From Paraburkholderia sp. PGU19 (GTDB taxonomy: Bacteria > Pseudomonadota > Gammaproteobacteria > Burkholderiales > Burkholderiaceae), in contig NZ_AP023182.1 of assembly GCF_013426915.1 (NCBI RefSeq), forward strand, positions 1,054,001-1,118,000: a DNA stretch of 64,000 nt, written 5' to 3'. The notes beneath the pieces were generated by a model. The model was given only the letters and a program-made list of their open reading frames with translations. It was not told where the DNA came from and did not search any database. Shown here in pieces: positions 1 to 64,000 of the stretch. Each line of letters begins with the position of its first letter. Positions within the stretch are counted from its first letter, which is position 1. The position numbers were made by a program, and so were the translations under genes.

Positions 1-1195
1 TCTGGTGAATCACACGGAGACCGATGAGCTGCTGAAGGTCCGTGTGATGAGCGCGAGCAAGCGCGAGGTCGCGCGGATGCTGAAGCGCCACAAGGGCGTC
101 GCGTGGGACCAGAGCCCGCTCTTCAAGCGCATCTACGAGGACGAGTACGGACAGCTGGGTGGCGAGCCGTTCGGCTGTCTCGTCGGCGACTACTACTTCG
201 ATCATTCGCCGCCGGACGTCGAGATGCTCGGCGAACTCTCGAAGATCGCAGCGGCCGCGCATGCACCGTTCATCGGCGGCGTGTCGCCTGCGCTGATGCA
301 GATGGAGTCGTGGCAGCAGCTGTCGGACCCGCGCGATCTCACGAAAATCTTCCAGAACACCGAATACGCCGCGTGGCGCGGCCTGCGCGATTCGGACGAT
401 GCGCGCTATGTCGGCCTTGCGATGCCGCGCTTTCTCGCGCGGCTGCCGTACGGCGCGCGCACCGATCCCGTCGACGAATTCGACTTCGAGGAGCAAACCG
501 ACGGCGCGCAACACGACCGCTATACGTGGGCGAACGCCGCGTATGCGATGGCGGCGAATATCAACCGCTCGTTCAAGCTCTATGGCTGGTGTTCGTCGAT
601 TCGCGGCGTCGAATCGGGCGGCACGGTCGAGAACCTGCCGTGCCACACGTTTCCGAGTGACGACGGCGGCGTCGACATGAAATGCCCGACTGAAATCGCG
701 ATCAGCGACCGGCGCGAAGCAGAACTTGCGAAGAACGGCCTGATGCCGCTCGTGCACAGAAAGAACTCGGATGTGGCCGCGTTCATCGGTGCGCAGTCGC
801 TGTTCAGAAGCGCCGAATATCACGATGCCGATGCGACGGCGAACGCGCGTCTGTCGGGGCGGCTGCCTTATCTCTTCGCGTGCTGCCGCTTCGCGCATTA
901 CCTCAAGTGCATCGTGCGCGACAAGATCGGGTCGTTCCATGAGCGTGACGACATGGAGCGATGGATGAACGACTGGATCATGAATTACGTCGACGGTGAT
1001 CCCGTCAATTCTTCGCAGGAGACCAAGGCGCGCAAGCCGCTGGCGGCGGCGCAGGTCGTCGTCGACGCAATCGCGGACAACCCCGGCTATTACGCAGCGA
1101 AGTTCTTTTTGCGTCCGCACTATCAGCTCGAAGGGTTGACGGTGTCGTTGCGGCTCGTCGCGAAGCTGCCGTCCGTCAAGACGGCGGACCGCTGA
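1..1195 (+). CDS. tssC: T6SS contractile sheath large subunit TssC (5' end missing)
   Basis: This is the large subunit of the contractile sheath, which pairs with TssB and drives the Hcp tube outward on contraction. The reading frame is already open at base 2 and runs 397 residues to the stop. TssC proteins are normally about 490-500 residues, so roughly the first 100 residues lie upstream of the window; the GTG at base 5 is not a true start. Typical TssC stretches are visible, such as NRSFKLYGWCSSIRGVESGG and a C-terminal KFFLRPHYQLEGL. It is followed without a gap by hcp, tssE, tssF and tssG on the same strand, so it belongs to one operon. Identity is firm. Confidence 0.95.
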   Translation, partial: LVNHTETDELLKVRVMSASKREVARMLKRHKGVAWDQSPLFKRIYEDEYGQLGGEPFGCLVGDYYFDHSPPDVEMLGELSKIAAAAHAPFIGGVSPALMQMESWQQLSDPRDLTKIFQNTEYAAWRGLRDSDDARYVGLAMPRFLARLPYGARTDPVDEFDFEEQTDGAQHDRYTWANAAYAMAANINRSFKLYGWCSSIRGVESGGTVENLPCHTFPSDDGGVDMKCPTEIAISDRREAELAKNGLMPLVHRKNSDVAAFIGAQSLFRSAEYHDADATANARLSGRLPYLFACCRFAHYLKCIVRDKIGSFHERDDMERWMNDWIMNYVDGDPVNSSQETKARKPLAAAQVVVDAIADNPGYYAAKFFLRPHYQLEGLTVSLRLVAKLPSVKTADR

Positions 1196-1227
1196 TGCAG
1201 CGCGATCAAATCAAACGGAGGGATGAC

Positions 1228-1719
1228 ATGGCAGTGGCAATGTTCATGAAGGTCGACGGCACGACGGGCGAATCGGCCGACGACCAGCATCAGGGTTGGA
1301 GCGACATCCAGTCGTTCTCGTGGGGCGCGAGCCAGCCCGCCGCGATGGCGGTGGGCGGCGGGGGCGGCACCGGCAAGGCGAGCTTCAGCGATCTCGTCGT
1401 GGTCGCGTACATGGACAAGGCGGCCCCCGCGATACTCAAGTGCTGCGCAAGCGGCAAGCATCTCGACAAGGTCGAGATCTCGTCGTGCAAGACGGGCGGC
1501 ACGCAGATCGAGTTCTCGCGCGTGACGCTCGAAGAAGTACTGGTCACGTCCGCGCAGGTTGCGGGCACCGATCCTGGCGACACGGCGGAGAGGCTGCTGA
1601 TGAACTACGCGTTCCAGGCGGCGCGTGTGAAGAAGCAGTACTGGGAGCAGAACGCCAACGGCGGCAAAGGCGCTGAGGTGACGATGGGCTGGGACGTCAA
1701 GAAGAACAAGGAAATGTAG
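1228..1719 (+). CDS. hcp: T6SS inner tube protein Hcp (TssD)
   Basis: Hcp forms hexameric rings that stack into the tube propelled by the T6SS sheath, and it can carry small effectors. The protein is 163 residues, the usual family length. It opens with MAVAMFMKVDGTTGES and contains the family SFSWGASQP motif near residue 32. I chose the ATG at 1228 over the in-frame ATG at 1195 because a strong ribosome site (CGGAGGGA, about 1216-1223) sits just before it, and the 1195 start would add 11 atypical residues overlapping the tssC stop. It lies 32 bases after tssC and 12 bases before tssE. Confidence 0.96.
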   Translation: MAVAMFMKVDGTTGESADDQHQGWSDIQSFSWGASQPAAMAVGGGGGTGKASFSDLVVVAYMDKAAPAILKCCASGKHLDKVEISSCKTGGTQIEFSRVTLEEVLVTSAQVAGTDPGDTAERLLMNYAFQAARVKKQYWEQNANGGKGAEVTMGWDVKKNKEM

Positions 1720-1731
1720 GGGGAACGCGCC

Positions 1732-2298
1732 ATGTTTAGCGAAACCGACGACGTACCGCCGGCACCCGCATACGGGCCGGGCCGGCGCGGCGCGCGCGAC
1801 CGGCTTCAGCCCGCGTTGCTCGACCGGCTCACCGACAACGCGCCGCACGAGCACGCGGAAGCCCTGCCCGCGCACTGGATCGACGAAAGGAGGCTGCGCG
1901 CGGCCGTGCTGCGCGATCTCGGCTGGCTCTTCAACAGCGCGAATGGGCTGGGCGAAATCGATGCCGCCGTGTATCGCGAGGCGGCCAGCTCGGTGACCAA
2001 CTACGGCATACCCTCGCTGGCGGGCACGCAGATGTCCGGCATCGATCTCGCCGGGCTCGAAGCGTCGATTCGCGAGGCGATGGTCCGCTTCGAGCCGCGC
2101 TTTTTGCCCGGCAGCATCGACGTGCGATGCGTCACCGACGCGCGCGCCCTGCATCACCAGAACCGGCTGACGCTCGAGATTCACGCGACACTCTGGTCGG
2201 TGCCTTATCCGCTGGAAATCCTGCTGCTGTCCGATCTCGATCTCGAATCGGGCGTCGTGTCGCTGCGCGAACGCACGGGGAGCGTGGCACATGGATGA
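1732..2298 (+). CDS. tssE: T6SS baseplate wedge protein TssE (gp25-like)
   Basis: TssE is a baseplate wedge component, homologous to T4 gp25/lysozyme-related proteins, that helps start sheath assembly. The 188-residue product has the gp25-like core from about residue 55 to 175, including VTNYGIPSLAG and the C-terminal ATLWSVPYPLEILLLSDLDL segment. The N-terminal 40 residues (rich in Pro and Arg) are variable in this family. AGGGGGA at about 1717 supplies the ribosome site. The last codons overlap the start of tssF by 8 bases, which suggests translational coupling inside the T6SS operon. Confidence 0.92.
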   Translation: MFSETDDVPPAPAYGPGRRGARDRLQPALLDRLTDNAPHEHAEALPAHWIDERRLRAAVLRDLGWLFNSANGLGEIDAAVYREAASSVTNYGIPSLAGTQMSGIDLAGLEASIREAMVRFEPRFLPGSIDVRCVTDARALHHQNRLTLEIHATLWSVPYPLEILLLSDLDLESGVVSLRERTGSVAHG

Positions 2299-4171
2299 GC
2301 GGTTTCTCGACTACTACAACCGCGAACTGAGCTACATGCGGCATCTCGGCGGCGAGTTCGCGCAGCAGTTTCCGAAGATCGCCGGAAGACTCGGCATGCA
2401 CGGCATCGACGTGGCCGACCCGTACGTCGAACGGCTGCTCGAAGGCTTCTGTTTTCTCACGGCGCGCGTGCAGATGAAGATGGACGCGGAGTTTCCACGC
2501 TTCTCGCAGCGCCTGCTCGAAGTGGTCTATCCGAACGCGCTCGCGCCGATACCGGCGATGGCGATCGTCCAGATGACACCCGAACTGAACGAAGGCAGCC
2601 TTGCACGCGGCTTTGCGATGCCGGCGGGCACGGCGTTGCAGGCGCGTGTGGCGAGCGGCGAGCTGACGCCTTGCGAATTCCGCACGGCTCACGATCTCGT
2701 GCTATGGCCGCTCGCGATACGCGCGGTCGAGATGACGGGCGTGCCTCTCGATCTGCCCGTGGATGCTTCATTGCGCACGCGCGCGAGCGCCGCGCTGCGC
2801 ATCCGGATCGACGTGACGGGCGGTGCGCGTGCGAACGAGTTGCCGCTCGACCGGCTGACGTTCCATCTGTCGGGAGCGGAGTCTCAGGCGGCGAGGCTGC
2901 TCGAACTGGTGACCTGTCATGTCGCGGGCGTGCTGGTTCATGCGCCGGGCGATCGCTCGCGCGCGGTCGTGCTCGACGCGGATGCCGTCGTCCATGAGGG
3001 CTTCGAGCCGTCGCAGGCGATGCTGCCGAACGACGGCCGGACCTTCGAGGGCTATCGGCTGTTGCAGGAATACTTTGTGTTTCCCGCGCGCTGCCTGTTC
3101 TTCAGTATCAGTGGGCTGCGGCGTGCGCTCGCGCAGTGTTGCGGAGATACATTCGAATTGACGCTGCTATTGGATCGCGACGATGCAGCGCTCGCCGCAC
3201 GGGTCGATACGCGCGATGTCGCGCTCCATTGCACCCCCGCGATCAATCTCTTTCCGAAGCGCACCGATCGCATTCCCGTCACTCCGCGTACCCATGAATA
3301 TCATCTCGTGGCCGACCGCTCGCGGCCGCTCGATCACGAAGTCTATGCCGTCACGCGCGTCAGCGGGCATCGAACGGGCGATGCGGGCGATTGCGAGTTC
3401 CATCCGTTCTATGCATCGTTCGCCCGTGGTGATGCCGATCGCGACCGCGATGACGGCGCCGCTTACTACTCGGTGCGGCGCGAGCCGCGTGTCGCGTCCG
3501 CGCAGATGCGGGCGAATGGCGCGCGCACGGGCTATCCGGGCACCGAGGTGTTCGTCTCGCTCGTCGATCGCAAGCATGCGCCGTTCGACGAGCGCGTGAG
3601 GCATCTGTCGGGCGATACGCTGTGCACGAACCGCGATTTGCCGTTGCTGCTGCCGCTTGGCGGCGCGAGCGATTTCACACCGAAAATTTCGGCGCCCATT
3701 GCACGCGTCAAGGTGCTGCGCGGTCCGTCGCGGCCACTGCCGCCGCTCGCGCAGGACGCTGCCGTGTGGCGGCTGATCAGCCATCTCGGGTTGAACTACC
3801 AGCCGCTCGCCCGCATCGACGACGAAGACGGTGCACGCGGACTGCGCGAACTGCTGGCGCTGTACGCGCAGCACGGCGACGCCGCCATGCGCAGGCAGGC
3901 GGAAGCAGTGCAGCGGCTTGCCTGCGAGCCCGTTTACCGGCGTCTGCCTGAACGCGGTCCGATCGTGTTCGGCCGCGGCGTGCGCGTGACGCTTACCGTC
4001 GACGATCAGGCGTTTGCGGGAGCAAGCCCTTATATGCTGGGTGCCGTACTCGAACAGTTCTTTGCGCGGCATGCGTCGATCAACGCCTTTACCGAGTTCG
4101 CGCTGCATTCGCCGCAGCGGGGCGAGCTTGCGCAATGGCCCGCGCGTGTCGGGCGAAGGCCGTCGATATGA
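2291..4171 (+). CDS. tssF: T6SS baseplate protein TssF
   Basis: TssF (VasA/ImpG family) is the large baseplate wedge protein that binds TssG and TssK. The product is 626 residues, the usual length. The N terminus MDERFLDYYNRELSYMRHL is diagnostic and is followed by the conserved EFAQQFPKIAGRL and FCFLTARVQMKMD stretches. It starts inside the last codons of tssE and its TGA overlaps the ATG of tssG, so the three genes are tightly coupled. No truncation or frameshift is seen. Confidence 0.96.
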   Translation: MDERFLDYYNRELSYMRHLGGEFAQQFPKIAGRLGMHGIDVADPYVERLLEGFCFLTARVQMKMDAEFPRFSQRLLEVVYPNALAPIPAMAIVQMTPELNEGSLARGFAMPAGTALQARVASGELTPCEFRTAHDLVLWPLAIRAVEMTGVPLDLPVDASLRTRASAALRIRIDVTGGARANELPLDRLTFHLSGAESQAARLLELVTCHVAGVLVHAPGDRSRAVVLDADAVVHEGFEPSQAMLPNDGRTFEGYRLLQEYFVFPARCLFFSISGLRRALAQCCGDTFELTLLLDRDDAALAARVDTRDVALHCTPAINLFPKRTDRIPVTPRTHEYHLVADRSRPLDHEVYAVTRVSGHRTGDAGDCEFHPFYASFARGDADRDRDDGAAYYSVRREPRVASAQMRANGARTGYPGTEVFVSLVDRKHAPFDERVRHLSGDTLCTNRDLPLLLPLGGASDFTPKISAPIARVKVLRGPSRPLPPLAQDAAVWRLISHLGLNYQPLARIDDEDGARGLRELLALYAQHGDAAMRRQAEAVQRLACEPVYRRLPERGPIVFGRGVRVTLTVDDQAFAGASPYMLGAVLEQFFARHASINAFTEFALHSPQRGELAQWPARVGRRPSI

Positions 4172-5244
4172 CACGCCGCGATCTGCCGTTGACCGCCAAC
4201 GTCCGATGGGACGCGTTCTGGAGCCGGCTGCGCGCCGCGCCCGAACAGCACGATCTGTTCGAGACCTTGCGCTGGGTCGATGCGCTGTCCGATGCCGTCG
4301 CGCTCGGACGCGCCGCGCATCCGGGCGACGAACCGTTGCGGCTCGGGGAGGAGCCTTCGCTGGCGTTTGCGGCATCGATGCTGGCCGCCGTGCGCGATGA
4401 AGACGCGTTGCCGCGCGTGACCGTCAACGGGTTTGGGCTGTTCGGACCGAACGGGCCGCTGCCGCATCATCTGACGGAATACACGCATGAGCGCGTCAAT
4501 GCGCACGGCGATCGTTCGATGAGCGCATTCGCGGACTGGTTTCATCATCGGCTGATCCTGCTGTTCTATCGCGCATGGGCCGACGCGCAGCCCGTCGTCG
4601 GTCATGACCGTTCCGGTGTCTCGCGCTTCGACGGCTACGTCGCGAGCCTGATCGGGCGCGCAAATGGCCAACCCGGCGCGCCGGGCACGCGCGGTCCGGC
4701 TCATGCGCAATGTTTTCACGCGGGGCATTGGGTCCGGCAGACGCGCAACCCGGAAGGTCTCGTGCAGTTCCTGCGGCGCGAGTTCGGCGCGCCCGCACGC
4801 ATCGTCGAGCATGTGGTGCATTGGATGCCGATCGATGCGCCCTTGCGCACCACGCTGCACGGCGCGCGTCCGACGCAGCGGCTCGGTGAGAGCGCAATGC
4901 TGGGCCGCGCGGTTCGCGACGGGCAGTCGCGCTTTCGCATCGTGCTCGGTCCGATGCTGCTCGAAACCTATCGCACGCTCCTGCCGGGGGGAACGAATGC
5001 GCCGCGCGTCGCGCGCTGGGTGCGCGAGTACGTCGGTAGTGAGTTCGCGTGGGAGTTGCGGCTGGAGCTTGCCGCCACGCAGGTGCCTGCGTTGAGACTC
5101 GGCGCTCGCGAGGGAATCGGCCGAAGCACGTGGCTGGGCGTGCGGCGCGATTGCGCGCCCGCGAACGATGTCGTGATCGACCACGACGTCGTCGAGCGTG
5201 CACAGCGCGAAGCGACGCGTCCGGCGGCCGACGCGCGGATCTGA
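4168..5244 (+). CDS. tssG: T6SS baseplate protein TssG
   Basis: TssG (VasB/ImpH family) sits with TssF in the baseplate wedge. The conserved N-terminal region (DLFETLRWVDAL) and the FGLFGPNGPLPHHLTEYTHE motif identify it. I place the start at the ATG at 4168, which overlaps the tssF stop in an ATGA arrangement, giving 358 residues. An in-frame ATG at 4135 would add 11 residues inside tssF and has no ribosome site of its own. tssH (ClpV) does not follow; vgrG does, so the rest of the T6SS genes must lie upstream of the window or elsewhere. Confidence 0.94.
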   Translation: MTRRDLPLTANVRWDAFWSRLRAAPEQHDLFETLRWVDALSDAVALGRAAHPGDEPLRLGEEPSLAFAASMLAAVRDEDALPRVTVNGFGLFGPNGPLPHHLTEYTHERVNAHGDRSMSAFADWFHHRLILLFYRAWADAQPVVGHDRSGVSRFDGYVASLIGRANGQPGAPGTRGPAHAQCFHAGHWVRQTRNPEGLVQFLRREFGAPARIVEHVVHWMPIDAPLRTTLHGARPTQRLGESAMLGRAVRDGQSRFRIVLGPMLLETYRTLLPGGTNAPRVARWVREYVGSEFAWELRLELAATQVPALRLGAREGIGRSTWLGVRRDCAPANDVVIDHDVVERAQREATRPAADARI

Positions 5245-5259
5245 TCAGGGGAGTGTTTC

Positions 5260-7467
5260 GTGTCACGCATATTCACACTGGACAGCCCGCTCGGCGACAG
5301 CCTGAAGTTTCGTCGCCTGAGCGGCGACGAGGAACTCGGCCGGATGTTCGAGTTTCGCATCGAGGCGCTGGCCGACAGTCACAGCCTGTCGCTGCACGCA
5401 TTGCTCGGGCAGTCCGTTACCGTGCGCATCGAGCAGCAGGGGAGCGCGACCCGCTATCTGAACGGTCTCGTCGCGCGCGCCGCATTGGCGGGGCGCGATG
5501 CCGAACGCCACTACTGTTATGAACTCGTGGTGCGGCCGTGGCTCTGGCTGGCGACGCGCCGCGCCGATTGCCGGATCTTCCAGATGCGCAGCGTGCCGGA
5601 GATCGTGCAGGAAACGCTGGCGCCTTACGGGTTTCAGATCGAGAGCCGGCTGAGCGATCAGTACGCGCCGCGCGAGTATTGCGTCCAGTACAACGAAACC
5701 GATGCGGATTTCGTGTCGCGGCTGATCGAGCAGGAAGGCATCTACTACTACTTCGAGCATGCGTCCGGCAAGCACACGCTGGTGCTGTGCGACGCGATGG
5801 CTTCACATCGCGCGTTGCCCGGCTACGCGACGATTCCTTATGTTGGACAGGACCGCGCAGCCATCGCGGACGAGGAGCATATCGACAGCTGGGTGCCCGC
5901 GAAGGAAGTCAATCCGGGCCGGCACGAAGCGGGCGACTACGATTTCACGAAGCCGCGCGCCGATCTTTCCGTGCGTCGCGCCGATCCTCGCGGGCACGAT
6001 CATGACAGCCTCGCTGTCTACGAATGGCCGGGCGGCTATCGCGACGACGCGCATGGCGAGCGCTGCAACCGTGTGAGGCTCGAAGAGCTGCAGGCGGAGC
6101 ACGAGCGCGCGGCAGGTCACACCGATGTGCGCGGCGCCGCGCCGGGCTACCTGTTCACGCTGAAGCACTGCCCGCGCGAGGACCAGAATCGCGAATATCT
6201 GATCGTGCGTTGCTGGTATCGCTTCGAAGAGAATGCCTATGCGAGCCACGACGGCGACGAAGTGCGGCACGACACGCAACTCGTCGCACAGCCCGCGAGC
6301 CTGCCGTACCGCTCGCGGCGCACGACGCCATGCCCGCGCACGAGCGGTCCGCAAACCGCCGTCGTCACGGGACCGCAGGGCGAGGAAATCTGGACTGATC
6401 AGTACGGGCGCGTGAAGCTCCAGTTCCATTGGGACCGCTATGGGCATGGCGACGAAAACACTTCTTGCTGGGTGCGTGTCTCGTCGCCCTGGGCGGGCGG
6501 CGGCTTCGGCGGCGTGCAGGTGCCGCGCGTCGGCGACGAAGTGATCGTCGATTTTCTCAATGGTGATCCGGATTACCCCATCGTCACCGGCCGCGTCTAC
6601 AACGCCGACCGGATGCCGCCGTGGGCGCTTCCCGTGAGCGCGACGCAAAGCGGCATCCTGTCGCGCTCGACGCCAGGCGGTTCGAGTGCGCATGCGAACG
6701 CGCTGCGCTTCGAAGACCGCAAAGGCGCCGAGCAGTTCTGGATGCATGCGGAGCGCAATCTCGACATCGAAGCCGAACAGGACCATACGGCATTGATCGG
6801 CAGGGACCGCACGCAGACCATCGGGCGCAACGAGACCGTCAACGTGCAGAACGATCGCGCGAAGCAGATCGGCAGCAATGAGACGGTCAGCGTCGGGCAG
6901 CATCGGACAGCGCAGGTCGGCGGGAACGAGAGCCTTGCCGTCGGAGGCGACCGCTCGTCGGAGGTCGCGCAGAACGAGACGGTTTCCGTCGGCGCGAACC
7001 GCTTCGTCAGCGTTGCAGGCAACCACACGGAAACAGTGGCTGTCGCGAAGGCTGAAACGATCGGTGCGGGCAAGGCGCTGACGATCGGCGGTCTATATCA
7101 GACGACCGTCGCGGGCGCGATGAACACGTCGGTCGGACTTGCGCATGTCGATGAAGTCGGCCTTGTGCGCACGACGGTGATTGGGCTCGATCACAACATG
7201 AGCGTCGGCGGCTCGCAATCGTTCAGTGTGGCGAACGACCACGCCGTTCAGGCGGACGGGCAAGTCCAGATCGTCGCGGGACAGCAGCTCAGCCTCGTGT
7301 GCGGCAAGTCGAGCATCACGATGGACAGCGCCGGCAACGTCACGATCCAGGGCGTGGACGTGAAAGCCGTCGGTTCGTCGAGCCATAGCATCGTGGCGTC
7401 CACCGTCAGTTCGTCGGCGAGCGGCGAGCATACGATCGAAGGCGCGCTGCTCAAGCTGAACCCATAG
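5260..7467 (+). CDS. vgrG: T6SS spike protein VgrG (TssI)
   Basis: VgrG trimers form the puncturing spike at the tip of the Hcp tube and carry effectors. The 735-residue product has a gp27-like N-terminal module (residues about 1-350), the gp5 OB module with GEEIWTDQYGRVKLQFHWDR around residue 376, and a beta-helix with repeated heptad-like units such as IGRNETVNV, IGSNETVSV and VAQNETVSV (residues about 500-640). The start is GTG at 5260 with AGGGGAG 7 bases upstream. No extra C-terminal enzymatic domain is present, so it is a structural VgrG whose cargo is probably the downstream Rhs protein. Confidence 0.96.
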   Translation: MSRIFTLDSPLGDSLKFRRLSGDEELGRMFEFRIEALADSHSLSLHALLGQSVTVRIEQQGSATRYLNGLVARAALAGRDAERHYCYELVVRPWLWLATRRADCRIFQMRSVPEIVQETLAPYGFQIESRLSDQYAPREYCVQYNETDADFVSRLIEQEGIYYYFEHASGKHTLVLCDAMASHRALPGYATIPYVGQDRAAIADEEHIDSWVPAKEVNPGRHEAGDYDFTKPRADLSVRRADPRGHDHDSLAVYEWPGGYRDDAHGERCNRVRLEELQAEHERAAGHTDVRGAAPGYLFTLKHCPREDQNREYLIVRCWYRFEENAYASHDGDEVRHDTQLVAQPASLPYRSRRTTPCPRTSGPQTAVVTGPQGEEIWTDQYGRVKLQFHWDRYGHGDENTSCWVRVSSPWAGGGFGGVQVPRVGDEVIVDFLNGDPDYPIVTGRVYNADRMPPWALPVSATQSGILSRSTPGGSSAHANALRFEDRKGAEQFWMHAERNLDIEAEQDHTALIGRDRTQTIGRNETVNVQNDRAKQIGSNETVSVGQHRTAQVGGNESLAVGGDRSSEVAQNETVSVGANRFVSVAGNHTETVAVAKAETIGAGKALTIGGLYQTTVAGAMNTSVGLAHVDEVGLVRTTVIGLDHNMSVGGSQSFSVANDHAVQADGQVQIVAGQQLSLVCGKSSITMDSAGNVTIQGVDVKAVGSSSHSIVASTVSSSASGEHTIEGALLKLNP

Positions 7468-7477
7468 CGAGCGAGGC

Positions 7478-8767
7478 ATGGACAACTGGCAACCGGACAA
7501 TCCCGTCGAACGACGCCTGATGCTCGCGCATGAGGACTGGCTGTGTTTCGCGCGCGCCCGCGATGCGCGCGTCATGATCTGGCAAACGGACGAGACCGAT
7601 GCGCAGATCGTCCAGCTCTATTTTCAGGGGCAGCAGGACGTCGGCTGTTGTGTGTTCGACATGCACGATTCCTTCGTCGATGGAAGCCAGTATTCGCGCA
7701 TGCTCAGTCAAGAAGTGATCCGCTTCTATGACGCGCGGCGCGAAGCGTCCGCTGCGCAAGGCATGCGAGCCGACTGGCAAGCGCCGCGAGAAGATGCATC
7801 GTTTGCGGCGGGCCAGGCGCGAGACGCGGCGACGGGTTATCTGCTCGCGGTGCTCGGCAGCCTGATGGACCATCATCCGGATGTATTTCCGGGCATCGTG
7901 CTGGTCCTTCAGCCTGACGAAGTGAGCGACCATGCCGCACTGGAGCACTGGCTGGAACATCTGCTGCAGGCGCTGAACCGGTTGCCCGCGCTGAGCGGAC
8001 GCTTGCGTATCGTGCTGCCTGCAATCGATCCGGAGCCGTTTGCGCGGCTCGCCGCACGCCGGCCGGCCGCCGTCCGGATCATCCACGGCCGATATGCGAT
8101 GCAAGGGCTTGGGCGAGAACTGCTCGCGCAGTCGGGCGAGCGCGGTTCGAGCGGCGGGTTCCGGCGTCTGTTCGTCGAACTGACCGAGGCCGTCGGTCAT
8201 GGTGATCCGGCGAAGCTCGAATTGTTGCGCGCGGCGGCATTGCAGATCGCGCAGGCCGAGCGCTGGCCTGATCAGGTTGTTGTCGTGCATCTGCTGGCGG
8301 CATCCGCGCATCTGAAGCGGCATGATTTCGACGGCGCGCTGGCGGCCTATCGCGAGGCGGGCGCGGCGGCCTCGCAGGCGGTCGCGCAAAACCATCCCGC
8401 GGGCCATAAGCTCGCCGTCAACGCGCTGTTCGGCGAGGCAAGCGTGCATCTGATGAGGCACGCGCACCCTTATGCCGCCCAGTGTTATGAACGCGCCGCT
8501 GCCGCGGCGGCGGCGGCGCGTGATCCCGTTCTCGGCGTCGAGGCGTGGCGAATGAGCGCGCTGTGCTGGCATCGTTCTGGTGAGCGCGACCACGCGCTGG
8601 AGGCGGGATTCCACGCGCTGGATGCCGGGCTCGGCATCGAAGCGTCGCAACGCGCGAACAGCAATCTTCGGCTCGCGGCCGAGTGGATGATCCAGCACAC
8701 AGGCGCATCCGGCAGACAGCGACGCGAACTCGACGAGCGGTTCGACGTGCTTTTTTCCGACGGCTGA
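7478..8767 (+). CDS. Uncharacterised protein between vgrG and rhs, possible T6SS effector adaptor
   Basis: I do not recognise the family of this 429-residue protein. It starts 10 bases after vgrG and ends just before the Rhs start, so it is almost certainly co-transcribed. It has no signal peptide or membrane segment. The C-terminal part (residues about 240-405) is helical and Ala-rich, with TPR-like repeats, for example AHLKRHDFDGALAAYREAGA and HPYAAQCYERAAAAAAAARD. The N-terminal part has alternating hydrophobic segments with GCCVFDMHDSF. Proteins placed between vgrG and an effector commonly act as loading chaperones or adaptors, so that role is inferred from position only. It is too long for a DUF1795 (Eag) chaperone. 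Confidence 0.75.
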   Translation: MDNWQPDNPVERRLMLAHEDWLCFARARDARVMIWQTDETDAQIVQLYFQGQQDVGCCVFDMHDSFVDGSQYSRMLSQEVIRFYDARREASAAQGMRADWQAPREDASFAAGQARDAATGYLLAVLGSLMDHHPDVFPGIVLVLQPDEVSDHAALEHWLEHLLQALNRLPALSGRLRIVLPAIDPEPFARLAARRPAAVRIIHGRYAMQGLGRELLAQSGERGSSGGFRRLFVELTEAVGHGDPAKLELLRAAALQIAQAERWPDQVVVVHLLAASAHLKRHDFDGALAAYREAGAAASQAVAQNHPAGHKLAVNALFGEASVHLMRHAHPYAAQCYERAAAAAAAARDPVLGVEAWRMSALCWHRSGERDHALEAGFHALDAGLGIEASQRANSNLRLAAEWMIQHTGASGRQRRELDERFDVLFSDG

Positions 8768-8793
8768 ACCAGGAGCAGGGGAGAAACACGGCG

Positions 8794-11700
8794 ATGGCAT
8801 TGCCCGCAGTCAGGCACCTCGATCCCGTTATCGGCGTGGACGTGCACAGTGTCGTGATCGCGCCCGAGCCTGTGCCTGTGCCGCTGCCTCATCCGCATGT
8901 CGGCTTCGTGCTCGATCTGCGCGAATACGTGAACGCGGCGCTCGGTGTGATCGGCAGCATTGTGTTCACGTTTGTCGAAGAACGGGTGACCGACTACCTC
9001 GAAGATCATCCCGATACGGCTCGGCAACTCACCGATACGCTCGATCATGCGGGCAAGGAACTCGCGAGCGTGCAACAGAAGCTCATGAGCAACTCGCTGA
9101 TTGCGGGCGCCGCCGCACTCGATGAAAAAGAAGGCGCAGTGGCTAACGCATTAGGCGCAGGCGTCGGCATGGGCAGCACGAGGGGGCGTCCGATTTTCGT
9201 GAACGGCCTGCTGCGCGCAACGGCAGGCACGCACACGTTTCATGTGCCCGGCTTGCACTTTCCCCTAGGCGAGGCCTTCGGAGCACCCGATCCGAAACCG
9301 TCCAACGACGCGGAATCCTACATGGGCAGCCGGACCGTGGTGGCCAACAACGACCCGATGTCGTTCATGGCCTTGCCGGCGATGAGCTGCTGGAGTGTTG
9401 GGCTCGAGCCGCCCGCGCACAACGGCGCCCATACGACGCGCACTCACCTGTCAATGCCGACATCGGTGATGCTGCCGATCCCTGCCGGGCGGCCCGTACT
9501 GGTGGGCGGCCCGCCCGTCATGAACATGTTTGCGTTCGGCTCGGCGCTGTTCAGGGCGTTCCGCGGCTCCGCTTTCGCCCGCAAGCTCGCGGACAAACTG
9601 CATCTGAAGTCCGGGTTTTTGCGTTGCAAGGTGCTGGAGGCCGAGCCCGTGGACGTGACCACGGGCGAGGTCATCGTTCAGCAGCAAGACTTCACTGTGT
9701 ATGGCCGACTGCCGTTAGTCTGGGCTCGCTGTTACGCGAGCCGTTGCACGTATGCCGGTTCGTTCGGCACCGGCTGGCAGACACCCGCCGATATACGGCT
9801 CGAACTGATGCGCCATGAGGAAGCAGTGGGCGCGGCTGCCTACTTTCCCGATCATGCGACGGCATTCGATACGCTGCCCGACGGCATCGGCTGGGATAGT
9901 CGTGTGTATGACTGGCAAAACGGCTACGCGCTGTACCGTCTCGAGAATCGCCTGGTGTTGCGCACGCGCAAGGGCATCGAATACGGATTTGCGTTGCCTG
10001 AATCATGCCAACGTACTGTCGACTTGCGCAATTGCGTCGAGCCGCTGGAACTCCTGATCGACCGCATGGCGGATCTCTATGGCAATGCATGGGTGTTCGA
10101 GCGGCAGCCCGACAGGACGCTGACACGTGTCGTCGAATGGAAACGCGACGTCGTTACGAAACGCGTGATTGAGTGCGGCACCGGGCGCGGGCCGCGCGCC
10201 GGGTTGCGGAAAGCGCTGAACCTGATCGATGCGGACGGCCGCGCGCATTCTCTTGTCAGCTACGAACTCAGCCCGGAGCGCAACCTGACTGCAGTTAGCG
10301 ACGCAAACGCACAGCCGTATTGCTTCGAGTACGCCAACGGGCACTTGATGGTGCGCCATACGAGCCCGCGCGGCGATTCGTTCTACTATCACCATCAGTA
10401 TGATAACGGCGTGTGGCAGGTCGATCGCGCATGGGGCGACAACGGCGTGCTCGACTACAGGTTCGCTTACGATCGCGCGCGTCGGGAGGTGCGGATCACC
10501 GATTCGCTCGCGCATATGACGGTCATGCAACTCAACGAACGCGACATGCCAGTGGCGCGGATCGATCCGCTTGGCGGCGTGTCGGGCTACAGCTACGACG
10601 CGTGGGGGCACACGAGTTCCGAAATCGACCCGACAGGCCGCATTACGCGGTGGCAGTACGACGCCTGCGGCAATCTGCTCGCGCAGACGCTGCCCGATGG
10701 CAGCCGGGTGCAGCTCGAATACGATGGCGAACAGAGACCCGTCTGCATGACGGTGCCGGGTGGCCGGCAGTGGCGACTCGAATGGAATGCGCAAGTCAGG
10801 CTGCTCGGGCAGACGAGCCCTGCACAGGCGACCTCGCACTATGCGTATGACGCACATGGACAGTTGATCTCGCACACGGGACCTCGTGGGGCCGTGACGC
10901 GCTTCGACTACGATTGCGACGGCAACCTCGAACGGGTCACGGATGCGCTGAATCATCGCCATCAGTACGTGCATGATGCGCGCGGCAATCTGATTCAGGC
11001 CATCGATCCTCTCGGTCAGACGAGCTGCTACGAGTACGACCACAACCTCAGGCTGACGCGGGCGATCGAACCGGATGGGCGTGAGGTTCATTGCGGCTAT
11101 GACGCGGACGGCAATCTGATTCGATATCGTGATCCGGCCGGCAACGTGACGCAGATGGAATATACGTCGCCAGGGCAGATTTGCAGGCTTCTGACGCCCG
11201 ATGGCAATGTCGTCGAATACAGATACGACACAGAAGCGCAGCTGGTTGGCGTAATCAATGAGTGCGGTCAGCTCTATGAGTTGAGACGCGATGCCCTGGG
11301 GCGAATTGTCGAGGAGATCGATTACTGGGGCCAACCTCGGCGCTACGATTATGGAGCGGCAGGCGAACTGCTGTGCAGTAGCGATGCTTTGGGGCAGACG
11401 ATCCGATACGTCTACGACGCGCTGGGACGTCTTGTGCGAAAGAACGTGCCGGACGCGCAGCAGCCAGGCGGAATACGCGTCGACGCATTGACTTACGATC
11501 GCAGTGGCAACCTGATCCGGGCGGAGAATCCGGACAGCGTGGTCGAAATGCGCTACGACGCGGAAGGACGGATTGTCGAAGAAAAGCAGGGTGACGCGTT
11601 CACGATTTTCAGTAGCTACGACGCAACCGGCAATCGCACCGAGCGCAGAACCCGGCTCCTTGCTGGAGGTGAAACTGTCGAACACACGGTTCGCTATTCG

Positions 11701-13329
11701 TATGATTCGCGCGATGACGTGAAGTCGATTCAAATCGACGACGCCGCACCCGTGGTTTTCGAGCGTGATCCGCTCCGGCAAGTCCGCGTGGAATATATTG
11801 GCGCGGAGTTGCGGCATGAGATTTCATACACAACGGGTGGTCAGCTTGCCACACAGACGTTGCTGTCAGGCACCGGCGCGCTCTTTGCGCACGAGTACAC
11901 ATACGATCCGAACGGTGAACTGTCAGGCAAGCGCGATCTGCGTGGAAACATCGAGCGATTCCAGTACGACCCGGTGGGACGTTTGACCGCTCATCTCGAC
12001 CCGACCGACACGCTGCACCCATTTTTGCGTAGCCCGGCGGGCGATCTGCTGCGCACGCGTATTCGTGAGCGCGGTGCCGCGAATACGTGGCACCGCGACG
12101 GAGAATACGACGGCTGCTTCTACGCGTTTGATCGCGCTGGCAACATGGTTCGCAAGCAGGACGCCGAACAGGACCTGACGCTACGATGGGACGGCGCCGG
12201 CCAGCTGGCCGACGTGCAGGTGATCCGGCCCGCTACGGACGGCACAGCCGGCGGCGTTGTCCGCGTTCAGACGCACTATGCATACGATGCCTTCAACCGG
12301 CGGGTACGCAAGACGGTGCATGCCGGGCACGGCACGAACCCGTTCGCGAGTGGGCATGCCGATTCTTCATTCTCACTGTCGCACGCGAGTCGCTTCTTCT
12401 GGGACGGCGATACGCTCGTGGGCGAATCTACGACGGACCATGACGGACGACATGCGCCGCAGCCTTCATTGTCGGGTCGAGCCTGGGCGGGCGCGGGTCC
12501 TGGATCGCGCGTTTGTCACGCGCGTGAATGGGTCTATTATCCGGGCACGCTCCGGCCGCTCGCGGCAATGTATTGCGATCTTTCGGCGGAACCGACAGAG
12601 ATGCAGGCGGCACGCGGCTTAGGGAAAGGAGTGGCTGCCGTATATTTTTTCCAGACCGATCCGAATGGCGCGCCGGTACGCATGCACGATCGGGATGGAA
12701 ACATCGCATGGGCAGCGCGCTTTGGTGCAACGGGCTGTGTCGATAGTATCGAAGTCGAGCGGGTGCAGCAGCCGATCAGGCTACAGGGTCAGTACTTCGA
12801 CCATGAGTCGAACCTGCACTACAACCGGCATCGGTATTTCGATCCGTCAATTGGACAGTTCATTAGTGAAGATCCACTTGGCCTGGTAGGCGGACTGAAT
12901 CCATTCAGCTATGGGCCTAATGTCCTTGCGTGGATAGACCCGTTGGGGCTGGAATCTCTCTTGCGATTCGCAAACAGATTGCGATCTGCAGGGAAGACGA
13001 GTGGTGCCGTATCGTTTCTGTCGATTGGAACGACGACTTTTAAAGGTGTGAGCGGGAACGTGCGTCCGGCGGACTATCATCCGCAACTAAGGCGCGTACT
13101 CGACGAAATAAAGCATTCGCACGTGGTTGAAGATTGGCACGGATACTGTGCCGAAGTCGATGCGATCAACAAGGCGTTGAAGGCCGGCTATTCGTTGAAC
13201 GGAGCGACGATAAAGACGCTCAACGTGACGGTCGACAAGAGACATGGCAAGGTCAAGGCCGTATGCAAAACATGTGAACCGTTGACTGAATTTTTTGGAA
13301 TTATCCCGGAATATCCCCCTGTGGAATAA
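8794..13329 (+). CDS. Rhs polymorphic effector with C-terminal deaminase-like toxin
   Basis: A 1511-residue Rhs effector, probably delivered on VgrG. The start at 8794 (ATGGCATTGCCC) follows GGGGAG. The N-terminal about 290 residues look like a T6SS-associated PAAR-type/prefix region, followed by VDVTTGEVIVQQQDF, the usual entry into the Rhs cage. Many YD repeats follow (for example YDACGNLLAQ, YDADGNLIRY). The shell ends with HRYFDPSIGQFISEDPLGL and then IDPLGL at residues 1380-1386, the self-cleavage boundary. The last 125 residues are the toxin: C1452-A-E1454 and C1491-x-x-C1494 match the zinc-ligand pattern of the cytidine deaminase-like fold (YwqJ-like or a related toxin family). AT content rises over the toxin, as expected for a swapped tip. 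The exact substrate (DNA, RNA or nucleotide) cannot be read from sequence. Confidence 0.93.
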   Translation: MALPAVRHLDPVIGVDVHSVVIAPEPVPVPLPHPHVGFVLDLREYVNAALGVIGSIVFTFVEERVTDYLEDHPDTARQLTDTLDHAGKELASVQQKLMSNSLIAGAAALDEKEGAVANALGAGVGMGSTRGRPIFVNGLLRATAGTHTFHVPGLHFPLGEAFGAPDPKPSNDAESYMGSRTVVANNDPMSFMALPAMSCWSVGLEPPAHNGAHTTRTHLSMPTSVMLPIPAGRPVLVGGPPVMNMFAFGSALFRAFRGSAFARKLADKLHLKSGFLRCKVLEAEPVDVTTGEVIVQQQDFTVYGRLPLVWARCYASRCTYAGSFGTGWQTPADIRLELMRHEEAVGAAAYFPDHATAFDTLPDGIGWDSRVYDWQNGYALYRLENRLVLRTRKGIEYGFALPESCQRTVDLRNCVEPLELLIDRMADLYGNAWVFERQPDRTLTRVVEWKRDVVTKRVIECGTGRGPRAGLRKALNLIDADGRAHSLVSYELSPERNLTAVSDANAQPYCFEYANGHLMVRHTSPRGDSFYYHHQYDNGVWQVDRAWGDNGVLDYRFAYDRARREVRITDSLAHMTVMQLNERDMPVARIDPLGGVSGYSYDAWGHTSSEIDPTGRITRWQYDACGNLLAQTLPDGSRVQLEYDGEQRPVCMTVPGGRQWRLEWNAQVRLLGQTSPAQATSHYAYDAHGQLISHTGPRGAVTRFDYDCDGNLERVTDALNHRHQYVHDARGNLIQAIDPLGQTSCYEYDHNLRLTRAIEPDGREVHCGYDADGNLIRYRDPAGNVTQMEYTSPGQICRLLTPDGNVVEYRYDTEAQLVGVINECGQLYELRRDALGRIVEEIDYWGQPRRYDYGAAGELLCSSDALGQTIRYVYDALGRLVRKNVPDAQQPGGIRVDALTYDRSGNLIRAENPDSVVEMRYDAEGRIVEEKQGDAFTIFSSYDATGNRTERRTRLLAGGETVEHTVRYSYDSRDDVKSIQIDDAAPVVFERDPLRQVRVEYIGAELRHEISYTTGGQLATQTLLSGTGALFAHEYTYDPNGELSGKRDLRGNIERFQYDPVGRLTAHLDPTDTLHPFLRSPAGDLLRTRIRERGAANTWHRDGEYDGCFYAFDRAGNMVRKQDAEQDLTLRWDGAGQLADVQVIRPATDGTAGGVVRVQTHYAYDAFNRRVRKTVHAGHGTNPFASGHADSSFSLSHASRFFWDGDTLVGESTTDHDGRHAPQPSLSGRAWAGAGPGSRVCHAREWVYYPGTLRPLAAMYCDLSAEPTEMQAARGLGKGVAAVYFFQTDPNGAPVRMHDRDGNIAWAARFGATGCVDSIEVERVQQPIRLQGQYFDHESNLHYNRHRYFDPSIGQFISEDPLGLVGGLNPFSYGPNVLAWIDPLGLESLLRFANRLRSAGKTSGAVSFLSIGTTTFKGVSGNVRPADYHPQLRRVLDEIKHSHVVEDWHGYCAEVDAINKALKAGYSLNGATIKTLNVTVDKRHGKVKAVCKTCEPLTEFFGIIPEYPPVE

Positions 13330-13330
13330 C

Positions 13331-13786
13331 ATGAAACCCGACACCCGGCTGGACGTTGCCTTGCGAAATGTCGTCAACGAACATGTCGACAACAATAGCG
13401 AGTATTTTTATCAGCAAGTCATGATTTGCATGGTAAAGCTGTCCGCACTGTTCATCGATTCTGCGGGTCCTGCCGTGAAGGAAGCGGCTTCCGTTGCCGA
13501 AGCGTTCTGGTCAGAATTTGTGCCGTTCGAGAACTTCCCTACATCGGCAATCAACGTGGAGTATGCATCGATGTCGAGGTTTATCGACGCAGGCGGACCT
13601 AGGGATGAGCATCTGCACGCACGTGCCGTTCGACTCATGTTGAGGAAATACGATGTCGACCATCTCGACTCGAACATCGACGTGTTTCCATTGTTCGTCG
13701 ATTACCTGATCAAAATGGGTTGCAGTCGGGAAGCGATCACAGACACCATTGAACGGTGCTTTTTCGGGCATCAGGAGAAGTGGTAA
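13331..13786 (+). CDS. Probable immunity protein for the Rhs toxin
   Basis: A 151-residue acidic protein starting one base after the Rhs stop codon. It has no signal peptide or membrane segment, so it would act in the cytoplasm, as expected for a protein neutralising a nucleic-acid deaminase. The sequence is not one I recognise. It is rich in Asp, Glu and Phe (for example FWSEFVPFENFPTS), a composition often seen in nucleic-acid-mimicking immunity proteins. Codon use is more AT-rich than in the Rhs core, matching the toxin tip. The function is inferred from its position and spacing. Confidence 0.8.
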   Translation: MKPDTRLDVALRNVVNEHVDNNSEYFYQQVMICMVKLSALFIDSAGPAVKEAASVAEAFWSEFVPFENFPTSAINVEYASMSRFIDAGGPRDEHLHARAVRLMLRKYDVDHLDSNIDVFPLFVDYLIKMGCSREAITDTIERCFFGHQEKW

Positions 13787-13873
13787 CTCGATGCGACCCG
13801 GGTCTAGACCTATCGTTCGGTCGTGGACCTGAGCCGGGAAACTTGGACGATGCCCAAGACGTTCGCGCGACCT

Positions 13874-14030
13874 GTCTACCGTTAGCGTGCGCCACGGGAT
13901 CGCGAGCAGCTTGCCGCCGATACCGAGAAAGCCGCTGCTTGCCAGCACCGCGTACGCTATACGGCCGGAGCGCACGTCGAGCACGATCTCCTTGATCATG
14001 CCGACGACGTCGCCGTCCGCGCTCTTGAAT
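13874..14030 (-). pseudogene. PRC-barrel domain protein remnant
   Basis: On the minus strand the frame reads KSADGDVVGMIKEIVLDV, then RSGRIAYAVLASSGFLGIGG and KLLAIPWRTLTVD. This is the typical core of a bacterial PRC-barrel protein of the photosynthetic-reaction-centre H-subunit type. The beginning of the gene (before KSADG) is missing. After TLTVD the frame no longer matches the family, and a better continuation appears in another frame, so it is truncated and frameshifted. It lies immediately downstream of the T6SS island and marks the point where gene decay begins. Confidence 0.7.
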
Positions 14031-14248
14031 ACACGAAGACTTCACAGATTCAAGGCCATTCAGGCGATCGTCGAGATGGGGCTCAAGCCTGTACGTCAGG
14101 CCGAGCGGCTGATGACGCTCTTCCAGGGGGCCGTTGTCATTGCTGCATTCGCGCGACGAACGAATGATATAACTGCAATTGTTATCGCGCCAGAAACATG
14201 ACCCCTTGCGGGTCGTAGCGGGATATAGCCGATCCAGGGAGCACGGCA

Positions 14249-14833
14249 ATGAAGATCCAGTATTTCCTTGTGGCGGCGGCCGTCGCCATGATGACCTGCC
14301 CGGCATTTGCCCAGCCAGAGACGTCTGTGGAGATCAGAAAGGGAACAGACAAGACCACCGTGATAGGAACGTCAACGGTCATTGCCACGGTCGTTGCCAT
14401 TGAGCCGGCGACCCGGACCGTCACGCTCAACGACAAGAACGGCCGGGTCGAGGTACTTAAGGCGGGCGAGCAGGTGCGCAACTTTGATCAGCTCAAGGTT
14501 GGCGATGTGATCACTACCCAGCATCGGGTCACGATGTCGCTGAGTCTCACAAAATCAAGCGGCGTGCGGTCTACCCAGGAGCGGCAGATCTTACTGCCGG
14601 CCGCGTCCGGGACCAAACCCGGGGGCACAATCAGTCGTGAAGTGACGGTAGTGGCCGATGTTGTTGCCGTTGATGCAAAGGGGAAACAGATCACAATAAA
14701 AGGGCCGCAAGGCACGGAGAATGTGTTCGTGGAAGACCCCGGGCAGTTGAAGAACATACGCGCGGGTGATCAGGTTCAGATTGTGCATACCGAAGCGGTT
14801 GCGATAACCGTCATGCCCGGAACGAGCAAGTAG
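14249..14833 (+). CDS. Exported protein of unknown function
   Basis: A 194-residue protein with a clear Sec signal peptide (MKIQYFLVAAAVAMM, cleavage after CPAFA at about residue 22). The mature part contains two related beta-rich units, each with an alternating valine/threonine pattern: TSTVIATVVAIEPATRTVTL near residue 42, and EVTVVADVVAVDAKGKQITI near residue 131. Each is followed by a short acidic loop and a GD(V/Q) turn, so the protein looks like an internal duplication of a small beta-barrel. Similar exported proteins are common in Burkholderia, but no function is known to me. A ribosome site (AGGGAG at about 14236) precedes the ATG. It appears intact although its neighbours are decayed. 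Confidence 0.8.
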   Translation: MKIQYFLVAAAVAMMTCPAFAQPETSVEIRKGTDKTTVIGTSTVIATVVAIEPATRTVTLNDKNGRVEVLKAGEQVRNFDQLKVGDVITTQHRVTMSLSLTKSSGVRSTQERQILLPAASGTKPGGTISREVTVVADVVAVDAKGKQITIKGPQGTENVFVEDPGQLKNIRAGDQVQIVHTEAVAITVMPGTSK

Positions 14834-15402
14834 TCACCGGCAGAATTCACATCTCGCTTTGCAGCCATTCTCACAACGCGAGGCGAGCTGCTGACGGCCA
14901 TATTTTCTCGCTATCTGACCAATTCCGTCGGGCCAAGGACGAGATATTGCAACAGACGCTTCCTCGAACCAGAGGATAATTTAGCAGTGACGGTCATCAT
15001 CGGGTGCAACTGCCCCACGCGCGGGTGCGGGGCTGACGCGACTGCCGACGATTCCATTAACCATCTCCGACGTCGATCCGTCGGGACTCACGCGTGACCC
15101 CTGACTGAGGTGCCTACCAAAAGATTCACTACATCACACATCGGGCATGCGGGATGCTGCTATTCAGACGCAGTTCTGAAACCCGCATGGGGCTGTTTCG
15201 GAACTGTCAGCGCGGCGCCTTGTACGGACAGCGCCGAACTGTATACAGAGCCAGGCGTCTTCAGAAGTGCCAGCAGCGGGACGTCTGGCTTCTTTTTCCG
15301 CCATCGCCATCATGCCATCTGATCGGGGCGCGCAGTCCTGGTGGTGTCCGCCAGCCTGAATCAGACAAAGCACGCGATCAACACGGTCCCGACCTCAATA
15401 TC
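14834..15402 (+). other. Gene-free stretch after the exported protein
   Basis: No credible gene is seen on either strand in these roughly 570 bases. The open frames here are short, lack ribosome sites and have atypical composition. It probably consists of decayed sequence leading into the dodecin-like remnant. Confidence 0.5.
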
Positions 15403-15507
15403 CTGCTGCGTGTCGCCGAAGTCTGCAAGCTCGACATGAAGGTCGATGGCGGCAAGGTCGTTGAATACCGCGCGCGAGTGTCCTTGTCGTTCAAGTACGA
15501 AACCTGA
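15403..15507 (+). pseudogene. Dodecin-like C-terminal remnant
   Basis: The last 34 residues of an open frame ending at 15507 (VCKLDMKVDGGKVVEYRARV followed by SLSFKYET) resemble the end of dodecin, a small flavin-binding dodecamer of about 70 residues, where a G-K-(V/I)-x-E-(Y/W) turn precedes the last beta strand. The first half of a dodecin is not visible upstream in any frame, so this is at most a fragment. The match is short and the assignment is tentative. Confidence 0.4.
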
Positions 15508-16075
15508 GCGGTTGACTTGCGGACTGGAGTGGAAAGCCCGCATAGACGAGGCTTTGCTCGTCAGAAGGTCAGCCTCCGGCAACGACCATCGATCGTTTGC
15601 TCTGGAGCGTACGCAGGGCTGCCGATACACAAGGTGGCGCGTCTAGCCTAACCGGGTTTCGATTGAGCGGTCGTGCGCCGCGCACGGCGACGAAGTCGGC
15701 GCCCCGGCGCTTGTCCTGCGTGGCAGTGGCTCACCTTGCGGCATTTGCGTCGAGGTCTTCGCGGACGGCTCCAATTCGAAACTGATCTCGTTTGGCGAGA
15801 TCAGCCACGGCGTTCATGTCAACGCGAGTCCTCGGACGGTGCAATTACAGGTTTTTTGTCGATGGCGCCGTTTCGCCAGGATGGCGGCTCGCATCGAGCC
15901 TATGTCGTGCGACGATGGCCCGCTGATGCACTATTGCAAGGAATCGTTTTGGTGGTCGTGAAAGGCCCGGGCGCATTCATTATCCCAAGGTTTTGGGCTC
16001 GTGCATGTCCGTGAGGGCACCGGGGAAAGCCCCGGACTCCAGCGACCGGACCGTAGGTCAAGGTCAAGTCCGACA
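15508..16075 (+). other. Gene-free stretch downstream of phaC
   Basis: About 570 bases without a convincing gene. One frame near 15730-15840 reads SPCGICVEVFADG and superficially recalls a zinc-binding motif, but it has no supporting context on either side. Treated as decayed sequence. Confidence 0.45.
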
Positions 16076-16097
16076 TCCCTGTGCAATGGCACAGGGA
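16076..16097 (-). terminator. Hairpin downstream of phaC
   Basis: A perfect 9-bp stem (TCCCTGTGC / GCACAGGGA) with a 4-base loop lies 22 bases after the phaC stop on the minus strand. There is no T-run after it, so it may stabilise the mRNA end or act with Rho instead of being a classical intrinsic terminator. Confidence 0.4.
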
Positions 16098-16118
16098 ATG
16101 CGGCACCGACTGGAGCGC

Positions 16119-17915
16119 TCAGTGTTCGAGCACGTACTTGCCGGGCGCATCATCCAGCGTCGTACCCGCGCCGATTGACGGCGGTGCAATTTGTTTACTG
16201 GAGCGCGCGGCAAGCCATTGTTGCCAGCACGGCCACCATGAGCCGGATTGCGCTGGCATCGCTGCCAGCCACATGTCCGGGTCAATGTACGGATCGCTAT
16301 CGCGCCGCATGCCGAAACGGTAACGGCGTCCGGTGTGGCCAGGCTCCGAAATGATACCCGCGTTGTGGCCTCCCGAGGTGAGCACGAAACCCATCTCCGT
16401 ATTGGTCAGCGCGTGGAGTTTGTACACCGAACGCCACGGCGATACGTGGTCGCGTTCGGTACCCACGACAAAAATCGGCAGTTGCAGGTCACCGAGCCGC
16501 ACCGATCTTCCGTGCACACAATAACGGCCTTCGGCCAGATCATTGTGGAGGTACAGGTACCTGAGCGTCTCAATGTGCAACCGGTATGGCAACCGTGTGC
16601 CATCGGCATTCCACGCCATCAGTTCGGTGGGTTGTGTGCGGACGCCAAGCAGGTATTCGCGCACCAGCCGCGACCAGATGAGATCGTGCGAGCGCAGCAG
16701 CTGAAACGCAGCGGCCATCTGCTTGCCGTCCAGATAACCCTGCTTCCACATCAATGCGTCCAGATAGGCGAGCTGGCTCGCGTCGATAAACAGACCAAGT
16801 TCGCCGGGTTCGCCGAAGTCGGTCTGCGCGGCGAATAGCGTCATGGTTTTCAGGACAGGAGACCCGGACCGGGCTTCGCGAGCATGTGCGGCGGCGCCGA
16901 TCGTCAGTAGCGTGCCGCCGAGGCAATAGCCTGCTGCGTGCACCGGTGTCCCGCCAGTAATGCGACGCACCTGCGCCAGTGCCTCGAACAGACCCCGTTC
17001 GAGATAGTCGTTCAGGCCGACATCCCGCGCTTCGTTGCGGGGGTTCCGCCAGGAAATCATGAACACCGTGTGCCCGTGTTCGACAAGATAGCGAACAAGC
17101 GAGTTGTGCGGCGAAAGATCGAGAATGTAGTACTTCAATATCCACGACGGGATGATCAATACTGGCTCACGCCAGACTGATGAGGTCTGCGACTGATACT
17201 GGATCAGCTCGATGATCCCGTTGCGGTAGACGACCTTGCCCGGCGTGATTGCGACGTCCCGCCCGACACCACTGCCGGGAGTATGTCCGTGCCTTGAGGA
17301 AGGCACGGACTTCACCAGCAGATCGTCCTGGTCTTCCAGCCAGTTGCGCGCACCATCAAGGAAATTGCGGCCGCCAGTTTCTGCGGCTGCCCGCAGCACC
17401 ACGGGATTGAGCCACCAGCAGTTCGCCGGTGACAGCATGTCGGTGCATTGGTGCGCAGCGAAACTCACTACCTGCTCGTGGTGCGGAGAAACCCCGGGTA
17501 CGCCAGTGGTGGCTTCGTGCCAGAACGATTCAAACTGGGCAAACATGTCGCGCAGCACCTTGAACGGCCAATGGTCCCACTGCGCATCGTCGAAGCGCGG
17601 GTCGCCGCCATGCCCGTTGCTCATCTGCGCGCCGGTCAGGAGGCCGTGCCAGTCCGTCAGGAGGCGAGTCGCGAGCGCATGGTGCTTGCCTGGTGAGCAC
17701 GCCAGATGCAGCGCCCAGTCGAACCATGCCAGCGACAGCGAGGCGGGCGAGCCGCCGCCCGCAGCCTGGGCAAGCGCGGCATACACGGACCGGTCGAGCT
17801 GCGTAAGCGCCTCAGAAAGAGTCTCCGACTGTCGCGTCTCACCGTCCGGGCGTGCCGGGGCCTCCGGCGGGCACGATGCGTCAGAAGGTCCTGGTCTTAT
17901 CGCGATGTCGGCCAT
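16119..17915 (-). CDS. phaC: Poly(3-hydroxyalkanoate) synthase PhaC
   Basis: PhaC polymerises (R)-3-hydroxyacyl-CoA into storage polyester at the granule surface. The 598-residue product is of class I length. The lipase-like box is GYCLGG with the nucleophile Cys331; the other triad residues are Asp489 (GTERDHVSPW) and His517 (SGGHNAGI). The long N-terminal region (residues about 90-200) with DPRFDDAQWDHWPFKVLRDM is typical. The first 35 residues are Pro-rich and variable. It is divergent from phaZ, with 436 bases between them, and there is no phaA or phaB nearby, so it is a stand-alone or accessory synthase. A fragment of a second copy lies at 34330-34578. Confidence 0.96.
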   Translation of the reverse strand: MADIAIRPGPSDASCPPEAPARPDGETRQSETLSEALTQLDRSVYAALAQAAGGGSPASLSLAWFDWALHLACSPGKHHALATRLLTDWHGLLTGAQMSNGHGGDPRFDDAQWDHWPFKVLRDMFAQFESFWHEATTGVPGVSPHHEQVVSFAAHQCTDMLSPANCWWLNPVVLRAAAETGGRNFLDGARNWLEDQDDLLVKSVPSSRHGHTPGSGVGRDVAITPGKVVYRNGIIELIQYQSQTSSVWREPVLIIPSWILKYYILDLSPHNSLVRYLVEHGHTVFMISWRNPRNEARDVGLNDYLERGLFEALAQVRRITGGTPVHAAGYCLGGTLLTIGAAAHAREARSGSPVLKTMTLFAAQTDFGEPGELGLFIDASQLAYLDALMWKQGYLDGKQMAAAFQLLRSHDLIWSRLVREYLLGVRTQPTELMAWNADGTRLPYRLHIETLRYLYLHNDLAEGRYCVHGRSVRLGDLQLPIFVVGTERDHVSPWRSVYKLHALTNTEMGFVLTSGGHNAGIISEPGHTGRRYRFGMRRDSDPYIDPDMWLAAMPAQSGSWWPCWQQWLAARSSKQIAPPSIGAGTTLDDAPGKYVLEH

Positions 17916-18026
17916 CAGTCACTCCAGTGGTGCTACTGGTATTGATTGGACAACGAGCGATGGCCGCGGTGCTTGTCGCGGCCCTCAATGAACTGGCCGT
18001 GCAATTGTTATGCCAAGGAGGTAGTG

Positions 18027-18332
18027 ATGCACACCACCTGGTACCGGCGTGAAAGCAACAGACGAGCGCGAGCCCGCGGCAAATCAGACGAAAGCGAGAT
18101 ACAAGCCGCCGTTGAACCGCGCGTCCGGATTGCTGTTGAGCCCTTGCGGGCATGCTCGCTCAACCTATATTTGAAGTTGGCAAGCCGGGCTTTCGCGCAG
18201 ACTCGTGGCACATCCAGCGACTGCCGCGTCCCGGCCACGAGCCACATAACAATCCACTGCATCGCGCCGGGGCAAGCGCGGAACTTCATCACCCTGACCG
18301 CAACGAAACTAATGACACTCGCAATGCCCTGA
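18027..18332 (+). CDS. Small ORF between phaC and phaZ
   Basis: A 101-residue frame beginning MHTTWYRRESNRRARARGKS and ending 19 bases before phaZ. I list it because an almost ideal ribosome site (AAGGAGG, 18015-18021) precedes the ATG. The product is basic, has no recognisable domain and its second half looks like translated non-coding sequence, so it may be a short leader peptide, a decayed gene, or not expressed. The rest of the 436-base phaC-phaZ gap shows nothing else. Confidence 0.35.
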   Translation: MHTTWYRRESNRRARARGKSDESEIQAAVEPRVRIAVEPLRACSLNLYLKLASRAFAQTRGTSSDCRVPATSHITIHCIAPGQARNFITLTATKLMTLAMP

Positions 18333-18351
18333 CGTTCTTACTGGGATCCCT

Positions 18352-19605
18352 ATGCTTTACCAGATGGTCGAATATCAGCGTGCGCTGCTGGCACCGTGGG
18401 CGGCCTGCGCTGCGGAAGTCACGAACGCACTGATCGGCCCCGACAGCGCGCTCGCTCATTTCCCGGGTGCACAATGCATGGCTGCCGCCAGCGGACTGCT
18501 ATGGACGATTGCGAAAGCGTACCCAAAGCCCGCCTTCGGCGTGACCTCTGTTAATCTCGACGGCCGGGTCATCCCGGTGATCGAAGAGGTCGCGCTTGAA
18601 CGGCCATTCTGTCGTCTTCGTCATTTCTTCCACGACACGGTGGGGAACTGCGTCACCACCGGTCCGCATGAGAGGCCGGTCGTGCTGGTTTGTGCACCAC
18701 TCGCAGGTCATCACGCGGTCCTGCTGCATGAAGTCGTCGAATCGCTTTTGCTGGATCATGACGTGTACCTGACCGACTGGAACGATGCGCGCCGCGTGCC
18801 GGTGGCCGAAGGGCCGTTCCACCTCGATGACGATGTGCTGCAATTGCAGGCGTTTATCCGTCATATCGGCGCGCACGATTTGCACGTGCTTGCCGTATGC
18901 CAAGCAACCGTACCCGCGCTGGCGACCGTCTCGCTGCTGGCGAGCGCCGGTGAGTCGCCCCCTAAAAGCCTGATTCTGATGGGCGGCCCGATCGACGCGC
19001 GACGAAGCCCCACCGCGATCGACCGTCTGGCGACGTGCCACCCACTTGCATGGTTTCAGCACAACCTGATCCACCCGGTACCGGAGCAATACCCCGGCGC
19101 CGGGCGCAAGGTGTATCCGGGTTTTCTGCAGCATGCCGGTCTTGTCGCGGCGCACCCGGACCGCCTCGTAGGTCGCCACTGGGACTACTACGTCGATCTG
19201 CTTCGCGGCGACGTCGACAGTGCGCGGGCGCATCAGCGCGATTGCGATGTGTATAACGCCGTGCTCGACATACCGGCCGAGTTCTATCTGGATACCATAC
19301 AGACCGTGTTCCAGGAATTCCGCCTCGCCCGTGGACGTTGGCGAGTTGGGGATCAGCTGGTGCGTCCGCAGGACATCCACGGGACGGCGCTGCTCACCAT
19401 CGAAGGAGAAACAGACGACATCTCCGGTCGTGGCCAGACGCATGCCGCGCACGACCTGTGTCGGGGCATGGCCGCGCGTTACAGGCGGCAACTGACGTTG
19501 CGAGACTGCGGGCATTACGATCTCTTCTCGGGGCAGCACTGGCGGACCGAAGCTTATCCCGCCATCCACGATCTGATCCGGAACCACGCGGACGCTGCTC
19601 GATAG
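18352..19605 (+). CDS. phaZ: Intracellular polyhydroxyalkanoate depolymerase PhaZ
   Basis: PhaZ of the Ralstonia type mobilises intracellular PHA by thiolysis or hydrolysis. The 417-residue product matches the family length. The alpha/beta-hydrolase nucleophile is Cys183 in LAVCQATVPAL, in place of a serine, as in the PhaZa family. The C-terminal acid and base are seen in TIEGETDDISG and LRDCGHYDLFSG. The N terminus MLYQMVEYQRALLAPW is typical. No signal peptide is present, so it acts in the cytoplasm. Divergent placement from phaC suggests both respond to carbon status. It looks intact. Confidence 0.94.
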   Translation: MLYQMVEYQRALLAPWAACAAEVTNALIGPDSALAHFPGAQCMAAASGLLWTIAKAYPKPAFGVTSVNLDGRVIPVIEEVALERPFCRLRHFFHDTVGNCVTTGPHERPVVLVCAPLAGHHAVLLHEVVESLLLDHDVYLTDWNDARRVPVAEGPFHLDDDVLQLQAFIRHIGAHDLHVLAVCQATVPALATVSLLASAGESPPKSLILMGGPIDARRSPTAIDRLATCHPLAWFQHNLIHPVPEQYPGAGRKVYPGFLQHAGLVAAHPDRLVGRHWDYYVDLLRGDVDSARAHQRDCDVYNAVLDIPAEFYLDTIQTVFQEFRLARGRWRVGDQLVRPQDIHGTALLTIEGETDDISGRGQTHAAHDLCRGMAARYRRQLTLRDCGHYDLFSGQHWRTEAYPAIHDLIRNHADAAR

Positions 19606-20000
19606 CGGGGCAGGTGCATGCTACGTGGCGAGGGCACATCGCCGGGCGCTTTCGCGCGGCTGTGTCGGCGGCTGCCCGCATCACACCGGGGTACCGTCAA
19701 GAAACGGGCTTTTCGGACGCCAAGGCGATCACGAGGGTCTTTGTCTTCTTGGACGATGCCGGACAATGCACGGTGGATTGGGCAGCGGCTCGTCGTCCCA
19801 AAACGCACGGCAAACGCGAAGGCCGACTTGCGGTTTGCGAACTGGCCCAGGTCGCTAAGGGAGGTCAACTCGCCATCCTCTTCGAGGGTGGACAACGACG
19901 GCTGCTACTGCTGCTCGGTCGACCGTGCGCTCATCCTGAAGGCAATCACGCGTGCGCGAGGTTCTCGCGTCTGAAATGATTCCACCGGTAGTTGGGCGAC
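19606..20000 (+). other. Gene-free stretch after phaZ
   Basis: About 395 bases with no convincing reading frame on either strand. Nothing further is recognised here. Confidence 0.5.
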
Positions 20001-20342
20001 CATTCCGTTCATGATCTTCTCGATAACGACGCGAATACGTTCGACGCGATCGGTCGCGCGATCGAAGGGCTGGCAGCGCTTGTTGAGCATGGGCTTCAGG
20101 CCGTGCCAATGTGGCCGATGATCGCGTTTTTCGTCGCTATCGTCTGGCGCGTGGGCTGGCGCTTTGCACTATTCACGGCAGCGTCGCTTTTGCTGATCTA
20201 TGGGACGGGCTTCTGGGACCAGACGGTCATCACGCTTGGCCTGACACTGTCATCGAACAATTGTCAGCCTCGTGCTCGGCATCCCGATCGGCATCTGGGC
20301 GACGAAGAGCAAATGGGTCACTGCGATCGTCCGCCCGGTTCG
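20001..20342 (+). pseudogene. ABC-transporter permease (ProW/OpuAB-like) remnant, frameshifted
   Basis: One frame reads DAIGRAIEGLAALVEHGL, then MWPMIAFFVAIVWRVGWRFA and SLLLIYGTGFWDQTVITLGL. The next frame continues SLVLGIPIGIWATKSKWVTA. Together these are the N-terminal half of a glycine betaine/proline-type permease of the ProW family, which spans the inner membrane. An extra A near 20257 (TCGAACAATTGTCAGC where TCGACAATTGTCAGC is expected) breaks the frame, and the C-terminal half of the permease is absent. No partner ATPase or binding protein is present nearby. Confidence 0.75.
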
Positions 20343-20812
20343 TCGATGCGACGGATGCGGCAAGTATCATGAAGCGCCGGCGAGAGAGTGGCATGGTACG
20401 ACTCCTGTAGAAAATGGAGTCGGCGGATTGCATGTTGACAGCATCCCGCCTGGACAACGGGGTTCCTGGTGTTTCCCGTGCCTTAAAATCAGCATATGGT
20501 GCAGTTTCATTGATATCAATCAGGATAACGAAGATGTTTTAAAACGTATATCATTACGTGATACATACGTCTGCACGTGGTGTGTTCCTGAGCGCCGGGC
20601 GTGAACCCAGAGAACTGGTGGGTGTCATCTCGCTCGCCGACCTCGGTACCCGCGGAAACGGGGACACAGGCGATGCGCATGGCAGATGTCGGCGCCGTCC
20701 AGACGGGCTCACTGAATGATCTCGCCAGCCTTCGTCCCGGCGGCGCTGCGGCCGGCCAGTTCGACTTTGCGGGCGTAGTCGCGCGTCTGGCCATCGAGAC
20801 TCGATCCATGTT
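20343..20812 (+). other. Gene-free stretch with possible CBS-domain scrap
   Basis: No intact gene. A short frame around 20590-20640 reads RELVGVISLADLGT, which recalls the end of a CBS domain, but no more of the domain is visible. Confidence 0.35.
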
Positions 20813-20874
20813 GAGGGTCGGCCGTGATTCGTGAATATCTGAAGCTTAAGATATTTACGATTAGGCCGACCCTC
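20813..20874. repeat. 62-base near-palindromic inverted repeat
   Basis: The outer arms GAGGGTCGGCC and GGCCGACCCTC are perfect 11-bp complements. Inside them GTGAATATCT pairs with AGATATTTAC (9 of 10) around a central AAGCTT. It could form a long hairpin or be a very small non-autonomous element with terminal inverted repeats. A second hairpin follows at 20892. Confidence 0.75.
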
Positions 20875-20891
20875 TGTTTGCGGTACGATAA

Positions 20892-20923
20892 TACCGGGAA
20901 CAGGTACGTGCCCGTTCCCGGTA
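20892..20923 (-). terminator. Hairpin terminator downstream of the 20931-21581 gene
   Basis: A perfect 10-bp stem TACCGGGAAC / GTTCCCGGTA with a 12-base loop lies 8 bases beyond the stop codon on the minus strand. It is followed on that strand by a short AT-rich run (TTATCGTA), so it may be an intrinsic terminator. Confidence 0.55.
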
Positions 20924-20930
20924 GCCTGGG

Positions 20931-21581
20931 CTATCGCCGCTGGCCGCCTACGGTCCGCTCGAGTGTCGGGAATTCCAGCGGGAAAAGCTCCACGAAGGGC
21001 ACGTACGACATCGGCGGGAAATGGCGGAGCTCCCCGTCACGCAGGCGTAACGCCTCGCGAATGGCCTGCGTGCCGGGCTCTCCGTACTCCCTGTGAATCA
21101 TGCCGGAGACCGCGTACTGGCGCAGCGAATCACACTCCTTGCGGTCAAGCACACGCAGGAAGTACGTCCATTTTTCGGGGTCCACGCCCGCGGGTGTTTC
21201 ATAGAACGTCTTCAGGTTGCCGTCGGTGTCGACCGACATCAGAAACAGTTCTCTGAACCGGTAACCCCTGGGTTCCATCGAGTCTGGATAGCGTGCGCCG
21301 TGGTGACGACGGTAATTCAGGATGCTGTACGCCTTATCGACGATGTCTCCGATGGACAGGCCCGTTACCTCCTGAAGTTCGCGCACCAGCGCGCGCGGCG
21401 TGTTTGGCATCGCTCCCGGCGATGGTTCGAGCGTCCGTCCGGCGACCTGTAGGCCTTGCGCACAGGAACGCGCAAGCCCGTATTTCAGGTCGCGGGTATC
21501 GGCTTGCGGACTCTGGCCGGGAACAGGGCGCGCCAGCCCACGATAAACCGTTCCGTGAATCGCGACCTCGTAGTATGGCAC
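20931..21581 (-). CDS. Unknown protein, possibly the 3' part of a stop-interrupted gene
   Basis: A 216-residue frame, starting at best at a GTG, whose family I do not recognise. It contains YRFRELFLMSVDTDGNLKTF and ends PFVELFPLEFPTLERTVGGQ. The reading frame is open upstream through LGIRALEPLRLGDEVPYYEV back to a TAA at 21624, and beyond this stop continues in the same frame into a short ORF with a good ribosome site (21624-21794). There is no ribosome site at the GTG at 21581. The simplest view is one gene of about 285 residues, 20931-21794, interrupted by one stop codon. A hairpin follows its end. Confidence 0.5.
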   Translation of the reverse strand: MPYYEVAIHGTVYRGLARPVPGQSPQADTRDLKYGLARSCAQGLQVAGRTLEPSPGAMPNTPRALVRELQEVTGLSIGDIVDKAYSILNYRRHHGARYPDSMEPRGYRFRELFLMSVDTDGNLKTFYETPAGVDPEKWTYFLRVLDRKECDSLRQYAVSGMIHREYGEPGTQAIREALRLRDGELRHFPPMSYVPFVELFPLEFPTLERTVGGQRR

Positions 21582-21623
21582 CTCGTCGCCGAGACGCAGC
21601 GGCTCCAGAGCGCGAATGCCGAG

Positions 21624-21794
21624 TTACATGATGCCGGGATAGCCCGCCATGCGCACCGCGTCCTTCTCCGGAATAAGGCCGGACGGGAGCTCAGTGTCCT
21701 TGCGGCGGTCGGGCTCGAGTACGGCCGTATGCGGGGTTGCCTTGCGTTCCGGCTCTTCGGTTGCGTCGGGAGGTGTTTCGACCACAGGGCTCAT
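21624..21794 (-). CDS. Short ORF, possibly the 5' part of a stop-interrupted gene
   Basis: A 56-residue frame beginning MSPVVETPPDATEEPERKAT and ending MAGYPGIM before TAA. AAGGGGAATGAAAG gives a strong ribosome site. It is in frame with the next ORF downstream (20931-21581) and separated from it only by the TAA and 14 codons without a start. Either it is a genuine small protein or the 5' end of a longer gene with a nonsense mutation. No domain is recognised. Confidence 0.45.
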   Translation of the reverse strand: MSPVVETPPDATEEPERKATPHTAVLEPDRRKDTELPSGLIPEKDAVRMAGYPGIM

Positions 21795-22365
21795 CTTTCA
21801 TTCCCCTTTTCGAAGGCGGCCATGTCCTCTTACATCATAGTCGTGCGCGTCAGGATGGGCTTGAACCGCTGTGGACGAAGTCGTTGCGAACCATGAAGCT
21901 CTTGAGAAAACCGATATCCTGCAGCTTCTGGGGCGCGAGCTTGAGGCGCGCGCGGAAGTCAGACAGGTCCCTCGAGCGGCTGGCCGACAGCTCATAATAC
22001 TTCGCGTCACTGACATCGGAATCGGCTCAACGAGGCGGCAGGAGAGGTGTAGGTGTTGTGGAAAAACGATTGCAACGAGTGGACCCGTCTGGGCTACGGC
22101 AGATTGCGCCGCTCCCGGGTTTGGTCGCGAATCGGGTCCCGGCTCGGGCTCGGAGACTTCGTCGAGCAACGGCGCGAAGATGCTGTGCTGAAGGACAGCG
22201 AGTTCAGGACAGTTGGACCAACGTCGAGTCGCGGGCGGGCGCGCACCGGGACTTTTTCACTTTACGAACCGTGAATCGCGTGCCTTCGCGAAAGGAGTAT
22301 GGTTCCGCTGCCCATCGTTTTGGCTCCGCAGCTTTTAGCGTAAGGACAACGGATCTAAGAGTGCA
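21795..22365 (-). other. Stretch with an unassigned minus-strand fragment
   Basis: A minus-strand frame between about 21857 and 22020 reads DAKYYELSASRSRDLSDFRA and ends FMVRNDFVHSGSSPS. It looks like coding sequence (regular charge and helix pattern) but has no visible start, so it is probably the C-terminal end of a decayed gene. The remainder of these 570 bases holds nothing I can identify. Confidence 0.35.
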
Positions 22366-22824
22366 TCAGGGCAGCCAGTCCAGCTTCGTGCACCTTCTCA
22401 CCCTAGCCAACGTGTCGGTGCTGCATGAGGACGTGCACGCGGCCGGATTGGTGTCGTTCTGGCAGGATGTCATGCATTGAATTACATCCTGTTCGCCGCG
22501 TTGCAAGTCCTGCTTCCCCTGCTCGGCGGCTGCTAGCAATGCGGTCGCGTCGAGGTCTGCCATCCTCGGCAGGAGATAGCGCTTCAGGTGGTCGGCCCTG
22601 TCCTGTGCGTCTGCAGCCATGTTTTTGATCGTCTGTTCTAGCTGTGGAGGCAATGGCCGGCCGGGGCTGGACAGTGCATTCTGGTAGACGGCCACCTGTT
22701 GATTGACGATCGGTATGCAGTATGCCGCTCGAAGGTCTATATCGGACGGAGGCTGCTGCGCGAAGGCTCGAATAGGCAGATACGCACATGCAACCAGGAA
22801 CGCCACTGCTGTTGCCTCGTTCAT
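22366..22824 (-). CDS. Exported cysteine-containing protein of unknown function
   Basis: A 152-residue protein with a Sec signal peptide (ATAVAFLVACAYLPIRAFA, cleavage before QQPPS at about residue 23). I chose the ATG at 22824 because it places the signal peptide at the N terminus; the open frame runs further upstream. The mature protein is helical and ends with a cysteine cluster (CMTSCQNDTNPAACTSSC), which may form disulfides in the periplasm. It has no family match that I recognise and no obvious operon partner. Confidence 0.65.
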   Translation of the reverse strand: MNEATAVAFLVACAYLPIRAFAQQPPSDIDLRAAYCIPIVNQQVAVYQNALSSPGRPLPPQLEQTIKNMAADAQDRADHLKRYLLPRMADLDATALLAAAEQGKQDLQRGEQDVIQCMTSCQNDTNPAACTSSCSTDTLARVRRCTKLDWLP

Positions 22825-23126
22825 GCTGCCCCCGAAATGCGGCGAGTAAAGCGGGCCGGCTGGCAAGAAAAGAGGGCGCACAAGGCGCCCCGAAAAACAC
22901 AAGGTAATGCGCAGTCTTTGGGGGAGATGCGCACAAACGATTCTATCGCGTGCGGTTACTTCTTTCCTTCGCAGCCACCGTCGCGATCATCATAGCCTGC
23001 GAGCCGGTGGCACCGTTCTGTGGCCAGGCTGGTGGGGCGGTGAATCGCACGGTGGCCGCCTGAATCAACAATTCCCGCTTAGGCTTAGGGGCTACCACCA
23101 CTTTATGCCGCTGCACCGCCGGCGTA
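22825..23126 (+). other. Intergenic stretch upstream of the interrupted lipoprotein-like gene
   Basis: About 300 bases between divergent genes. A run of C and G near 22850-22880 is present but no clear promoter or site could be assigned. Confidence 0.4.
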
Positions 23127-23420
23127 ATGGATCAAACACGGCGACCGTTAAGCACCGGTGTGGCCGTGACGCGGCTTTGGGTTTGGCTAATGTCGATCGC
23201 GCTGCTGGGCGGTGAGGTGAGATGCGGAGGCGACCACGAGTCTCACGTCGCCAACAGGCCCGTTGGCGATGCCGGCATCATCGAGGGAATCTGGAGCGGC
23301 AATTTTCACCCGAACGTGACGGGCCGCGACACCGGCATGTTCGTCATCGTGACGGCAGGCGGCGAATTTGATCTGATCACCGACGACTGCGCCCAGATCT
23401 CCGCGAGCATTGCAGCAAAC
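23127..23420 (+). pseudogene. 5' part of an exported/lipoprotein-like gene, interrupted by an IS6 element
   Basis: The first about 98 residues of the 309-residue open frame (hydrophobic VTRLWVWLMSIALLGG, then Cys, then GIIEGIWSGNFHPNVTGRDT and EFDLITDDCAQISAS) do not belong to a transposase. They look like the start of an exported protein with an N-terminal hydrophobic segment. The frame then runs straight into IS6 transposase sequence, so the original 3' end has been lost. The long open frame is an accidental fusion. Confidence 0.6.
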
Positions 23421-24056
23421 GGCCCTGACGTGCGTGCGCTGGTATGTGGCCTATCCGCTGAGTCTCCGACACCTGGAAGAGATGATGTCGGAGCGCGGAA
23501 TCTCGGTCGACCATTCAACCGTGCACCGCTGGGCCATCAAGTTTTGCCGGTTCTGGAGAAGGCCTTTCGCCGCCAAAAGAAGGCAGTCGGCCGGAGCTGG
23601 AGAATGGATGAAACCTATATCAAGGTCCGCAGTCAGTGGAAGTATTTGTATCGCGCAGTCGACAAGGAGGGCAACACGGTCGACTTTCTGCTGCGTGCCC
23701 ATCGTGACAAGGCCGCGGCGCGGCGCTACTTCGAAAAGTCAATTGACCAAAACGGCAAACCCGAGACGGTGACAATCGATAAAAGCGGTGCGAACCTGGC
23801 AGCGCTGGATGCTCTCAACGCGGAGCGAGAAATACCGATCAAGATTCGCCAAAACAAGTATCTGAACAACGTTATAGAGCAAGATCACCGGGCGATCAAG
23901 CGGCGCACACGGCCCATGCTGGGCTTCAAGAATTTTCGTTGTGCCCGCATCCTGTTGAGCGGCATCGAACTCATGCACATGACCGCCAACGGTCAAATGG
24001 AGGAACGTGGCATTGGATGCACTCGTGCCGAGCAGTTCCACTCGCTAGCGGCATAA
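23421..24056 (+). pseudogene. IS6-family transposase, 5' truncated and frameshifted
   Basis: The first part in one frame reads CVRWYVAYPLSLRHLEEMMS and GISVDHSTVHRWAIK, the helix-turn-helix part of IS6-type transposases. One base is missing near 23545, and the next frame continues VLEKAFRRQKKAVGRSWRMD and ETYIKVRSQWKYLYRAVDKE, with the DDE core (D in RMDE, D in TIDKSG, E in VIEQDHR). The N-terminal about 20 residues and the left end are missing. It abuts a truncated IS66 tnpC, so the IS6 insertion or a recombination event removed the IS66 right part. Inactive unless the frameshift is a sequencing error. Confidence 0.88.
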
Positions 24057-24097
24057 GTAATCCTCACTATACTACTGTCTGTTTCGTCATCTTGCGC

Positions 24098-24529
24098 TTA
24101 TCGCGACAAAACCATCTCGACGAGCTCGTGCCCGTCGTTCGTGCAGAAGCGTTCGGCTTCGGGCAGTTCGTACCGTACGATCTCGCGTGGCAGGTTGGAA
24201 TCGAGCGGCTTGCGGTGACCACGCTTCTTGCGAGTGTGCGCACCAACCGTCGTCTGCGGCGTGTCTTCCTGGGCGGGCGCGCTGTTCGCGCCGAGCGCCT
24301 CGGCTTCGTTGAACAAGCCAGGTTGATCAGAATCTCGTGCATCGCTCTTCGCGCCGAAGAGTTCGCGACGATAGGCTCGGAGTCGCTCCTCGGCGAGGTC
24401 GCGCTCTGCCGTCACGAGCCGTAAGGCACCGCGTAATGCCTCCTGTTCTTCTCGCAACGCACGAGCAGCATCGCGCTCGGCGAGCAACGCCTTCAGCTCT
24501 TCGGCGGTGATCGTGACGTTGGTCGGCAT
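24098..24529 (-). pseudogene. tnpC: IS66 transposase TnpC, N-terminal fragment
   Basis: A 143-residue fragment of the about 520-residue IS66 transposase. It includes the N-terminal coiled region (EELKALLAERDAARALREEQ), the leucine-zipper-like LRAYRRELFGAKSD and the zinc-finger entry KRGHRKPLDSNLPREIVRYE. Homology stops after HELVEMVLSR, where the adjacent IS6 sequence begins. The catalytic domain is missing, so it cannot transpose by itself. It is the third gene of an IS66 operon with the two genes upstream on this strand. Confidence 0.88.
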
Positions 24530-24560
24530 GGCGGGTTAGACCAGCACACCGCCTCACTGT

Positions 24561-24914
24561 TCAGCTCACACGAAGATATTCCGCCTTCGGATGCCGTCGA
24601 ATCGCGGTGATGTCATCGCCATCGAGCAACGCGTGCAACACCTTGGTCGTCATCGTCACGATCTCAGCCTTGTTGTCGGGCCAGATGAAGTGGCTCGTCT
24701 CCAATCGTTTCATCAGAAGCCAGAAACCACTGCCATCCCAGCCAAGGATCTTTATCCGATCGCGACGTCGATTGCCGAAGATGTAAAGCGACGTGTCCAT
24801 CGGATTCAGACGCATCGACTGCTCGACGAGAATCGACAGACTGTTCATGCCGTAGCGGAAGTCGACGGGATCGCGATGCAGATAGACCTTCAGATTGTCG
24901 TCGAACCGGAACAC
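24561..24914 (-). CDS. tnpB: IS66 accessory protein TnpB
   Basis: A complete 117-residue IS66 Orf2/TnpB protein. The family signature is clear: VYLHRDPVDFRYGMNSLSIL, then LYIFGNRRRDRIKILGWDGS GFWLLMKRLE. TnpB is needed for IS66 transposition but its biochemical role is not settled. It lies between tnpA and the truncated tnpC with the usual spacing, so this side of the element is preserved. Confidence 0.93.
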   Translation of the reverse strand: MFRFDDNLKVYLHRDPVDFRYGMNSLSILVEQSMRLNPMDTSLYIFGNRRRDRIKILGWDGSGFWLLMKRLETSHFIWPDNKAEIVTMTTKVLHALLDGDDITAIRRHPKAEYLRVS

Positions 24915-24931
24915 GGCATCCTCCCGAGCAT

Positions 24932-25390
24932 CTAGACCACAGTGGTCAGTTCGTCGATGGTCGCGTCTGCGATGTCAAACTCAACCCCGTTGGGTAAACG
25001 TACGTGCAAGGCAACGGCTATCGAGGGTCTACGCGCGGACACCACTTGCCCAACCGTCACCGGCTCTTGAACGACCGGTATGAATGATGATGGCACTTCA
25101 GGTCCGCGAGTCCGCATTGCCGGTGGCGCGACATCAATCGATACACCGTCTGGTTGCGTGAGCTCCTTCTCCACGGGATTCCCCGTCGCCTGCGCCTTCT
25201 GGTAGCGCGTGATCCACTCGCGCAGGAGATTCGGGTTTAACTCGTACTCCATCGCCGTACGCGCGATGGAGACACCCGGCTTCATGCACAACTGGACCAG
25301 TTCGTCGCGGGCTCGCGGATCGTACTCTCGGCGACCGTCCCGCTTCGTGCCAACTACCAGGCGGCTACGCAAATCTCGATCTTCTGTCAT
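24932..25390 (-). CDS. tnpA: IS66 accessory protein TnpA
   Basis: A 152-residue IS66 Orf1/TnpA-like protein. It has the helix-turn-helix region RDELVQLCMKPGVSIARTAM with the following NPNLLREWITRYQ, which is the DNA-recognition part typical of this family. The C-terminal half is Pro/Val-rich and ends LPNGVEFDIADATIDELTTV. It is the promoter-proximal gene of the IS66 operon; the left end of the element should lie close to 25400-25440. Confidence 0.88.
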   Translation of the reverse strand: MTEDRDLRSRLVVGTKRDGRREYDPRARDELVQLCMKPGVSIARTAMEYELNPNLLREWITRYQKAQATGNPVEKELTQPDGVSIDVAPPAMRTRGPEVPSSFIPVVQEPVTVGQVVSARRPSIAVALHVRLPNGVEFDIADATIDELTTVV

Positions 25391-25501
25391 GTACTCTCAT
25401 CCCAGCTGTCCACGTGGACAGGTAGCATCAGAGAATCACTCGTTCATTGCTAGGGCGTCCTTGAAGGACCGCATACAAAAAATTGCCGCTGCCGTTCGCC
25501 A

Positions 25502-25864
25502 ATGGATCAGCGAGTTCGGCGCGCAAACGTCGTTTCTCGACGCGGAACGACCGAAGAGAGACGGGAGGTCACCTGCATTTTCGACGAGGCGTGCTCCGAT
25601 CTGGTCAGGGCAAGCGTCGACGCAGACGTCGAGCCGGTGGAACTCGCCACGAAAGTTGTCGCGGCGATCATCTCCGACCAGTACGGAGAGTACCGTGCCC
25701 TGATTCGGGCTATTGCATCCGCACAGCCGTGGGCACCTGCCTACGTCTCTGACCTGAAGGTCTTGCTCCAGCGATTGCTGGACAAGCCGCCCGGTCCGAA
25801 TAGCGAACGCAGCAACTATTTGCAGTGCGCCTTGCAGAAACTCGATTCCCTGTCTGCAACATAG
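25502..25864 (+). CDS. Hypothetical protein or fragment next to the IS66 remnant
   Basis: A 120-residue frame with a coding-like composition in its last two thirds (VELATKVVAAIISDQYGEYR, then WAPAYVSDLKVLLQRLLDKP). I do not recognise the family. The N-terminal 30 residues are Arg-rich and read like non-coding sequence. No clear ribosome site precedes the ATG. It may be the C-terminal part of a gene cut by the IS66 insertion just upstream. Confidence 0.4.
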   Translation: MDQRVRRANVVSRRGTTEERREVTCIFDEACSDLVRASVDADVEPVELATKVVAAIISDQYGEYRALIRAIASAQPWAPAYVSDLKVLLQRLLDKPPGPNSERSNYLQCALQKLDSLSAT

Positions 25865-26084
25865 TTTGGTTCGCGATTTTCGCTACTGCGTAGTCCCGGA
25901 GTGCCTTGTCTGGCAAGCCTTTGAGGAGGATTTTAGTTTTCGGGGCGTGGGCAAAAATAGCCAGGGTAGTCAAAGTCCCGCCAAAGCCAAGCGGGACAAG
26001 GGACTCCGTTCACAGTGCCGTGGCTGGGTTCCGTCACGCAACCTGGTAAGCGCTTCCTTGGCCCACCCGGCCCGGTGCGTGTGC

Positions 26085-26159
26085 CCTATAAGAGTTGGCG
26101 CTGCGTTCCTATAAGAAGCGTCCATCGCCGTATAAGGTCTCGGCCTCGTCTCCTATAAG
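26085..26159. repeat. Four phased CCTATAAG direct repeats
   Basis: The octamer CCTATAAG occurs at 26085, 26108 and 26152, with CGTATAAG at 26129. Start-to-start spacing is 23, 21 and 23 bases, about two helical turns each. The sequences between the copies differ. Such phasing recalls protein-binding arrays such as iterons or regulator sites. The nearest gene is a small minus-strand ORF ending at 26205. Confidence 0.6.
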
Positions 26160-26204
26160 TTTAGGCAGTGCATAGCGGTCACCCTATGGAAAAGTAGTCC
26201 TCGT

Positions 26205-26432
26205 TCAGTGCTTGGAAAACGAACGCATGGGTCCCGAATGCGCACTGTGCGGGCGATTGGTGAAATGGGTGAGTAGCAAGTAGGCACGGTCGAGTTCGCC
26301 GCAATCCTGTTTCTGCCGCGCAATGGTCTCAATCGCGTGAAGCAGATGCTCGGCCAGTTCGAACTCCCCTTCCTGGCAAGCTCTTGCAAAGGTGGCGAAT
26401 ACATCCTCATGCAGAGTGCGGTGAATAGTCAT
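26205..26432 (-). CDS. Small conserved-looking protein of unknown function
   Basis: A 75-residue protein beginning MTIHRTLHEDVFATFARACQ, followed by a helical EFELAEHLLHAIETIARQKQ. A GGAGGG ribosome site lies ten bases before the ATG at 26432. Small helical proteins of this type, with an acidic helix pair, are frequent in Burkholderia genomes, but I know of no function. The last 15 residues (HSAHSGPMRSFSKH) look less conserved. It lies just upstream (in its own orientation) of the phased CCTATAAG repeats. Confidence 0.6.
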   Translation of the reverse strand: MTIHRTLHEDVFATFARACQEGEFELAEHLLHAIETIARQKQDCGELDRAYLLLTHFTNRPHSAHSGPMRSFSKH

Positions 26433-27039
26433 GATGACGCCCTCCAGATATCCACTGATTGAAGTATGGACCCTTCAACCGTGGAAAGGGCAGGTGTTTT
26501 TTGTGCACCAGACCTGACCTTATTCCGCAGGATGCAGCGGATGTAGGGGAACTCGTGAATCAGGCCCTTCCATGCCTTGTTGACCGTCTCTTCCGAGAAG
26601 CCCGCATGCAGATCCGGTTCGAGACATGGCGCTGGAAAGAGGGCGTCTTGAGTCAGGAGAAAGCGGACGGCATGTATGTGAACGTTGATCACGAGGAGGG
26701 CAGTCGCGTGCGCCTGACCACGCGCCAAGGCAACGAACGTCACGCCAACAAAGATGCGACAGTGATTACCGTCAAATCTGTGCGCAGCCGAACGCCGATC
26801 CCCCAAATGACCCCACCGCTGATCTTCCAAAGAGAACCGGATACGCCTTTCGGAAAATCGACGACGAATACGCAGTTTTGACGCCGAATGTGCTAGACGG
26901 GGTGCCTTTGATTTTCGTGCATTTTTCCGGTTGGGAGCACTCCCTGCAGAAGTGTCCAACTTTGCGGGTCAGTCCATAATTTGGTGCACACCAAACTACC
27001 CAAAACCTCAATCAGCACGCCAGAACGACCCATGCGAGG
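26433..27039. other. Stretch with overlapping antiparallel ORFs, no assigned gene
   Basis: Open frames of 140 residues (26459-26881, plus) and 176 residues (26429-26959, minus) overlap each other. Neither has a recognised motif nor a good ribosome site, and I cannot tell whether either is expressed. The segment may be decayed transposon sequence since it lies between two IS remnants. Confidence 0.35.
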
Positions 27040-27588
27040 CGCTTACTGCTCAGACATTGCTATTGCCAATGATCGACACCGCCGAACAGGCGCGCGAGGC
27101 GGTCGCCTCCACGCGTTATCCTCCCGACGGAGTTCGAGGCGTGGGCAGTTGCGCTGGCGCGGGCATCTCGCTGTAACCGGATTTCCGACTATCTGTCGAT
27201 TGCGTCCACCGACTTTTGCGTGCTTGTGCAGCTGGAACCGACGCTAGGTCTGTCCAATCTGGAGGAAATCGCAGAGATCGACGGCGTGGATGGCGTATTC
27301 TTCGGGCCGGCAGATCTCAGCGCCTCGATGGGGTTTCTTGGCAAACCCGGTGTGGAAAGTGTACGTGAGGCTACTCGGACCGGGATCAGGACTGTCCGGA
27401 AGGCGGGGAAAGCAGCCGGGGTGCTCGCGCCCGACCGTGCGTACGCCAGTGAATACCTGGAGGCGGGCGCGACCTTCGTCGCGGTGGGTACTGACACCGG
27501 ACTGCTAAGTTTGGCAGCAGCACAGCTGGCCGCCGAGTATAAAGGCACGCGAGCACCGGATCAGCCAACCGAAAAGGGCGGGTACTGA
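27040..27588 (+). pseudogene. HpcH/HpaI aldolase, 5' truncated and frameshifted
   Basis: The first frame reads [20 protein letters not shown] and [12 protein letters not shown]; an extra base near 27146 then shifts to [19 protein letters not shown] and VLVQLEPTLGLSNLEEIAEI, GVDGVFFGPADLSASMGFLG. These are characteristic of HpcH/HpaI-type 2-oxo acid aldolases, metal-dependent enzymes that cleave 4-hydroxy-2-oxo acids. The metal-binding Glu and Asp are in the QLEPT and FGPADLS segments. About the first 100 residues are missing. The last 123 residues are intact in frame, ending ERKGGY-like at 27588, but the gene cannot give a full enzyme. Confidence 0.85.
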
Positions 27589-27680
27589 TCGGCGGGTGCC
27601 GTCATTTGGACGGCGCCCGCTTACACTGGTCCATTGAACCAATGAAATTGCACAGATCTAAAGGGGATAGCGCGATTCGA

Positions 27681-27836
27681 TCCTCGAAGTATCTGAATAA
27701 CGTGATCGAACAAGACCATCGTAACGTCAAGTCCAGAACGAATGTCATGCTCGGTTTCAAACGTTTCGGGAACGCTGCGAATACGACTTCATGGATTGAG
27801 TCGATGCATCACATTCGCAAAGGCCACTTCGATCTC
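27681..27836 (+). pseudogene. IS6-family transposase C-terminal fragment
   Basis: A short stretch reading SSKYLNNVIEQDHRNVKSRT and NVMLGFKRFGNAANTTSWIE, the C-terminal part of an IS6-type transposase including the catalytic Glu in VIEQDHR. It differs from the copy at 23421-24056 at many positions, so it comes from a second, separate IS6 element. Nothing else of that element is visible. Confidence 0.8.
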
Positions 27837-27849
27837 ACCAGCGTGCACA

Positions 27850-27990
27850 TCAAAGATACCATTTCGCCCTCGGTTTGGATGGCGGTTCTTTCAGTTCGTT
27901 AAGATATCCGAAGAATGGAGTGATTCCTCGCCCGCCTACCAAATTTGCACCACAGCCTTTCCGCCCGACGTCAACGGCAGCGCACGGGCC
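27850..27990 (-). pseudogene. Possible ferric-reductase/oxidoreductase NAD-domain scrap
   Basis: The minus strand reads LVGGRGITPFFGYLNELKEP followed by PSKPRAKWYL. The G-G-x-G-I-T-P pattern is typical of the NAD(P)-binding domain of ferredoxin reductase-like proteins, including ferric-reductase-type proteins. The flanks do not continue the match in any one frame, so this is only a fragment. The assignment rests on one motif. Confidence 0.35.
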
Positions 27991-28090
27991 AGTTTCGTGA
28001 TGACGTTCTGGCCGGAAAGAGGGCGCGGTTTCGTGGGCTACCGGGACGCCCTGCCGGCTCGCGGGAGATGCGTGACGTGCAGTCACCTCA

Positions 28091-29065
28091 TCAACCCGGC
28101 ACCAGTCCTTTTTCCATCAGCCAGGCGGGATTAAACAGCCGGGCAAAATACAGGTCCCCACGATCGCACAGCAACGTGACGATGGTGTTCCCTGGCCCCA
28201 TCTGCCGGGCCAGCCGGACGGTCGCCGCTACATTGATGCCGCTGGAACCGCCCACGAACAGCCCCTCTTCCCGCAGCAGACGGTACACCATCGTGACGCA
28301 ACTCTGGTCGTCGATGCGCACCGCGTCGTCGATGGGCGTGCCCTCCAGGTTGGTGGTGACTCGGCTGGAGCCAATACCCTCCGTGATCGAGTTCCCTTCC
28401 GCCTTGATTTCTCGCGTTTTCACGAAACTGTACAGTCCACTGCCGTGCGGGTCGGCAAGCACGGTTCTCACCGCCGGATTCTGTTCCTTGAGAAAACGCG
28501 CAACACCGGCGAGTGTGCCGCCGGTCCCGGTAGCACACACGAAAGCGTCCACCGTGCCAGCCGTGTCGCGCCAGATTTCCGGCCCGGTGGTTTCATAGTG
28601 GGCCTGCCGGTTGACGAGGTTATCGAACTGGTTGGCCCAGATAGCGTTCCCGATTTCCTGCGCCAGCCGCCCGGCGATCTTCTGGTAGTTGTTGGGATCC
28701 TTGTACGGCACTGCTGGCACCGGGCGCACCTCCGCACCAAGCACCCGCAGGAGGTCCATTTTTTCCTGCGACTGGGTCTCCGGAATGATGATCACGCAAC
28801 GATAACCACGCGCGGCGCAGATATGCGCCAGGCCGATGCCAGTATTGCCGGCGGTGCCCTCCACCACCGTGCCGCCCGCGTTGAGCACGCCACGCCGCTC
28901 GGCGTCCTGGATGATATAGAGCGCTGCGCGGTCTTTTACCGAGCCGCCCGGATTCAGGAATTCCGCCTTGCCAAGAATTTCACACCCTGTTTCCGCACTG
29001 AGCTTTGCAAGCCGGATCAGCGGCGTGTTGCCGATGCAGCCGGTGAAACCATCCTGTACATTCAT
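28091..29065 (-). CDS. Cysteine synthase-like PLP enzyme (CysK/CysM family)
   Basis: A 324-residue fold-type II PLP enzyme. The PLP lysine is Lys44 in NPGGSVKDRAA, the substrate loop is EGTAGNTGIGLA, and the phosphate loop is GTGGTLAGVA. It would make cysteine (or a related amino acid) from O-acetylserine and sulfide, in the cytoplasm. The open frame extends much further upstream, but the ATG at 29065, with AAGAGGA just before it, is the true start. The upstream part of the open frame is the tail of the broken YyaL gene. The family includes cystathionine beta-synthase-like and Cys synthase A-like members, and I cannot separate them by eye. Confidence 0.9.
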   Translation of the reverse strand: MNVQDGFTGCIGNTPLIRLAKLSAETGCEILGKAEFLNPGGSVKDRAALYIIQDAERRGVLNAGGTVVEGTAGNTGIGLAHICAARGYRCVIIIPETQSQEKMDLLRVLGAEVRPVPAVPYKDPNNYQKIAGRLAQEIGNAIWANQFDNLVNRQAHYETTGPEIWRDTAGTVDAFVCATGTGGTLAGVARFLKEQNPAVRTVLADPHGSGLYSFVKTREIKAEGNSITEGIGSSRVTTNLEGTPIDDAVRIDDQSCVTMVYRLLREEGLFVGGSSGINVAATVRLARQMGPGNTIVTLLCDRGDLYFARLFNPAWLMEKGLVPG

Positions 29066-29389
29066 GATGTCCTCTTGCACGCGATCAATCGTGACGAACG
29101 GCCAATGCTTCCAGAATAGATCGATAAACCCAACGGACGCCAGCCCTGTCCAGATTGCCAGGCGGCAGCGCGTTTGTTCGGGCGGGGGCCTTCTTCTTCG
29201 AATTGATCGATCCTCGTTGTGCGTATGACAAACGTTATCTGATCTGCAATGCGGTAGTGCTGTGCTGTCGGCTGGTGGGGAACCGGACTGACCCGGGCAG
29301 CCGGCATTCATTGCCCGTGCCGGCCGCGCGGTGTAACGGGAATCGGGGGCGGGGCGGCGCCTGCGACGCCGACCGACGGTCCCACACCG
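29066..29389 (-). other. Spacer between the yyaL remnant and the cysteine synthase gene
   Basis: About 320 bases with no gene of its own. Translation from here looks unstructured (Arg-rich). It may include the promoter of the cysteine synthase gene, but I cannot define it. Confidence 0.4.
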
Positions 29390-31055
29390 GATTCCATCCT
29401 GGTAGAGATCGCGCCCGGTGAGTGCATGCAGACGCACGAAAGCAAATGCGCTCGATGAGATCCCAGACGGCGAGGCGCTGCCGTATTGGGCACGGGGCCT
29501 GTGCACCAAGGGCTCGCTATCGCACGGCGTGAAATGCAGCCCGTCCTCCCCGAACTTGTCGAGAATGAGGGCCGTAAGTTCGATCGCACGATCGAGGTGC
29601 GCCCGTCGAAGCATGATTCGTAGAGGTCGAGCAGTGCATTACAGAGAAAGGCGTAATCCTCGAGAAACCCCGGCACCTTGGCTACGCCGTCCTTCCAGAC
29701 CCGGAATACGCCGCCGTCGGCCAGTGTCAGTTCGTTCCCGATAAATTTGGCGGCACGCTTTGCCGCGCCGAGATACTCGGGACACCCGTCGCCTGGAAGG
29801 CGGCACAGAGCCCCGCGATCATCAGACCATTCCAACCGGTGAGAATGTTGTCGTCCCGGGCCGGGCGCACACGTCGGGCGCGCGCCGCCAGCAACTGCTC
29901 GCGCCAGCCTGCGAGCTGCGTTTCTTCCCGCGCGTCCAGCTCGACCGCACGGTGGAGTACCGTGGCGCCGTGCTCGAAATTGCCGTGTTCTGTCACACCG
30001 TAGGCCCTGCAGGCCAGTGCGCCTTCGGACTCGCCAAGGACTGCCTTGATCTCGGCGGGCATCCAGCAATAGAATTTGCCTTCCTGGCCTTCGCTGTCGG
30101 CATCCTCGCTGGCGTAGAAGCCGCCTTCGGGGTGCGTCATGTCGCGCAGAATATAGGCGAGGGTCTCCTCGAAAATGCAGCGCCATGTTCGCTTGCCAGT
30201 CAGGCGATAGGTATCCGCGTACAGCTTTACAAGCTGGCCATTGTCATACAGCATTTTCTCGAAGTGCGGCACGGCCCAATGCGCGTCGACGCTATAGCGG
30301 GCGAATCCGCCGCCGACCTGGTCATAGATGCCGCCCGCCGCCATGTGGTCGAGTGTGAGTTCCAATGCGTCAAACAGCGAGGGTTCGCGGCTTCGTTCAT
30401 AGACGCGTAGCATGAGGTCGTAACAGCTCGGATTGGGGAACTTGGGCGCGCCGCCGAGCCCCCCATGAGCCGGGTCGGTGTCCCGTGTCAAGGCATGTGC
30501 TGTCTGTGCAGGCAGATCTTCGACAGCGGCGCCTGGCTCGCCCTGGTGTGCCTGATCGAGCTGCCGGAAGCCCGGCTGAATCTGCACAATGGTGTCCCGC
30601 AGTTCATCCTGCCGATGCCGCCAGGCTTCACTCAGGGCTATCAACACGCGCGCGAACGCGGGGCGGCCATAGCGATCGTCCGGGGGAAATAGGTGCCGCC
30701 GAAGAATGGCTCTCCCTGTGGCGTGAGAAATACGGTAAGCGGCCAGCCGCCTCCCTGTCCCATCATCTGGCTGACCTGCTGGTAGATTTCGTCGATGTCG
30801 GGACGCTCCTGCCGATCGACCTTGATGCTGACATAGCGCTCATTCATCAGGCTGGCAATGCGCGGATTCTCGCAAGGACTCGTGCGCCATGACATGGCAC
30901 CAGTGGCACGCGGCGTAGTCCACCGAGAGAGCGATCGGCCTGTTTTCCTCGCGCGCGCGGCGAAACGCCTCGTCGCTCCACGGATACCAGTCCACCGGGT
31001 TGTCCGCATGCTGGCAGAGATAAGGCGAGGATTCCGTAGCAAGCCGGTTTGTCAT
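29390..31055 (-). pseudogene. Thioredoxin-domain protein of the YyaL/DUF255 family, multiply frameshifted
   Basis: The gene starts [20 protein letters not shown], with the family signature [11 protein letters not shown] near residue 45 as in DUF255 thioredoxin-like domains. It then continues in other frames: [100 protein letters not shown] and LDRAIELTALILDKFGEDGL. The full protein would be about 690 residues with an N-terminal thioredoxin domain and an (alpha/alpha)6 barrel. I see frameshifts near 30855, 30650, 29790 and 29615, and the C terminus is lost near 29390. The C-terminal scrap is in frame with the downstream cysteine synthase gene, which creates a misleading 507-residue ORF. Confidence 0.92.
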
Positions 31056-31240
31056 GCTGATCTCCATCCGGGCGCACCCACCAGCGCTCATGATCAATTC
31101 GGGCAGGGTCGCGTGCCCTGCAGGGGCGCGGCCAACTGCGCCGCGCTCATCGAACCGTCCGGTTCATCGACCACTCTGGCGCCGGGTTGGCCGTAGCCGT
31201 CACCAGAAACCCAGACAATCGGAATTGCTCTTCGAAAGCT

Positions 31241-31783
31241 CTAGCCTCGCGTCGGCATCCCGGATGCGCCGATGGCCGTGATGTCGATGTCGCTAATCCG
31301 TCGCAACGCGGCACGAATGGCGGCGTCATCAACTTCGTCCAGTGGTACCTCGACGAACGCCTCGACCCTGCATCGAATCTGCTGGAAAACCTGTTTGAAT
31401 GCAGCACGTTTGCTTTCATCCGGCCCCTCCACGGCGGCGGGGTCGGAGAAGCTCCAGTGTGCCGATGCGGGATGGCCGGGCCACACTGGGCATACATCCC
31501 CAGCGGCCTGATCGCACACGGTAATAACGAAGTCCATATGGGGTGCGCTCGGCTCGGAGATGGCGAACTCGTCCCACGATTTGCTGCGCAGATTCGCCAG
31601 GTCATACCCCGTCTTGCGCACCTGTTCGATGGCGAAAGGATTGATCTTTCCGATCGGATTACTTCCTGCGCTGTAGGCGCGAAATCGACCTTTCCCCAGT
31701 GTGTGAAGTAGCGCCTCTGCCATCACACTGCGCGCCGAGTTGCCGGTGCAAAGAAAGAGCACGTTATACGTCCGGTCATTCAT
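31241..31783 (-). CDS. arsC: Arsenate reductase of the low-molecular-weight phosphatase type (ArsC)
   Basis: A 180-residue cytoplasmic protein of the LMW-PTP/ArsC fold. The P-loop is C12-TGNSARS19; the next Cys pair is Cys90 and Cys98 in VCDQAAGDVCPVWPG, which suit a thioredoxin-coupled arsenate reductase that passes the disulfide from Cys12. The DP acid motif is FSDPAAV near residue 113. Family size is typically 130-170, so this is slightly long at the C terminus. It reduces arsenate to arsenite. No arsR or arsB is nearby, so it is an orphan, next to a broken thioredoxin-domain gene. Confidence 0.92.
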   Translation of the reverse strand: MNDRTYNVLFLCTGNSARSVMAEALLHTLGKGRFRAYSAGSNPIGKINPFAIEQVRKTGYDLANLRSKSWDEFAISEPSAPHMDFVITVCDQAAGDVCPVWPGHPASAHWSFSDPAAVEGPDESKRAAFKQVFQQIRCRVEAFVEVPLDEVDDAAIRAALRRISDIDITAIGASGMPTRG

Positions 31784-31951
31784 GAACGGCTCCCTGAAGG
31801 AACGGTCGCGAACGTCGCATCAGAAAGGCGCGGTCCGCGTATCAACCTCTTAAGTCTAGTCCCGTCACGTGCGGTACGGAGAATGCCGTGCTCAGCGACC
31901 GGATCGATAGGGCTGTCTTGCAATGCCAATGCTCAATTAACGCGTGCCCGT

Positions 31952-32104
31952 TCACCCTGATCTGCCGTAAATCGCTGCGACGCAGCGCTCGCCGCGCCTA
32001 TTCGGAATCAGTGACGGCGCACACATGATGCAGTCGAATCCCTTCCGCACGAGCTGACCGTAAAGTCCATAGCCGCGCGGGCCCGCTTCGTGGACGATGC
32101 GGAT
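31952..32104 (-). pseudogene. IS110-family transposase fragment
   Basis: The minus strand reads IRIVHEAGPRGYGLYGQLVR followed by KGFDCIMCAPSLIPNRRGER. This matches the N-terminal region of IS110/IS1111 transposases (typically YEAGPCGYGIYRHL then APSLIPK). The rest of the transposase is absent. The remnant shows another insertion-sequence family was once here. Confidence 0.75.
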
Positions 32105-32262
32105 GCTTCACGCCTCCGGTGTCAACCTCGAATACAACGGGACCGTGCTGAGCGCTCGAGTACATGTGAATACTTGTCGAAACAGAAAAACCGGCTCACG
32201 CTAATGCCGTACCGCGCACACTGACCCGTGCCGATGAGCGAAGCTGACGAAGGGACAGAGGC

Positions 32263-32970
32263 ATGAGTCCGGTCGATTATCAACTAATGGAAGTGGCAAG
32301 CGGCAAGGCCGTGAAGATGTGGGACGCGCACGTGGGCAATGGCTCGACGATCGGCAGCGTGATTCCGACACAGGGCGCAATCATCCCGGCGGCCGTGGGC
32401 GTCGATATCGGCTGCGGGATGATGGCGGTTCGTACAACGTTGACGGCCGCGGACCTGCCCGTTTCGCTTTCCCGCGTGCGCAGCGCGATTGAACGCGCCG
32501 TGCCGCACGGCGGTGCGATGGGACGACGCGATCCGGGTGCATGGTCGCGTCCCCCGCCAGCCGTCGACGACGCCTGGAAGCTGCTGGCGCCCAGTTTTCA
32601 GCGCATCGTCGACAAGTATCCTTCCCTCGCGCGCACGAACAATCACGCGCACGTAGGCACGCTCGGCACCGGCAATCACTTCATCGAGGTATGTCTCGAT
32701 GGCGATGACAGCGTCTGGTTCATGCTGCACAGCGGATCACGCGGCGTGGGCAACGCGATCGGCAGCCTCTTCATCACGCTGGCCCAGGCCGACATGCGTC
32801 AACACCTTGCGAATCTTCCGGACAAGGATCTCGCGTACTTGAGGGAAGGCAGCCGGCACTTCGATGACTACCTGGTGTCGCTGGGTCCGCACCCGCAGAT
32901 AGTCTTGGTCAGGACGAAATCCGGCAGGCGGCGATGGGAGAATTCCGTGTCTTGTCCTCGTGGACAATGA
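32263..32970 (+). pseudogene. rtcB: RtcB RNA ligase, internally deleted and 3' truncated
   Basis: RtcB is a GTP- and Mn-dependent 3'-phosphate RNA ligase of about 400-480 residues. This 235-residue frame has the start VASGKAVKMWDAHVGNGSTI, then GSVIPTQGAIIPAAVGVDIG CGMM, a metal-site region, and HVGTLGTGNHFIEVCLDG with later LHSGSRGVGNAIG. About 38 residues between the N-terminal KMW and the DAHVG motif are missing, and the protein ends soon after RHFDDYLVSLG, where the normal enzyme has about 180 more residues. The last 30 residues are non-homologous. It is a dead gene. A usable ribosome site is not obvious. Confidence 0.85.
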
Positions 32971-33029
32971 TCGGGGCGACTACGAGTAGCAGAACAGTTC
33001 GATGCACGACGCGTCAACGAAAGCTCGCA

Positions 33030-33274
33030 TCAATCGTCGATCGGCACGTTGTATTGAGTTCGGCAGGTCGGACACACAAGCGGCTCACGTTACCTTGCGC
33101 CGACACTGGAAGCAGAGGTTGTTCCTCGCCCATGAGAAAGCAGACAGGGCACGGGAAAGACTCGTGCGATCGTAGCCGATGCCAGCGATCAATAAATCGC
33201 TCGATCTCCATCGGCGGCGCGTTTATCGATTCGAGATAATCGAGCAGGACGTGGAAGAGGGCGGGGTTCTGCAT
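33030..33274 (-). pseudogene. Small four-cysteine zinc-ribbon-like protein with a frameshift
   Basis: A GGAGG ribosome site precedes the ATG at 33274. The frame reads MQNPALFHVLLDYLESINAP, then a helical segment and FPCPVCFLMGEEQPL. Close to 33095 the frame shifts: the next frame continues EPLVCPTCRTQYNVPIDD and stops at 33030. Restored, this is an 80-residue protein with CPVC and CPTC pairs, as in a zinc ribbon. Without the second pair the protein made from the unshifted frame (to 33014) would lose its likely metal site. Family function is unknown. Confidence 0.6.
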
Positions 33275-33303
33275 GTCGCCTCCGTGGGCGGTATGCGAGC
33301 ATG

Positions 33304-33582
33304 TTACCCGGACGTACATGAGAACGTGAGTTCCGCCTCCTGAGGCGTCCATCCTCGTACGCCATGCGTCTGCATGTCGACCTGATGCATCTGTTTGCCC
33401 TGTTGGCGGCAATAGTCGTCGGCTCGTCTCAGACTTGATGCTTTGATTTCGCCCCACGGCGTCATGCCGCCGCGCACCTGCGTCGTAACTGTGTAGTGCC
33501 CGTCGCCGGCCGGTGTTACGTCGGATATGGTTGTGCAGGCGGCGATGGTCGTCAGCGCAAGTAGGGTGATTATTCTCTTCAT
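33304..33582 (-). CDS. Small lipoprotein of unknown function
   Basis: A 92-residue protein. I chose the ATG at 33582, so that MKRIITLLALTTIAACTTIS forms a lipoprotein signal with the lipobox IAAC (lipidated Cys about residue 16). The open frame begins 48 bases further upstream with an unlikely N terminus. The mature part has a beta-strand pattern (GHYTVTTQVRGGMTPWGEIK) with two further cysteines, at DDYCRQQGK and TFSCTSG. It would be anchored in a membrane facing the periplasm. Similar small Burkholderia lipoproteins exist, but no function is known. Confidence 0.75.
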   Translation of the reverse strand: MKRIITLLALTTIAACTTISDVTPAGDGHYTVTTQVRGGMTPWGEIKASSLRRADDYCRQQGKQMHQVDMQTHGVRGWTPQEAELTFSCTSG

Positions 33583-33595
33583 GGGTGTCGCGTGA

Positions 33596-33787
33596 TTATC
33601 GTTCGGCCAGAACGTCGAGCAGTTCGCCAATGCTCATAGATCCGACGCTGTCTTCGAGGAGACCCAGATAAACGCGGTCATACAGCGCTTCCTGTTCGGT
33701 TTCAGAAAGGTCGGGCTGCGAGTTGGCGATCGCTTGGGCCGTATGGTGTGCCGACCTGACGATCTGCAAGGCAATGTTCTTTTCCAT
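33596..33787 (-). CDS. Small acidic protein of unknown function
   Basis: A 63-residue protein, MEKNIALQIVRSAHHTAQAI, then NSQPDLSETEQEALYDRVYL and a C-terminal SVGSMSIGELLDVLAER. It is helical, acidic and without a signal peptide. It ends 14 bases before the lipoprotein gene, so the two may be co-transcribed. Proteins of this kind are frequent in Burkholderia, but I know of no function. Confidence 0.6.
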   Translation of the reverse strand: MEKNIALQIVRSAHHTAQAIANSQPDLSETEQEALYDRVYLGLLEDSVGSMSIGELLDVLAER

Positions 33788-33789
33788 GT

Positions 33790-34053
33790 CTGCGGTAACG
33801 GCAACGCAGGGGGAAACTTGATAGGTGTATTCTCGTTAACCATTTTGACGTCGTTGAAAGGGCGCCGATCGATACCAGAGGTCGACGAAGATTTCACCAG
33901 CCATTCTCCGGCTGGAATGACGTCTTCCCGGACCCCGGCATGACGGTGGCCGCCATCGACAGGCTCGTCCATCACTCGACGATCTTCGAGCTGAATGTCG
34001 AAAGCTATCGGCGCCGCACAGCCAGCGACAAACAGAAAGAGCGCCGCCGTCAA
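33790..34053 (-). CDS. Possible lipoprotein fragment (low confidence)
   Basis: A minus-strand frame starting at a TTG reads TAALFLFVAGCAAPIAFDIQ, which is a plausible lipobox, then VREDVIPAGEWLVKSSSTSG with beta-like alternation. The frame runs on into the small acidic gene in a different frame, so only the part to about 33790 could be real. No ribosome site is clear. It may be a truncated gene or a chance frame. Confidence 0.3.
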
Positions 34054-34329
34054 TTACCCACTGACAACCCGAACGGAGCGACAACCATGACCCCCTGATG
34101 CAGCGACAATCACCTCGGTCGACCGGCCAAGATGTTTGTCGGTAAACCGACCGGACATCCTGCTTGACGCTATCCACCATGGCGTATTTCCGTGCAAAAA
34201 AAGCTTCACAATCGGGCACGGGCAGTCACACGGAAGCGGATGGCCGCGCGTCGAGCGCAGGCGTTGCTGCGTGCCGTGGTGCCAATGAGGCATAAATGGT
34301 CCCGGCGAGTTGAATTCAGGTCAGAAAGC

Positions 34330-34578
34330 GTTCAGGCCGACATCCCGCGCTTCGTTGCGGGGGTTCCGCGAGGAAAGTAGCGAACGAGCGAGTTGTGCAG
34401 TTGTGCGGCGACAGATCGAGAATGTAGTACTTCAGTATCCACCAAGGGACGATCAATACTGGCTCACGCCAGACTGTTGAGGTCTGCGGCTGATACTGGA
34501 TCAGCTCGATGACACGGTTGCAGTACACGACCTTGTCCGGAGTGATCGCAACGTCCCGTCCGACGCCACCGCCGGTGC
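34330..34578 (-). pseudogene. Second copy of a phaC segment, degenerate
   Basis: About 250 bases match phaC (17008-17270) with few differences: the frame reads VGRDVAITPDKVVYCNRVIE, LIQYQPQTSTVWREPVLIVP and WWILKYYILDLSPHN, equivalent to PhaC residues about 217-270. A deletion of around 30 bases relative to the intact gene removes the segment after the SPHN motif, and the following bases match phaC in a different frame. It is either a partial duplication of the neighbouring gene or what is left of a second PHA synthase. Confidence 0.88.
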
Positions 34579-34696
34579 CGATTGCCGCACGCAGGTCGAT
34601 CGGCGCGCGGCTCAGTTGAAGCTGCCCGGACGCAATGCGAGCGCTGTCGAGCAGATCGTCGAGCAGATGCGCAAGATGGGTCATGATCCCGTCCAC
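34579..34696 (-). pseudogene. Histidine kinase dimerisation-domain scrap fused to the phaC fragment
   Basis: The frame reads MTHLAHLLDDLLDSARIASG followed by QLQLSRAPIDLRAAI. This is the end of the second HisKA helix and the linker to the ATPase domain of a hybrid sensor kinase (normally R-Q-V-x-H-L-x-R-L-V-D-D-L-L-D-x-(A/S)-R). It is joined in frame to the phaC fragment. Neither the phospho-accepting His helix nor the ATPase domain is present. Confidence 0.7.
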
Positions 34697-35024
34697 ATCT
34701 AGCGGGGCTGGATACGGGGCTAACCCTCTGCCCAGGTCGGCGGCCAGTAGCGGGCCAGCTCAGGTCGGACGTGTCACGTATGAGCGCAGCCCCGGACCTC
34801 GTTCGCGCATTGTCCCGCTCCCGAAAGCCTGCAACGGGCCGGCGTAGCGAACCGCCATTCGCGACCCCTTGCGAGGACGTTGCGCAGCGGCTCGCTGTTG
34901 CCTGTTGCCAGGATCAAAGCCGCCGCTCCGCCCCAGTCCTACTCCCGCATACGATGTCCACGAGCGACTGCGAGCAGAAGCGCGAGGATCCTGGCTGCAG
35001 ATGAACCGGGCATTACCCACCATC
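34697..35024. other. Gene-free stretch
   Basis: No recognisable gene. The frames here are short, Arg-rich shadows. It probably belongs to decayed sequence around the kinase/phaC scrap. Confidence 0.4.
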
Positions 35025-35327
35025 TCACCGGACAGTGGATGAGCCGGCCGGTAAGGTATGAAGCGAGGTCGCTACGACCCAGGACTGGGCGTTCAGCCGC
35101 CAGGCTACTTCGCGCAGATCGGAAGTTGAAACCGCCTCAAACATCAGCGTCATCTCGTCGACGTTGTGCTTCCTGCTGCAGTGAACCCTGGTCCGTCTGG
35201 CCTTCGCGGCATGGGGGCCCAGCGCCTGCCAGACAGGCAGAATTCTCAACTGGCCGGCGGCAGCGCGCACAGTCAGGCTCGTGGTGACGCCCGCTCGTTC
35301 ATGTTGAGAGGTCATCGCTTCGCTCAT
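35025..35327 (-). CDS. Small protein of unknown function, next to a Fur-box-like site
   Basis: A 100-residue frame beginning MSEAMTSQHERAGVTTSLTV, with coding-like regularity in LRILPVWQALGPHAAKARRT and in NVDEMTLMFEAVSTSDLREV. I do not recognise the family. The start codon has no strong ribosome site. A near-consensus Fur box lies 50 bases upstream on the same strand, which suggests regulation by iron if the gene is real. No signal peptide or membrane segment. Confidence 0.5.
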   Translation of the reverse strand: MSEAMTSQHERAGVTTSLTVRAAAGQLRILPVWQALGPHAAKARRTRVHCSRKHNVDEMTLMFEAVSTSDLREVAWRLNAQSWVVATSLHTLPAGSSTVR

Positions 35328-35376
35328 TGTTGCCGTGAATTTTTCGTAGAAGTGTAGCTCGCGAATCTGACATTTT

Positions 35377-35395
35377 GATAATGAGAATCATATTA
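35377..35395. promoter_or_regulatory. Fur-box-like operator
   Basis: GATAATGAGAATCATATTA matches the 19-base Fur consensus GATAATGATAATCATTATC at 15 positions. It lies in an AT-rich patch, 50 bases before the start of the minus-strand ORF 35025-35327, and 420 bases before the plus-strand ORF at 35814. Binding is inferred from the match only. Confidence 0.6.
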
Positions 35396-35813
35396 ACTGA
35401 AAAGTATTAGTATTTAAATCAAGCAAATTAGGTTTAAATCGGGTGTGCCAGCAAAGCTATTTGTACAGTGGCTATTTAGTCTGGCCACATCGCCTGAGAG
35501 GCTAAACACATGGTTCTGGTCACGGCCCTGTGGTACCGACTGAGACTTACTGAGACTACTTTTCAAACATATGCGCGTCGGGCGCGATACGGTGGACAAA
35601 AGCGCCTCTATCAAGATGCGAAATTCATGCACTATTTTTATCCCGTCCCGCGCTCCATTCGGACTTAATATTTGGGTCCGGCGTTGAAAAACCGAATTCG
35701 CAATGCCGGATATAAGAAACTGGAATAAATACCGAATATCGACAGCGAGAATGCGCGTCACCGGTAATTGATGCGTCAGTACGACTGATAATCCAGATAA
35801 CGGAGAGACATGC
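35396..35813. other. AT-rich stretch with no assigned gene
   Basis: This segment is clearly more AT-rich than its surroundings. A 133-residue minus-strand frame (35414-35815) is open, but its product has no recognisable domain and it lacks a ribosome site. It may be a horizontally acquired scrap or a regulatory region for the small gene at 35814. Confidence 0.45.
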
Positions 35814-36011
35814 ATGCTAAGCCCTCACGAATTCGCCACGCTAATGCTGGTCAAGGCAGCACCTGACCAGATCGACCTGAACCGCGAAGCACTTGACACT
35901 CTGCTGGAACAGCAACTGGTCGCGCTGGAACAACTCGCGTCCGGAGGTCAGCGTTTCCGCCTCACCCGCGACGGCGATTCAGTGCTTCAGGCCGTTGCCC
36001 GAAAACGCTAG
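35814..36011 (+). CDS. Small protein of unknown function upstream of the phasin gene
   Basis: A 65-residue protein, MLSPHEFATLMLVKAAPDQI, then DLNREALDTLLEQQLVALEQ and FRLTRDGDSVLQAVARKR. A CGGAGAG ribosome site sits 7 bases before the ATG. The C-terminal part looks like a wing of a winged-helix domain (R-F-R-L-T-x-x-G), as in many small Burkholderia regulators, but there is no full HTH. No homologue with known function comes to mind. It lies 257 bases before phaP. Confidence 0.65.
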   Translation: MLSPHEFATLMLVKAAPDQIDLNREALDTLLEQQLVALEQLASGGQRFRLTRDGDSVLQAVARKR

Positions 36012-36267
36012 GTAAGGTAGCAGCCGTCGGCGAGTCCGATCCCGCGCACTGACGCAACACCGTGACGTCACGTGTACAGCGGCGGACACTCGGTGGCGTT
36101 CGACATCCGATATATCGGTCGCCCCGATTCAACGTTGACCTGCGGACTATCTGCGTGTGCCCCGAGCCACGCACTTCATCGGCTTCACGCAATCCCGCCG
36201 TTTCCCGTTGTGATCCGTACTGGGCGGCACAACGTTCGCGCGGATCGTCCTTACAGGAGTTTTCATC

Positions 36268-36828
36268 ATGCTGACCCCGGAACAGGTAGCAGCAACGCGG
36301 AAGGCCAACCTCGACATCCTGTTCGGCCTGGGCAACAAGGTCGTCGAAGGCGTTGAGAAACTGGCTGAACTGAACATGCAGGTGACCCGCTCGACGCTGG
36401 CGGATTCGTTTGATCTGGCGCAGAAGGCACTATCCGTGAAGGAATCGCGGGACCGGCTCGCGTTGCAGGACAGCCTCGCCGCGCCGACGGCAGAAAAGGT
36501 GCAAAGCTACAACCGGCAACTGTTCGACATCATGTTGTCGACCCAGGCCGAATTCGCGAAAGTCGCGCAGACGCAATGCGAAGCGTACGTCCGCCAGATG
36601 CAGTCGGTAGTGGAGGATGTCGCAAAAAACGCGCCGGCTGGCTCGGAGGCGGCCGTCGCCGCGCTGGACTCAGCGATCAAGGCGGCCCAAACGCTGGTCG
36701 AAACCGTACAGAGAACCGGCCAGCAGGCGGTCGAAGTCGCCAGAAGCAACCTTGACATGGCTGCGGCGGCCGCATCAGGGGACACCAAGCGTGGGAGCGA
36801 ACCGGTATCCCAGGCCGCAAAGCGATAG
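36268..36828 (+). CDS. phaP: Phasin (PHA granule-associated protein)
   Basis: A 186-residue phasin. Phasins coat PHA granules, control their number and size, and stimulate the synthase. The N-terminal MLTPEQVAATRKANLDILFG followed by GLGNKVVEGVEKLAELNMQV is the phasin-2 family signature. Most of the protein is amphipathic helix, with an Ala-rich C-terminal part (residues about 120-175), as usual. An ACAGGAGTTT ribosome site precedes the ATG. It is the third intact PHA gene of the window with phaC and phaZ, though 16 kb away from them. Confidence 0.95.
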   Translation: MLTPEQVAATRKANLDILFGLGNKVVEGVEKLAELNMQVTRSTLADSFDLAQKALSVKESRDRLALQDSLAAPTAEKVQSYNRQLFDIMLSTQAEFAKVAQTQCEAYVRQMQSVVEDVAKNAPAGSEAAVAALDSAIKAAQTLVETVQRTGQQAVEVARSNLDMAAAAASGDTKRGSEPVSQAAKR

Positions 36829-37064
36829 CCCCCTGGGAATCCGGTTCTGAGCATATGATGGCAGGGATGGTCCATATTAAGGACTCCTTCATAAGCGGAC
36901 CACGACCGTCGTGGCAAGCTGACCGGGCGGAGTGATCTGATCGTCACCCGACGCATCGAGAGGCCGTCAAGCGGTCCGTGTCAGGCGTTAGCCGCCGAAC
37001 CGCACTCGAAAGCACGCGCGCATCGACGACCAGATCAGGTCATAGCACATTGCAGGAGGTGAGG

Positions 37065-37214
37065 ATGGATGAAGCCTGGCTAGGCACCGCCCTAGGTTCG
37101 GCCGTCCTGCTGTTCGCGGCCATCTTTGTGTTCGGCCACTATCGACGCGAACATCGGCGGACGCAGTTGCTCCGGCAACTGGAATCCGTTGTCTGGCGCC
37201 AGCACATGAATTGA
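37065..37214 (+). CDS. Small single-span membrane protein
   Basis: A 49-residue protein starting MDEAWLGTALGSAVLLFAAI, with one membrane helix (residues about 8-26) followed by a basic tail HYRREHRRTQLLRQ. The ATG at 37065 has a very strong ribosome site, GCAGGAGGTGAGG. The open frame continues upstream but has no other good start. Topology would be N-out/C-in by the positive-inside rule. No function is known. Confidence 0.7.
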   Translation: MDEAWLGTALGSAVLLFAAIFVFGHYRREHRRTQLLRQLESVVWRQHMN

Positions 37215-37374
37215 TGTTACGCATGACGTGCCTGGACCTGACGGGCGCTGCAGGTGACGCTGGATGAGGGGCACACACCATCTACAGGTCCGACTTCCCG
37301 CACGTGCTTCACGACCAGGAACGTCGTGTGGAAAGGACTGGCGGGCAGAACAACAAGCAAGGGGCCAAGAACAC

Positions 37375-37671
37375 ATGAACCATGCTGATCAGGCCGTACG
37401 GCACCTGGTGCACATCCGCTCCATGATCCTGCGACTCGAGCGTCTGCTTCACGACGACGATACCGGGGAGGCGAGTCCCGTCACGTCGCCGGATTACTGG
37501 CGTTCGCGGATCACTGTGCTCCTGGCGACGAACCTGCTGCCGGCCCTTGAGGCGAAGGCCCGCGTGCTGCTTGCCCGGCTGGACACGCTCAGCGCGGCGT
37601 CGCACAGCCGCACGCAGCAACATCCACATTGGACATCGAAATACAGATCGACGTCCCTCGGAGCAGGGTAG
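37375..37671 (+). CDS. Small protein of unknown function
   Basis: A 98-residue protein starting MNHADQAVRHLVHIRSMILR, then an amphipathic helix and a C-terminal TTV-free, Ala/Leu-rich helix (LLATNLLPALEAKARVLLAR). The ATG at 37375 has AAGGGG about 10 bases upstream. It is basic and helical, with no signal peptide. The last 25 residues look less regular. Family unknown to me. Confidence 0.55.
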   Translation: MNHADQAVRHLVHIRSMILRLERLLHDDDTGEASPVTSPDYWRSRITVLLATNLLPALEAKARVLLARLDTLSAASHSRTQQHPHWTSKYRSTSLGAG

Positions 37672-37716
37672 ACAGGCACAGACCTACGGCCGTCACGCAT
37701 CGGACTGCGCACCATC

Positions 37717-37843
37717 GGCGAAGAAAGTGGTGACCAGGAAAGCCGCGGTGAAAAAGCCCGTCGTGAAGAAGGCAGTTGCTAAAGAGGCAACATCGAGTCC
37801 GGCACCAGCGCAGGGTATCGAGGCGACGCCAGCGGACTCCTGA
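37717..37843 (+). pseudogene. Lys/Ala/Val-rich histone H1-like tail fragment
   Basis: The frame ends SAKKVVTRKAAVKKPVVKKA followed by VAKEATSSPAPAQG. Such K-K-x-A/V repeats are typical of bacterial histone H1-like or AlgP-type proteins. There is no start codon or upstream domain in this frame, so it is a C-terminal remnant or a chance basic tail. Confidence 0.45.
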
Positions 37844-38416
37844 TCCGGCAACCGGACGGCCGGTTGATGGCAGGTCGGGTGAATGATGCGCCGCTCGTCT
37901 GGCTCAAGCCGGACGAGTGAGACAAGAAATTCGTGACGTTGCGCGCTCCCGCGGTAGGTCATGGTGAAGCCGCATCCTCGATCGAGCCCGCTTCGCAGAA
38001 TGGACCTTGTGGGCGGGCCGATTCTGGCCAAAGAGATAGCCGACCAACGCTGAAACAAAGTGCTCGTGCAGCCCATGGTGTCGTACATGTGGTACAGATC
38101 GAAGCTGGGGCGCGGAAGCTGCCTTCAGGCGTTGCTATGGGTTCGCTCCCGCAGAGTTCTGCACCGGTGATGCTTCGGCACCTCTATATCGACAACGAAC
38201 ATATAGCGGGGCTCGCGGCAATACACTGTTGGCATCACAGGGCTTGACATTCAATACCCCATAGAAGAGCGATTTCGACTTCTTCGCCACGCCATCTTGC
38301 TCGAGCGCGACGGCAACGCGCCGATGCCGGACACTGTCCTGCGTGAAATCAACGAACGTCGGACGTGGCGTGCTGCGCAAAGGACTGCCTACGAGTGAAC
38401 GGAGCAATTCATCACC
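37844..38416. other. Gene-free stretch before the DUF2905 gene
   Basis: No intact gene. A plus-strand scrap to 37920 reads RQPDGRLMAGRVNDAPLVWL and ends KPDE, and a minus-strand frame (38135-38548) reads RPTFVDFTQDSVRHRRVAVA; both look like protein scraps but cannot be assigned. Confidence 0.35.
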
Positions 38417-38617
38417 ATGCAACGCGTTCTGATCATCAGCGGAATACTCCTGATTGCCGCAGGTCTCGGCTGGCGGTGGCTGTCCCGGCTGCCGCTCGGC
38501 CGCCTGCCCGGCGACATCAACATCGTGCGGCCGGGGTTCAGCTTCCATCTTCCGATCGTGACGTGCATCGTCATTTCAGTCGTTTTGTCGATCCTGCTCT
38601 GGCTGTTCAGGCGATGA
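38417..38617 (+). CDS. DUF2905-family small membrane protein
   Basis: A 66-residue protein with two membrane helices (residues about 5-21 and 45-62) separated by the conserved LPLGRLPGDINIVRPGFSFH. This is the pattern of the DUF2905 family, small inner-membrane proteins of unknown role in many bacteria. The family length is about 65-75, so it is full. The upstream region has GAACGGAGCAATTCATCACC as its ribosome site region. Confidence 0.88.
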   Translation: MQRVLIISGILLIAAGLGWRWLSRLPLGRLPGDINIVRPGFSFHLPIVTCIVISVVLSILLWLFRR

Positions 38618-38716
38618 GCCCGGGACGCCCGTTCACGAGTAAACGGCCACAGCCGGGCGAATTGACGCAAGCGATCTGCGGCCGTTTTGGCTAGCCGACT
38701 CACTGGCGGGAAGGCT

Positions 38717-39244
38717 TCAGCCGGTCGCCGCGCCAGTTCCACCCGCCTCTGCCTCCTTCCTCTCGAGGCGCAGATACATATCGGCCGCCACCAGCCCGAA
38801 CACGATATGGCAGATGAAGCTCACCGACCCGCGGGCCTCCGCGAACCACGGGAAAACGGCGGTCATGCCGTAGAAATTGACCAGGTACACGGCCACGCCG
38901 AACAGCCCGCCGGCGAGCGACGCTATTCCGACGCTCGAATCGAGGCTGAACGGTGCCATGATCACCGCGAGGATGACGGCGAAAATGATCGCCAGCACGA
39001 AGTGGACGATCAACGCGGCCAGTATGATGCTGGCGTCGAACGTCGCGGGCTGTATCAGCGCATCGCGGCCAAGGACGATCGCTGCGATCATCCGTGGCGG
39101 CCCCCACGGGCTCTGCCCGATCGCCCACATCGCGAGGAGTTCGAGCACGAGGAACACCGCGCCTGCCACGCAGCCGCCGATCACCGCTGCGCGCCAGTCC
39201 GGCATGCGGCGTGCAAAATGGTGCGAATGCATGTGAAGTTCCAT
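38717..39244 (-). CDS. Four-helix membrane protein, paralogue of the gene at 40294
   Basis: A 175-residue inner-membrane protein with four membrane helices (residues about 18-40, 65-85, 90-105 and 115-165). The N terminus MHSHHFARRMPDWRAAVIGG, carrying a His cluster, is shared almost exactly with the gene at 40294-40809 (HSHHFASRMPDWRAAAISG). Both share QSPWGxPR and VNFYGM motifs, so they are paralogues. The function is unknown. An AAGGAGGT ribosome site is visible near 39254. It faces away from the paralogue, with 1.05 kb between them. Confidence 0.85.
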   Translation of the reverse strand: MELHMHSHHFARRMPDWRAAVIGGCVAGAVFLVLELLAMWAIGQSPWGPPRMIAAIVLGRDALIQPATFDASIILAALIVHFVLAIIFAVILAVIMAPFSLDSSVGIASLAGGLFGVAVYLVNFYGMTAVFPWFAEARGSVSFICHIVFGLVAADMYLRLERKEAEAGGTGAATG

Positions 39245-39460
39245 GATGACCTCCTTGAGCGCGGCAGATTCGCACCGCTCTCGCTAGCCATTTTAGGCAA
39301 ACCTGCAAAAACGTGGGACGGCGCTCCCGATCGCCAGCCGGCGGGAGCCGCTCTGTCACGTTACATGCGCGCAGTGGACTGAGCGTGGCCAGGTCGATCT
39401 GCAAATCGTTCGGTGGGAGAAGCTGCCGTGCCCGAGCGCCTCCTCGCGTGCGCGCCGGAT

Positions 39461-39778
39461 TCAGCGTCTGGGCCCCTTCATGACTTCGGTTTCCGTTGCG
39501 GCATTGCGCTCCTCGCTTGCCTCGATGGAGTCCATGCTCTCTTCGACTGAAGCTGATGCGCGCTCCGTGATTGCCCGGGCGTCGTCGACGGACTCGTCGG
39601 ATCCTTCGTCGTCGCTGCCTGGAGGAGCCAACATGTCGTGAAGCATGGCTGCCAGCTCTGGCGTGTCCCACGGCATACCGTGCTGCATTTTCTTCTTTAT
39701 GTAGTGCCTGACTTCCGCGTCCTGCTCCGCAGTCAACGGGAGACTGCGAAAAGTACTTTGAGGGGTGGCGTCGGCCAT
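39461..39778 (-). CDS. Acidic protein of unknown function
   Basis: A 105-residue protein. I chose the ATG at 39778 (MADATPQSTFRSLPLTAEQD) over the longer open frame because the preceding residues look atypical. The first half has a helical region EVRHYIKKKMQHGMPWDTPE followed by LAAMLHDMLAPP; the second half is rich in Asp, Glu and Ser. No motif is recognised. It is conserved in style with small Burkholderia stress proteins, but this is only an impression. Confidence 0.6.
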   Translation of the reverse strand: MADATPQSTFRSLPLTAEQDAEVRHYIKKKMQHGMPWDTPELAAMLHDMLAPPGSDDEGSDESVDDARAITERASASVEESMDSIEASEERNAATETEVMKGPRR

Positions 39779-39988
39779 GATTCTGCTCCGTTGTTTCTCC
39801 CATCTCGAGTGTAGCGCTGCTGTGATCAAGTGTCCTTAACGATCAGACCGCATTGACCATGCCGGCTCCTGACGCGTGCCGGATAAAGCCTGGAGATCGA
39901 AGCCCATGGGGATGCGGGGCGACATCAGGCAGCTTGAGGTCAGGGCGGCGGCCGGGAGACAGGGCTTCGCGAAAAATGGTTAAACGCC

Positions 39989-40005
39989 CGTTAGCATGAC
40001 TAACG
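39989..40005. promoter_or_regulatory. Palindromic operator-like site
   Basis: CGTTAG-CATGA-CTAACG, a perfect 6-bp inverted repeat with a 5-base centre, lies between the two paralogous membrane-protein genes, upstream of a weak -10-like TATAAA (40022). It has the shape of a dimeric repressor site. No regulator gene is adjacent. Confidence 0.4.
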
Positions 40006-40055
40006 CTTTCCACGACTAAAATATAAACAGGATTCGAATCTGACGAGAGGCATCC

Positions 40056-40175
40056 ATGAGGCTGTGCATCACGATTTTTGCCGTGGCGCGCTACCCGCGA
40101 GAACAGAAGGTCGCGCCCGTCGCCCGTTGGCTGGATACGCATCCGCTTCGCGAATGGATGCGTCATAAGATCTGA
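40056..40175 (+). CDS. Very small ORF (39 residues)
   Basis: A 39-residue frame, MRLCITIFAVARYPREQKVA, ending LREWMRHKI. ACGAGAGG lies just before the ATG and a TATAAA sequence some 35 bases before that. Similar short tails (WLDTHPLREWM) occur in small Burkholderia proteins, for example the minus-strand ORF at 55702. Coding status is uncertain. Confidence 0.35.
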   Translation: MRLCITIFAVARYPREQKVAPVARWLDTHPLREWMRHKI

Positions 40176-40293
40176 CCGGCGTCGCAAGGATCGAGGCTTG
40201 CGGATGCCTCAATTTTCCCTTCATATTTTATAAGATGTTTAATGGAAACGGAGAATCTATCCACGTTTAAAGGGGGATGCCAGGGAACTTCAC

Positions 40294-40809
40294 ATGCATT
40301 CGCATCACTTTGCTAGCCGCATGCCTGACTGGCGCGCCGCCGCAATAAGCGGTTGTATTGCGGGCCTGGTCTTCCTGCTGCTCGAACTTTTTACCATGTC
40401 TATCCTAGGGCAGAGCCCTTGGGGAGCGCCGCGGATAATTGTAGCGATCGCGTTGAGTCGCGACGTGCTGTCGCTACCGGCGACGTTCGGCTTCGGCATG
40501 ATCTTCGTGGGGCTGATCGTTCACTTCGTGCTGTCGGTCATTTTCGTGCTCGTTCTGGCGGTAATCATCGCTCCGTTCAGCCTTGACTCGAGCATGGGGT
40601 TCGCCTCGCTAGCGGGTGCGGTCTTCGGCGTCGCCTTATATCTGGTCAACTTCTATGGCATGAGCCATCTAGTCCCATGGCTCGCAGACGCCCGTAGTTG
40701 GGCGAGTTTCGTGTCCCATATCGTGTTTGGGCTCGTCGCGGCTGATACCTACTTATGGCTTGAGACGAAGGAGGAAGCGGGCGTCAGCGGGGGAGGCGCA
40801 AATAGTTGA
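40294..40809 (+). CDS. Four-helix membrane protein, paralogue of the gene at 38717
   Basis: A 171-residue inner-membrane protein with four membrane helices. It opens MHSHHFASRMPDWRAAAISG and keeps the same motifs as its paralogue (QSPWGAPRIIVAI, VNFYGM, HIVFGLVAADTYLWLE), though the two differ at about one residue in three. A CCAGGGAAC ribosome site lies upstream. The shared HxHH N terminus could bind metal, but that is speculation. The function is unknown. Confidence 0.85.
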   Translation: MHSHHFASRMPDWRAAAISGCIAGLVFLLLELFTMSILGQSPWGAPRIIVAIALSRDVLSLPATFGFGMIFVGLIVHFVLSVIFVLVLAVIIAPFSLDSSMGFASLAGAVFGVALYLVNFYGMSHLVPWLADARSWASFVSHIVFGLVAADTYLWLETKEEAGVSGGGANS

Positions 40810-41063
40810 GCTTGTGTCCCCCTCGGGCCCTGCGGCCCCCAAGCCTGAGGTGCAACTCGCCGCCCCCGACATCAATCAGTGAACCGACCGACGTCACCGT
40901 CATCCCGACGCCGGGGTGCGATCTCTCCACTCCCCATAGCGGCGAATGTTCCCGCCGCCGGCACACGCCACGGTTTCCTCCCCTGATGCTCGTACGACGC
41001 TTGCCCGCATGCTTCTGTGGCACGCGCCAACGCGCATGATCCGCCAGTTCGAAGCAGACCGCG

Positions 41064-41455
41064 CCGGCCGACGGCATCACGATCGTCATGGAGCCGATCA
41101 ATACGCGCGACACATTCCGGGCTTCTCTCTGAACCGCCACGACGACACGCAAGTGATCTGCGGGGAGGTCGGCGGGCCGAACCTGCAGGTGCAGCTCGAT
41201 TGCTACCACTGCCACATCGTCGAAGGCGATCTCGCGGTGAAGCTGAAGTGCGACATGCCGCGCATCGGCCACATCCAGATCGCGGGCGTGCCCGAGCGGC
41301 ACGAGTCGGACATTGGCGAACTAAACTATCCGGATCTGTTCGATCTGATCGACGCGCGCGGCCGCGAAGGCTGGATCGGCTGCGAATACCGGCCGCGCGC
41401 GGGAACGTCGGCGGGGCTCGGCTGGGTGAAGCCGTACCTGCGCCGCAATGTCTGA
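41064..41455 (+). pseudogene. otnI: 2-oxo-tetronate isomerase / hydroxypyruvate isomerase (OtnI/Hyi) remnant
   Basis: The first scrap reads [15 protein letters not shown]; the frame then shifts by two bases (ACAC where AC is expected near 41108) to [40 protein letters not shown] and [20 protein letters not shown], ending GLGWVKPYL. This is the C-terminal two thirds of the OtnI/Hyi TIM-barrel isomerase of D-erythronate/D-threonate catabolism; catalytic Glu is in VMEPINTR and in the PERHE segment. The first about 120 residues are absent. It lies next to a denD-like gene that is also broken. Confidence 0.85.
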
Positions 41456-41486
41456 CTGATTCTGTCTGAACGGAACGAAGGACATC

Positions 41487-42467
41487 ATGAAAGTACTGGT
41501 TACCGGTGGCGCCGGATTTCTCGGCCAGCGTCTCGCGCGTGCACTGCTCACACGCGGCGCACTGACGAGCGCCGACGGCAAGCGTTAGCCGATCACCGAG
41601 CTCGTGCTGCTCGACGTCGAGCGTCCCGCTGATTTCGGCGACAGCCGTGTGCGCACGGAAGTGGGCGACATCGCGGAGCGCAGCGTGCTCGAGCGCCTGA
41701 TCGACGACAAGACCGACGCGATCTTCCATCTCGCTGCGATCGTCAGCGGCTAGGCGGAAGCGGATTTCGATCTGGGCATGCGCATCAATCTCGATGCGTC
41801 GCGGCTGTTGCTCGAAACGTGCCGGCAGCGTGGGCACCGGCCGCGCGTCGTATTCACGAGCTCGGTCGCCGTGTACGGCGGCGATCTGCCCGACGTCGTG
41901 CAGAACGACACCGCGCTGAATCCGCAATCGTCGTATGGCACGCAAAAGGCCATTGTGGAGCTGCTGCTGAACGACTATACGCGGCGCGGGTTCGTCGGCG
42001 GCCGCGTGCTGCGGCTGCCGACGATCAGCGTGCGGCCCGGCAAGCCGAACGCCGCCGCGTCGTCGTTTGCGAGCGGCATCATCCGCGGGCCGTTGAACGG
42101 CGAAGAGGCGATCTGTCCGGTGACGGGCAGCACGCGCCTGTGGCTGCTGTCGCCGCGCAAGGCGATCGAGTGCCTGATCGCCGGCTGCGAGCTCGATGCG
42201 GCCGCACTTGGCAACCAGCGCGTGGTGAATCTGCCCGGTATCTCGGTCAGCGTGGACGAGATGATTGCCGCGCTGCGCGAGGTGGCGGGCGAGCGCGTCG
42301 TGGAGCGTATCGAATGGAAGCCGGATCCGCGCGTCGAGTCGATCGTCGGCAGTTGGCCTGTGCGGTGGGACACGTCGCGCGCGGAGCACCTCGGGCTCTC
42401 CGGCGATCATACGTTTGCAGCCGTGATCTGCAATTACATCGAAGACGAGAACGTGCACGTCGTCTGA
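41487..42467 (+). pseudogene. denD: NAD-dependent D-erythronate dehydrogenase (DenD-like) with two in-frame amber stops
   Basis: The whole gene is in one reading frame: MKVLVTGGAGFLGQRLARAL (Rossmann GGAGFLG), then IFHLAAIVSG, EADFDLGMRINLDASRLLLE, FTSSVAVYGG, the catalytic YGTQK at SSYGTQKAIVELLL and the C-terminal half to 42467. Two TAG codons interrupt it, at 41586 and 41751. Each could come from a CAG Gln codon by one C-to-T change; the second falls where DenD proteins read SGQAEADFDLGM. The dehydrogenase oxidises D-erythronate in the tetronate pathway with OtnI. All other features of a complete 326-codon gene are preserved. Confidence 0.88.
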
Positions 42468-42519
42468 TAACCCGGCGCCGAACCACACCGCATGCCGGCC
42501 CGCGCAATCCGCGTGCGCC

Positions 42520-42670
42520 TCATTCTTGCGCCCGAATGGTGATGCGCGATGCCCTCGGCTCCAGCAATCAACGTCGCACCGCACATCCCCATTTCGCGGG
42601 CGAGATGGACAAGCCAGTCGCGAACGGGCTTGCCGTGGTGACGACGGTCCTGCCGGGTGAAAAACGGAAC
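42520..42670 (-). pseudogene. DUF190-family remnant
   Basis: The minus strand reads FFTRQDRRHHGKPVRDWLVH followed by LAREMGMCGATLIAGAEGIA. This matches the first half of the DUF190 family, small PII-like proteins that typically read R-x-x-G-x-(P/x)-(L/V)-x-(E/D)-W-L...(R)GATV..G..GFG. The rest of the gene is missing. It is separated from denD by about 50 bases. Confidence 0.6.
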
Positions 42671-42861
42671 ACATCGTCGGGAGAAAAACATGCCCAAACG
42701 TAAGCCGGGCAAAAAGATAGCGGTCTGGAGGTCGGATGCAAAGGGAACGGGCGGCGAGGTGCCGCCTCACATACAGGCCAAGCGTGCCAGGTATGCGGCC
42801 AAACTAGTACAACATCCCGCAAATATCTTGAATAATTAAACGATTTGGCTATTATGCCGGG

Positions 42862-43944
42862 ATGAGTCGAGGCCGTCACGCAACGTCAGTGAAGCTGACG
42901 AAGAAAGAAAAAGAGAAACTCCTGTCGCTGATCGCACAGAAGACGGCCCCGCAGCGGGATGTGATGCGGGCTCGGATTGCGTTGTGGGCACATGAGGGAC
43001 ACTCGAATACCGTGATTGCGCGAGAGCTCGGTGTATCGGTGCAGACGGTCAGCACGTGGCGCAAGCGCATTGCGCGGCAAGGCGCACAGGGCATTCGAGA
43101 AGGTGAGCGCAGTGGCCGTCCGCCGCGCATTGCGCAGGAAACACGACTGCAATTGATTGCGTTGGCATGCGAGGCGCAGGAACCGCAGGGGCGGGTCACG
43201 CCGACGCTCGACGAGATTGTGGCGCGCGCAATCGAGCGCGGCATCGTCGAACAGATCAGCCGTAGCCATGTTCAGCGGATCTTGCAGGCCGGCGACGTGC
43301 GCCCGCACCGGGTCCAGCAATGGCTACACAGTCCCGACCCCGCCTTTCGGGAGAAGGTCAATGTGATTTGCAAGCTGTATCGCAAGGCGCCCAAAAGCGC
43401 GGTGGTGCTCAGCATCGACGAGAAGACCGGAATTCAGGCCATCGAGCGCAAGCATTCGGGGCGTGCGCCGGCGCCGGGACGGTTGCGTCGTCGGGAGTTT
43501 GAATATATCCGCCATGGCACCCAGGCGTTGATTGCCGCGCTGGATGTGCATACCGGAAAGGTGCTGGCAGAGTGCCGCGAGCGGCGTACCCAGGACGATC
43601 TGGTAGCCTTCATGGAGCGCGTGGCTGCTGCGTACCCGGGCAAGCAGGTGCACGTGGTTTGGGACAACCTGAACACGCATCGCGCCCAGGCCGTCTGGCA
43701 GGCGTTCAATGCGCGACACGGCAGGCGGTTTCACTTCCACTTCACGCCGTTGCACGCGAGTTGGGTCAATCAGATCGAACTATGGTTTGCGCGCTACACG
43801 CGCCGGGTATTGCGCCATGCCAGCCATACCAGCACCGCGCACCTGCGCGAGCGCACCGGGCAGTTTGTCCGTGAGCATAATCAGGCAGCGCGGCCCTTCA
43901 AATGGAGTTTCCGGGGCTATCCGCTACAAACCGGCGCAACGTAA
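42862..43944 (+). CDS. IS630-family transposase
   Basis: A 360-residue DDE transposase. The N-terminal region holds a helix-turn-helix (SNTVIARELGVSVQTVSTWR, residues about 48-67). The catalytic residues are Asp186 (VVLSIDEKTG), Asp268 (VVWDNLNTH) and Glu306 (SWVNQIELWF), in the D-D-E arrangement of the IS630 family. Length is normal. It would cut and paste the element at TA sites in DNA. The gene ends 15 bases before the second ORF of the element. Confidence 0.95.
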   Translation: MSRGRHATSVKLTKKEKEKLLSLIAQKTAPQRDVMRARIALWAHEGHSNTVIARELGVSVQTVSTWRKRIARQGAQGIREGERSGRPPRIAQETRLQLIALACEAQEPQGRVTPTLDEIVARAIERGIVEQISRSHVQRILQAGDVRPHRVQQWLHSPDPAFREKVNVICKLYRKAPKSAVVLSIDEKTGIQAIERKHSGRAPAPGRLRRREFEYIRHGTQALIAALDVHTGKVLAECRERRTQDDLVAFMERVAAAYPGKQVHVVWDNLNTHRAQAVWQAFNARHGRRFHFHFTPLHASWVNQIELWFARYTRRVLRHASHTSTAHLRERTGQFVREHNQAARPFKWSFRGYPLQTGAT

Positions 43945-43958
43945 TCGAGGGGACCGAC

Positions 43959-44258
43959 GTGCCAGCCATACCCACCAAACATTACGCGGCCGAACTTCAG
44001 CGTCAACTACGCACCTTGCTCGGCCATGAGCAAATCGTTACGCAAGCCTACGGGCATCACCTGCTGATCAAACGTCTGGACGATGAGGAACCCACTGTTG
44101 TGGCGCGCCTCACCGGGCTCGGCCGCAATCGTTATGGCGCCGCCTTCCGTACCCACAACGGACGATGGGAACCGCTGCCCGGAACCGGTTCGCTCGAGGA
44201 GATGGCCGACGTCGTCGTCACGCTCCTGCACCCGTATTTACAGCCAGATAATTATTAA
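43959..44258 (+). CDS. Second ORF of the IS630-type element, unknown function
   Basis: A 99-residue protein translated from a GTG at 43959, which has GAGGGGA 7 bases upstream; an earlier in-frame start would lie inside the transposase gene. It reads PAIPTKHYAAELQRQLRTLL, then GHHLLIKRLDDEEPTVVARL and GRWEPLPGTGSLEEMADVVV. It has an alpha/beta pattern but no motif I recognise. It lies inside the terminal repeats, so it travels with the element. It might help transposition or be a passenger gene. Confidence 0.75.
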   Translation: MPAIPTKHYAAELQRQLRTLLGHEQIVTQAYGHHLLIKRLDDEEPTVVARLTGLGRNRYGAAFRTHNGRWEPLPGTGSLEEMADVVVTLLHPYLQPDNY

Positions 44259-44339
44259 AGCCAATTACGGGATGTTGTACTAGTAGCCGAGGCGAGGCGC
44301 AAGGCAGAGACACAGCGCCAGCAGGCGCCTGGCAGATGA

Positions 44340-44719
44340 GCGCAAGCGGGAGAAGCACCAGAAGGCAGCGGAAGGCAGCGGAAGGTGAGGAGAAGCCGGG
44401 CGGCGGGACTGCGACGCGCCACAATAGCGCCCCGGCAGTTACGTCGGGCGCAGGCGGCAGAGCAGCAGCGGCGGGCGTCGTATCAGAGAGCATGTCACGA
44501 GGCGCGCGCTAAGGGACCCACCCCTGTCAGTTACGAGGAATTCAAGCAACAGGGCTGGGTGTACGAGACTCCGGCGATGCGAGAGGCAGCGCTACGCAGG
44601 ACTGTTGCGCCTGTCGAGCGCTGGGAGCCTGCAAACGGTGGGTGCTGGTGGGGCCGATTTCGAGTAGTGAGGGGTCGAGCATGGCCACGTGCCGAGGCCT
44701 CATCCTTCATGGATGGCTG
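44340..44719. other. Stretch with an unassigned ORF
   Basis: A plus-strand frame includes HEARAKGPTPVSYEEFKQQG WVYETPAMREAAL, which looks like coding sequence, but its flanks are not recognisable and there is no clear start. I could not assign a function. Confidence 0.35.
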
Positions 44720-44726
44720 CTATTGC

Positions 44727-45125
44727 GCAGTGCGTGATAGTGCGCGCGGGCACCGTCCGTGTCCTGCGGCATCGATGCAATGAAGTCCTTCACCTCCTGC
44801 CACAGGTCCGGTTCGAGATAGCGAGTGATGCGCGGCACGGCTTTCGGGGTGCACTGGCGCGAGAGTGCGAGCGGATTGCCGGCCAGATAGCCGGCCTGCA
44901 CCAGCCACGAGAACAGTACATTGAGGATCACGCTCGCCTGGCGGATGCTCACGGGCGAGAGTAGGCCGTAAAACTGGGACCAGGCGCATCGCCGCGCGGA
45001 TGCTTGCGCCCGCCGCCCGCGACCCACGTTGCAGCTGGCTGCGGATCGGCGAGGAAGGCGTGGTAGCGCAGACAGTCCTCGTGCGTCAGTGACGACAGTG
45101 GTTTGCCCAGTTGCAGAGCCTGTTT
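44727..45125 (-). pseudogene. Phage-type tyrosine recombinase (integrase) remnant, frameshifted
   Basis: The minus strand first reads QLGKPLSSLTHEDCLRYHAF followed by LADPQPAATWVAGGGRKHPR. After a frameshift near 45000 it goes on QFYGLLSPVSIRQASVILNV and LFSWLVQAGYLAGNPLALSR, then RITRYLEPDLWQEVKDFIAS. This is the N-terminal SAM-like and entry part of the catalytic domain of a tyrosine integrase. The catalytic R-H-R-Y part is absent, as the sequence ends at ARAHYHALRNSSHP. No attachment site was identified. Confidence 0.85.
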
Positions 45126-45179
45126 GGTCATCGCCCAACTTTGGGGACGGGTATCGGCCGCCGCAGCGGTGCGCAAGCC

Positions 45180-45610
45180 ATTCCTTCGAAAGATCCGGCT
45201 CCATGCGAAGAAAACCCACTTTCGCGGGCACCTCGAGCAGCTTCGGAGTATCGCGATCAGCTTCTCCCGGGTCGACGATCGTCGCGCCGAGCCAGACGGT
45301 GTCCGGCAAAATGTTGTGACGGTCTGCAGCCATGCCAGCGGCCCACATCGCCTGCTGCCCCATCACCCATGCGTTTCCAATGCGCTTCGTCAGCAGCCGC
45401 CAGTCGAGATTCGGGGTCTCGCCGATTAGCCGGAACAGATCCGCGCGCCACATCTGATCGACAGGGTTGTTGAACACGTCTGCCAGTGATGCGCCGAAGA
45501 CGCGCTGACGTCGACCATGCTTCGCGAAGAACGCATCGTGACGGTTGCTCCATGTACGCGGTTGCTTCCACGTGCTGTCGGCGGTGCGGCGGCGAACTTC
45601 GCCAGGTCCT
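45180..45610 (-). pseudogene. DUF5131 (phage Gp37/Gp68-like) remnant
   Basis: The minus strand reads TADSTWKQPRTWSNRHDAFF, GRRQRVFGASLADVFNNPVD and QMWRADLFRLIGETPNLDWR, LLTKRIGNAWVMGQ, later WLGATIVDPGEADRDTPKLL. This is the DUF5131 family, radical-SAM-like phage proteins. The N-terminal Cys cluster is missing and the C terminus is cut after FLRMEPDL. Phage Gp37/Gp68-like proteins occur in prophages, matching the adjacent integrase scrap. Confidence 0.75.
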
Positions 45611-45780
45611 CATGTAATGCCCAGCATACTTGATGGAGTGCCGACAGCTGCGTAACAGTGGTCACAGCCAGAAGCGACTCGCGCCCATCCAATACCACGG
45701 ATCGACCGTGTGGTCCGTCCACTCGATTTTGCTGTTTTCGCTCATACTTAAAATACTCCACGTGGAAGTAGGAATGCATC

Positions 45781-46047
45781 ATGTCGTCGCCGATGTACCG
45801 CGAGATTGATGCGCCGCCGTATCGACTGGTCATCAACGTTCAACCAAAGTATCGAACTGGATCGCCGGGCCAGATCGAGGGATACGTTGCTCGATGTACT
45901 GTCACGAGGCTCGACGGATCGCCGGTCTATCAAGGCGATCTCCAATACCAAATTTTCGACGGCGAAATCTTCATTGATCTCGAATCGGCAATACGCAATG
46001 GGGAGCAGCGGGCGCGAGATGCTATCAATACGGGCTTCCCGCACTAG
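45781..46047 (+). CDS. Hypothetical protein
   Basis: An 88-residue frame starting MSSPMYREIDAPPYRLVINV, with a beta-rich pattern (EGYVARCTVTRLDGSPVYQG, then LQYQIFDGEIFIDLESAIRN). It ends INTGFPH. No signal peptide and no motif are recognised. A GTAGGAAT sequence lies just before the ATG. It is likely real given its regular pattern, but the function is unknown. Confidence 0.55.
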   Translation: MSSPMYREIDAPPYRLVINVQPKYRTGSPGQIEGYVARCTVTRLDGSPVYQGDLQYQIFDGEIFIDLESAIRNGEQRARDAINTGFPH

Positions 46048-46147
46048 AGCGGCGATCACCACGCGGCTCCTTTCTCTGAGGATGCCGCGAGAGCGGCCAC
46101 GACGTCTTGTGCATTGCCCGCGTGCTAGTATTTAGACGAGGCAACGC

Positions 46148-46312
46148 ATGATTGAGGTGGTCGAAATGCGACTGATTCACGTACCCCATCGGCGTCCCGT
46201 CGACGACGCAATTCAGTGCAAGCGACAAATTCTCCTTGCCACAATCTTCGGAATATTGTTCGTGATTGCCTTGTGGAAGCTCGCCGTATTGCTTGGCGCA
46301 TTTCCTCATTGA
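46148..46312 (+). CDS. Small single-span membrane protein
   Basis: A 54-residue frame starting MIEVVEMRLIHVPHRRPVDD, with one hydrophobic helix (ILLATIFGILFVIALWKLAV, residues about 28-47). The beginning is basic and could be cytoplasmic. No strong ribosome site is seen. It may also start at the second ATG, MRLIHVP. Function unknown. Confidence 0.45.
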   Translation: MIEVVEMRLIHVPHRRPVDDAIQCKRQILLATIFGILFVIALWKLAVLLGAFPH

Positions 46313-46504
46313 TTAGCCAGCCCTCTCTGCGGATGCAACGATCGCGGCCATATACCCAGCCGCAAATCCATCTGGGTTGGGGCGGTATCCGAACTTGCGA
46401 ATAAGGTTTTGCTGCCACGTCCATGCGAGAACCCAGGGATCATTCGGGCCTGTCAGCGGCGCATCCTTCGCCATCGCGCTGTCAGTCCATGAAGACGAAG
46501 CCAA
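46313..46504 (-). CDS. Hypothetical small protein
   Basis: A 63-residue minus-strand frame: MAKDAPLTGPNDPWVLAWTW (from the second Met) and QQNLIRKFGYRPNPDGFAAG YMAAIVASAERAG. The Trp-rich centre and the smooth C terminus suggest a true coding sequence. No domain is recognised. It lies 3' of two other minus-strand small ORFs (46578-47070), possibly an operon in a prophage remnant. Confidence 0.45.
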   Translation of the reverse strand: MASSSWTDSAMAKDAPLTGPNDPWVLAWTWQQNLIRKFGYRPNPDGFAAGYMAAIVASAERAG

Positions 46505-46577
46505 AACCCAAGCACCGCTGTCCGATTGCTTCGTCCCGCTCGTTGTCCAGTCGAATCGACGGGCATCGGACGCGCTG

Positions 46578-46817
46578 TCATGGGCATGGGCGCCTAGCTT
46601 GGAGAGAACATCGGACGATCTCGTCGGTTGCCGATTTCCCGCGCGCCTGCTCGTACGCTTCCGGCGCTTCCTTGACGTGGCTGGACAGATACCCGAAATA
46701 GAACTCGCGGACGCCGCTCACGATAGACAGCGCCAGTTGCCCCGCCGCTCCAGCATCAACGGCTGGCGCGGAAGGGGTTGCGCTGGCGATCTGTGCGCGA
46801 AGTGCGCCGATCACCAT
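46578..46817 (-). CDS. Hypothetical small protein
   Basis: A 79-residue frame, MVIGALRAQIASATPSAPAV then LALSIVSGVREFYFGYLSSH and APEAYEQARGKSATDEIVRC. It is helical, with Ala-rich segments and no signal peptide. It conflicts with a longer frame on the other strand (46377-46892), but the composition of this one looks more protein-like. Function unknown. Confidence 0.4.
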   Translation of the reverse strand: MVIGALRAQIASATPSAPAVDAGAAGQLALSIVSGVREFYFGYLSSHVKEAPEAYEQARGKSATDEIVRCSLQARRPCP

Positions 46818-46827
46818 TTGCTGGTGG

Positions 46828-47070
46828 TTAGAGGTCCAACAGAATCGGATCTACAAAATCGCTCAGGGCAGGGAGCAGGTGAGTGCCGATAACCAATGCG
46901 ACGCCGACAGCGATCCCGAGCAACGGCTCCGCGACGAACCCGCCACGCTGCCAGCCCGCCATATTGGACAGACACACAGCAGTCACGGTCGACGGGACTG
47001 CGAGTAATGCGGTTGCGGTTGCGCTTTCTACGCCGAAATACAACAGTTTACGATCTGTACGAGGCCGCAT
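46828..47070 (-). CDS. Small membrane protein
   Basis: An 80-residue frame from the ATG at 47070: MRPRTDRKLLYFGVESATAT, then a hydrophobic helix LLAVPSTVTAVCLSNMAG and a second one LLGIAVGVALVIGTHLLPAL (residues about 52-71). It would have two membrane spans. It is upstream (in its own orientation) of two more small minus-strand ORFs. Function unknown. Confidence 0.45.
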   Translation of the reverse strand: MRPRTDRKLLYFGVESATATALLAVPSTVTAVCLSNMAGWQRGGFVAEPLLGIAVGVALVIGTHLLPALSDFVDPILLDL

Positions 47071-47458
47071 ACCCTCTCGTCTGCGTACCGTCTTCGATAT
47101 CGGCGGCGGTTGCCGCACCGCGGACTCTGACGTTTGCCAGCCCCATGACGTCCTTCATATGGACGGACCTCCCGGCGGCGATCTGGCTGCGGTAGCCGCC
47201 TTTCCGTTTCCACCCGACAGATGTCGTCGTGTTGCAGCGCTGACCTTTGCGGGCATTGCTCAAAGCATATGGCCGTCGCACGTTCCAATCGTTGCGATCC
47301 GGCATGGCGTATGCACTCTCAAGATGCTGGAAAAGCACCTATGTCAATACGCTCATCGCGACAGACCACGTACTGGCAGTCGTCACGGTGAGTGCGTGCG
47401 ATACAGCGATACCAGGCCTACGCTTCCCGTTCGCGCGGCCGGACCGCGGCAGGGCTTC

Positions 47459-47790
47459 GACGACACGATCGAAACCATCATGGAGATCTTTGAGCAAGCG
47501 GAGTTCGCCACCTTCTCGTCGTCGAAGACGGGAAGCTGCAAGGCATCGTGTCTGATCGCGATCTGCTGCGCGCGCTGAGCCTGTTTGTCGGCACTATAGC
47601 GGAAACTCACCGCGATGTATTGATGTTGAGCAAGCGGGTGCGCCAGATCATGACCCGCAAGCCGATAACGCTACAGCCCGACGCCGACGTGACGGAGGCG
47701 ATCCAGTTGTTGCTCACCCATCCGATCTCTTGCGTCCCGATCGTCGACACTGGATCTCGCCCGGTGGGCATTGTCAGCTGGCGACGCGAC
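47459..47790 (+). pseudogene. CBS-domain protein, truncated and frameshifted
   Basis: A first scrap reads DDTIETIMEIFEQAEFAT. After a frameshift near 47510 the other frame gives VVEDGKLQGIVSDRDLLRAL, LSKRVRQIMTRKPITLQPDA and TEAIQLLLTHPISCVPIVDT, then SRPVGIVSWR. These are parts of two CBS domains, nucleotide-binding regulatory modules. The protein normally continues for about 10 residues after GIVSWRD; here the frame runs on by chance into the next small gene. The N terminus is lost too. Confidence 0.85.
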
Positions 47791-47850
47791 CGAACTCACG
47801 ATCATTCGCTTTACTGCTGCGGGCATGCTACGTATCCGCCGAGAATGCAC

Positions 47851-48066
47851 ATGAACCCATGCGAAGCTTGCGAGGCCTTGGCCGGACGGCCGTCCTCTGG
47901 CCCGCCTCACGGTGATCTGAGTGCGGCGGGTTCGTGGATCTTCGGATCGCCGACGGAGCCTTCGAAGCACTACGACGAGTACAGGTGCACGGTGTGCGGC
48001 AACTGGTTGAATCGAACACCCCTCTCGGTAGACCGCACGGCATCTGGTCAATTCAGGGCCAGGTAG
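47851..48066 (+). CDS. Small protein with two Cys pairs (zinc-binding-like)
   Basis: A 71-residue protein beginning MNPCEACEALAGRPSSGPPH, later SWIFGSPTEPSKHYDEYRCT and VCGNWLNRTPLSVDRTASGQ. The CEAC and CTVCG pairs suggest a zinc site. It is in frame with the CBS-gene remnant, which makes a long accidental ORF, but the ATG at 47851 starts a sensible protein. The function is unknown; small Burkholderia proteins of similar layout exist. Confidence 0.55.
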   Translation: MNPCEACEALAGRPSSGPPHGDLSAAGSWIFGSPTEPSKHYDEYRCTVCGNWLNRTPLSVDRTASGQFRAR

Positions 48067-48349
48067 CGGGGGCCGCGACGTAGGTGCACGCAGTCACAAT
48101 CGCTCAGCGTAGCCCGTGCTGACGGCCACCTCACTACTCGGATGATGGCCCTTGCAGCACCCGATCCGGCTTGCGTCTCCCGAAACAGGCGTACAACCGA
48201 CGTCATTTGTGTCGTACGCTTCGAGATATGGGATGGAATCCAATAACTGCGGTCGACCCAGACGGGAGGATTTCCGGACTTGATCAGTGTGAAGTGAGCA
48301 TGGTTGATCTCAATGATCGTCTGGGTTCTTTCCAAACTGGGAGGCTGAT
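48067..48349. other. Intergenic stretch
   Basis: About 280 bases with no good gene. A minus-strand frame is open, but it has no protein-like features. Confidence 0.4.
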
Positions 48350-48571
48350 ATGGAAGACCTTATATTCACCAGCGATACGCACATTGCGCGTGTTCACGTC
48401 ATGAAAACGGAAGCCGGCCTGTATCGCGGATACGTGTATCTGCGTCGCACCGGTGACACCCAACAGGGAGAACAGCCTTATCAGACCGACCTTGATCGAG
48501 AGCGGCAAGATCAGGCAGGAGACGACGCCAAGGAATTGGCGTTCAAACTGCTGAACGAATACGAGTTCTGA
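48350..48571 (+). CDS. Small hypothetical protein
   Basis: A 73-residue protein, MEDLIFTSDTHIARVHVMKT, then GLYRGYVYLRRTGDTQQGEQ and KELAFKLLNEYEF. A GGGAGG ribosome site lies 6 bases before the ATG. The alternating charged/beta pattern and the acidic C-terminal helix support that it is real. No domain is recognised. It stands alone, 390 bases before the chemoreceptor. Confidence 0.7.
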   Translation: MEDLIFTSDTHIARVHVMKTEAGLYRGYVYLRRTGDTQQGEQPYQTDLDRERQDQAGDDAKELAFKLLNEYEF

Positions 48572-48853
48572 CGCTATTCAATTGATCGATGTGCAAACAA
48601 TCTGGCGCCTGGCCCTTTACTGTATACCCGTTGACATTCCCACCTGAACAGCATATCCCGACGCGGACGTGTCACGATTGAATGCTATAACGGCAGCGGC
48701 ATTCGCCAGCGACCAATTGACGCATCATGTTGCCGTCCCCTTTCGATTGTTTGGAATCAGGCTTGACGGAGCGGAAACTGAATTTGCGGTTTGAAGAAAA
48801 TGTAACGCAGCATCGTGATGGTAGGAATCGTGCGAATCGGATTAATTTCCTTT

Positions 48854-48880
48854 TAAAGATCGCGTTCTTTTGGCCGATAA
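48854..48880 (+). promoter_or_regulatory. Sigma-28 (FliA) promoter for the chemoreceptor
   Basis: TAAAGATC, 11 bases, then GCCGATAA, positions 48854-48861 and 48873-48880. This matches the sigma-28 consensus TAAAGTTT-N11-GCCGATAA at nearly every position with the exact spacing. It lies about 87 bases before the GTG start of the chemoreceptor, which puts the gene in the class 3 flagellar/chemotaxis regulon. Confidence 0.8.
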
Positions 48881-48966
48881 GAGTATTAGTAGCATTTGCT
48901 CTATTTCCCGCGTTATCGCTGCACGGTTTTTAATCATAACGACGTCAATAACAAAGAGGGCCGGTC

Positions 48967-50697
48967 GTGCAATTTCTGAAAAATCTGAAGGTAGTTACCC
49001 AGCTCGTACTGGGATTTGCCGCTGTTATCGTTCTGATGATCGGGCTCGGTGTCTTCTGCCTGTTCGAGGTCAGCGGTGAAAACGTCCGTGTCACTGAGTT
49101 TCGCGACAACTGGTTGCCAAGTGTGCGCAGCAGCCTGCAGATGCAGGCCGGACTACGCCAGACACGAATCAATGAATACCGTGCAGCCAGCAGCCGGACT
49201 CCGGCGGCAAGCCAGGAGGCTGAGGTCCGGATTGACGCTGGCATAGCAGAATACAGCAGGGCTGCCGCAGAATATGAAAAGCTCATCACTGAGCCGGAGG
49301 AGAAGACCGCCTATGCCGACATCCAGACACTGATGCCACAGTATCTCGACCTTGATCGACAGGTGCGAGCGCTGGCCAAAGAGGGCAAGGCGACGGAAGC
49401 GATGGACCTGCTCACTGGTAAGTCGTCTAATGTTCGCGACGCCCTCGAAAAGGACGTCAAGACGATCGTGGCCGTCAATGTGGCGGGGGCTGCGCGCGAA
49501 GGTGAAGCAGCGAACATCGCGTACTCGCGGACCATTGCTCTCGTGATCGGATTGATCATCGCGGCAGCGATGGTGGCGCTCGGCGTGGCGCTGCTCATTG
49601 CACGCGGTGTGGCGAAACAGCTCGGTGGCGAGCCTCGGGATGCAGCAACTCTCGCCAGCCAGATTGCGGCCGGCAATCTGCGCATCGGGGTTCCGTTGAA
49701 GGTGGGCGACCGCTCCAGCCTGATGTTCTCGCTGGGAACCATGAAAGACCAGCTGACTGCCATCGTGCAGGGGATCAAGGCGTCCAGCGAGTCGATCTCA
49801 GTTGCGGCGGGCGAAATCGCCCAGGGCAACACCGATCTGTCGCAGCGCACGGAGGAACAGGCAGCGTCCCTTGAGGAAACCGCATCGAGCATGCAGGAGT
49901 TGACCGCCACGGTCCGCCAGAACGCCGACAATGCGAAGCAGGCGACCATGCTCGCAACCACTGCGTCGGGAATTGCACAACGTGGTGGCGAGGTGGTCGG
50001 ACGTGTGGTCGAAACAATGCACGGTATTTCGGACAGCTCCACCAGGGTCGCCGAGATCATCAGCGTGATCGAGGGAATTGCCTTTCAGACTAACATCCTC
50101 GCGCTGAACGCCGCTGTCGAGGCAGCTCGCGCGGGCGAACAGGGGCGCGGATTTGCGGTGGTGGCGGGTGAAGTTCGCACACTCGCCCAGCGCAGCGCCA
50201 CGGCGGCCAGGGAGATCAAGGAGCTGATTGGCGAATCGGTCGCCCGCGTCGATGCAGGCTCGCGGCTTGTTGAAGAGGCGGGTGGCACGATCAGCGAAGT
50301 TGTTCAGTCGGTGAAGCGCGTGACCGACATCATGGGCGAAATCTCGTCTGCATCCGAAGAACAAAGCACCGGCATCGAGCAGATCAATCAGGCTGTCACC
50401 CAGATGGACGAGGTCACCCAGCAGAACGCCGCCCTGGTCGAAGAAGCCTCGGCTGCGGCGCAGTCGATGGCCCGACAGGCGCAGGCACTCCGTGAAGCAG
50501 TTGCGGTTTTCAAGGTTGGCGACGCCGGAGTGGCGGGCAAATCGTCCGCAATGGTACCAGGTCGGGCGGCCGCCGGAGCGCGCGTGGTGAAGCCTGCGAA
50601 ACCGATGCAGGCACCGCGCGTGCAGCGCACCGCGGCAGAGCCGGCTGGGACCCGCGCAGCTCAGGCCGCAGCAGAACCCGAATGGGAAACGTTCTGA
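48967..50697 (+). CDS. Methyl-accepting chemotaxis protein
   Basis: A 576-residue chemoreceptor. It has a first membrane helix ([20 protein letters not shown], residues 9-28), a periplasmic four-helix-bundle-like ligand domain (about 35-185), a second membrane helix ([20 protein letters not shown]), a HAMP domain, and the cytoplasmic signalling tip with [36 protein letters not shown]. The C-terminal pentapeptide EWETF is the CheR/CheB docking tag. The start is GTG with AGAGGG upstream. The sigma-28 promoter and a downstream hairpin bracket it as a single transcription unit. The ligand is unknown. Confidence 0.96.
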
Positions 50698-50707
50698 CAT
50701 TCGCCGC

Positions 50708-50737
50708 GTGTACTGACTTGACGGGCAGTCAGTACAC
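50708..50737 (+). terminator. Hairpin downstream of the chemoreceptor gene
   Basis: A perfect 11-bp stem, GTGTACTGACT / AGTCAGTACAC, with an 8-base loop starts 10 bases after the stop codon. No T-run follows (CCCGTGG), so it may be a Rho-assisted or mRNA-stabilising structure. Confidence 0.55.
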
Positions 50738-51126
50738 CCCGTGGCGGGAGCGCGCCGAAAACTGGCAGAAGCGGCGCACGACCGTCTGCAACGGGGTCGC
50801 TTGCTGTCCTCCCAGCTGGAGCAAAACTGCCGGGAGGCGGGTCAGCGGACTAAAAACCACTGGCGTGCGACACAAACACAACTCGACAGGTAAACCTCGA
50901 CGCGGTTGTCCTCGATGAACGCGGGCGGCTTGAACTTCGCGCCTGAAAAAGGCGTCGTTCCGGGCGCCTGCGGCTGCATCATCTGCTGGTGTTGCGAATT
51001 CGTGAGTCACGCTGACAACCGTTTCCCGTCTCACTGGGACTCATGCAATACGGCGCAAATCCAGACAACCTGGCGCTCACGACGGATCAGCGGCGGCATC
51101 GTTGGTCGATCGACGCCGCCAATGAC
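50738..51126. other. Gene-free stretch
   Basis: About 390 bases between the chemoreceptor and the convergent tandem-repeat protein. No credible gene was found. Confidence 0.45.
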
Positions 51127-52422
51127 TTACAACAGGACCGCTTGTCGTAAAAGTTCCAGGGCTTTCAATTCGTCCAGTTGACCCGTGCGTGCCTTACCTG
51201 CCAGCGTCTTGATCAATGCTTCTGCGATCGGTGCAATACCGTGAAGATTGTCCAGGCTGGTCACGGAAGCGAAGGGGAGTGGAGCCGGATTTTGCTGCGG
51301 AGTTGCGGAGATGGGCAACGACTCAGGAATCGACTCAGAGGGTGGAGATGTGGCTACCGGGACCTCTTCATCATTTTCTTCGGATGCACGGCTGGCAAGG
51401 TCGTCGGGGAAATCATTTACATGAGCTCGCGGGCTGACGACGATCGTCTTCTTGTCTTCCGCGACGTCCGGCGAAACAGGTGAGGGGCTTTCTGAATCAT
51501 CCAAGACAGTCGCACGCTCGCGCCTCGTGCGCACCTTCCCGACGGCGAGTTTCCCTTGTACGCCATCGTTCGTTGCTGGCGCAGGCGGCTCGTGTTGTTG
51601 AACGGATGCGCGACCGCGCGGAGCAGGCGCAAGCATGTGCGACACCGACTCTGGAATCTCGGCTTCGGAGTGCGGCGTGTCCAGCCAGCCAACCGGCAAA
51701 CCCAGTCGCTCCGTGAACCGGTTTGCTTCGACACTGTCCATGCGCTTCTTGCCATGTAGCCGATCGGCTATGTTGAATCCACTCATCTCCATGACCACGC
51801 CAAGTCTTACTTTCGATCCGTTGCGACTCGTGAGAACGTGGAGGTTAGCGCGTCGGATGTTTTCTACCTCGGCGCTGTCGCCCAACGCCAGCGGTTGCTG
51901 TCGGGGCGCTTTAGGAGACGTCCTGTCTTTCGAAGGCGAAGCTTTGAGCGGCGCACGCAGTTTGGGCTGTTCGGGCATTTCGCTTCGACTGTTCCTGACG
52001 GCTCTGGGCGAGCCGCCAACTACTTTCTTTGGCATGTGCGCTTCCTCGGACAAACTATCTTCAGGAACTGGTTGCTGGTCGACGGTCCTGGCAGGAGCCG
52101 GCTCAAGTGCTTCGGAACCTGCGTCGAATCTTTCATCGATCTGAACGAAGTCGAGCGGTGACTTCAGACGAGCGATGGTCTCGTCCGCGAGCGCAGGATT
52201 GGGCTGGTCAAAAAAGCCATGAGGTAACCCAAGCGTGGTTTCCATGTGAAAGGCAGTCTCGGGTGTGAACCTCTCGCCTTTCATCAGTTCGGCCACGCGC
52301 GTCATGTTCGATTCGAGTGCTATGGCGATATTCTCTGCGCCTACCGCATCGACCAGAAACTGAAACGATCGTGTTTTGAAGATGGAGGCAATCTGGGCGG
52401 AGTCGCGGGGAGGCGCCTTCAC
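51127..52422 (-). CDS. Protein with two tandem HTH-like repeats, probable DNA-binding regulator
   Basis: A 431-residue cytoplasmic protein. Two similar blocks are visible: residues about 25-90 with NMTRVAELMKGERFTPETAF HMETTLGLPHGFFDQPNP, and about 205-270 with FNIADRLHGKKRMDSVEANR FTERLGLPVGWLDTP. Both have the layout of a Cro/CI-like helix-turn-helix followed by an LGLPxGxxDxP turn. The parts between and after are Pro/Ser/Ala-rich and likely disordered. The C terminus LLRQAVLL is helical. The function is unknown, but DNA binding is likely. It is divergent from the UvrD-like helicase, with 431 bases between the starts. Confidence 0.7.
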   Translation of the reverse strand: MKAPPRDSAQIASIFKTRSFQFLVDAVGAENIAIALESNMTRVAELMKGERFTPETAFHMETTLGLPHGFFDQPNPALADETIARLKSPLDFVQIDERFDAGSEALEPAPARTVDQQPVPEDSLSEEAHMPKKVVGGSPRAVRNSRSEMPEQPKLRAPLKASPSKDRTSPKAPRQQPLALGDSAEVENIRRANLHVLTSRNGSKVRLGVVMEMSGFNIADRLHGKKRMDSVEANRFTERLGLPVGWLDTPHSEAEIPESVSHMLAPAPRGRASVQQHEPPAPATNDGVQGKLAVGKVRTRRERATVLDDSESPSPVSPDVAEDKKTIVVSPRAHVNDFPDDLASRASEENDEEVPVATSPPSESIPESLPISATPQQNPAPLPFASVTSLDNLHGIAPIAEALIKTLAGKARTGQLDELKALELLRQAVLL

Positions 52423-52853
52423 ATACGGTGGTCCCTACCGTTGGGGCGGAGATTTTTTCTCGTGGTGATGTTGGCGTTGGCCGTCGCGCCGGGATCCCGC
52501 ATATCGCCCGCGGGCTTGACTCATAAAATACGGCTCCATGCGATGTGGATATTCTGGGTATCCTGATTATAGACGAGGCGATGTCGTCAAAAACGCCTTG
52601 CCTGGCAGTCGGCAGTGCATGCGGTGCCTTTCGGTCATCCTGGGACGCAATGTGGGGCAGGTTCGAGGAATAAACGCCGCGGGACTTTCACCCGATGTGT
52701 AACACGTCTCAGACGATCGGGACGACTACGCCAGGGACGGACCGGATTCTGTCCAGTTCGCTGGACGCGGGGTCGCCTGGCTGGCGCAGCGCATTGCAGT
52801 TCACGCCTGTGCGTTCCGCGTAGACTGTCGGTTCATCTGCTCCCGAACTGCAA
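52423..52853. other. Divergent intergenic region between the regulator and the helicase
   Basis: About 430 bases. No gene is convincing. The region should hold both promoters; a TTGACT (52516-52521) is seen, but I cannot place a matching -10 box. Confidence 0.4.
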
Positions 52854-54314
52854 ATGGCCCGTTTGATAAGACCGACACCTGAACAGCAGGCGATCGTCGA
52901 TGCTGTCGCCGGTGGCGGCAATCTCAAGATCAAAGCGTACGCGGGTGCGGGCAAGACCTCGACGCTACGGCTTGTCGCAAACCGTCTCGCCCATCTGCGT
53001 GGCATCTATCTGGCGTTTAACCGCGAGATCGCAGAGCACGCGCGGCGCGGCTTTCCGCCCAACGTGATGGCCGGAACCGTTCACTCGCTGGCCTACCGGT
53101 CGGTGTCGCCCGCGCTTGCCGCGCGGGTGAGCCACCCCGCGGAGCCGCCTCACGAGCTTGCCGCTCGCTATGGTCTCGGTCCAGTAAAGGTGCCCCTCGT
53201 GACAGGAAAGACCGTCGAACTCACACCGTTCGAGCTCGGTCGCATGATTGTCGATGGACTGGGCAGGTTCTGCCGCTCGGCTGACGACGCGCCGAAAGCT
53301 ATCCATGTTTCCGTCGACGAGAAGATCGACGATAAAGCCGCCGACTGGCTGCGGGAAGGACTGAGCCCCCATGTTGCGCGTCTGTGGAGTGAGAGCACGG
53401 ACCCGCGTGGCCGCAGCGCCATCATTCCCGACATCTATCTGAAGGTCTGGGCGCAAGGGCACCCGCGCATCGAATCCGACTTCATCCTCTTCGACGAGGC
53501 GCAGGACAGCGATGGCGTGATGCTGTGGCTTCTGAACCGGCAGCCACATGCCCAGATCGTCTACGTGGGTGACCCGTACCAGCAGATATACGAATGGCGT
53601 GGCGCAGTGAACGCCATGGCGCAGATCGATGCCCCCCAGCACGCGCTGACCGAGTCCTTCCGTTTCGGTCACACGTTCGCCACGCTCGCCAGCCGGCTAC
53701 TCGGGCTGCTGGGCGAGCAGACAGCCGTTCGCGGCCAGGGCACGATCGGCTCGATCATCGTCGAAGACCCGATGGTCGCTCCACCCGTTGATGCCATCCT
53801 TTGCCGCAAGAATGTGTCAGCCATCTGGTATCTGGCCGCAGGCGTGGAGGCGGGCCACCGACCGTCGATCCGCATGAGTCCCGCCGAAATTGTTGCGTAT
53901 GCAGATGGGGCAGACAGACTGCTCGAGGGGCGGCGTGCCTACAGACCTGCAGCCTTTTCGCTGTTTGAGACGTGGAAGGATGCACAGACTTTCGCTCGCA
54001 GCGCGGCCGGCGCCGATCTGCTTCCCGTCGTGCGGATTGTCGATGAATTCGGAACCGGCTATCTGCGCTCGCTGGCGCAACGGATTACGCCTGAAGCGCA
54101 GGCCGATTACGTGATCTCCACGGTGCACCGCGCCAAGGGCCTCGAATGGAAGCGGGTGAAAGTCATCAACGATTTCCTGTTCAAGTACGTCGAGGGTCGC
54201 CTGACTGTGGAGGAGGATGAACTGCGGCTGCTCTACGTCGCGTTCACACGCGCCCAGCACGTGCTGGACGTATCGGACCTTCGCGATGCGCTCATGCGTT
54301 TGTTCAGATCATGA
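52854..54314 (+). CDS. UvrD/Rep-like superfamily 1 helicase
   Basis: A 486-residue helicase-like ATPase. Motif I is AYAGAGKTS (residues 28-36), motif II is FILFDEAQDSD, motif III is VGDPYQQIYEWRGA, motif V/VI is STVHRAKGLEWKRV and LRLLYVAFTRAQHVL. It lacks the large 1B/2B insertions of UvrD, as its 486 residues are short for the family (about 700), so it belongs to the short UvrD-like group. It probably acts on DNA in repair or defence. It stands alone, divergent from a probable DNA-binding protein. The gene is intact. Confidence 0.92.
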   Translation: MARLIRPTPEQQAIVDAVAGGGNLKIKAYAGAGKTSTLRLVANRLAHLRGIYLAFNREIAEHARRGFPPNVMAGTVHSLAYRSVSPALAARVSHPAEPPHELAARYGLGPVKVPLVTGKTVELTPFELGRMIVDGLGRFCRSADDAPKAIHVSVDEKIDDKAADWLREGLSPHVARLWSESTDPRGRSAIIPDIYLKVWAQGHPRIESDFILFDEAQDSDGVMLWLLNRQPHAQIVYVGDPYQQIYEWRGAVNAMAQIDAPQHALTESFRFGHTFATLASRLLGLLGEQTAVRGQGTIGSIIVEDPMVAPPVDAILCRKNVSAIWYLAAGVEAGHRPSIRMSPAEIVAYADGADRLLEGRRAYRPAAFSLFETWKDAQTFARSAAGADLLPVVRIVDEFGTGYLRSLAQRITPEAQADYVISTVHRAKGLEWKRVKVINDFLFKYVEGRLTVEEDELRLLYVAFTRAQHVLDVSDLRDALMRLFRS

Positions 54315-55170
54315 ATCTGATCGGTCGCGGAAGAATTGGATGAGAAGGATGTTCAGATCGTCGGCCGCGATTCGTCGAAGTGCAGCGATGCTCAGAAGAG
54401 GGATGGCTGTTCAGCGGGAGCAACGTCGGACCGGACTGCGCTTTTCCGGGCGATTGCCCGGGCCTCGGCGCAGGACGCACAGCGCTGCTGGAGAGCGAAA
54501 ACGGTTCTTCCTCAAGCCGGCGACCGAGCACTTCCCGACTGAAGATGACGTCGGGAGAAAGGCGAACGAACGGCGAGGGGGCTTCCGTTGGCATCGGGTT
54601 TGAATACGGCGTCGAAATGATCCGCTGAGGGCTTCGATCGTTATGATTGTACCGGGGCCGCGAGAAAAGCCCTTGCAGGCTCGACCGCGGGACGTCAGCA
54701 ACTGGTTACGTTGAGCACCCTGTTACGGCGCACCTTTGGGATTACCGCGACGGTGACGCAATGGTCGTGGTCGACTCTCTTTCGAATTAATAGGCGCCTG
54801 CTAATCTGTTCATACGGCAAGCAGATTCATTCTATGAGGCAGCACGACCGGTGTGTCAAGGAATGCCTTAAAACATGCACTCAAATGATTTTTGCGCGAC
54901 ACCACCTGGCTTGGCACATTTCAAAGGCGGGCAGGCACATGTCACTCGTCCGTGTGCCCAGATCGATAAAAGGTGAGGACTTCCAGGAGTCGCGCCGCGC
55001 CTAACCTTTCGAGAAGCAAATGGATCGAACCCTAAGACACTTACCGGCATTCTCCTGTGGGGCACGCCGCGTCGGTTCGGGGCGACCGATTGCGATCCGC
55101 CTCGGCCTCATAGTCGGCACCACTGGATTTTCTTCGTCATCGAACTCGATTCATGAAACGTCTCCATCGC
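54315..55170. other. Gene-poor stretch
   Basis: About 850 bases. The longest open frames (54411-54701 minus and 54711-55004 plus) have no recognisable motif. The part near 54780-54890 is AT-rich. I could not assign a gene here. Confidence 0.4.
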
Positions 55171-55643
55171 TCATCGCTTCTGATAGGTGCCAATGAGTTC
55201 GGCGTGGGCTAGTACGTGCCCCTTCATGGCCTTTTCAAGCGCCGCCTTGCTGGGGTTTTTCAAATCGGGCAGTACAGTGTCGAGCGCATACAGCTTGTGG
55301 AAATAGCGGTGGCGTCCCACGGGCGGACACGGGCCGTCGTAAGCAGCACGCTTGAAGTCATTGATACCTTCGAGCGTACCGCCCGGCAGAGCCTGCGCAG
55401 TAGCGCCATCGGGCAGCCCGGTTGCCGTCGGCGGATGTTGTAGAGCACCCAATGTACCCAGGTCGTTTTCGGCGCGGCCGGGTCCGGCGCGTCAGGGTCG
55501 TCGACAATCAGCGCCAGGCTTTTTGCGTTCACGGGCACGCCGGACCAAGTGAGCGGCGGGGATACATCGGCGCCCTCGCAGGTATGCTGCACGGGAATCT
55601 CGCCGCTCTGTCGGAAGGCTTGCGACGTTAGCGCGAGGGTCAT
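55171..55643 (-). pseudogene. YbhB/YbcL-type phosphatidylethanolamine-binding (PEBP) protein, frameshifted
   Basis: The first part reads MTLALTSQAFRQSGEIPVQH, CEGADVSPPLTWSGVPVNAK and SLALIVDDPDAPDPAAPKTT WVHWVLYNI. A frameshift near 55445 then moves to PTATGLPDGATAQALPGGTL, DFKRAAYDGPCPPVGRHRYF and FHKLYALDTVLPDL. The family-defining DPDAP and GPCPPxGxHRY motifs are on both sides, so both halves were one gene of about 155 residues. PEBP-type YbhB proteins are soluble, of unclear role. A one-base indel is the only visible fault. Confidence 0.88.
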
Positions 55644-55701
55644 GGTGCGCTCCTCGGCGTGGCAACCGTTTGATACGGTCTTTTCAATGTGCGATGCGGC
55701 A

Positions 55702-55860
55702 TCAATGTTTATGCCGGTGCAGCCAACCCATATGGTGCGAATCAAGCCACTGGGCCATCCCCTCTTCTGGGTGATCGCGCCTGTACCGTTGCGCCACCAT
55801 GAACCCTGCGACCAACAAGACCGCCAAGCCGACAACGAAGTAGATCACGGACTGTGTCAT
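55702..55860 (-). CDS. Small single-span membrane protein
   Basis: A 52-residue protein, MTQSVIYFVVGLAVLLVAGF, then MVAQRYRRDHPEEGMAQWLD and SHHMGWLHRHKH. AAGGAGG lies 6 bases before the ATG at 55860, one of the best ribosome sites of the window. It has one membrane helix (residues 5-23) and a His-rich C-terminal tail (HHMGWLHRHKH). It is too short for ordinary ORF lists. Function is unknown. Confidence 0.7.
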   Translation of the reverse strand: MTQSVIYFVVGLAVLLVAGFMVAQRYRRDHPEEGMAQWLDSHHMGWLHRHKH

Positions 55861-56247
55861 GGCAGCCTCCTTATTGGGTCGCGACCATGCTTATATTCTA
55901 GGTCAGCGCTTACCGAAGTGGCGTGCGACGAGCGCACGTATCCGCTGATTGAACGACAGCTTGCCGGGCGGACGCGACGTTCGAATGACCGCGTGACCGC
56001 GTCGGCGACTGGCCCGAAACTGGCCGAACCCAGTCCCACGGCGCACTTCGGAAATCGCCCCCGCTTGCGACCTGCCGCGACCAGAGGCCCCACCCTTGAC
56101 GCGATTGGCGGCTATCGGCCTATCATAGGCAACCGCCCACTACCACCCTGCTCAGACGGAAGGGCCGAGCGCCGATCCACGATCTTTCGCCGGAAAAGAC
56201 GCGGTCTGAATTCTGCTCGCAGGATATTTCGCGAAAGGACTTTGATC
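55861..56247. other. Intergenic stretch upstream of the methyltransferase
   Basis: About 390 bases; nothing definite. The long frame that runs through here into the methyltransferase gene has no protein-like features before 56248. Confidence 0.45.
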
Positions 56248-57246
56248 ATGGATGACATCTCTCCGCAAGCCTTCATAGATGCCATAAGCGGATATCAGAA
56301 GACCGCTGCGGTGAAAGCTGCAGTAGCGCTCGATCTGTTCACCGCGATCGAGAATGAAAATGGCGAGCTCTCGCGCATAACGAGCCGCGTGCAGGCCTCC
56401 GAGCGCGGTGTGCGCATGCTGTGCGATTACCTGACCGTGCACGGGTTTCTGCAGAAAGAGACGGGATGCTATCGATTGACACCCTCGACCTCCGCGTTCC
56501 TTGCGACTTCCTCTCCGGGCTGGATGGGGAGCATCGTCGATTTTCTTGCGGCCCCTGAAATGATGGCCCTGTGGCTGGACGATCCGGTTGCGTTCGTTCG
56601 CAACGGCGGGTCCGTAGGGCTGGGCAACATGGCCCCAGACCATCCCGTCTGGGTGAAATTCGCGCGCGCGATGGTGCCTTTTGTCGCGCCAACCGCACAG
56701 AACATAGCTCAACAAGTGGGCACATGGCCGCAAGCACCGAAGCGCGTGCTCGATATTGCCGCCGGGCACGGGATATTCGGAATCGCGATCGCCAAGGCCG
56801 TCCCCGGCGCAGAAGTCGTGGCGACCGACTGGCAAGCGGTACTGGAGGTCGCGAAGGAAAATGCTGCGGCGGCTGGCGTGAGCGCGCGCCATCACACGAT
56901 CGCGGGCAGCGCGTTTGAAGTCGAATGGGGAACGAATTTCGATCTCGCGCTGATCACGAATTTCCTGCACCACTTCGATCGGCCAACCTGCGTAGAACTG
57001 CTTTCGAAGGCACGCAGGAGCCTCAGCCCCGGAGGGCGAGTACTCGCGGTGGATTTCGTTCCTAATGAGGATCGCGTGTCGCCACCGTTCGCCGCTGCGT
57101 TCTCCTTCGTGATGCTTGCGTCCACACCACGAGGTGACGCGTACACTGTGCGCGAGTTCGAGGAGATGGGCAGCGAAGCAGGGTTTTCAACGGTAAGCGT
57201 AGCGCCGCTACCCCCTTCGCCGGAAAGTCTCATCACATTCGAGTAG
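56248..57246 (+). CDS. SAM-dependent methyltransferase (O-methyltransferase-like)
   Basis: A 332-residue enzyme. I start it at the ATG at 56248 (MDDISPQAFIDAISGYQKTA), preceded by GAAAGGAC; the open frame is much longer upstream but non-coding. The N-terminal about 100 residues form a winged-helix dimerisation domain of the acetylserotonin/O-methyltransferase type (GVRMLCDYLTVHGFLQKETG). The SAM-binding motif is RVLDIAAGHGIFGIAIAK (residues 166-183), and the HHFD segment (FLHHFDRPTCVELLS) follows. The substrate is not evident. No pathway genes are adjacent. Confidence 0.9.
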   Translation: MDDISPQAFIDAISGYQKTAAVKAAVALDLFTAIENENGELSRITSRVQASERGVRMLCDYLTVHGFLQKETGCYRLTPSTSAFLATSSPGWMGSIVDFLAAPEMMALWLDDPVAFVRNGGSVGLGNMAPDHPVWVKFARAMVPFVAPTAQNIAQQVGTWPQAPKRVLDIAAGHGIFGIAIAKAVPGAEVVATDWQAVLEVAKENAAAAGVSARHHTIAGSAFEVEWGTNFDLALITNFLHHFDRPTCVELLSKARRSLSPGGRVLAVDFVPNEDRVSPPFAAAFSFVMLASTPRGDAYTVREFEEMGSEAGFSTVSVAPLPPSPESLITFE

Positions 57247-57556
57247 CACGCTGCCTGGCTCTGCGCGATGCACAGGCGGCGCTGTCTGTGCCGCCGCTCA
57301 CGGCAGCTTGCGGGGCAACCATGTTTTCAACTGGGTGCTGCTGACCACCTGCTGTGTGTTATGACCGGCAGTACCCGACCCTTCTCCGACATTCATTGGT
57401 ATGTCGACTGGACGGCCGAAATCGGTGTAGCAGGGGATGCTGGAATGAAGTAGCGCCCCAGGCGTCGTGCGTTCCATTACCTACCTGCGGGCCTGACCAA
57501 TACAGGTTTGGCCAGCTCGTTTGCGTTACGCCGCCCGGGACGAGTCCGCCTCCGCT
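57247..57556. other. Gene-free stretch
   Basis: About 310 bases after the methyltransferase with no credible gene. Confidence 0.4.
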
Positions 57557-57680
57557 GCCTGCCGACGACCGGGCTTCAGCGTGGAGCGCTAACCGTCGCG
57601 CCATCAAACGTCCTGGTTGTACGGGCGCCAGGCCCTATCTAGCGTGGCGCTATGTATTGCACTGCGACGCTGTGCGATCG
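57557..57680 (+). repeat. First copy of a degenerate direct repeat
   Basis: This copy begins GCCTGCCGACGACCGG and contains CCATCAAACGTCCTGGTTGT and GTATTGCACTGCGAC. A similar unit lies 229 bases further, at 57786. The copies differ by substitutions and small indels. I found no gene in either. Confidence 0.6.
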
Positions 57681-57785
57681 ACAGTAATGAAATCATCTAG
57701 CCGGCCCGGCAGCCCGGAAGCACGACGGCATTCAGAGATGAATCCGCCTCCGCATCAAGGCTGATGTCGAGAGCGAGCGGCCCCT

Positions 57786-57920
57786 GCCTGCCGACGGACT
57801 CCGGCGTGGAGCGCCGACCGTCGCCATCAAACGTCCTGGTTGTCGGCCCCCCAGGCCGGGCGGTCGTGTGCCGCGCTACCTGGCGCGGCGCTGTGCATTG
57901 CACTGCGCCGCGGTGCAATG
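57786..57920 (+). repeat. Second copy of a degenerate direct repeat
   Basis: Begins GCCTGCCGACGGACTCC and contains the same CCATCAAACGTCCTGGTTGT core and GCATTGCACTGCGCC. It shares most of its length with the copy at 57557, in the same direction, and suggests an old local duplication. Confidence 0.6.
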
Positions 57921-58004
57921 TTCGGGAAGTGGTGGTCAATCAGTTCCCGTCCTCTGCCTCCAGCTGGCGCACCGCGCCGATCGTCTGACAAGGAAGGTGC
58001 TGAT

Positions 58005-58426
58005 TTAGGCCTTCTGCAGTATTTCCATCGCGCGATCGGCATCGCTTAGCGAGTCGAGTGCCATATAGGCACCGAACTCGGTCCCGAGTACGGTCGCCGT
58101 GACGCCGCGGAGGTTGAGCCCTCCTTCGGCAAGCTTCTGGGTCAGCTCGGCGATAACGCCTGGGCGGTCTTTGCCCGTCACTCGCACAGCGCGAAGGCTT
58201 GGCGTGACGTTGAAACCGGCCTGGGCGGCCGCCCGGGTTTCGCGGTCGCCTTGCAACGGCGCTACGAACACGATCCCCTCACCCCGCCTTCCCGTGTTCG
58301 GCGGGCGACGACTAATTTCAGATCGGCGCCGGCGTCGCGCAGGACGCTCAGCACTTGGGCAAGGCTCCCCGGCTGGTCCGGGATCGTCGCAGCCCAGACG
58401 TCGACACGTTCCACTTGCAAATCCAT
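58005..58426 (-). pseudogene. Double ACT-domain protein, frameshifted
   Basis: The first part starts MDLQVERVDVWAATIPDQPG, then SLAQVLSVLRDAGADLKLVV. A base is missing near 58300. The other frame continues NTGRRGEGIVFVAPLQGDRE, SLRAVRVTGKDRPGVIAELT and EGGLNLRGVTATVLGTEFGA. Two ACT domains (amino-acid-sensing modules) with the D-x-P-G-x-(L/I) motif are visible, DQPGSLAQVL and DRPGVIAEL. The complete protein would be about 140 residues and look like a small ACT regulator. One base causes the break. Confidence 0.85.
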
Positions 58427-59060
58427 GGCGCCCTCTCTCGGCTGTCGCACCCGATTAAAAATCTAGATCACAGTCGGTCCTCGAGCAAGGCGAGTCACGC
58501 ATGCCCACGGCACGAGCAGTCCCTTTGGCTTGGGCTGATGCCCGGCGTTTTCAGCTGCATTGCAAAAATCGGAGCGCGCTACCGTGCGTCGCTCGGCGGA
58601 CGCATTTCGACCCACTATAGATAGTCCGTCGACCATATTGAAGCAGTCGTTTGAGCGTGGACTACGTTTCTCTGATAACTGTCTCGTCCCTTCTTTGAAC
58701 CACCAGAATTCGGGTCCCGCGAGCGATCCGATATCGCAGCGGTGTGCACCATGCGACTGGTGAGCACCGCGCTATTAGCGCAGTCCCGCAATCTCACCTA
58801 CTCTGTAATGAGATGTGGCACCGGGCGTCGTTGGACAGCCCGACCGCCCGTCTCCGTGCTCGTGACGGGTCGGCACGCCGCAGACGTCGCGCTGTAGATG
58901 GTCCGACCTGGTTCGGGTGGCCGGGGAGGACCCGACACCGATCAACATCATCTTTGATACCTCGCTGAACGACCTTGGATTGAGAGCTGGTCGATGAGAT
59001 CAAAGCGGAATTCCGCTATGACGGTTGATTGATCGCGACTGAAAGGCCGGGGGAAACCGC
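58427..59060. other. Gene-free stretch upstream of the cyclase gene
   Basis: About 630 bases. No credible gene was found on either strand. A promoter for the cyclase gene should lie at the right end, but I cannot point to one. Confidence 0.45.
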
Positions 59061-60853
59061 ATGGCATCGGAGCACATAGAGCGCAAACTGGCGGCGATCC
59101 TCGCGGGTGATATCGCAGGTTATTCGCGATTGAGCGGCGCGGACGAGGAAGGCACGATGCGTCGCCTCCGCGCGCTCCGCGCTGAGCTGATCGGTCCGGC
59201 GATTGAGGTCTATCGCGGCCGCATCGTCAAGACGACTGGCGATGGGATTCTGGTCGAGTTTGTAAGCGTGGTGGATGCTGTGCGCTGTTCCATCGAGGTC
59301 CAGCGGGGCCTGGCAGTGCGCAATGCCGATTTTGTGCCTGAGAAGCGAATCGAGTTCCGTATCGGAATTCACCTCGGGACGTAATGGTGCAACCCGATGG
59401 CGATCTGCTCGGTGACGGCGTGAATATCGCCGCGCGCCTCGAAGGCATCGCTGAGCCAGGCGGTATCTGTCTTTCCGACGACGCATACCGCCAGGTGCGC
59501 GACCGCCTGAACGAAGAGTTCACCGACCTCGGCGACAGCGACCTCAAGAACATTGCGCGGCCGGTACGTGTCTATTCGGTCAAGACCGGCTTGGAAGCCT
59601 CGGCGCTCGGGCGGCTGGCCTCTGCAACGGGAAAATCAGGTCCGCCACGCCTTTCCATCGTGGTCTTGCCCTTCGCCAATCTAGGCGGCAATCCGGAGCA
59701 GGAATATTTCGTCGACGGCGTCACCGAGAGCCTGACCACCGACCTGTCGCGTATCCCTGGGGCGTTCGTCATCGCCCACAATTCAGCCCTCACCTACAAG
59801 GGCAAGCCCGTTGATGCACGGCAGATCGGGCGCGAGCTTGGGGTACGGTATGTGATGGAAGGTAGCGTACAGAGCATCGGCAGTCGCATCCGCGTCAACG
59901 CACAGCTGATCGACGCCGGAACTGGGGCGCATCTTTGGGCCGAGCGTTTCGACAAGCTGCGCGCCGATCTCTTCGACATGCAGGACGAGATTACCGCAAG
60001 GCTTGCCCGCATGATAGGCATTGAGCTCGTGGCGGCCGAGGGCCGACGGGCAGAGCGAGAGCGACCGGATAACATGGACGCCATGGACCTTGCGATGCGC
60101 GGCTGGGCGATCATAAATCAACCCGCTTCGTTGGACGACGCGCGTCGAGCGCGTGCGCAATTCGAGGCAGCGCTGCGCCTCGACGACGGGAACATCGATG
60201 CGCTGGTCGGGCTCGCCGAGAGTTATGAATTGGAGCGCCGCAGCTTCGTCGTCTCCCGCGACGTGAGCGAGCAGATCCGTGCCGTTGACGCGGCTACCGC
60301 GAAGGCGCTGCGAACGGCGCCCAACAACGCATTGGCACACTACGCGCGGGCTACGGCGTTACTTCGCATGCGCGCGCCGGAGCGCGCGCTGCGCGAGTGC
60401 GAGCTTGCCATCGTGCTGGATCAAAACCTGGCGTTGGCCCATGCCTATGCTGGCTTCATGAAGCTGGTTCTTGGGCGTCCCGCGGAGACGGAGGCTCATC
60501 TTGTCGAAGCGATCCGCCTCAGCCCTCGTGATCCTCAGTTGTGGCACTGGTACTTTTACCTTGGAGCAGCTGACCTCTATCTGGGCCGGGTCGATGCCGC
60601 AGTTGAACCGCTACAGAAAGCGGTTGAACTCCATCCGAGCCACAACCTCAATCATTTCTTCCTGGCAGCAGCGTTGGCGCTTGCGAACCGCGAGGTTGAA
60701 GCAGCGGAGGCGTGCACTGCCGGGCGGCGGGTCGATCCCACTTTCAGCGTCGCCAAGTTCCGCGACCTCGCGCCCAGTAACAACCCGGGCTTCCTGGCCC
60801 GGCGCGAGCGTCTCTATGCCGGAATGCGCAAGGCCGGGGTGCCGGAGGAATGA
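59061..60853 (+). pseudogene. Class III adenylate/guanylate cyclase with TPR domain, split by a one-base deletion
   Basis: ORF A (59061-59384) carries the cyclase start: KLAAILAGDIAGYSRLSGAD, the second metal Asp region and TTGDGILVEFVSVVDAVRCS. It stops at RIGIHLGT. ORF B (59384-60853) goes on VQPDGDLLGDGVNIAARLEG IAEPGGICLS, then a linker, VVLPFANLGGNPEQEYFVDG VTESLTTDLS, and TPR-like repeats (about 250-480). The family reads RIGIHLGDV at the joint, so one G is missing in the run after CACCTC (GGGAC where GGGGAC is expected). The stop and the next ATG overlap as TAATG. The whole protein would be about 597 residues. A sequencing error or a real frameshift are both possible. Confidence 0.88.
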
Positions 60854-61202
60854 GTCGGTTTTGTCTTCTTTGGGCATTTGCATCGGTTCCGCGACGCTCG
60901 GCGTTCGCCCATCACATCAGTCGCTCGACATTACTCTGCGACCGATCTACTCGTTATTGACGTTTCGCGAAGCGCTCTGCGCAACGCCGCAACAAGAACC
61001 ACCCCTGTCCGTGCGTTGAACGACGGATTTGTGCAGTGGGGCGGCCATTCACAATGGATGGCTTGACGGGCAGTTGTTGGCCGCGTGGAGCCCGAGAGCG
61101 GTCAGGGTCGATCGTAACGCTGGAGACCCATAGCGGTCGAGCAGCGCTCCGAATTTCTCTTGCGGGAAGCAGCCGGTCGCTAACGTCCGCTCGATGGAGG
61201 GG
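60854..61202. other. Gene-free stretch
   Basis: About 350 bases between the cyclase and the VOC gene. No gene is seen. Confidence 0.45.
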
Positions 61203-61649
61203 TTAGGCGCCATGCCCGAGCTCTTGAGCGAGCCCGATGAGGATTCCTTCGGGGCCCCGGATGTAGCAGAGCCGATACGTGTTTTCGTACTGGGCCACTT
61301 TGCCGACGAGTTCCGCGCCGCGTTTTCCGAGACGGGCGAGCGTATCGTCGATGTCCTCCACGGTAAACATGACGCGTAGGTAACCAAGAGCGTTCACCGG
61401 AGTGCGACGGTGATCTGCGACCACAGGTGGCGCAAGGAATCGGGACATCTCGAGCCGGCTGTGACCGTCCGGCGTACGCATCATGGCAATTTCGACGCGC
61501 ATGCCGCGCAATCCAGTGACGCCAGCTGCCCAGTCTCCTTCGATTGGGGCGCGCCCCTCGAGCTCAAGGCCAAGTTCGGCAAAAAACTCAATGGCGGCAT
61601 CGATGTCTTCAACCACGATGCCGACGTTGTCCATACGCTTCACCGTCAT
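61203..61649 (-). CDS. VOC-family (glyoxalase/dioxygenase-like) protein
   Basis: A 148-residue cytoplasmic protein of the vicinal-oxygen-chelate fold. The paired motif is MDNVGIVVEDIDAAIEFFAE, LGLELEGRAP, and later YLRVMFTVEDIDDTLARLGK and CYIRGPEGILIGLAQEL. A metal-binding Glu is at the C-terminal PEGILIGLAQE. Its reaction is not known. AAGGAGAC lies just before the ATG. It stands alone and looks intact. Confidence 0.9.
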   Translation of the reverse strand: MTVKRMDNVGIVVEDIDAAIEFFAELGLELEGRAPIEGDWAAGVTGLRGMRVEIAMMRTPDGHSRLEMSRFLAPPVVADHRRTPVNALGYLRVMFTVEDIDDTLARLGKRGAELVGKVAQYENTYRLCYIRGPEGILIGLAQELGHGA

Positions 61650-62028
61650 GATGTCTCCTTGGCGCCTAGCTGAAGCGCCGATCGTAACGCTGCCGACCTG
61701 AGCTACCGCTCAAGCTCAGGGGTACCCGCGCGAGTAGCTGCGCGAGAGATTCAGACCACACCAGGGCAACAGGATAGCTGCCATCCGCGATCGTCCGGTC
61801 CTGGCCGGGTGCAGATTTTTGCAATGAGCATACGCGGCCTGAGCCTCTCAAGGCTGCGATCGGCAGCACGCGTTAAGGGTTATTCGACACCTGCCCTAAT
61901 TCACATGGCTGTGAGTGTGCCGCGGCGCGTGTGGGCAGGCGTCGAATAAGCCTCGAGGGAGGGAACCGCGGAGTGGTCCGATGCGGCCGGAATCCTGGGC
62001 GACTATGGCGATTGATGGTCCGGGATCC
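61650..62028. other. Gene-free stretch
   Basis: About 380 bases with nothing identified. Confidence 0.45.
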
Positions 62029-62205
62029 TCAGCTATGTGAGAGGCTGGTGGGTGTAACGGGATGCTGGATGAGCCCTAGACAGAGGGCTTCAAAGAGAGC
62101 ACTACGTTCACCAATCTCAAAATGTTCACGTGCCATTTCAAGATACCTGACTATGGCTGCGTTGCCCCAAATCGCTTCCTGCGCTGCCTTCGACAAAGTC
62201 ACCAT
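62029..62205 (-). CDS. Small hypothetical protein
   Basis: A 58-residue frame, MVTLSKAAQEAIWGNAAIVR, then YLEMAREHFEIGERSALFEA LCLGLIQHPVTPTSLSHS. AGGTGATCC gives a possible ribosome site. It is helical and looks coding. It may be a complete small protein or the end of a decayed gene. Function unknown. Confidence 0.4.
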   Translation of the reverse strand: MVTLSKAAQEAIWGNAAIVRYLEMAREHFEIGERSALFEALCLGLIQHPVTPTSLSHS

Positions 62206-62219
62206 CGGATCACCTGACA

Positions 62220-62749
62220 TTGAAAATTGAACCGGCAAGGAGCGGTGCAAACAGTTCGAAACCGTGTAACCTCGCCATGGGGTGGAACGACGAACACCTG
62301 CACCAGTTCGTCATCCGCGGCCGGCGATACGGCGGACATCTCGACGGCGCGTTGCATCGACGGCCCGGACGCCCTGTCGCTGGCGGCGTTTGGCCTGCAC
62401 GTACATGAGCGCATTGCCTACGTGTGCGACTTCACCGCCTGGTGGTTACATGACGTGCGCGTCGAGAAGTGGACGGACAACCGGACAACCAGCGGTAGAC
62501 ATCGGTACCGCGCTGCATCGAAGGCGCCGGGCGTTGTCCGCCGCCAGACCACGCCGGAGGTCCCGAGAGATACATGAAGGCCTGGAAGGGCACGGCGAAT
62601 ATGAGTTTCTCGAGTGGCTCGAGACGCTACGCGAAAACCGGATAGAGGTGAACGATCTGCGCATTGAGGTCGACGAATGGCTGATCTGGCTGGATCGGTG
62701 TTTCGACTCTCGGGAGGCGAATGAACGGCCGCCGACGCTTGAACTGTAA
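62220..62749 (+). pseudogene. Plasmid pRiA4b ORF-3-like protein, broken in three frames
   Basis: The family pattern is spread over all three frames: MGWNDEHLHQFVIRGRRYGG (frame 1), AFGLHVHERIAYVCDFTAWW LHDVRVEKW (frame 2), and HEGLEGHGEYEFLEWLETLR (frame 3). Plasmid pRiA4b ORF-3-like proteins of about 190 residues are known from plasmids and transposable elements, function unknown. At least two frameshifts have accumulated and the N terminus is incomplete. It lies upstream of an ISKra4-like remnant, so both may come from one decayed element. Confidence 0.8.
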
Positions 62750-62787
62750 GCTGACCGCCCAGGCGACGTGCCGGGCAGGAGGTTGCC

Positions 62788-62871
62788 ATGCAGATCAGCG
62801 TGCAGATTGTGGTTCTGACCGAACGGGAAGGCTTCGATGCCGGCACACTCGGCCCCGACTTGCATCTTTGA
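62788..62871 (+). pseudogene. Possible N-terminal scrap of an ISKra4-type transposase
   Basis: A 27-residue frame, MQISVQIVVLTEREGFDAGT, ending LGPDLHL, with CAGGAGG upstream. ISKra4 transposases often start M-x-(I/V)-x-V-Q-(I/V)-V. The C-terminal part of such a transposase lies at 63604. The link is plausible but weak. Confidence 0.25.
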
Positions 62872-62891
62872 GGTTGACCCGGAAACAGCAA

Positions 62892-63440
62892 TCAGAACGG
62901 TCTGTTGTGCCGGCCTTTATGTTCATGGAGCGGGTCGGGGCTCTTCGACGTCTCGCGCAGTACACCGGCATCGTCGAAAGCGAAGTTGAACAGCTGGTAC
63001 CACACGCCGTCTTCCAGATATCGGTAACTCCATACCTGGCGCTTCTTCAGTGGAAAGTATGCCGTTTCCGCGGGCCGGCCGAACTGAACGAGGACATCGC
63101 TCTGCGTCCACTTGCCAGGCTCCGCGCGATAGAACTCGCCCGTTTGCAGCACCTGCCGGACGTTGATCACCTTGCCGGCCGCGTCGATGTCCGCAGCCGT
63201 GGTGACTTCGCCCATCGGCTGCGTCGGCCACATCAACCGCCTCGACCCGTCAGGAAGGTCGTAGACCTCGCGCGGCGGTCCCAGCCTCGCGACGACGGCG
63301 GATTCCGGTTCGCCGGCATGGAACCCCTCCCACGGCTGTACGCAGGCGCCAAGCACAATAACCGACGCACAGGCGAACAGGGTGCGGATGTGGCAGCGCT
63401 GGCGCCACACAGCGGGGCATATTCTTGATCGGCGGGACAT
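62892..63440 (-). CDS. BamE/SmpA-like lipoprotein
   Basis: A 182-residue lipoprotein with the lipobox VIVLGAC at about residue 27-33 (IRTLFACASVIVLGACVQPW). The mature part has the SmpA/BamE-like pattern of repeated turns: GEPESAVVARLGPPREVYDL, then GKVINVRQVLQTGEFYRAEP GKWTQSDVLVQFGRPAETAY and RQVWSYRYLEDGVWYQLFNF. It is probably anchored in the outer membrane and may help assembly. Not the housekeeping bamE, since it is longer and lies apart from that gene's usual neighbours. The gene looks intact. Confidence 0.8.
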   Translation of the reverse strand: MSRRSRICPAVWRQRCHIRTLFACASVIVLGACVQPWEGFHAGEPESAVVARLGPPREVYDLPDGSRRLMWPTQPMGEVTTAADIDAAGKVINVRQVLQTGEFYRAEPGKWTQSDVLVQFGRPAETAYFPLKKRQVWSYRYLEDGVWYQLFNFAFDDAGVLRETSKSPDPLHEHKGRHNRPF

Positions 63441-63603
63441 CGTAGAGGACCTCCCCTCGGTTCACGTATGCAATTTGACACGATTGAGCGGCAAAGATTT
63501 GAGCCGATCGGGAAAACGCTGGCGGATGGCTGGCCGATCGAAGGAACTTGCCAAACTCGGCGGAAAGTCGTGTGGGGAGGGCGGCCGGGCCGCTGGGGCG
63601 CCG

Positions 63604-64000
63604 GGTCCGTCAGTCCACTGGCCAGTTGCCTGCGTGAGCGGACGGGTCCCGAGCTGCAATATCTGTAGGCTGGATTTGCGGCGTTGATGTCGTACGGGCT
63701 GACCGTCCGCGTACTGGAGGAGGTGTTGCCGCTCGGGCACGTGCTGGCGGCCACCACGATCCGGCGCCGTGTCGCTCCACTGAGCCGCCGCCTCGAGAAC
63801 ATGGACGCCGACGCGATCACAGTCGAGCAACGACGACACACAGATCTCACTGCGGGCCGGTGCAACATTCCTCAACGCAGTTCAGTGCGCGCCGTCCGCA
63901 TCGATGGTGGTTACGTTCGGCTCGCAGGGCGCAAAAGTCGTCTGGACAGCTGGTTCGAAGTTGTTGTCGGAAAATCACTGCGAGATGATCGCCGGGGACA
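63604..64000 (+). pseudogene. ISKra4-family transposase, cut by the window end and interrupted by TAG
   Basis: The frame reads VSPLASCLRERTGPELQYL, then TAG (63666-63668), then AGFAALMSYGLTVRVLEEVL PLGHVLAATTIRRRVAPLSR. Further on it gives VRIDGGYVRLAGRKSRLDSW FEVVVGKS to the window edge. The family reads PEL-x-YL-(E/Q)-TKWASLMSYGLTVxLLEEVLP, so the stop is in the middle of the homology. The DGGYV segment carries a catalytic Asp. The remainder lies beyond the window. Confidence 0.8.

Follow-up and report, generated by a model that had tools for sequence, protein, structure and literature searches.

A T6SS-linked Rhs protein of Paraburkholderia sp. PGU19 carries a predicted YwqJ-like deaminase tip beside a candidate immunity gene

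A Rhs gene of Paraburkholderia sp. PGU19 ends in a short region with deaminase-like cysteine motifs and is followed immediately by a small gene, an arrangement that raises two questions: is this a toxin with its antidote, and if so, what would the toxin act on? We addressed them in a stretch of 64,000 nucleotides (NZ_AP023182.1, positions 1,054,001 to 1,118,000 of the forward strand), here called the window, which is numbered from its first base and in which every feature given below with coordinates lies on the + strand. The original prediction, made from the letters of the DNA, was a toxin-immunity pair with a base-editing activity. On the evidence that follows, we consider it likely that the locus encodes a T6SS-delivered polymorphic Rhs toxin with a YwqJ-like deaminase tip and a 151-aa immunity protein. 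The toxin is ordinary in kind, while the likely immunity protein is unfamiliar and has no family match.

The Rhs effector is a 1511 aa protein encoded at 8794..13329 (stop counted in); the longest reading of the ORF, from a GTG start at 8683, would give 1548 aa. The protein matches the RHS repeats (PF05593, E 6.7e-62), DUF6531, PF03527 and TIGR03696, and a cleavage motif DPLG-(18)-DPLGL is found at residues 1360-1386 (12871..12951) by its match to a pattern built from the published motif (PMC6833914). The last residue of this motif, DPLGLVGGLNPFSYGPNVLAWIDPLGL, is residue 1386 of the Rhs protein, and RHS repeats, Rhs-associated core and a DPxG-(18)-DPxGL motif ahead of a variable tip are all present in the 1511-aa protein. 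No second copy of the Rhs core was found in the PGU19 genome at E <= 1e-10, and the last 300 residues of the core, when compared with 58 genomes of the genus at E <= 1e-60, returned their own match alone.

The Rhs locus closes a T6SS cluster and is linked to T6SS and VgrG genes. The cluster starts upstream of the window: a stretch of 18.6 kb, reaching 600 bases into the window, carries tssJ, tssK, tssL (with an OmpA domain), tssM, TagF_N, a protein kinase, tssA (ImpA_N) and tssB, while tssC, hcp, tssE, tssF and tssG were identified with Pfam at 5..5244, the inventory covering T6SS genes other than tssH (clpV). The VgrG (TssI) spike protein is encoded two genes before the Rhs gene and in the same direction (5260..7467; PF05954, E 2.7e-107; TIGR03361, E 8.1e-189). 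Between the two lies an ORF for a 429-aa companion (7478..8767), on which TPR_2 scores 15.8 bits, under its cut-off of 27, and which may be a loading adaptor or chaperone. Homologues of the companion occur at six other places in five other genomes among 144 of the genus, and a Rhs core gene follows the companion in all five of the places that were fetched, one of them running off its contig. The four complete orthologous Rhs loci, which come from three genomes, have cores 57.6, 44.3, 44.2 and 39.8% identical to that of the window. At E <= 1e-5 the window tip has no match in any of the five fetched loci, and the four complete ones carry other tips that, by eye, also differ among themselves. The GC content is 51.8% in the tip and 51.2% in the downstream gene, compared with 61.2% in the Rhs gene up to the tip, and none of 126 sliding windows of 390 bases in the core is as GC-poor as the tip. 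The suspicion of a foreign composition is therefore upheld, tip and downstream gene both being some 10 points GC-poorer than the Rhs core. Such a drop is the usual sign of a swapped cassette, and the tip and the downstream gene are a polymorphic-toxin cassette.

The tip consists of residues 1387-1511 (125 aa; 12952..13326), and in it an [HC]xE and a CxxC motif stand in order. C1452-A1453-E1454 (13147..13155) would supply a zinc ligand and the predicted catalytic Glu, and C1491-x-x-C1494 (13264..13275), which reads CKTC, two further predicted zinc ligands. The original prediction had set these residues after the DPLGL motif, and their positions are confirmed to the residue. When the tip was shuffled, the loose motif pair [HC]xE-15..60-CxxC arose in 424 of 100,000 shuffles and its stricter [HC]AE form in 34 of 100,000; with these counts the motif by itself is suggestive, and homology decides.

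Homology places the tip in a named family. When the tip is scanned by itself, the PF14431 (YwqJ-like deaminase) profile reaches 29.3 bits (E 1.1e-6), above its curated cut-off of 25.9 bits; in a search of the PGU19 genome, where this is its single match, it reaches 27.8 bits. In addition, Rhs proteins with a YwqJ-deaminase tip have been listed in Acinetobacter, under the name Tme22 in one paper (PMC6833914; PMC6838775), and the earlier view that the tip could not be placed in a named family is not supported. We count against our explanation that PF14431 reaches 24.1 bits on the full-length Rhs protein, just below the cut-off, and that its match to the tip spans profile positions 41-135 of 138. 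With NCBIfam the tip gave one weak non-deaminase row under its cut-off, and none at E <= 0.01.

Relatives of the tip were found in six plasmid records at E <= 1, the best from A. baumannii (44.5% identity, 94% query coverage) and B. stagnalis (29.5%, 89% coverage), and at five loci in species genomes, namely in A. higginsii and A. gyllenbergii (45%), B. stagnalis (30%), P. crudilactis (27%) and, as a short match, a Rhodobacteraceae MAG. A profile search for the tip started from 3466 candidates and kept 72 proteins at E <= 0.01; it took in proteins of 0.55-1.75 times the query length, full-length Rhs proteins being excluded by design. A search of 5.8 billion proteins in which the tip was queried as part of the full-length protein gave 396 candidates and none at E <= 1, an unfair negative because the window's own protein was missed as well. 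We aligned 48 of the 72 relatives with three of the loci and the window (52 rows; 24 short or weak relatives were left out). The CAE motif is kept in all 52 rows, and the cysteines of the CxxC motif in 47 of 48 and 47 of 49 lettered rows; CAE and both cysteines occur together in 45 rows, the other seven being gapped at the Cys position(s) in four cases and substituted in three. Together, the tip residues and this alignment bear out the zinc-ligand pattern of deaminases that had been claimed for the tip. In a second alignment of 24 rows, mostly of the tip alone (the window, 20 of the 72 relatives and three loci), PF14431 matches 23 members at E <= 0.01 and PF00383 matches 22, and in the same test the window tip matches PF14431 and does not match PF00383.

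A tree of 57 rows joins the window tip to that of P. azotifigens (100/99), and this pair sits in an 11-row set (98/87) with Acinetobacter tips and metagenome rows; five Burkholderiaceae HxE rows stand apart on long branches, which make their placement unsure. The tip is rare around its host. It was found in one of 144 genomes of the genus and, with the tip profile at E <= 1e-5, in one of 369 of the class, in each case its own. PF14431 itself is present in 17 of 349 genomes of the bacterial family at E <= 0.01 and exceeds its cut-off in 8 of 349, own genome included; ORFs were examined at ten of these 17 places and at the window's own, leaving out six, and one place had them on the wrong strand only. 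Viral contigs gave 61 pattern matches, and none was confirmed.

The predicted structure agrees with this assignment. AlphaFold2 models the tip as a confident deaminase fold (pLDDT 91.4), and the nearest structures to this model are blasticidin S deaminase and cytidine deaminase (PDB 2z3g and 3b8f), at 14-15% identity. These two are free-standing small-molecule enzymes and are not known as tips of secreted toxins. In the model C71 (C1452) stands directly before a helix (72-82) and C113 (C1494) opens another (113-120); known deaminases carry zinc ligands at such helix starts. The deaminase fold that had been proposed thus gains support from the model and its structural matches, and the tip is a predicted zinc-dependent deaminase. 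Counted against our explanation are the Foldseek comparison with the PDB, where the best E was 6.8e-3 and none reached 0.001, and a single-sequence search of the PDB with the tip, which gave three matches at chance level. When the PDB was searched with a profile of the 52-row alignment, Rhs cores came out on top because many of the rows include Rhs residues before the tip.

We propose that the Rhs shell, carried on VgrG and perhaps aided by the 429-aa companion, would enclose the tip and cut itself at DPLGL, as family knowledge suggests, and that the T6SS would inject the toxin into a neighbouring bacterium. The tip would be zinc-dependent, with C1452, C1491 and C1494 holding the metal and E1454 shuttling a proton, as its predicted fold and residue pattern imply, and it may deaminate a nucleobase in the victim. 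The acidic helical 151-aa protein, synthesised immediately after the Rhs protein, would bind the basic tip and so shield the producer and its kin.

Known systems resemble this arrangement in part. Tme22 of A. baumannii has, like the window protein, a Rhs core, a DPxG cleavage motif and a PF14431 tip (PMC6833914). The tip in the A. baumannii plasmid record, 44.5% identical over query residues 1-122 and with CAE and CxxC kept, may be Tme22 itself; unlike in the window, it is followed by another downstream gene, which encodes a 143-aa protein with no detectable relation to the 151-aa protein and lies behind a transposase gene. A PF14431 search of 14 control genomes had B. subtilis as its sole match. 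YwqK is MORN-like. B. subtilis YwqJ is toxic and has the gene for its antitoxin YwqK alongside (PMC8321402), and it thus shares with the window tip both the family and the pairing of a toxin with an antitoxin gene; it differs in that LXG delivery takes the place of Rhs and T6SS, and a YwqK-type gene is not found beside the window tip. The YwqJ family as a whole spans T6SS/Rhs proteins, LXG toxins and Tc toxins (PMC6833914, PMC8321402, PMC10847046, PMC7861908), the tips in Tc toxins being described in the last two of these papers.

What the tip would deaminate is a separate matter, on which we consider small nucleosides as credible a substrate as DNA or RNA. Within the literature on the family that we searched, which mostly did not extend to subscription papers, we found no stated substrate for YwqJ-type toxins. 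It is quite possible, if short of probable, that the substrate is a free nucleoside or nucleotide and that the toxin kills by depleting or spoiling a pool of such molecules rather than through mutations in DNA. Enzymes of free nucleosides head the structural matches, and when B. subtilis YwqJ was induced the chromosome and the rRNA were unaffected and the authors suggested that it 'may act on small molecules' (PMC8321402). On the other hand, a common fold says nothing about substrate, the tip is basic, and toxin deaminases have been treated as enzymes acting on nucleic acids (PMC3482391, PMC6833914). If the free-nucleoside reading is true, this would be the first YwqJ-family member with a known substrate, as far as the literature was searched.

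The original prediction leaned towards DNA. A toxin in the style of DddA and SsdA would deaminate a DNA base, be lethal at high dose and mutate the survivors; we regard this as doubtful for the window tip. DddA (PF14428) and SsdA (PF14432) are T6SS-delivered deaminases that edit DNA (PMC9990079, PMC7901873), so that two other families of such toxins have this activity, and they share with the tip the deaminase superfamily and delivery by a T6SS, which is presumed for the window. The deaminase fold, the basic character of the tip (pI 9.1) and the PPR-DYW, TadA and TadA-derived editor rows among its structural matches are consistent with DNA editing as well. However, the DddA-like PF14428 and DYW PF14432 models have no match to the tip at E <= 1, which assigns DddA and SsdA to other families, and both the ranking of free-nucleoside enzymes as the best structural rows and the unaffected chromosome after YwqJ induction speak against it, although deamination might escape such a test. 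Editing of RNA, for example of tRNA or rRNA bases, we hold to be just as doubtful. The tRNA deaminases TadA and ADAT2 are among the structural matches, and the PPR-DYW rows and the basic tip would fit an RNA target too, but the tRNA deaminases rank under the free-nucleoside enzymes, and rRNA was unaffected by B. subtilis YwqJ. There is a slight chance that the substrate is something other than DNA, RNA or a free nucleoside or nucleotide.

The candidate immunity gene (13331..13786, stop counted in) begins with an ATG one base past the TAA of the Rhs gene, the longest reading of its ORF starting at a TTG at 13295, and encodes an acidic protein of 151 aa that is predicted to be all-helical. Its pI is 5.0 and that of the tip 9.1, and together with the one-base gap and the common low GC this bears out the toxin-immunity layout. 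The protein, which had not been recognised in the first place, has no family match by Pfam cut-offs or in NCBIfam: one Pfam row appeared at E 0.23, far under the cut-off, no NCBIfam model matched, and a single-sequence search found no PDB relative. Imm6 has been named for YwqJ deaminases (PMC3482391); neither it nor any other immunity family matched the 151-aa protein in Pfam (E <= 1) or NCBIfam, and its two relatives gave no immunity-family match in Pfam at E <= 10. The AlphaFold2 model, built on three sequences, has seven helices and a poor pLDDT of 63, at which the best Foldseek E of 0.82 is meaningless. Directly beyond the gene lies a cut PRC-barrel fragment, and the 3' flank therefore looks scrambled.

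A search of 5.8 billion proteins returned the 151-aa protein itself and two relatives, one from P. azotifigens (119 of 151 residues identical) and one from a metagenome (85 of 150), both with the frame kept. Among genomes, the gene was found in one of 144 of the genus and one of 369 of the class, its own in both cases, and in plasmid records it was not found. The P. azotifigens tip is identical to the window tip at 117 of 125 residues (95% by BLASTP over a longer query) and the Rhs part before it at 99 of 107, and the P. azotifigens homologues of the tip and of the 151-aa protein are very probably neighbours, both listing a contig of 49,391 bases. From its position and this apparent linkage, the 151-aa protein is probably the antidote of the tip. 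The alternative that the gene is an unrelated or remnant neighbour, protection coming from elsewhere, we judge unlikely: the missing family match, the mere two relatives among 5.8 billion proteins and the scrambled look of the 3' flank would fit it, but the one-base spacing, the common low GC, the pairing of an acidic with a basic protein, the frame kept in both relatives and the apparent linkage, in P. azotifigens, to a tip of 95% identity argue against it. Behind the Acinetobacter tips lie ORFs of comparable length (143-148 aa), as they do behind the Burkholderia/Pseudomonas tips (134-140 aa). When the downstream proteins of the three tip groups were compared by profile, no relation emerged (probabilities of 0.4, 0.2 and 0.1%), at two to three sequences per profile, with which a relation is still possible. 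A common family of the window and Acinetobacter downstream proteins, which a by-eye FW motif and a C-terminal helix had suggested, was dropped on this negative comparison and is not claimed. Taking the probable antidote together with the free-nucleoside reading, we put forward as a tentative combination that a YwqJ-family toxin kills through deamination of free nucleosides or nucleotides, not of DNA or RNA, and is countered by an undescribed immunity family. The pair is small and confidently modelled and its antidote unfamiliar, which makes it a fair choice for settling the function of the YwqJ family and for finding new deaminase activities.

The tip stands at the end of a short Rhs ORF in A. 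higginsii (380 aa) and A. gyllenbergii (227 aa), and in P. azotifigens it is on a 233-aa ORF of like build. Such short ORFs would suit a decayed or inactive cassette, a very improbable reading for the window tip: there the frame runs unbroken from a full-length Rhs protein into the tip, the cleavage motif is intact, and none of the four active-site residues is missing. After both Acinetobacter tips comes a candidate immunity ORF and then at least one further short Rhs ORF with a different tip, and tips of this group therefore seem to travel as tip-plus-immunity cassettes.

Among the YwqJ-like deaminase tips read, the type of motif and the type of immunity protein may be linked. Six of these tips are of the HxE type, and in three of them, from the loci L005, L006 and L010 (motifs HSE, HSE and HTE, respectively), the ORF that comes next has the appearance of a YwqK-like protein; the CAE-type tips, in contrast, are followed by proteins other than YwqK-like ones.

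Altered variants of the tip may also occur in nature. In P0005, an Acinetobacter baumannii relative with 11 member sequences, the last zinc cysteine position is occupied by Tyr while most other relatives have Cys, which raises the possibility of such natural variants. In the A. baumannii locus L020, a transposase gene (3430–4362, minus strand) overlaps the end of the Rhs gene and lies between it and the likely immunity gene. In the window, a PRC-barrel fragment (PF05239, about 13874–13999, minus strand) is found beyond the downstream gene and on the opposite strand to it; truncated at both ends (profile positions 25–63 of 78), it may show where recombination has left a scar at the cassette's 3' end.

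Between VgrG and Rhs lies a 429-aa ORF without a family name (7478–8767, plus strand), which may encode an as yet unnamed adaptor that serves Rhs effectors of the T6SS; a Rhs gene comes next after its homologue in all five other loci read. Finally, a protein kinase gene (PF00069) between TagF_N and tssA (13919–15979 of L027, the stretch with the upstream T6SS genes, plus strand) lies inside the T6SS cluster, hinting at phospho-control of firing.
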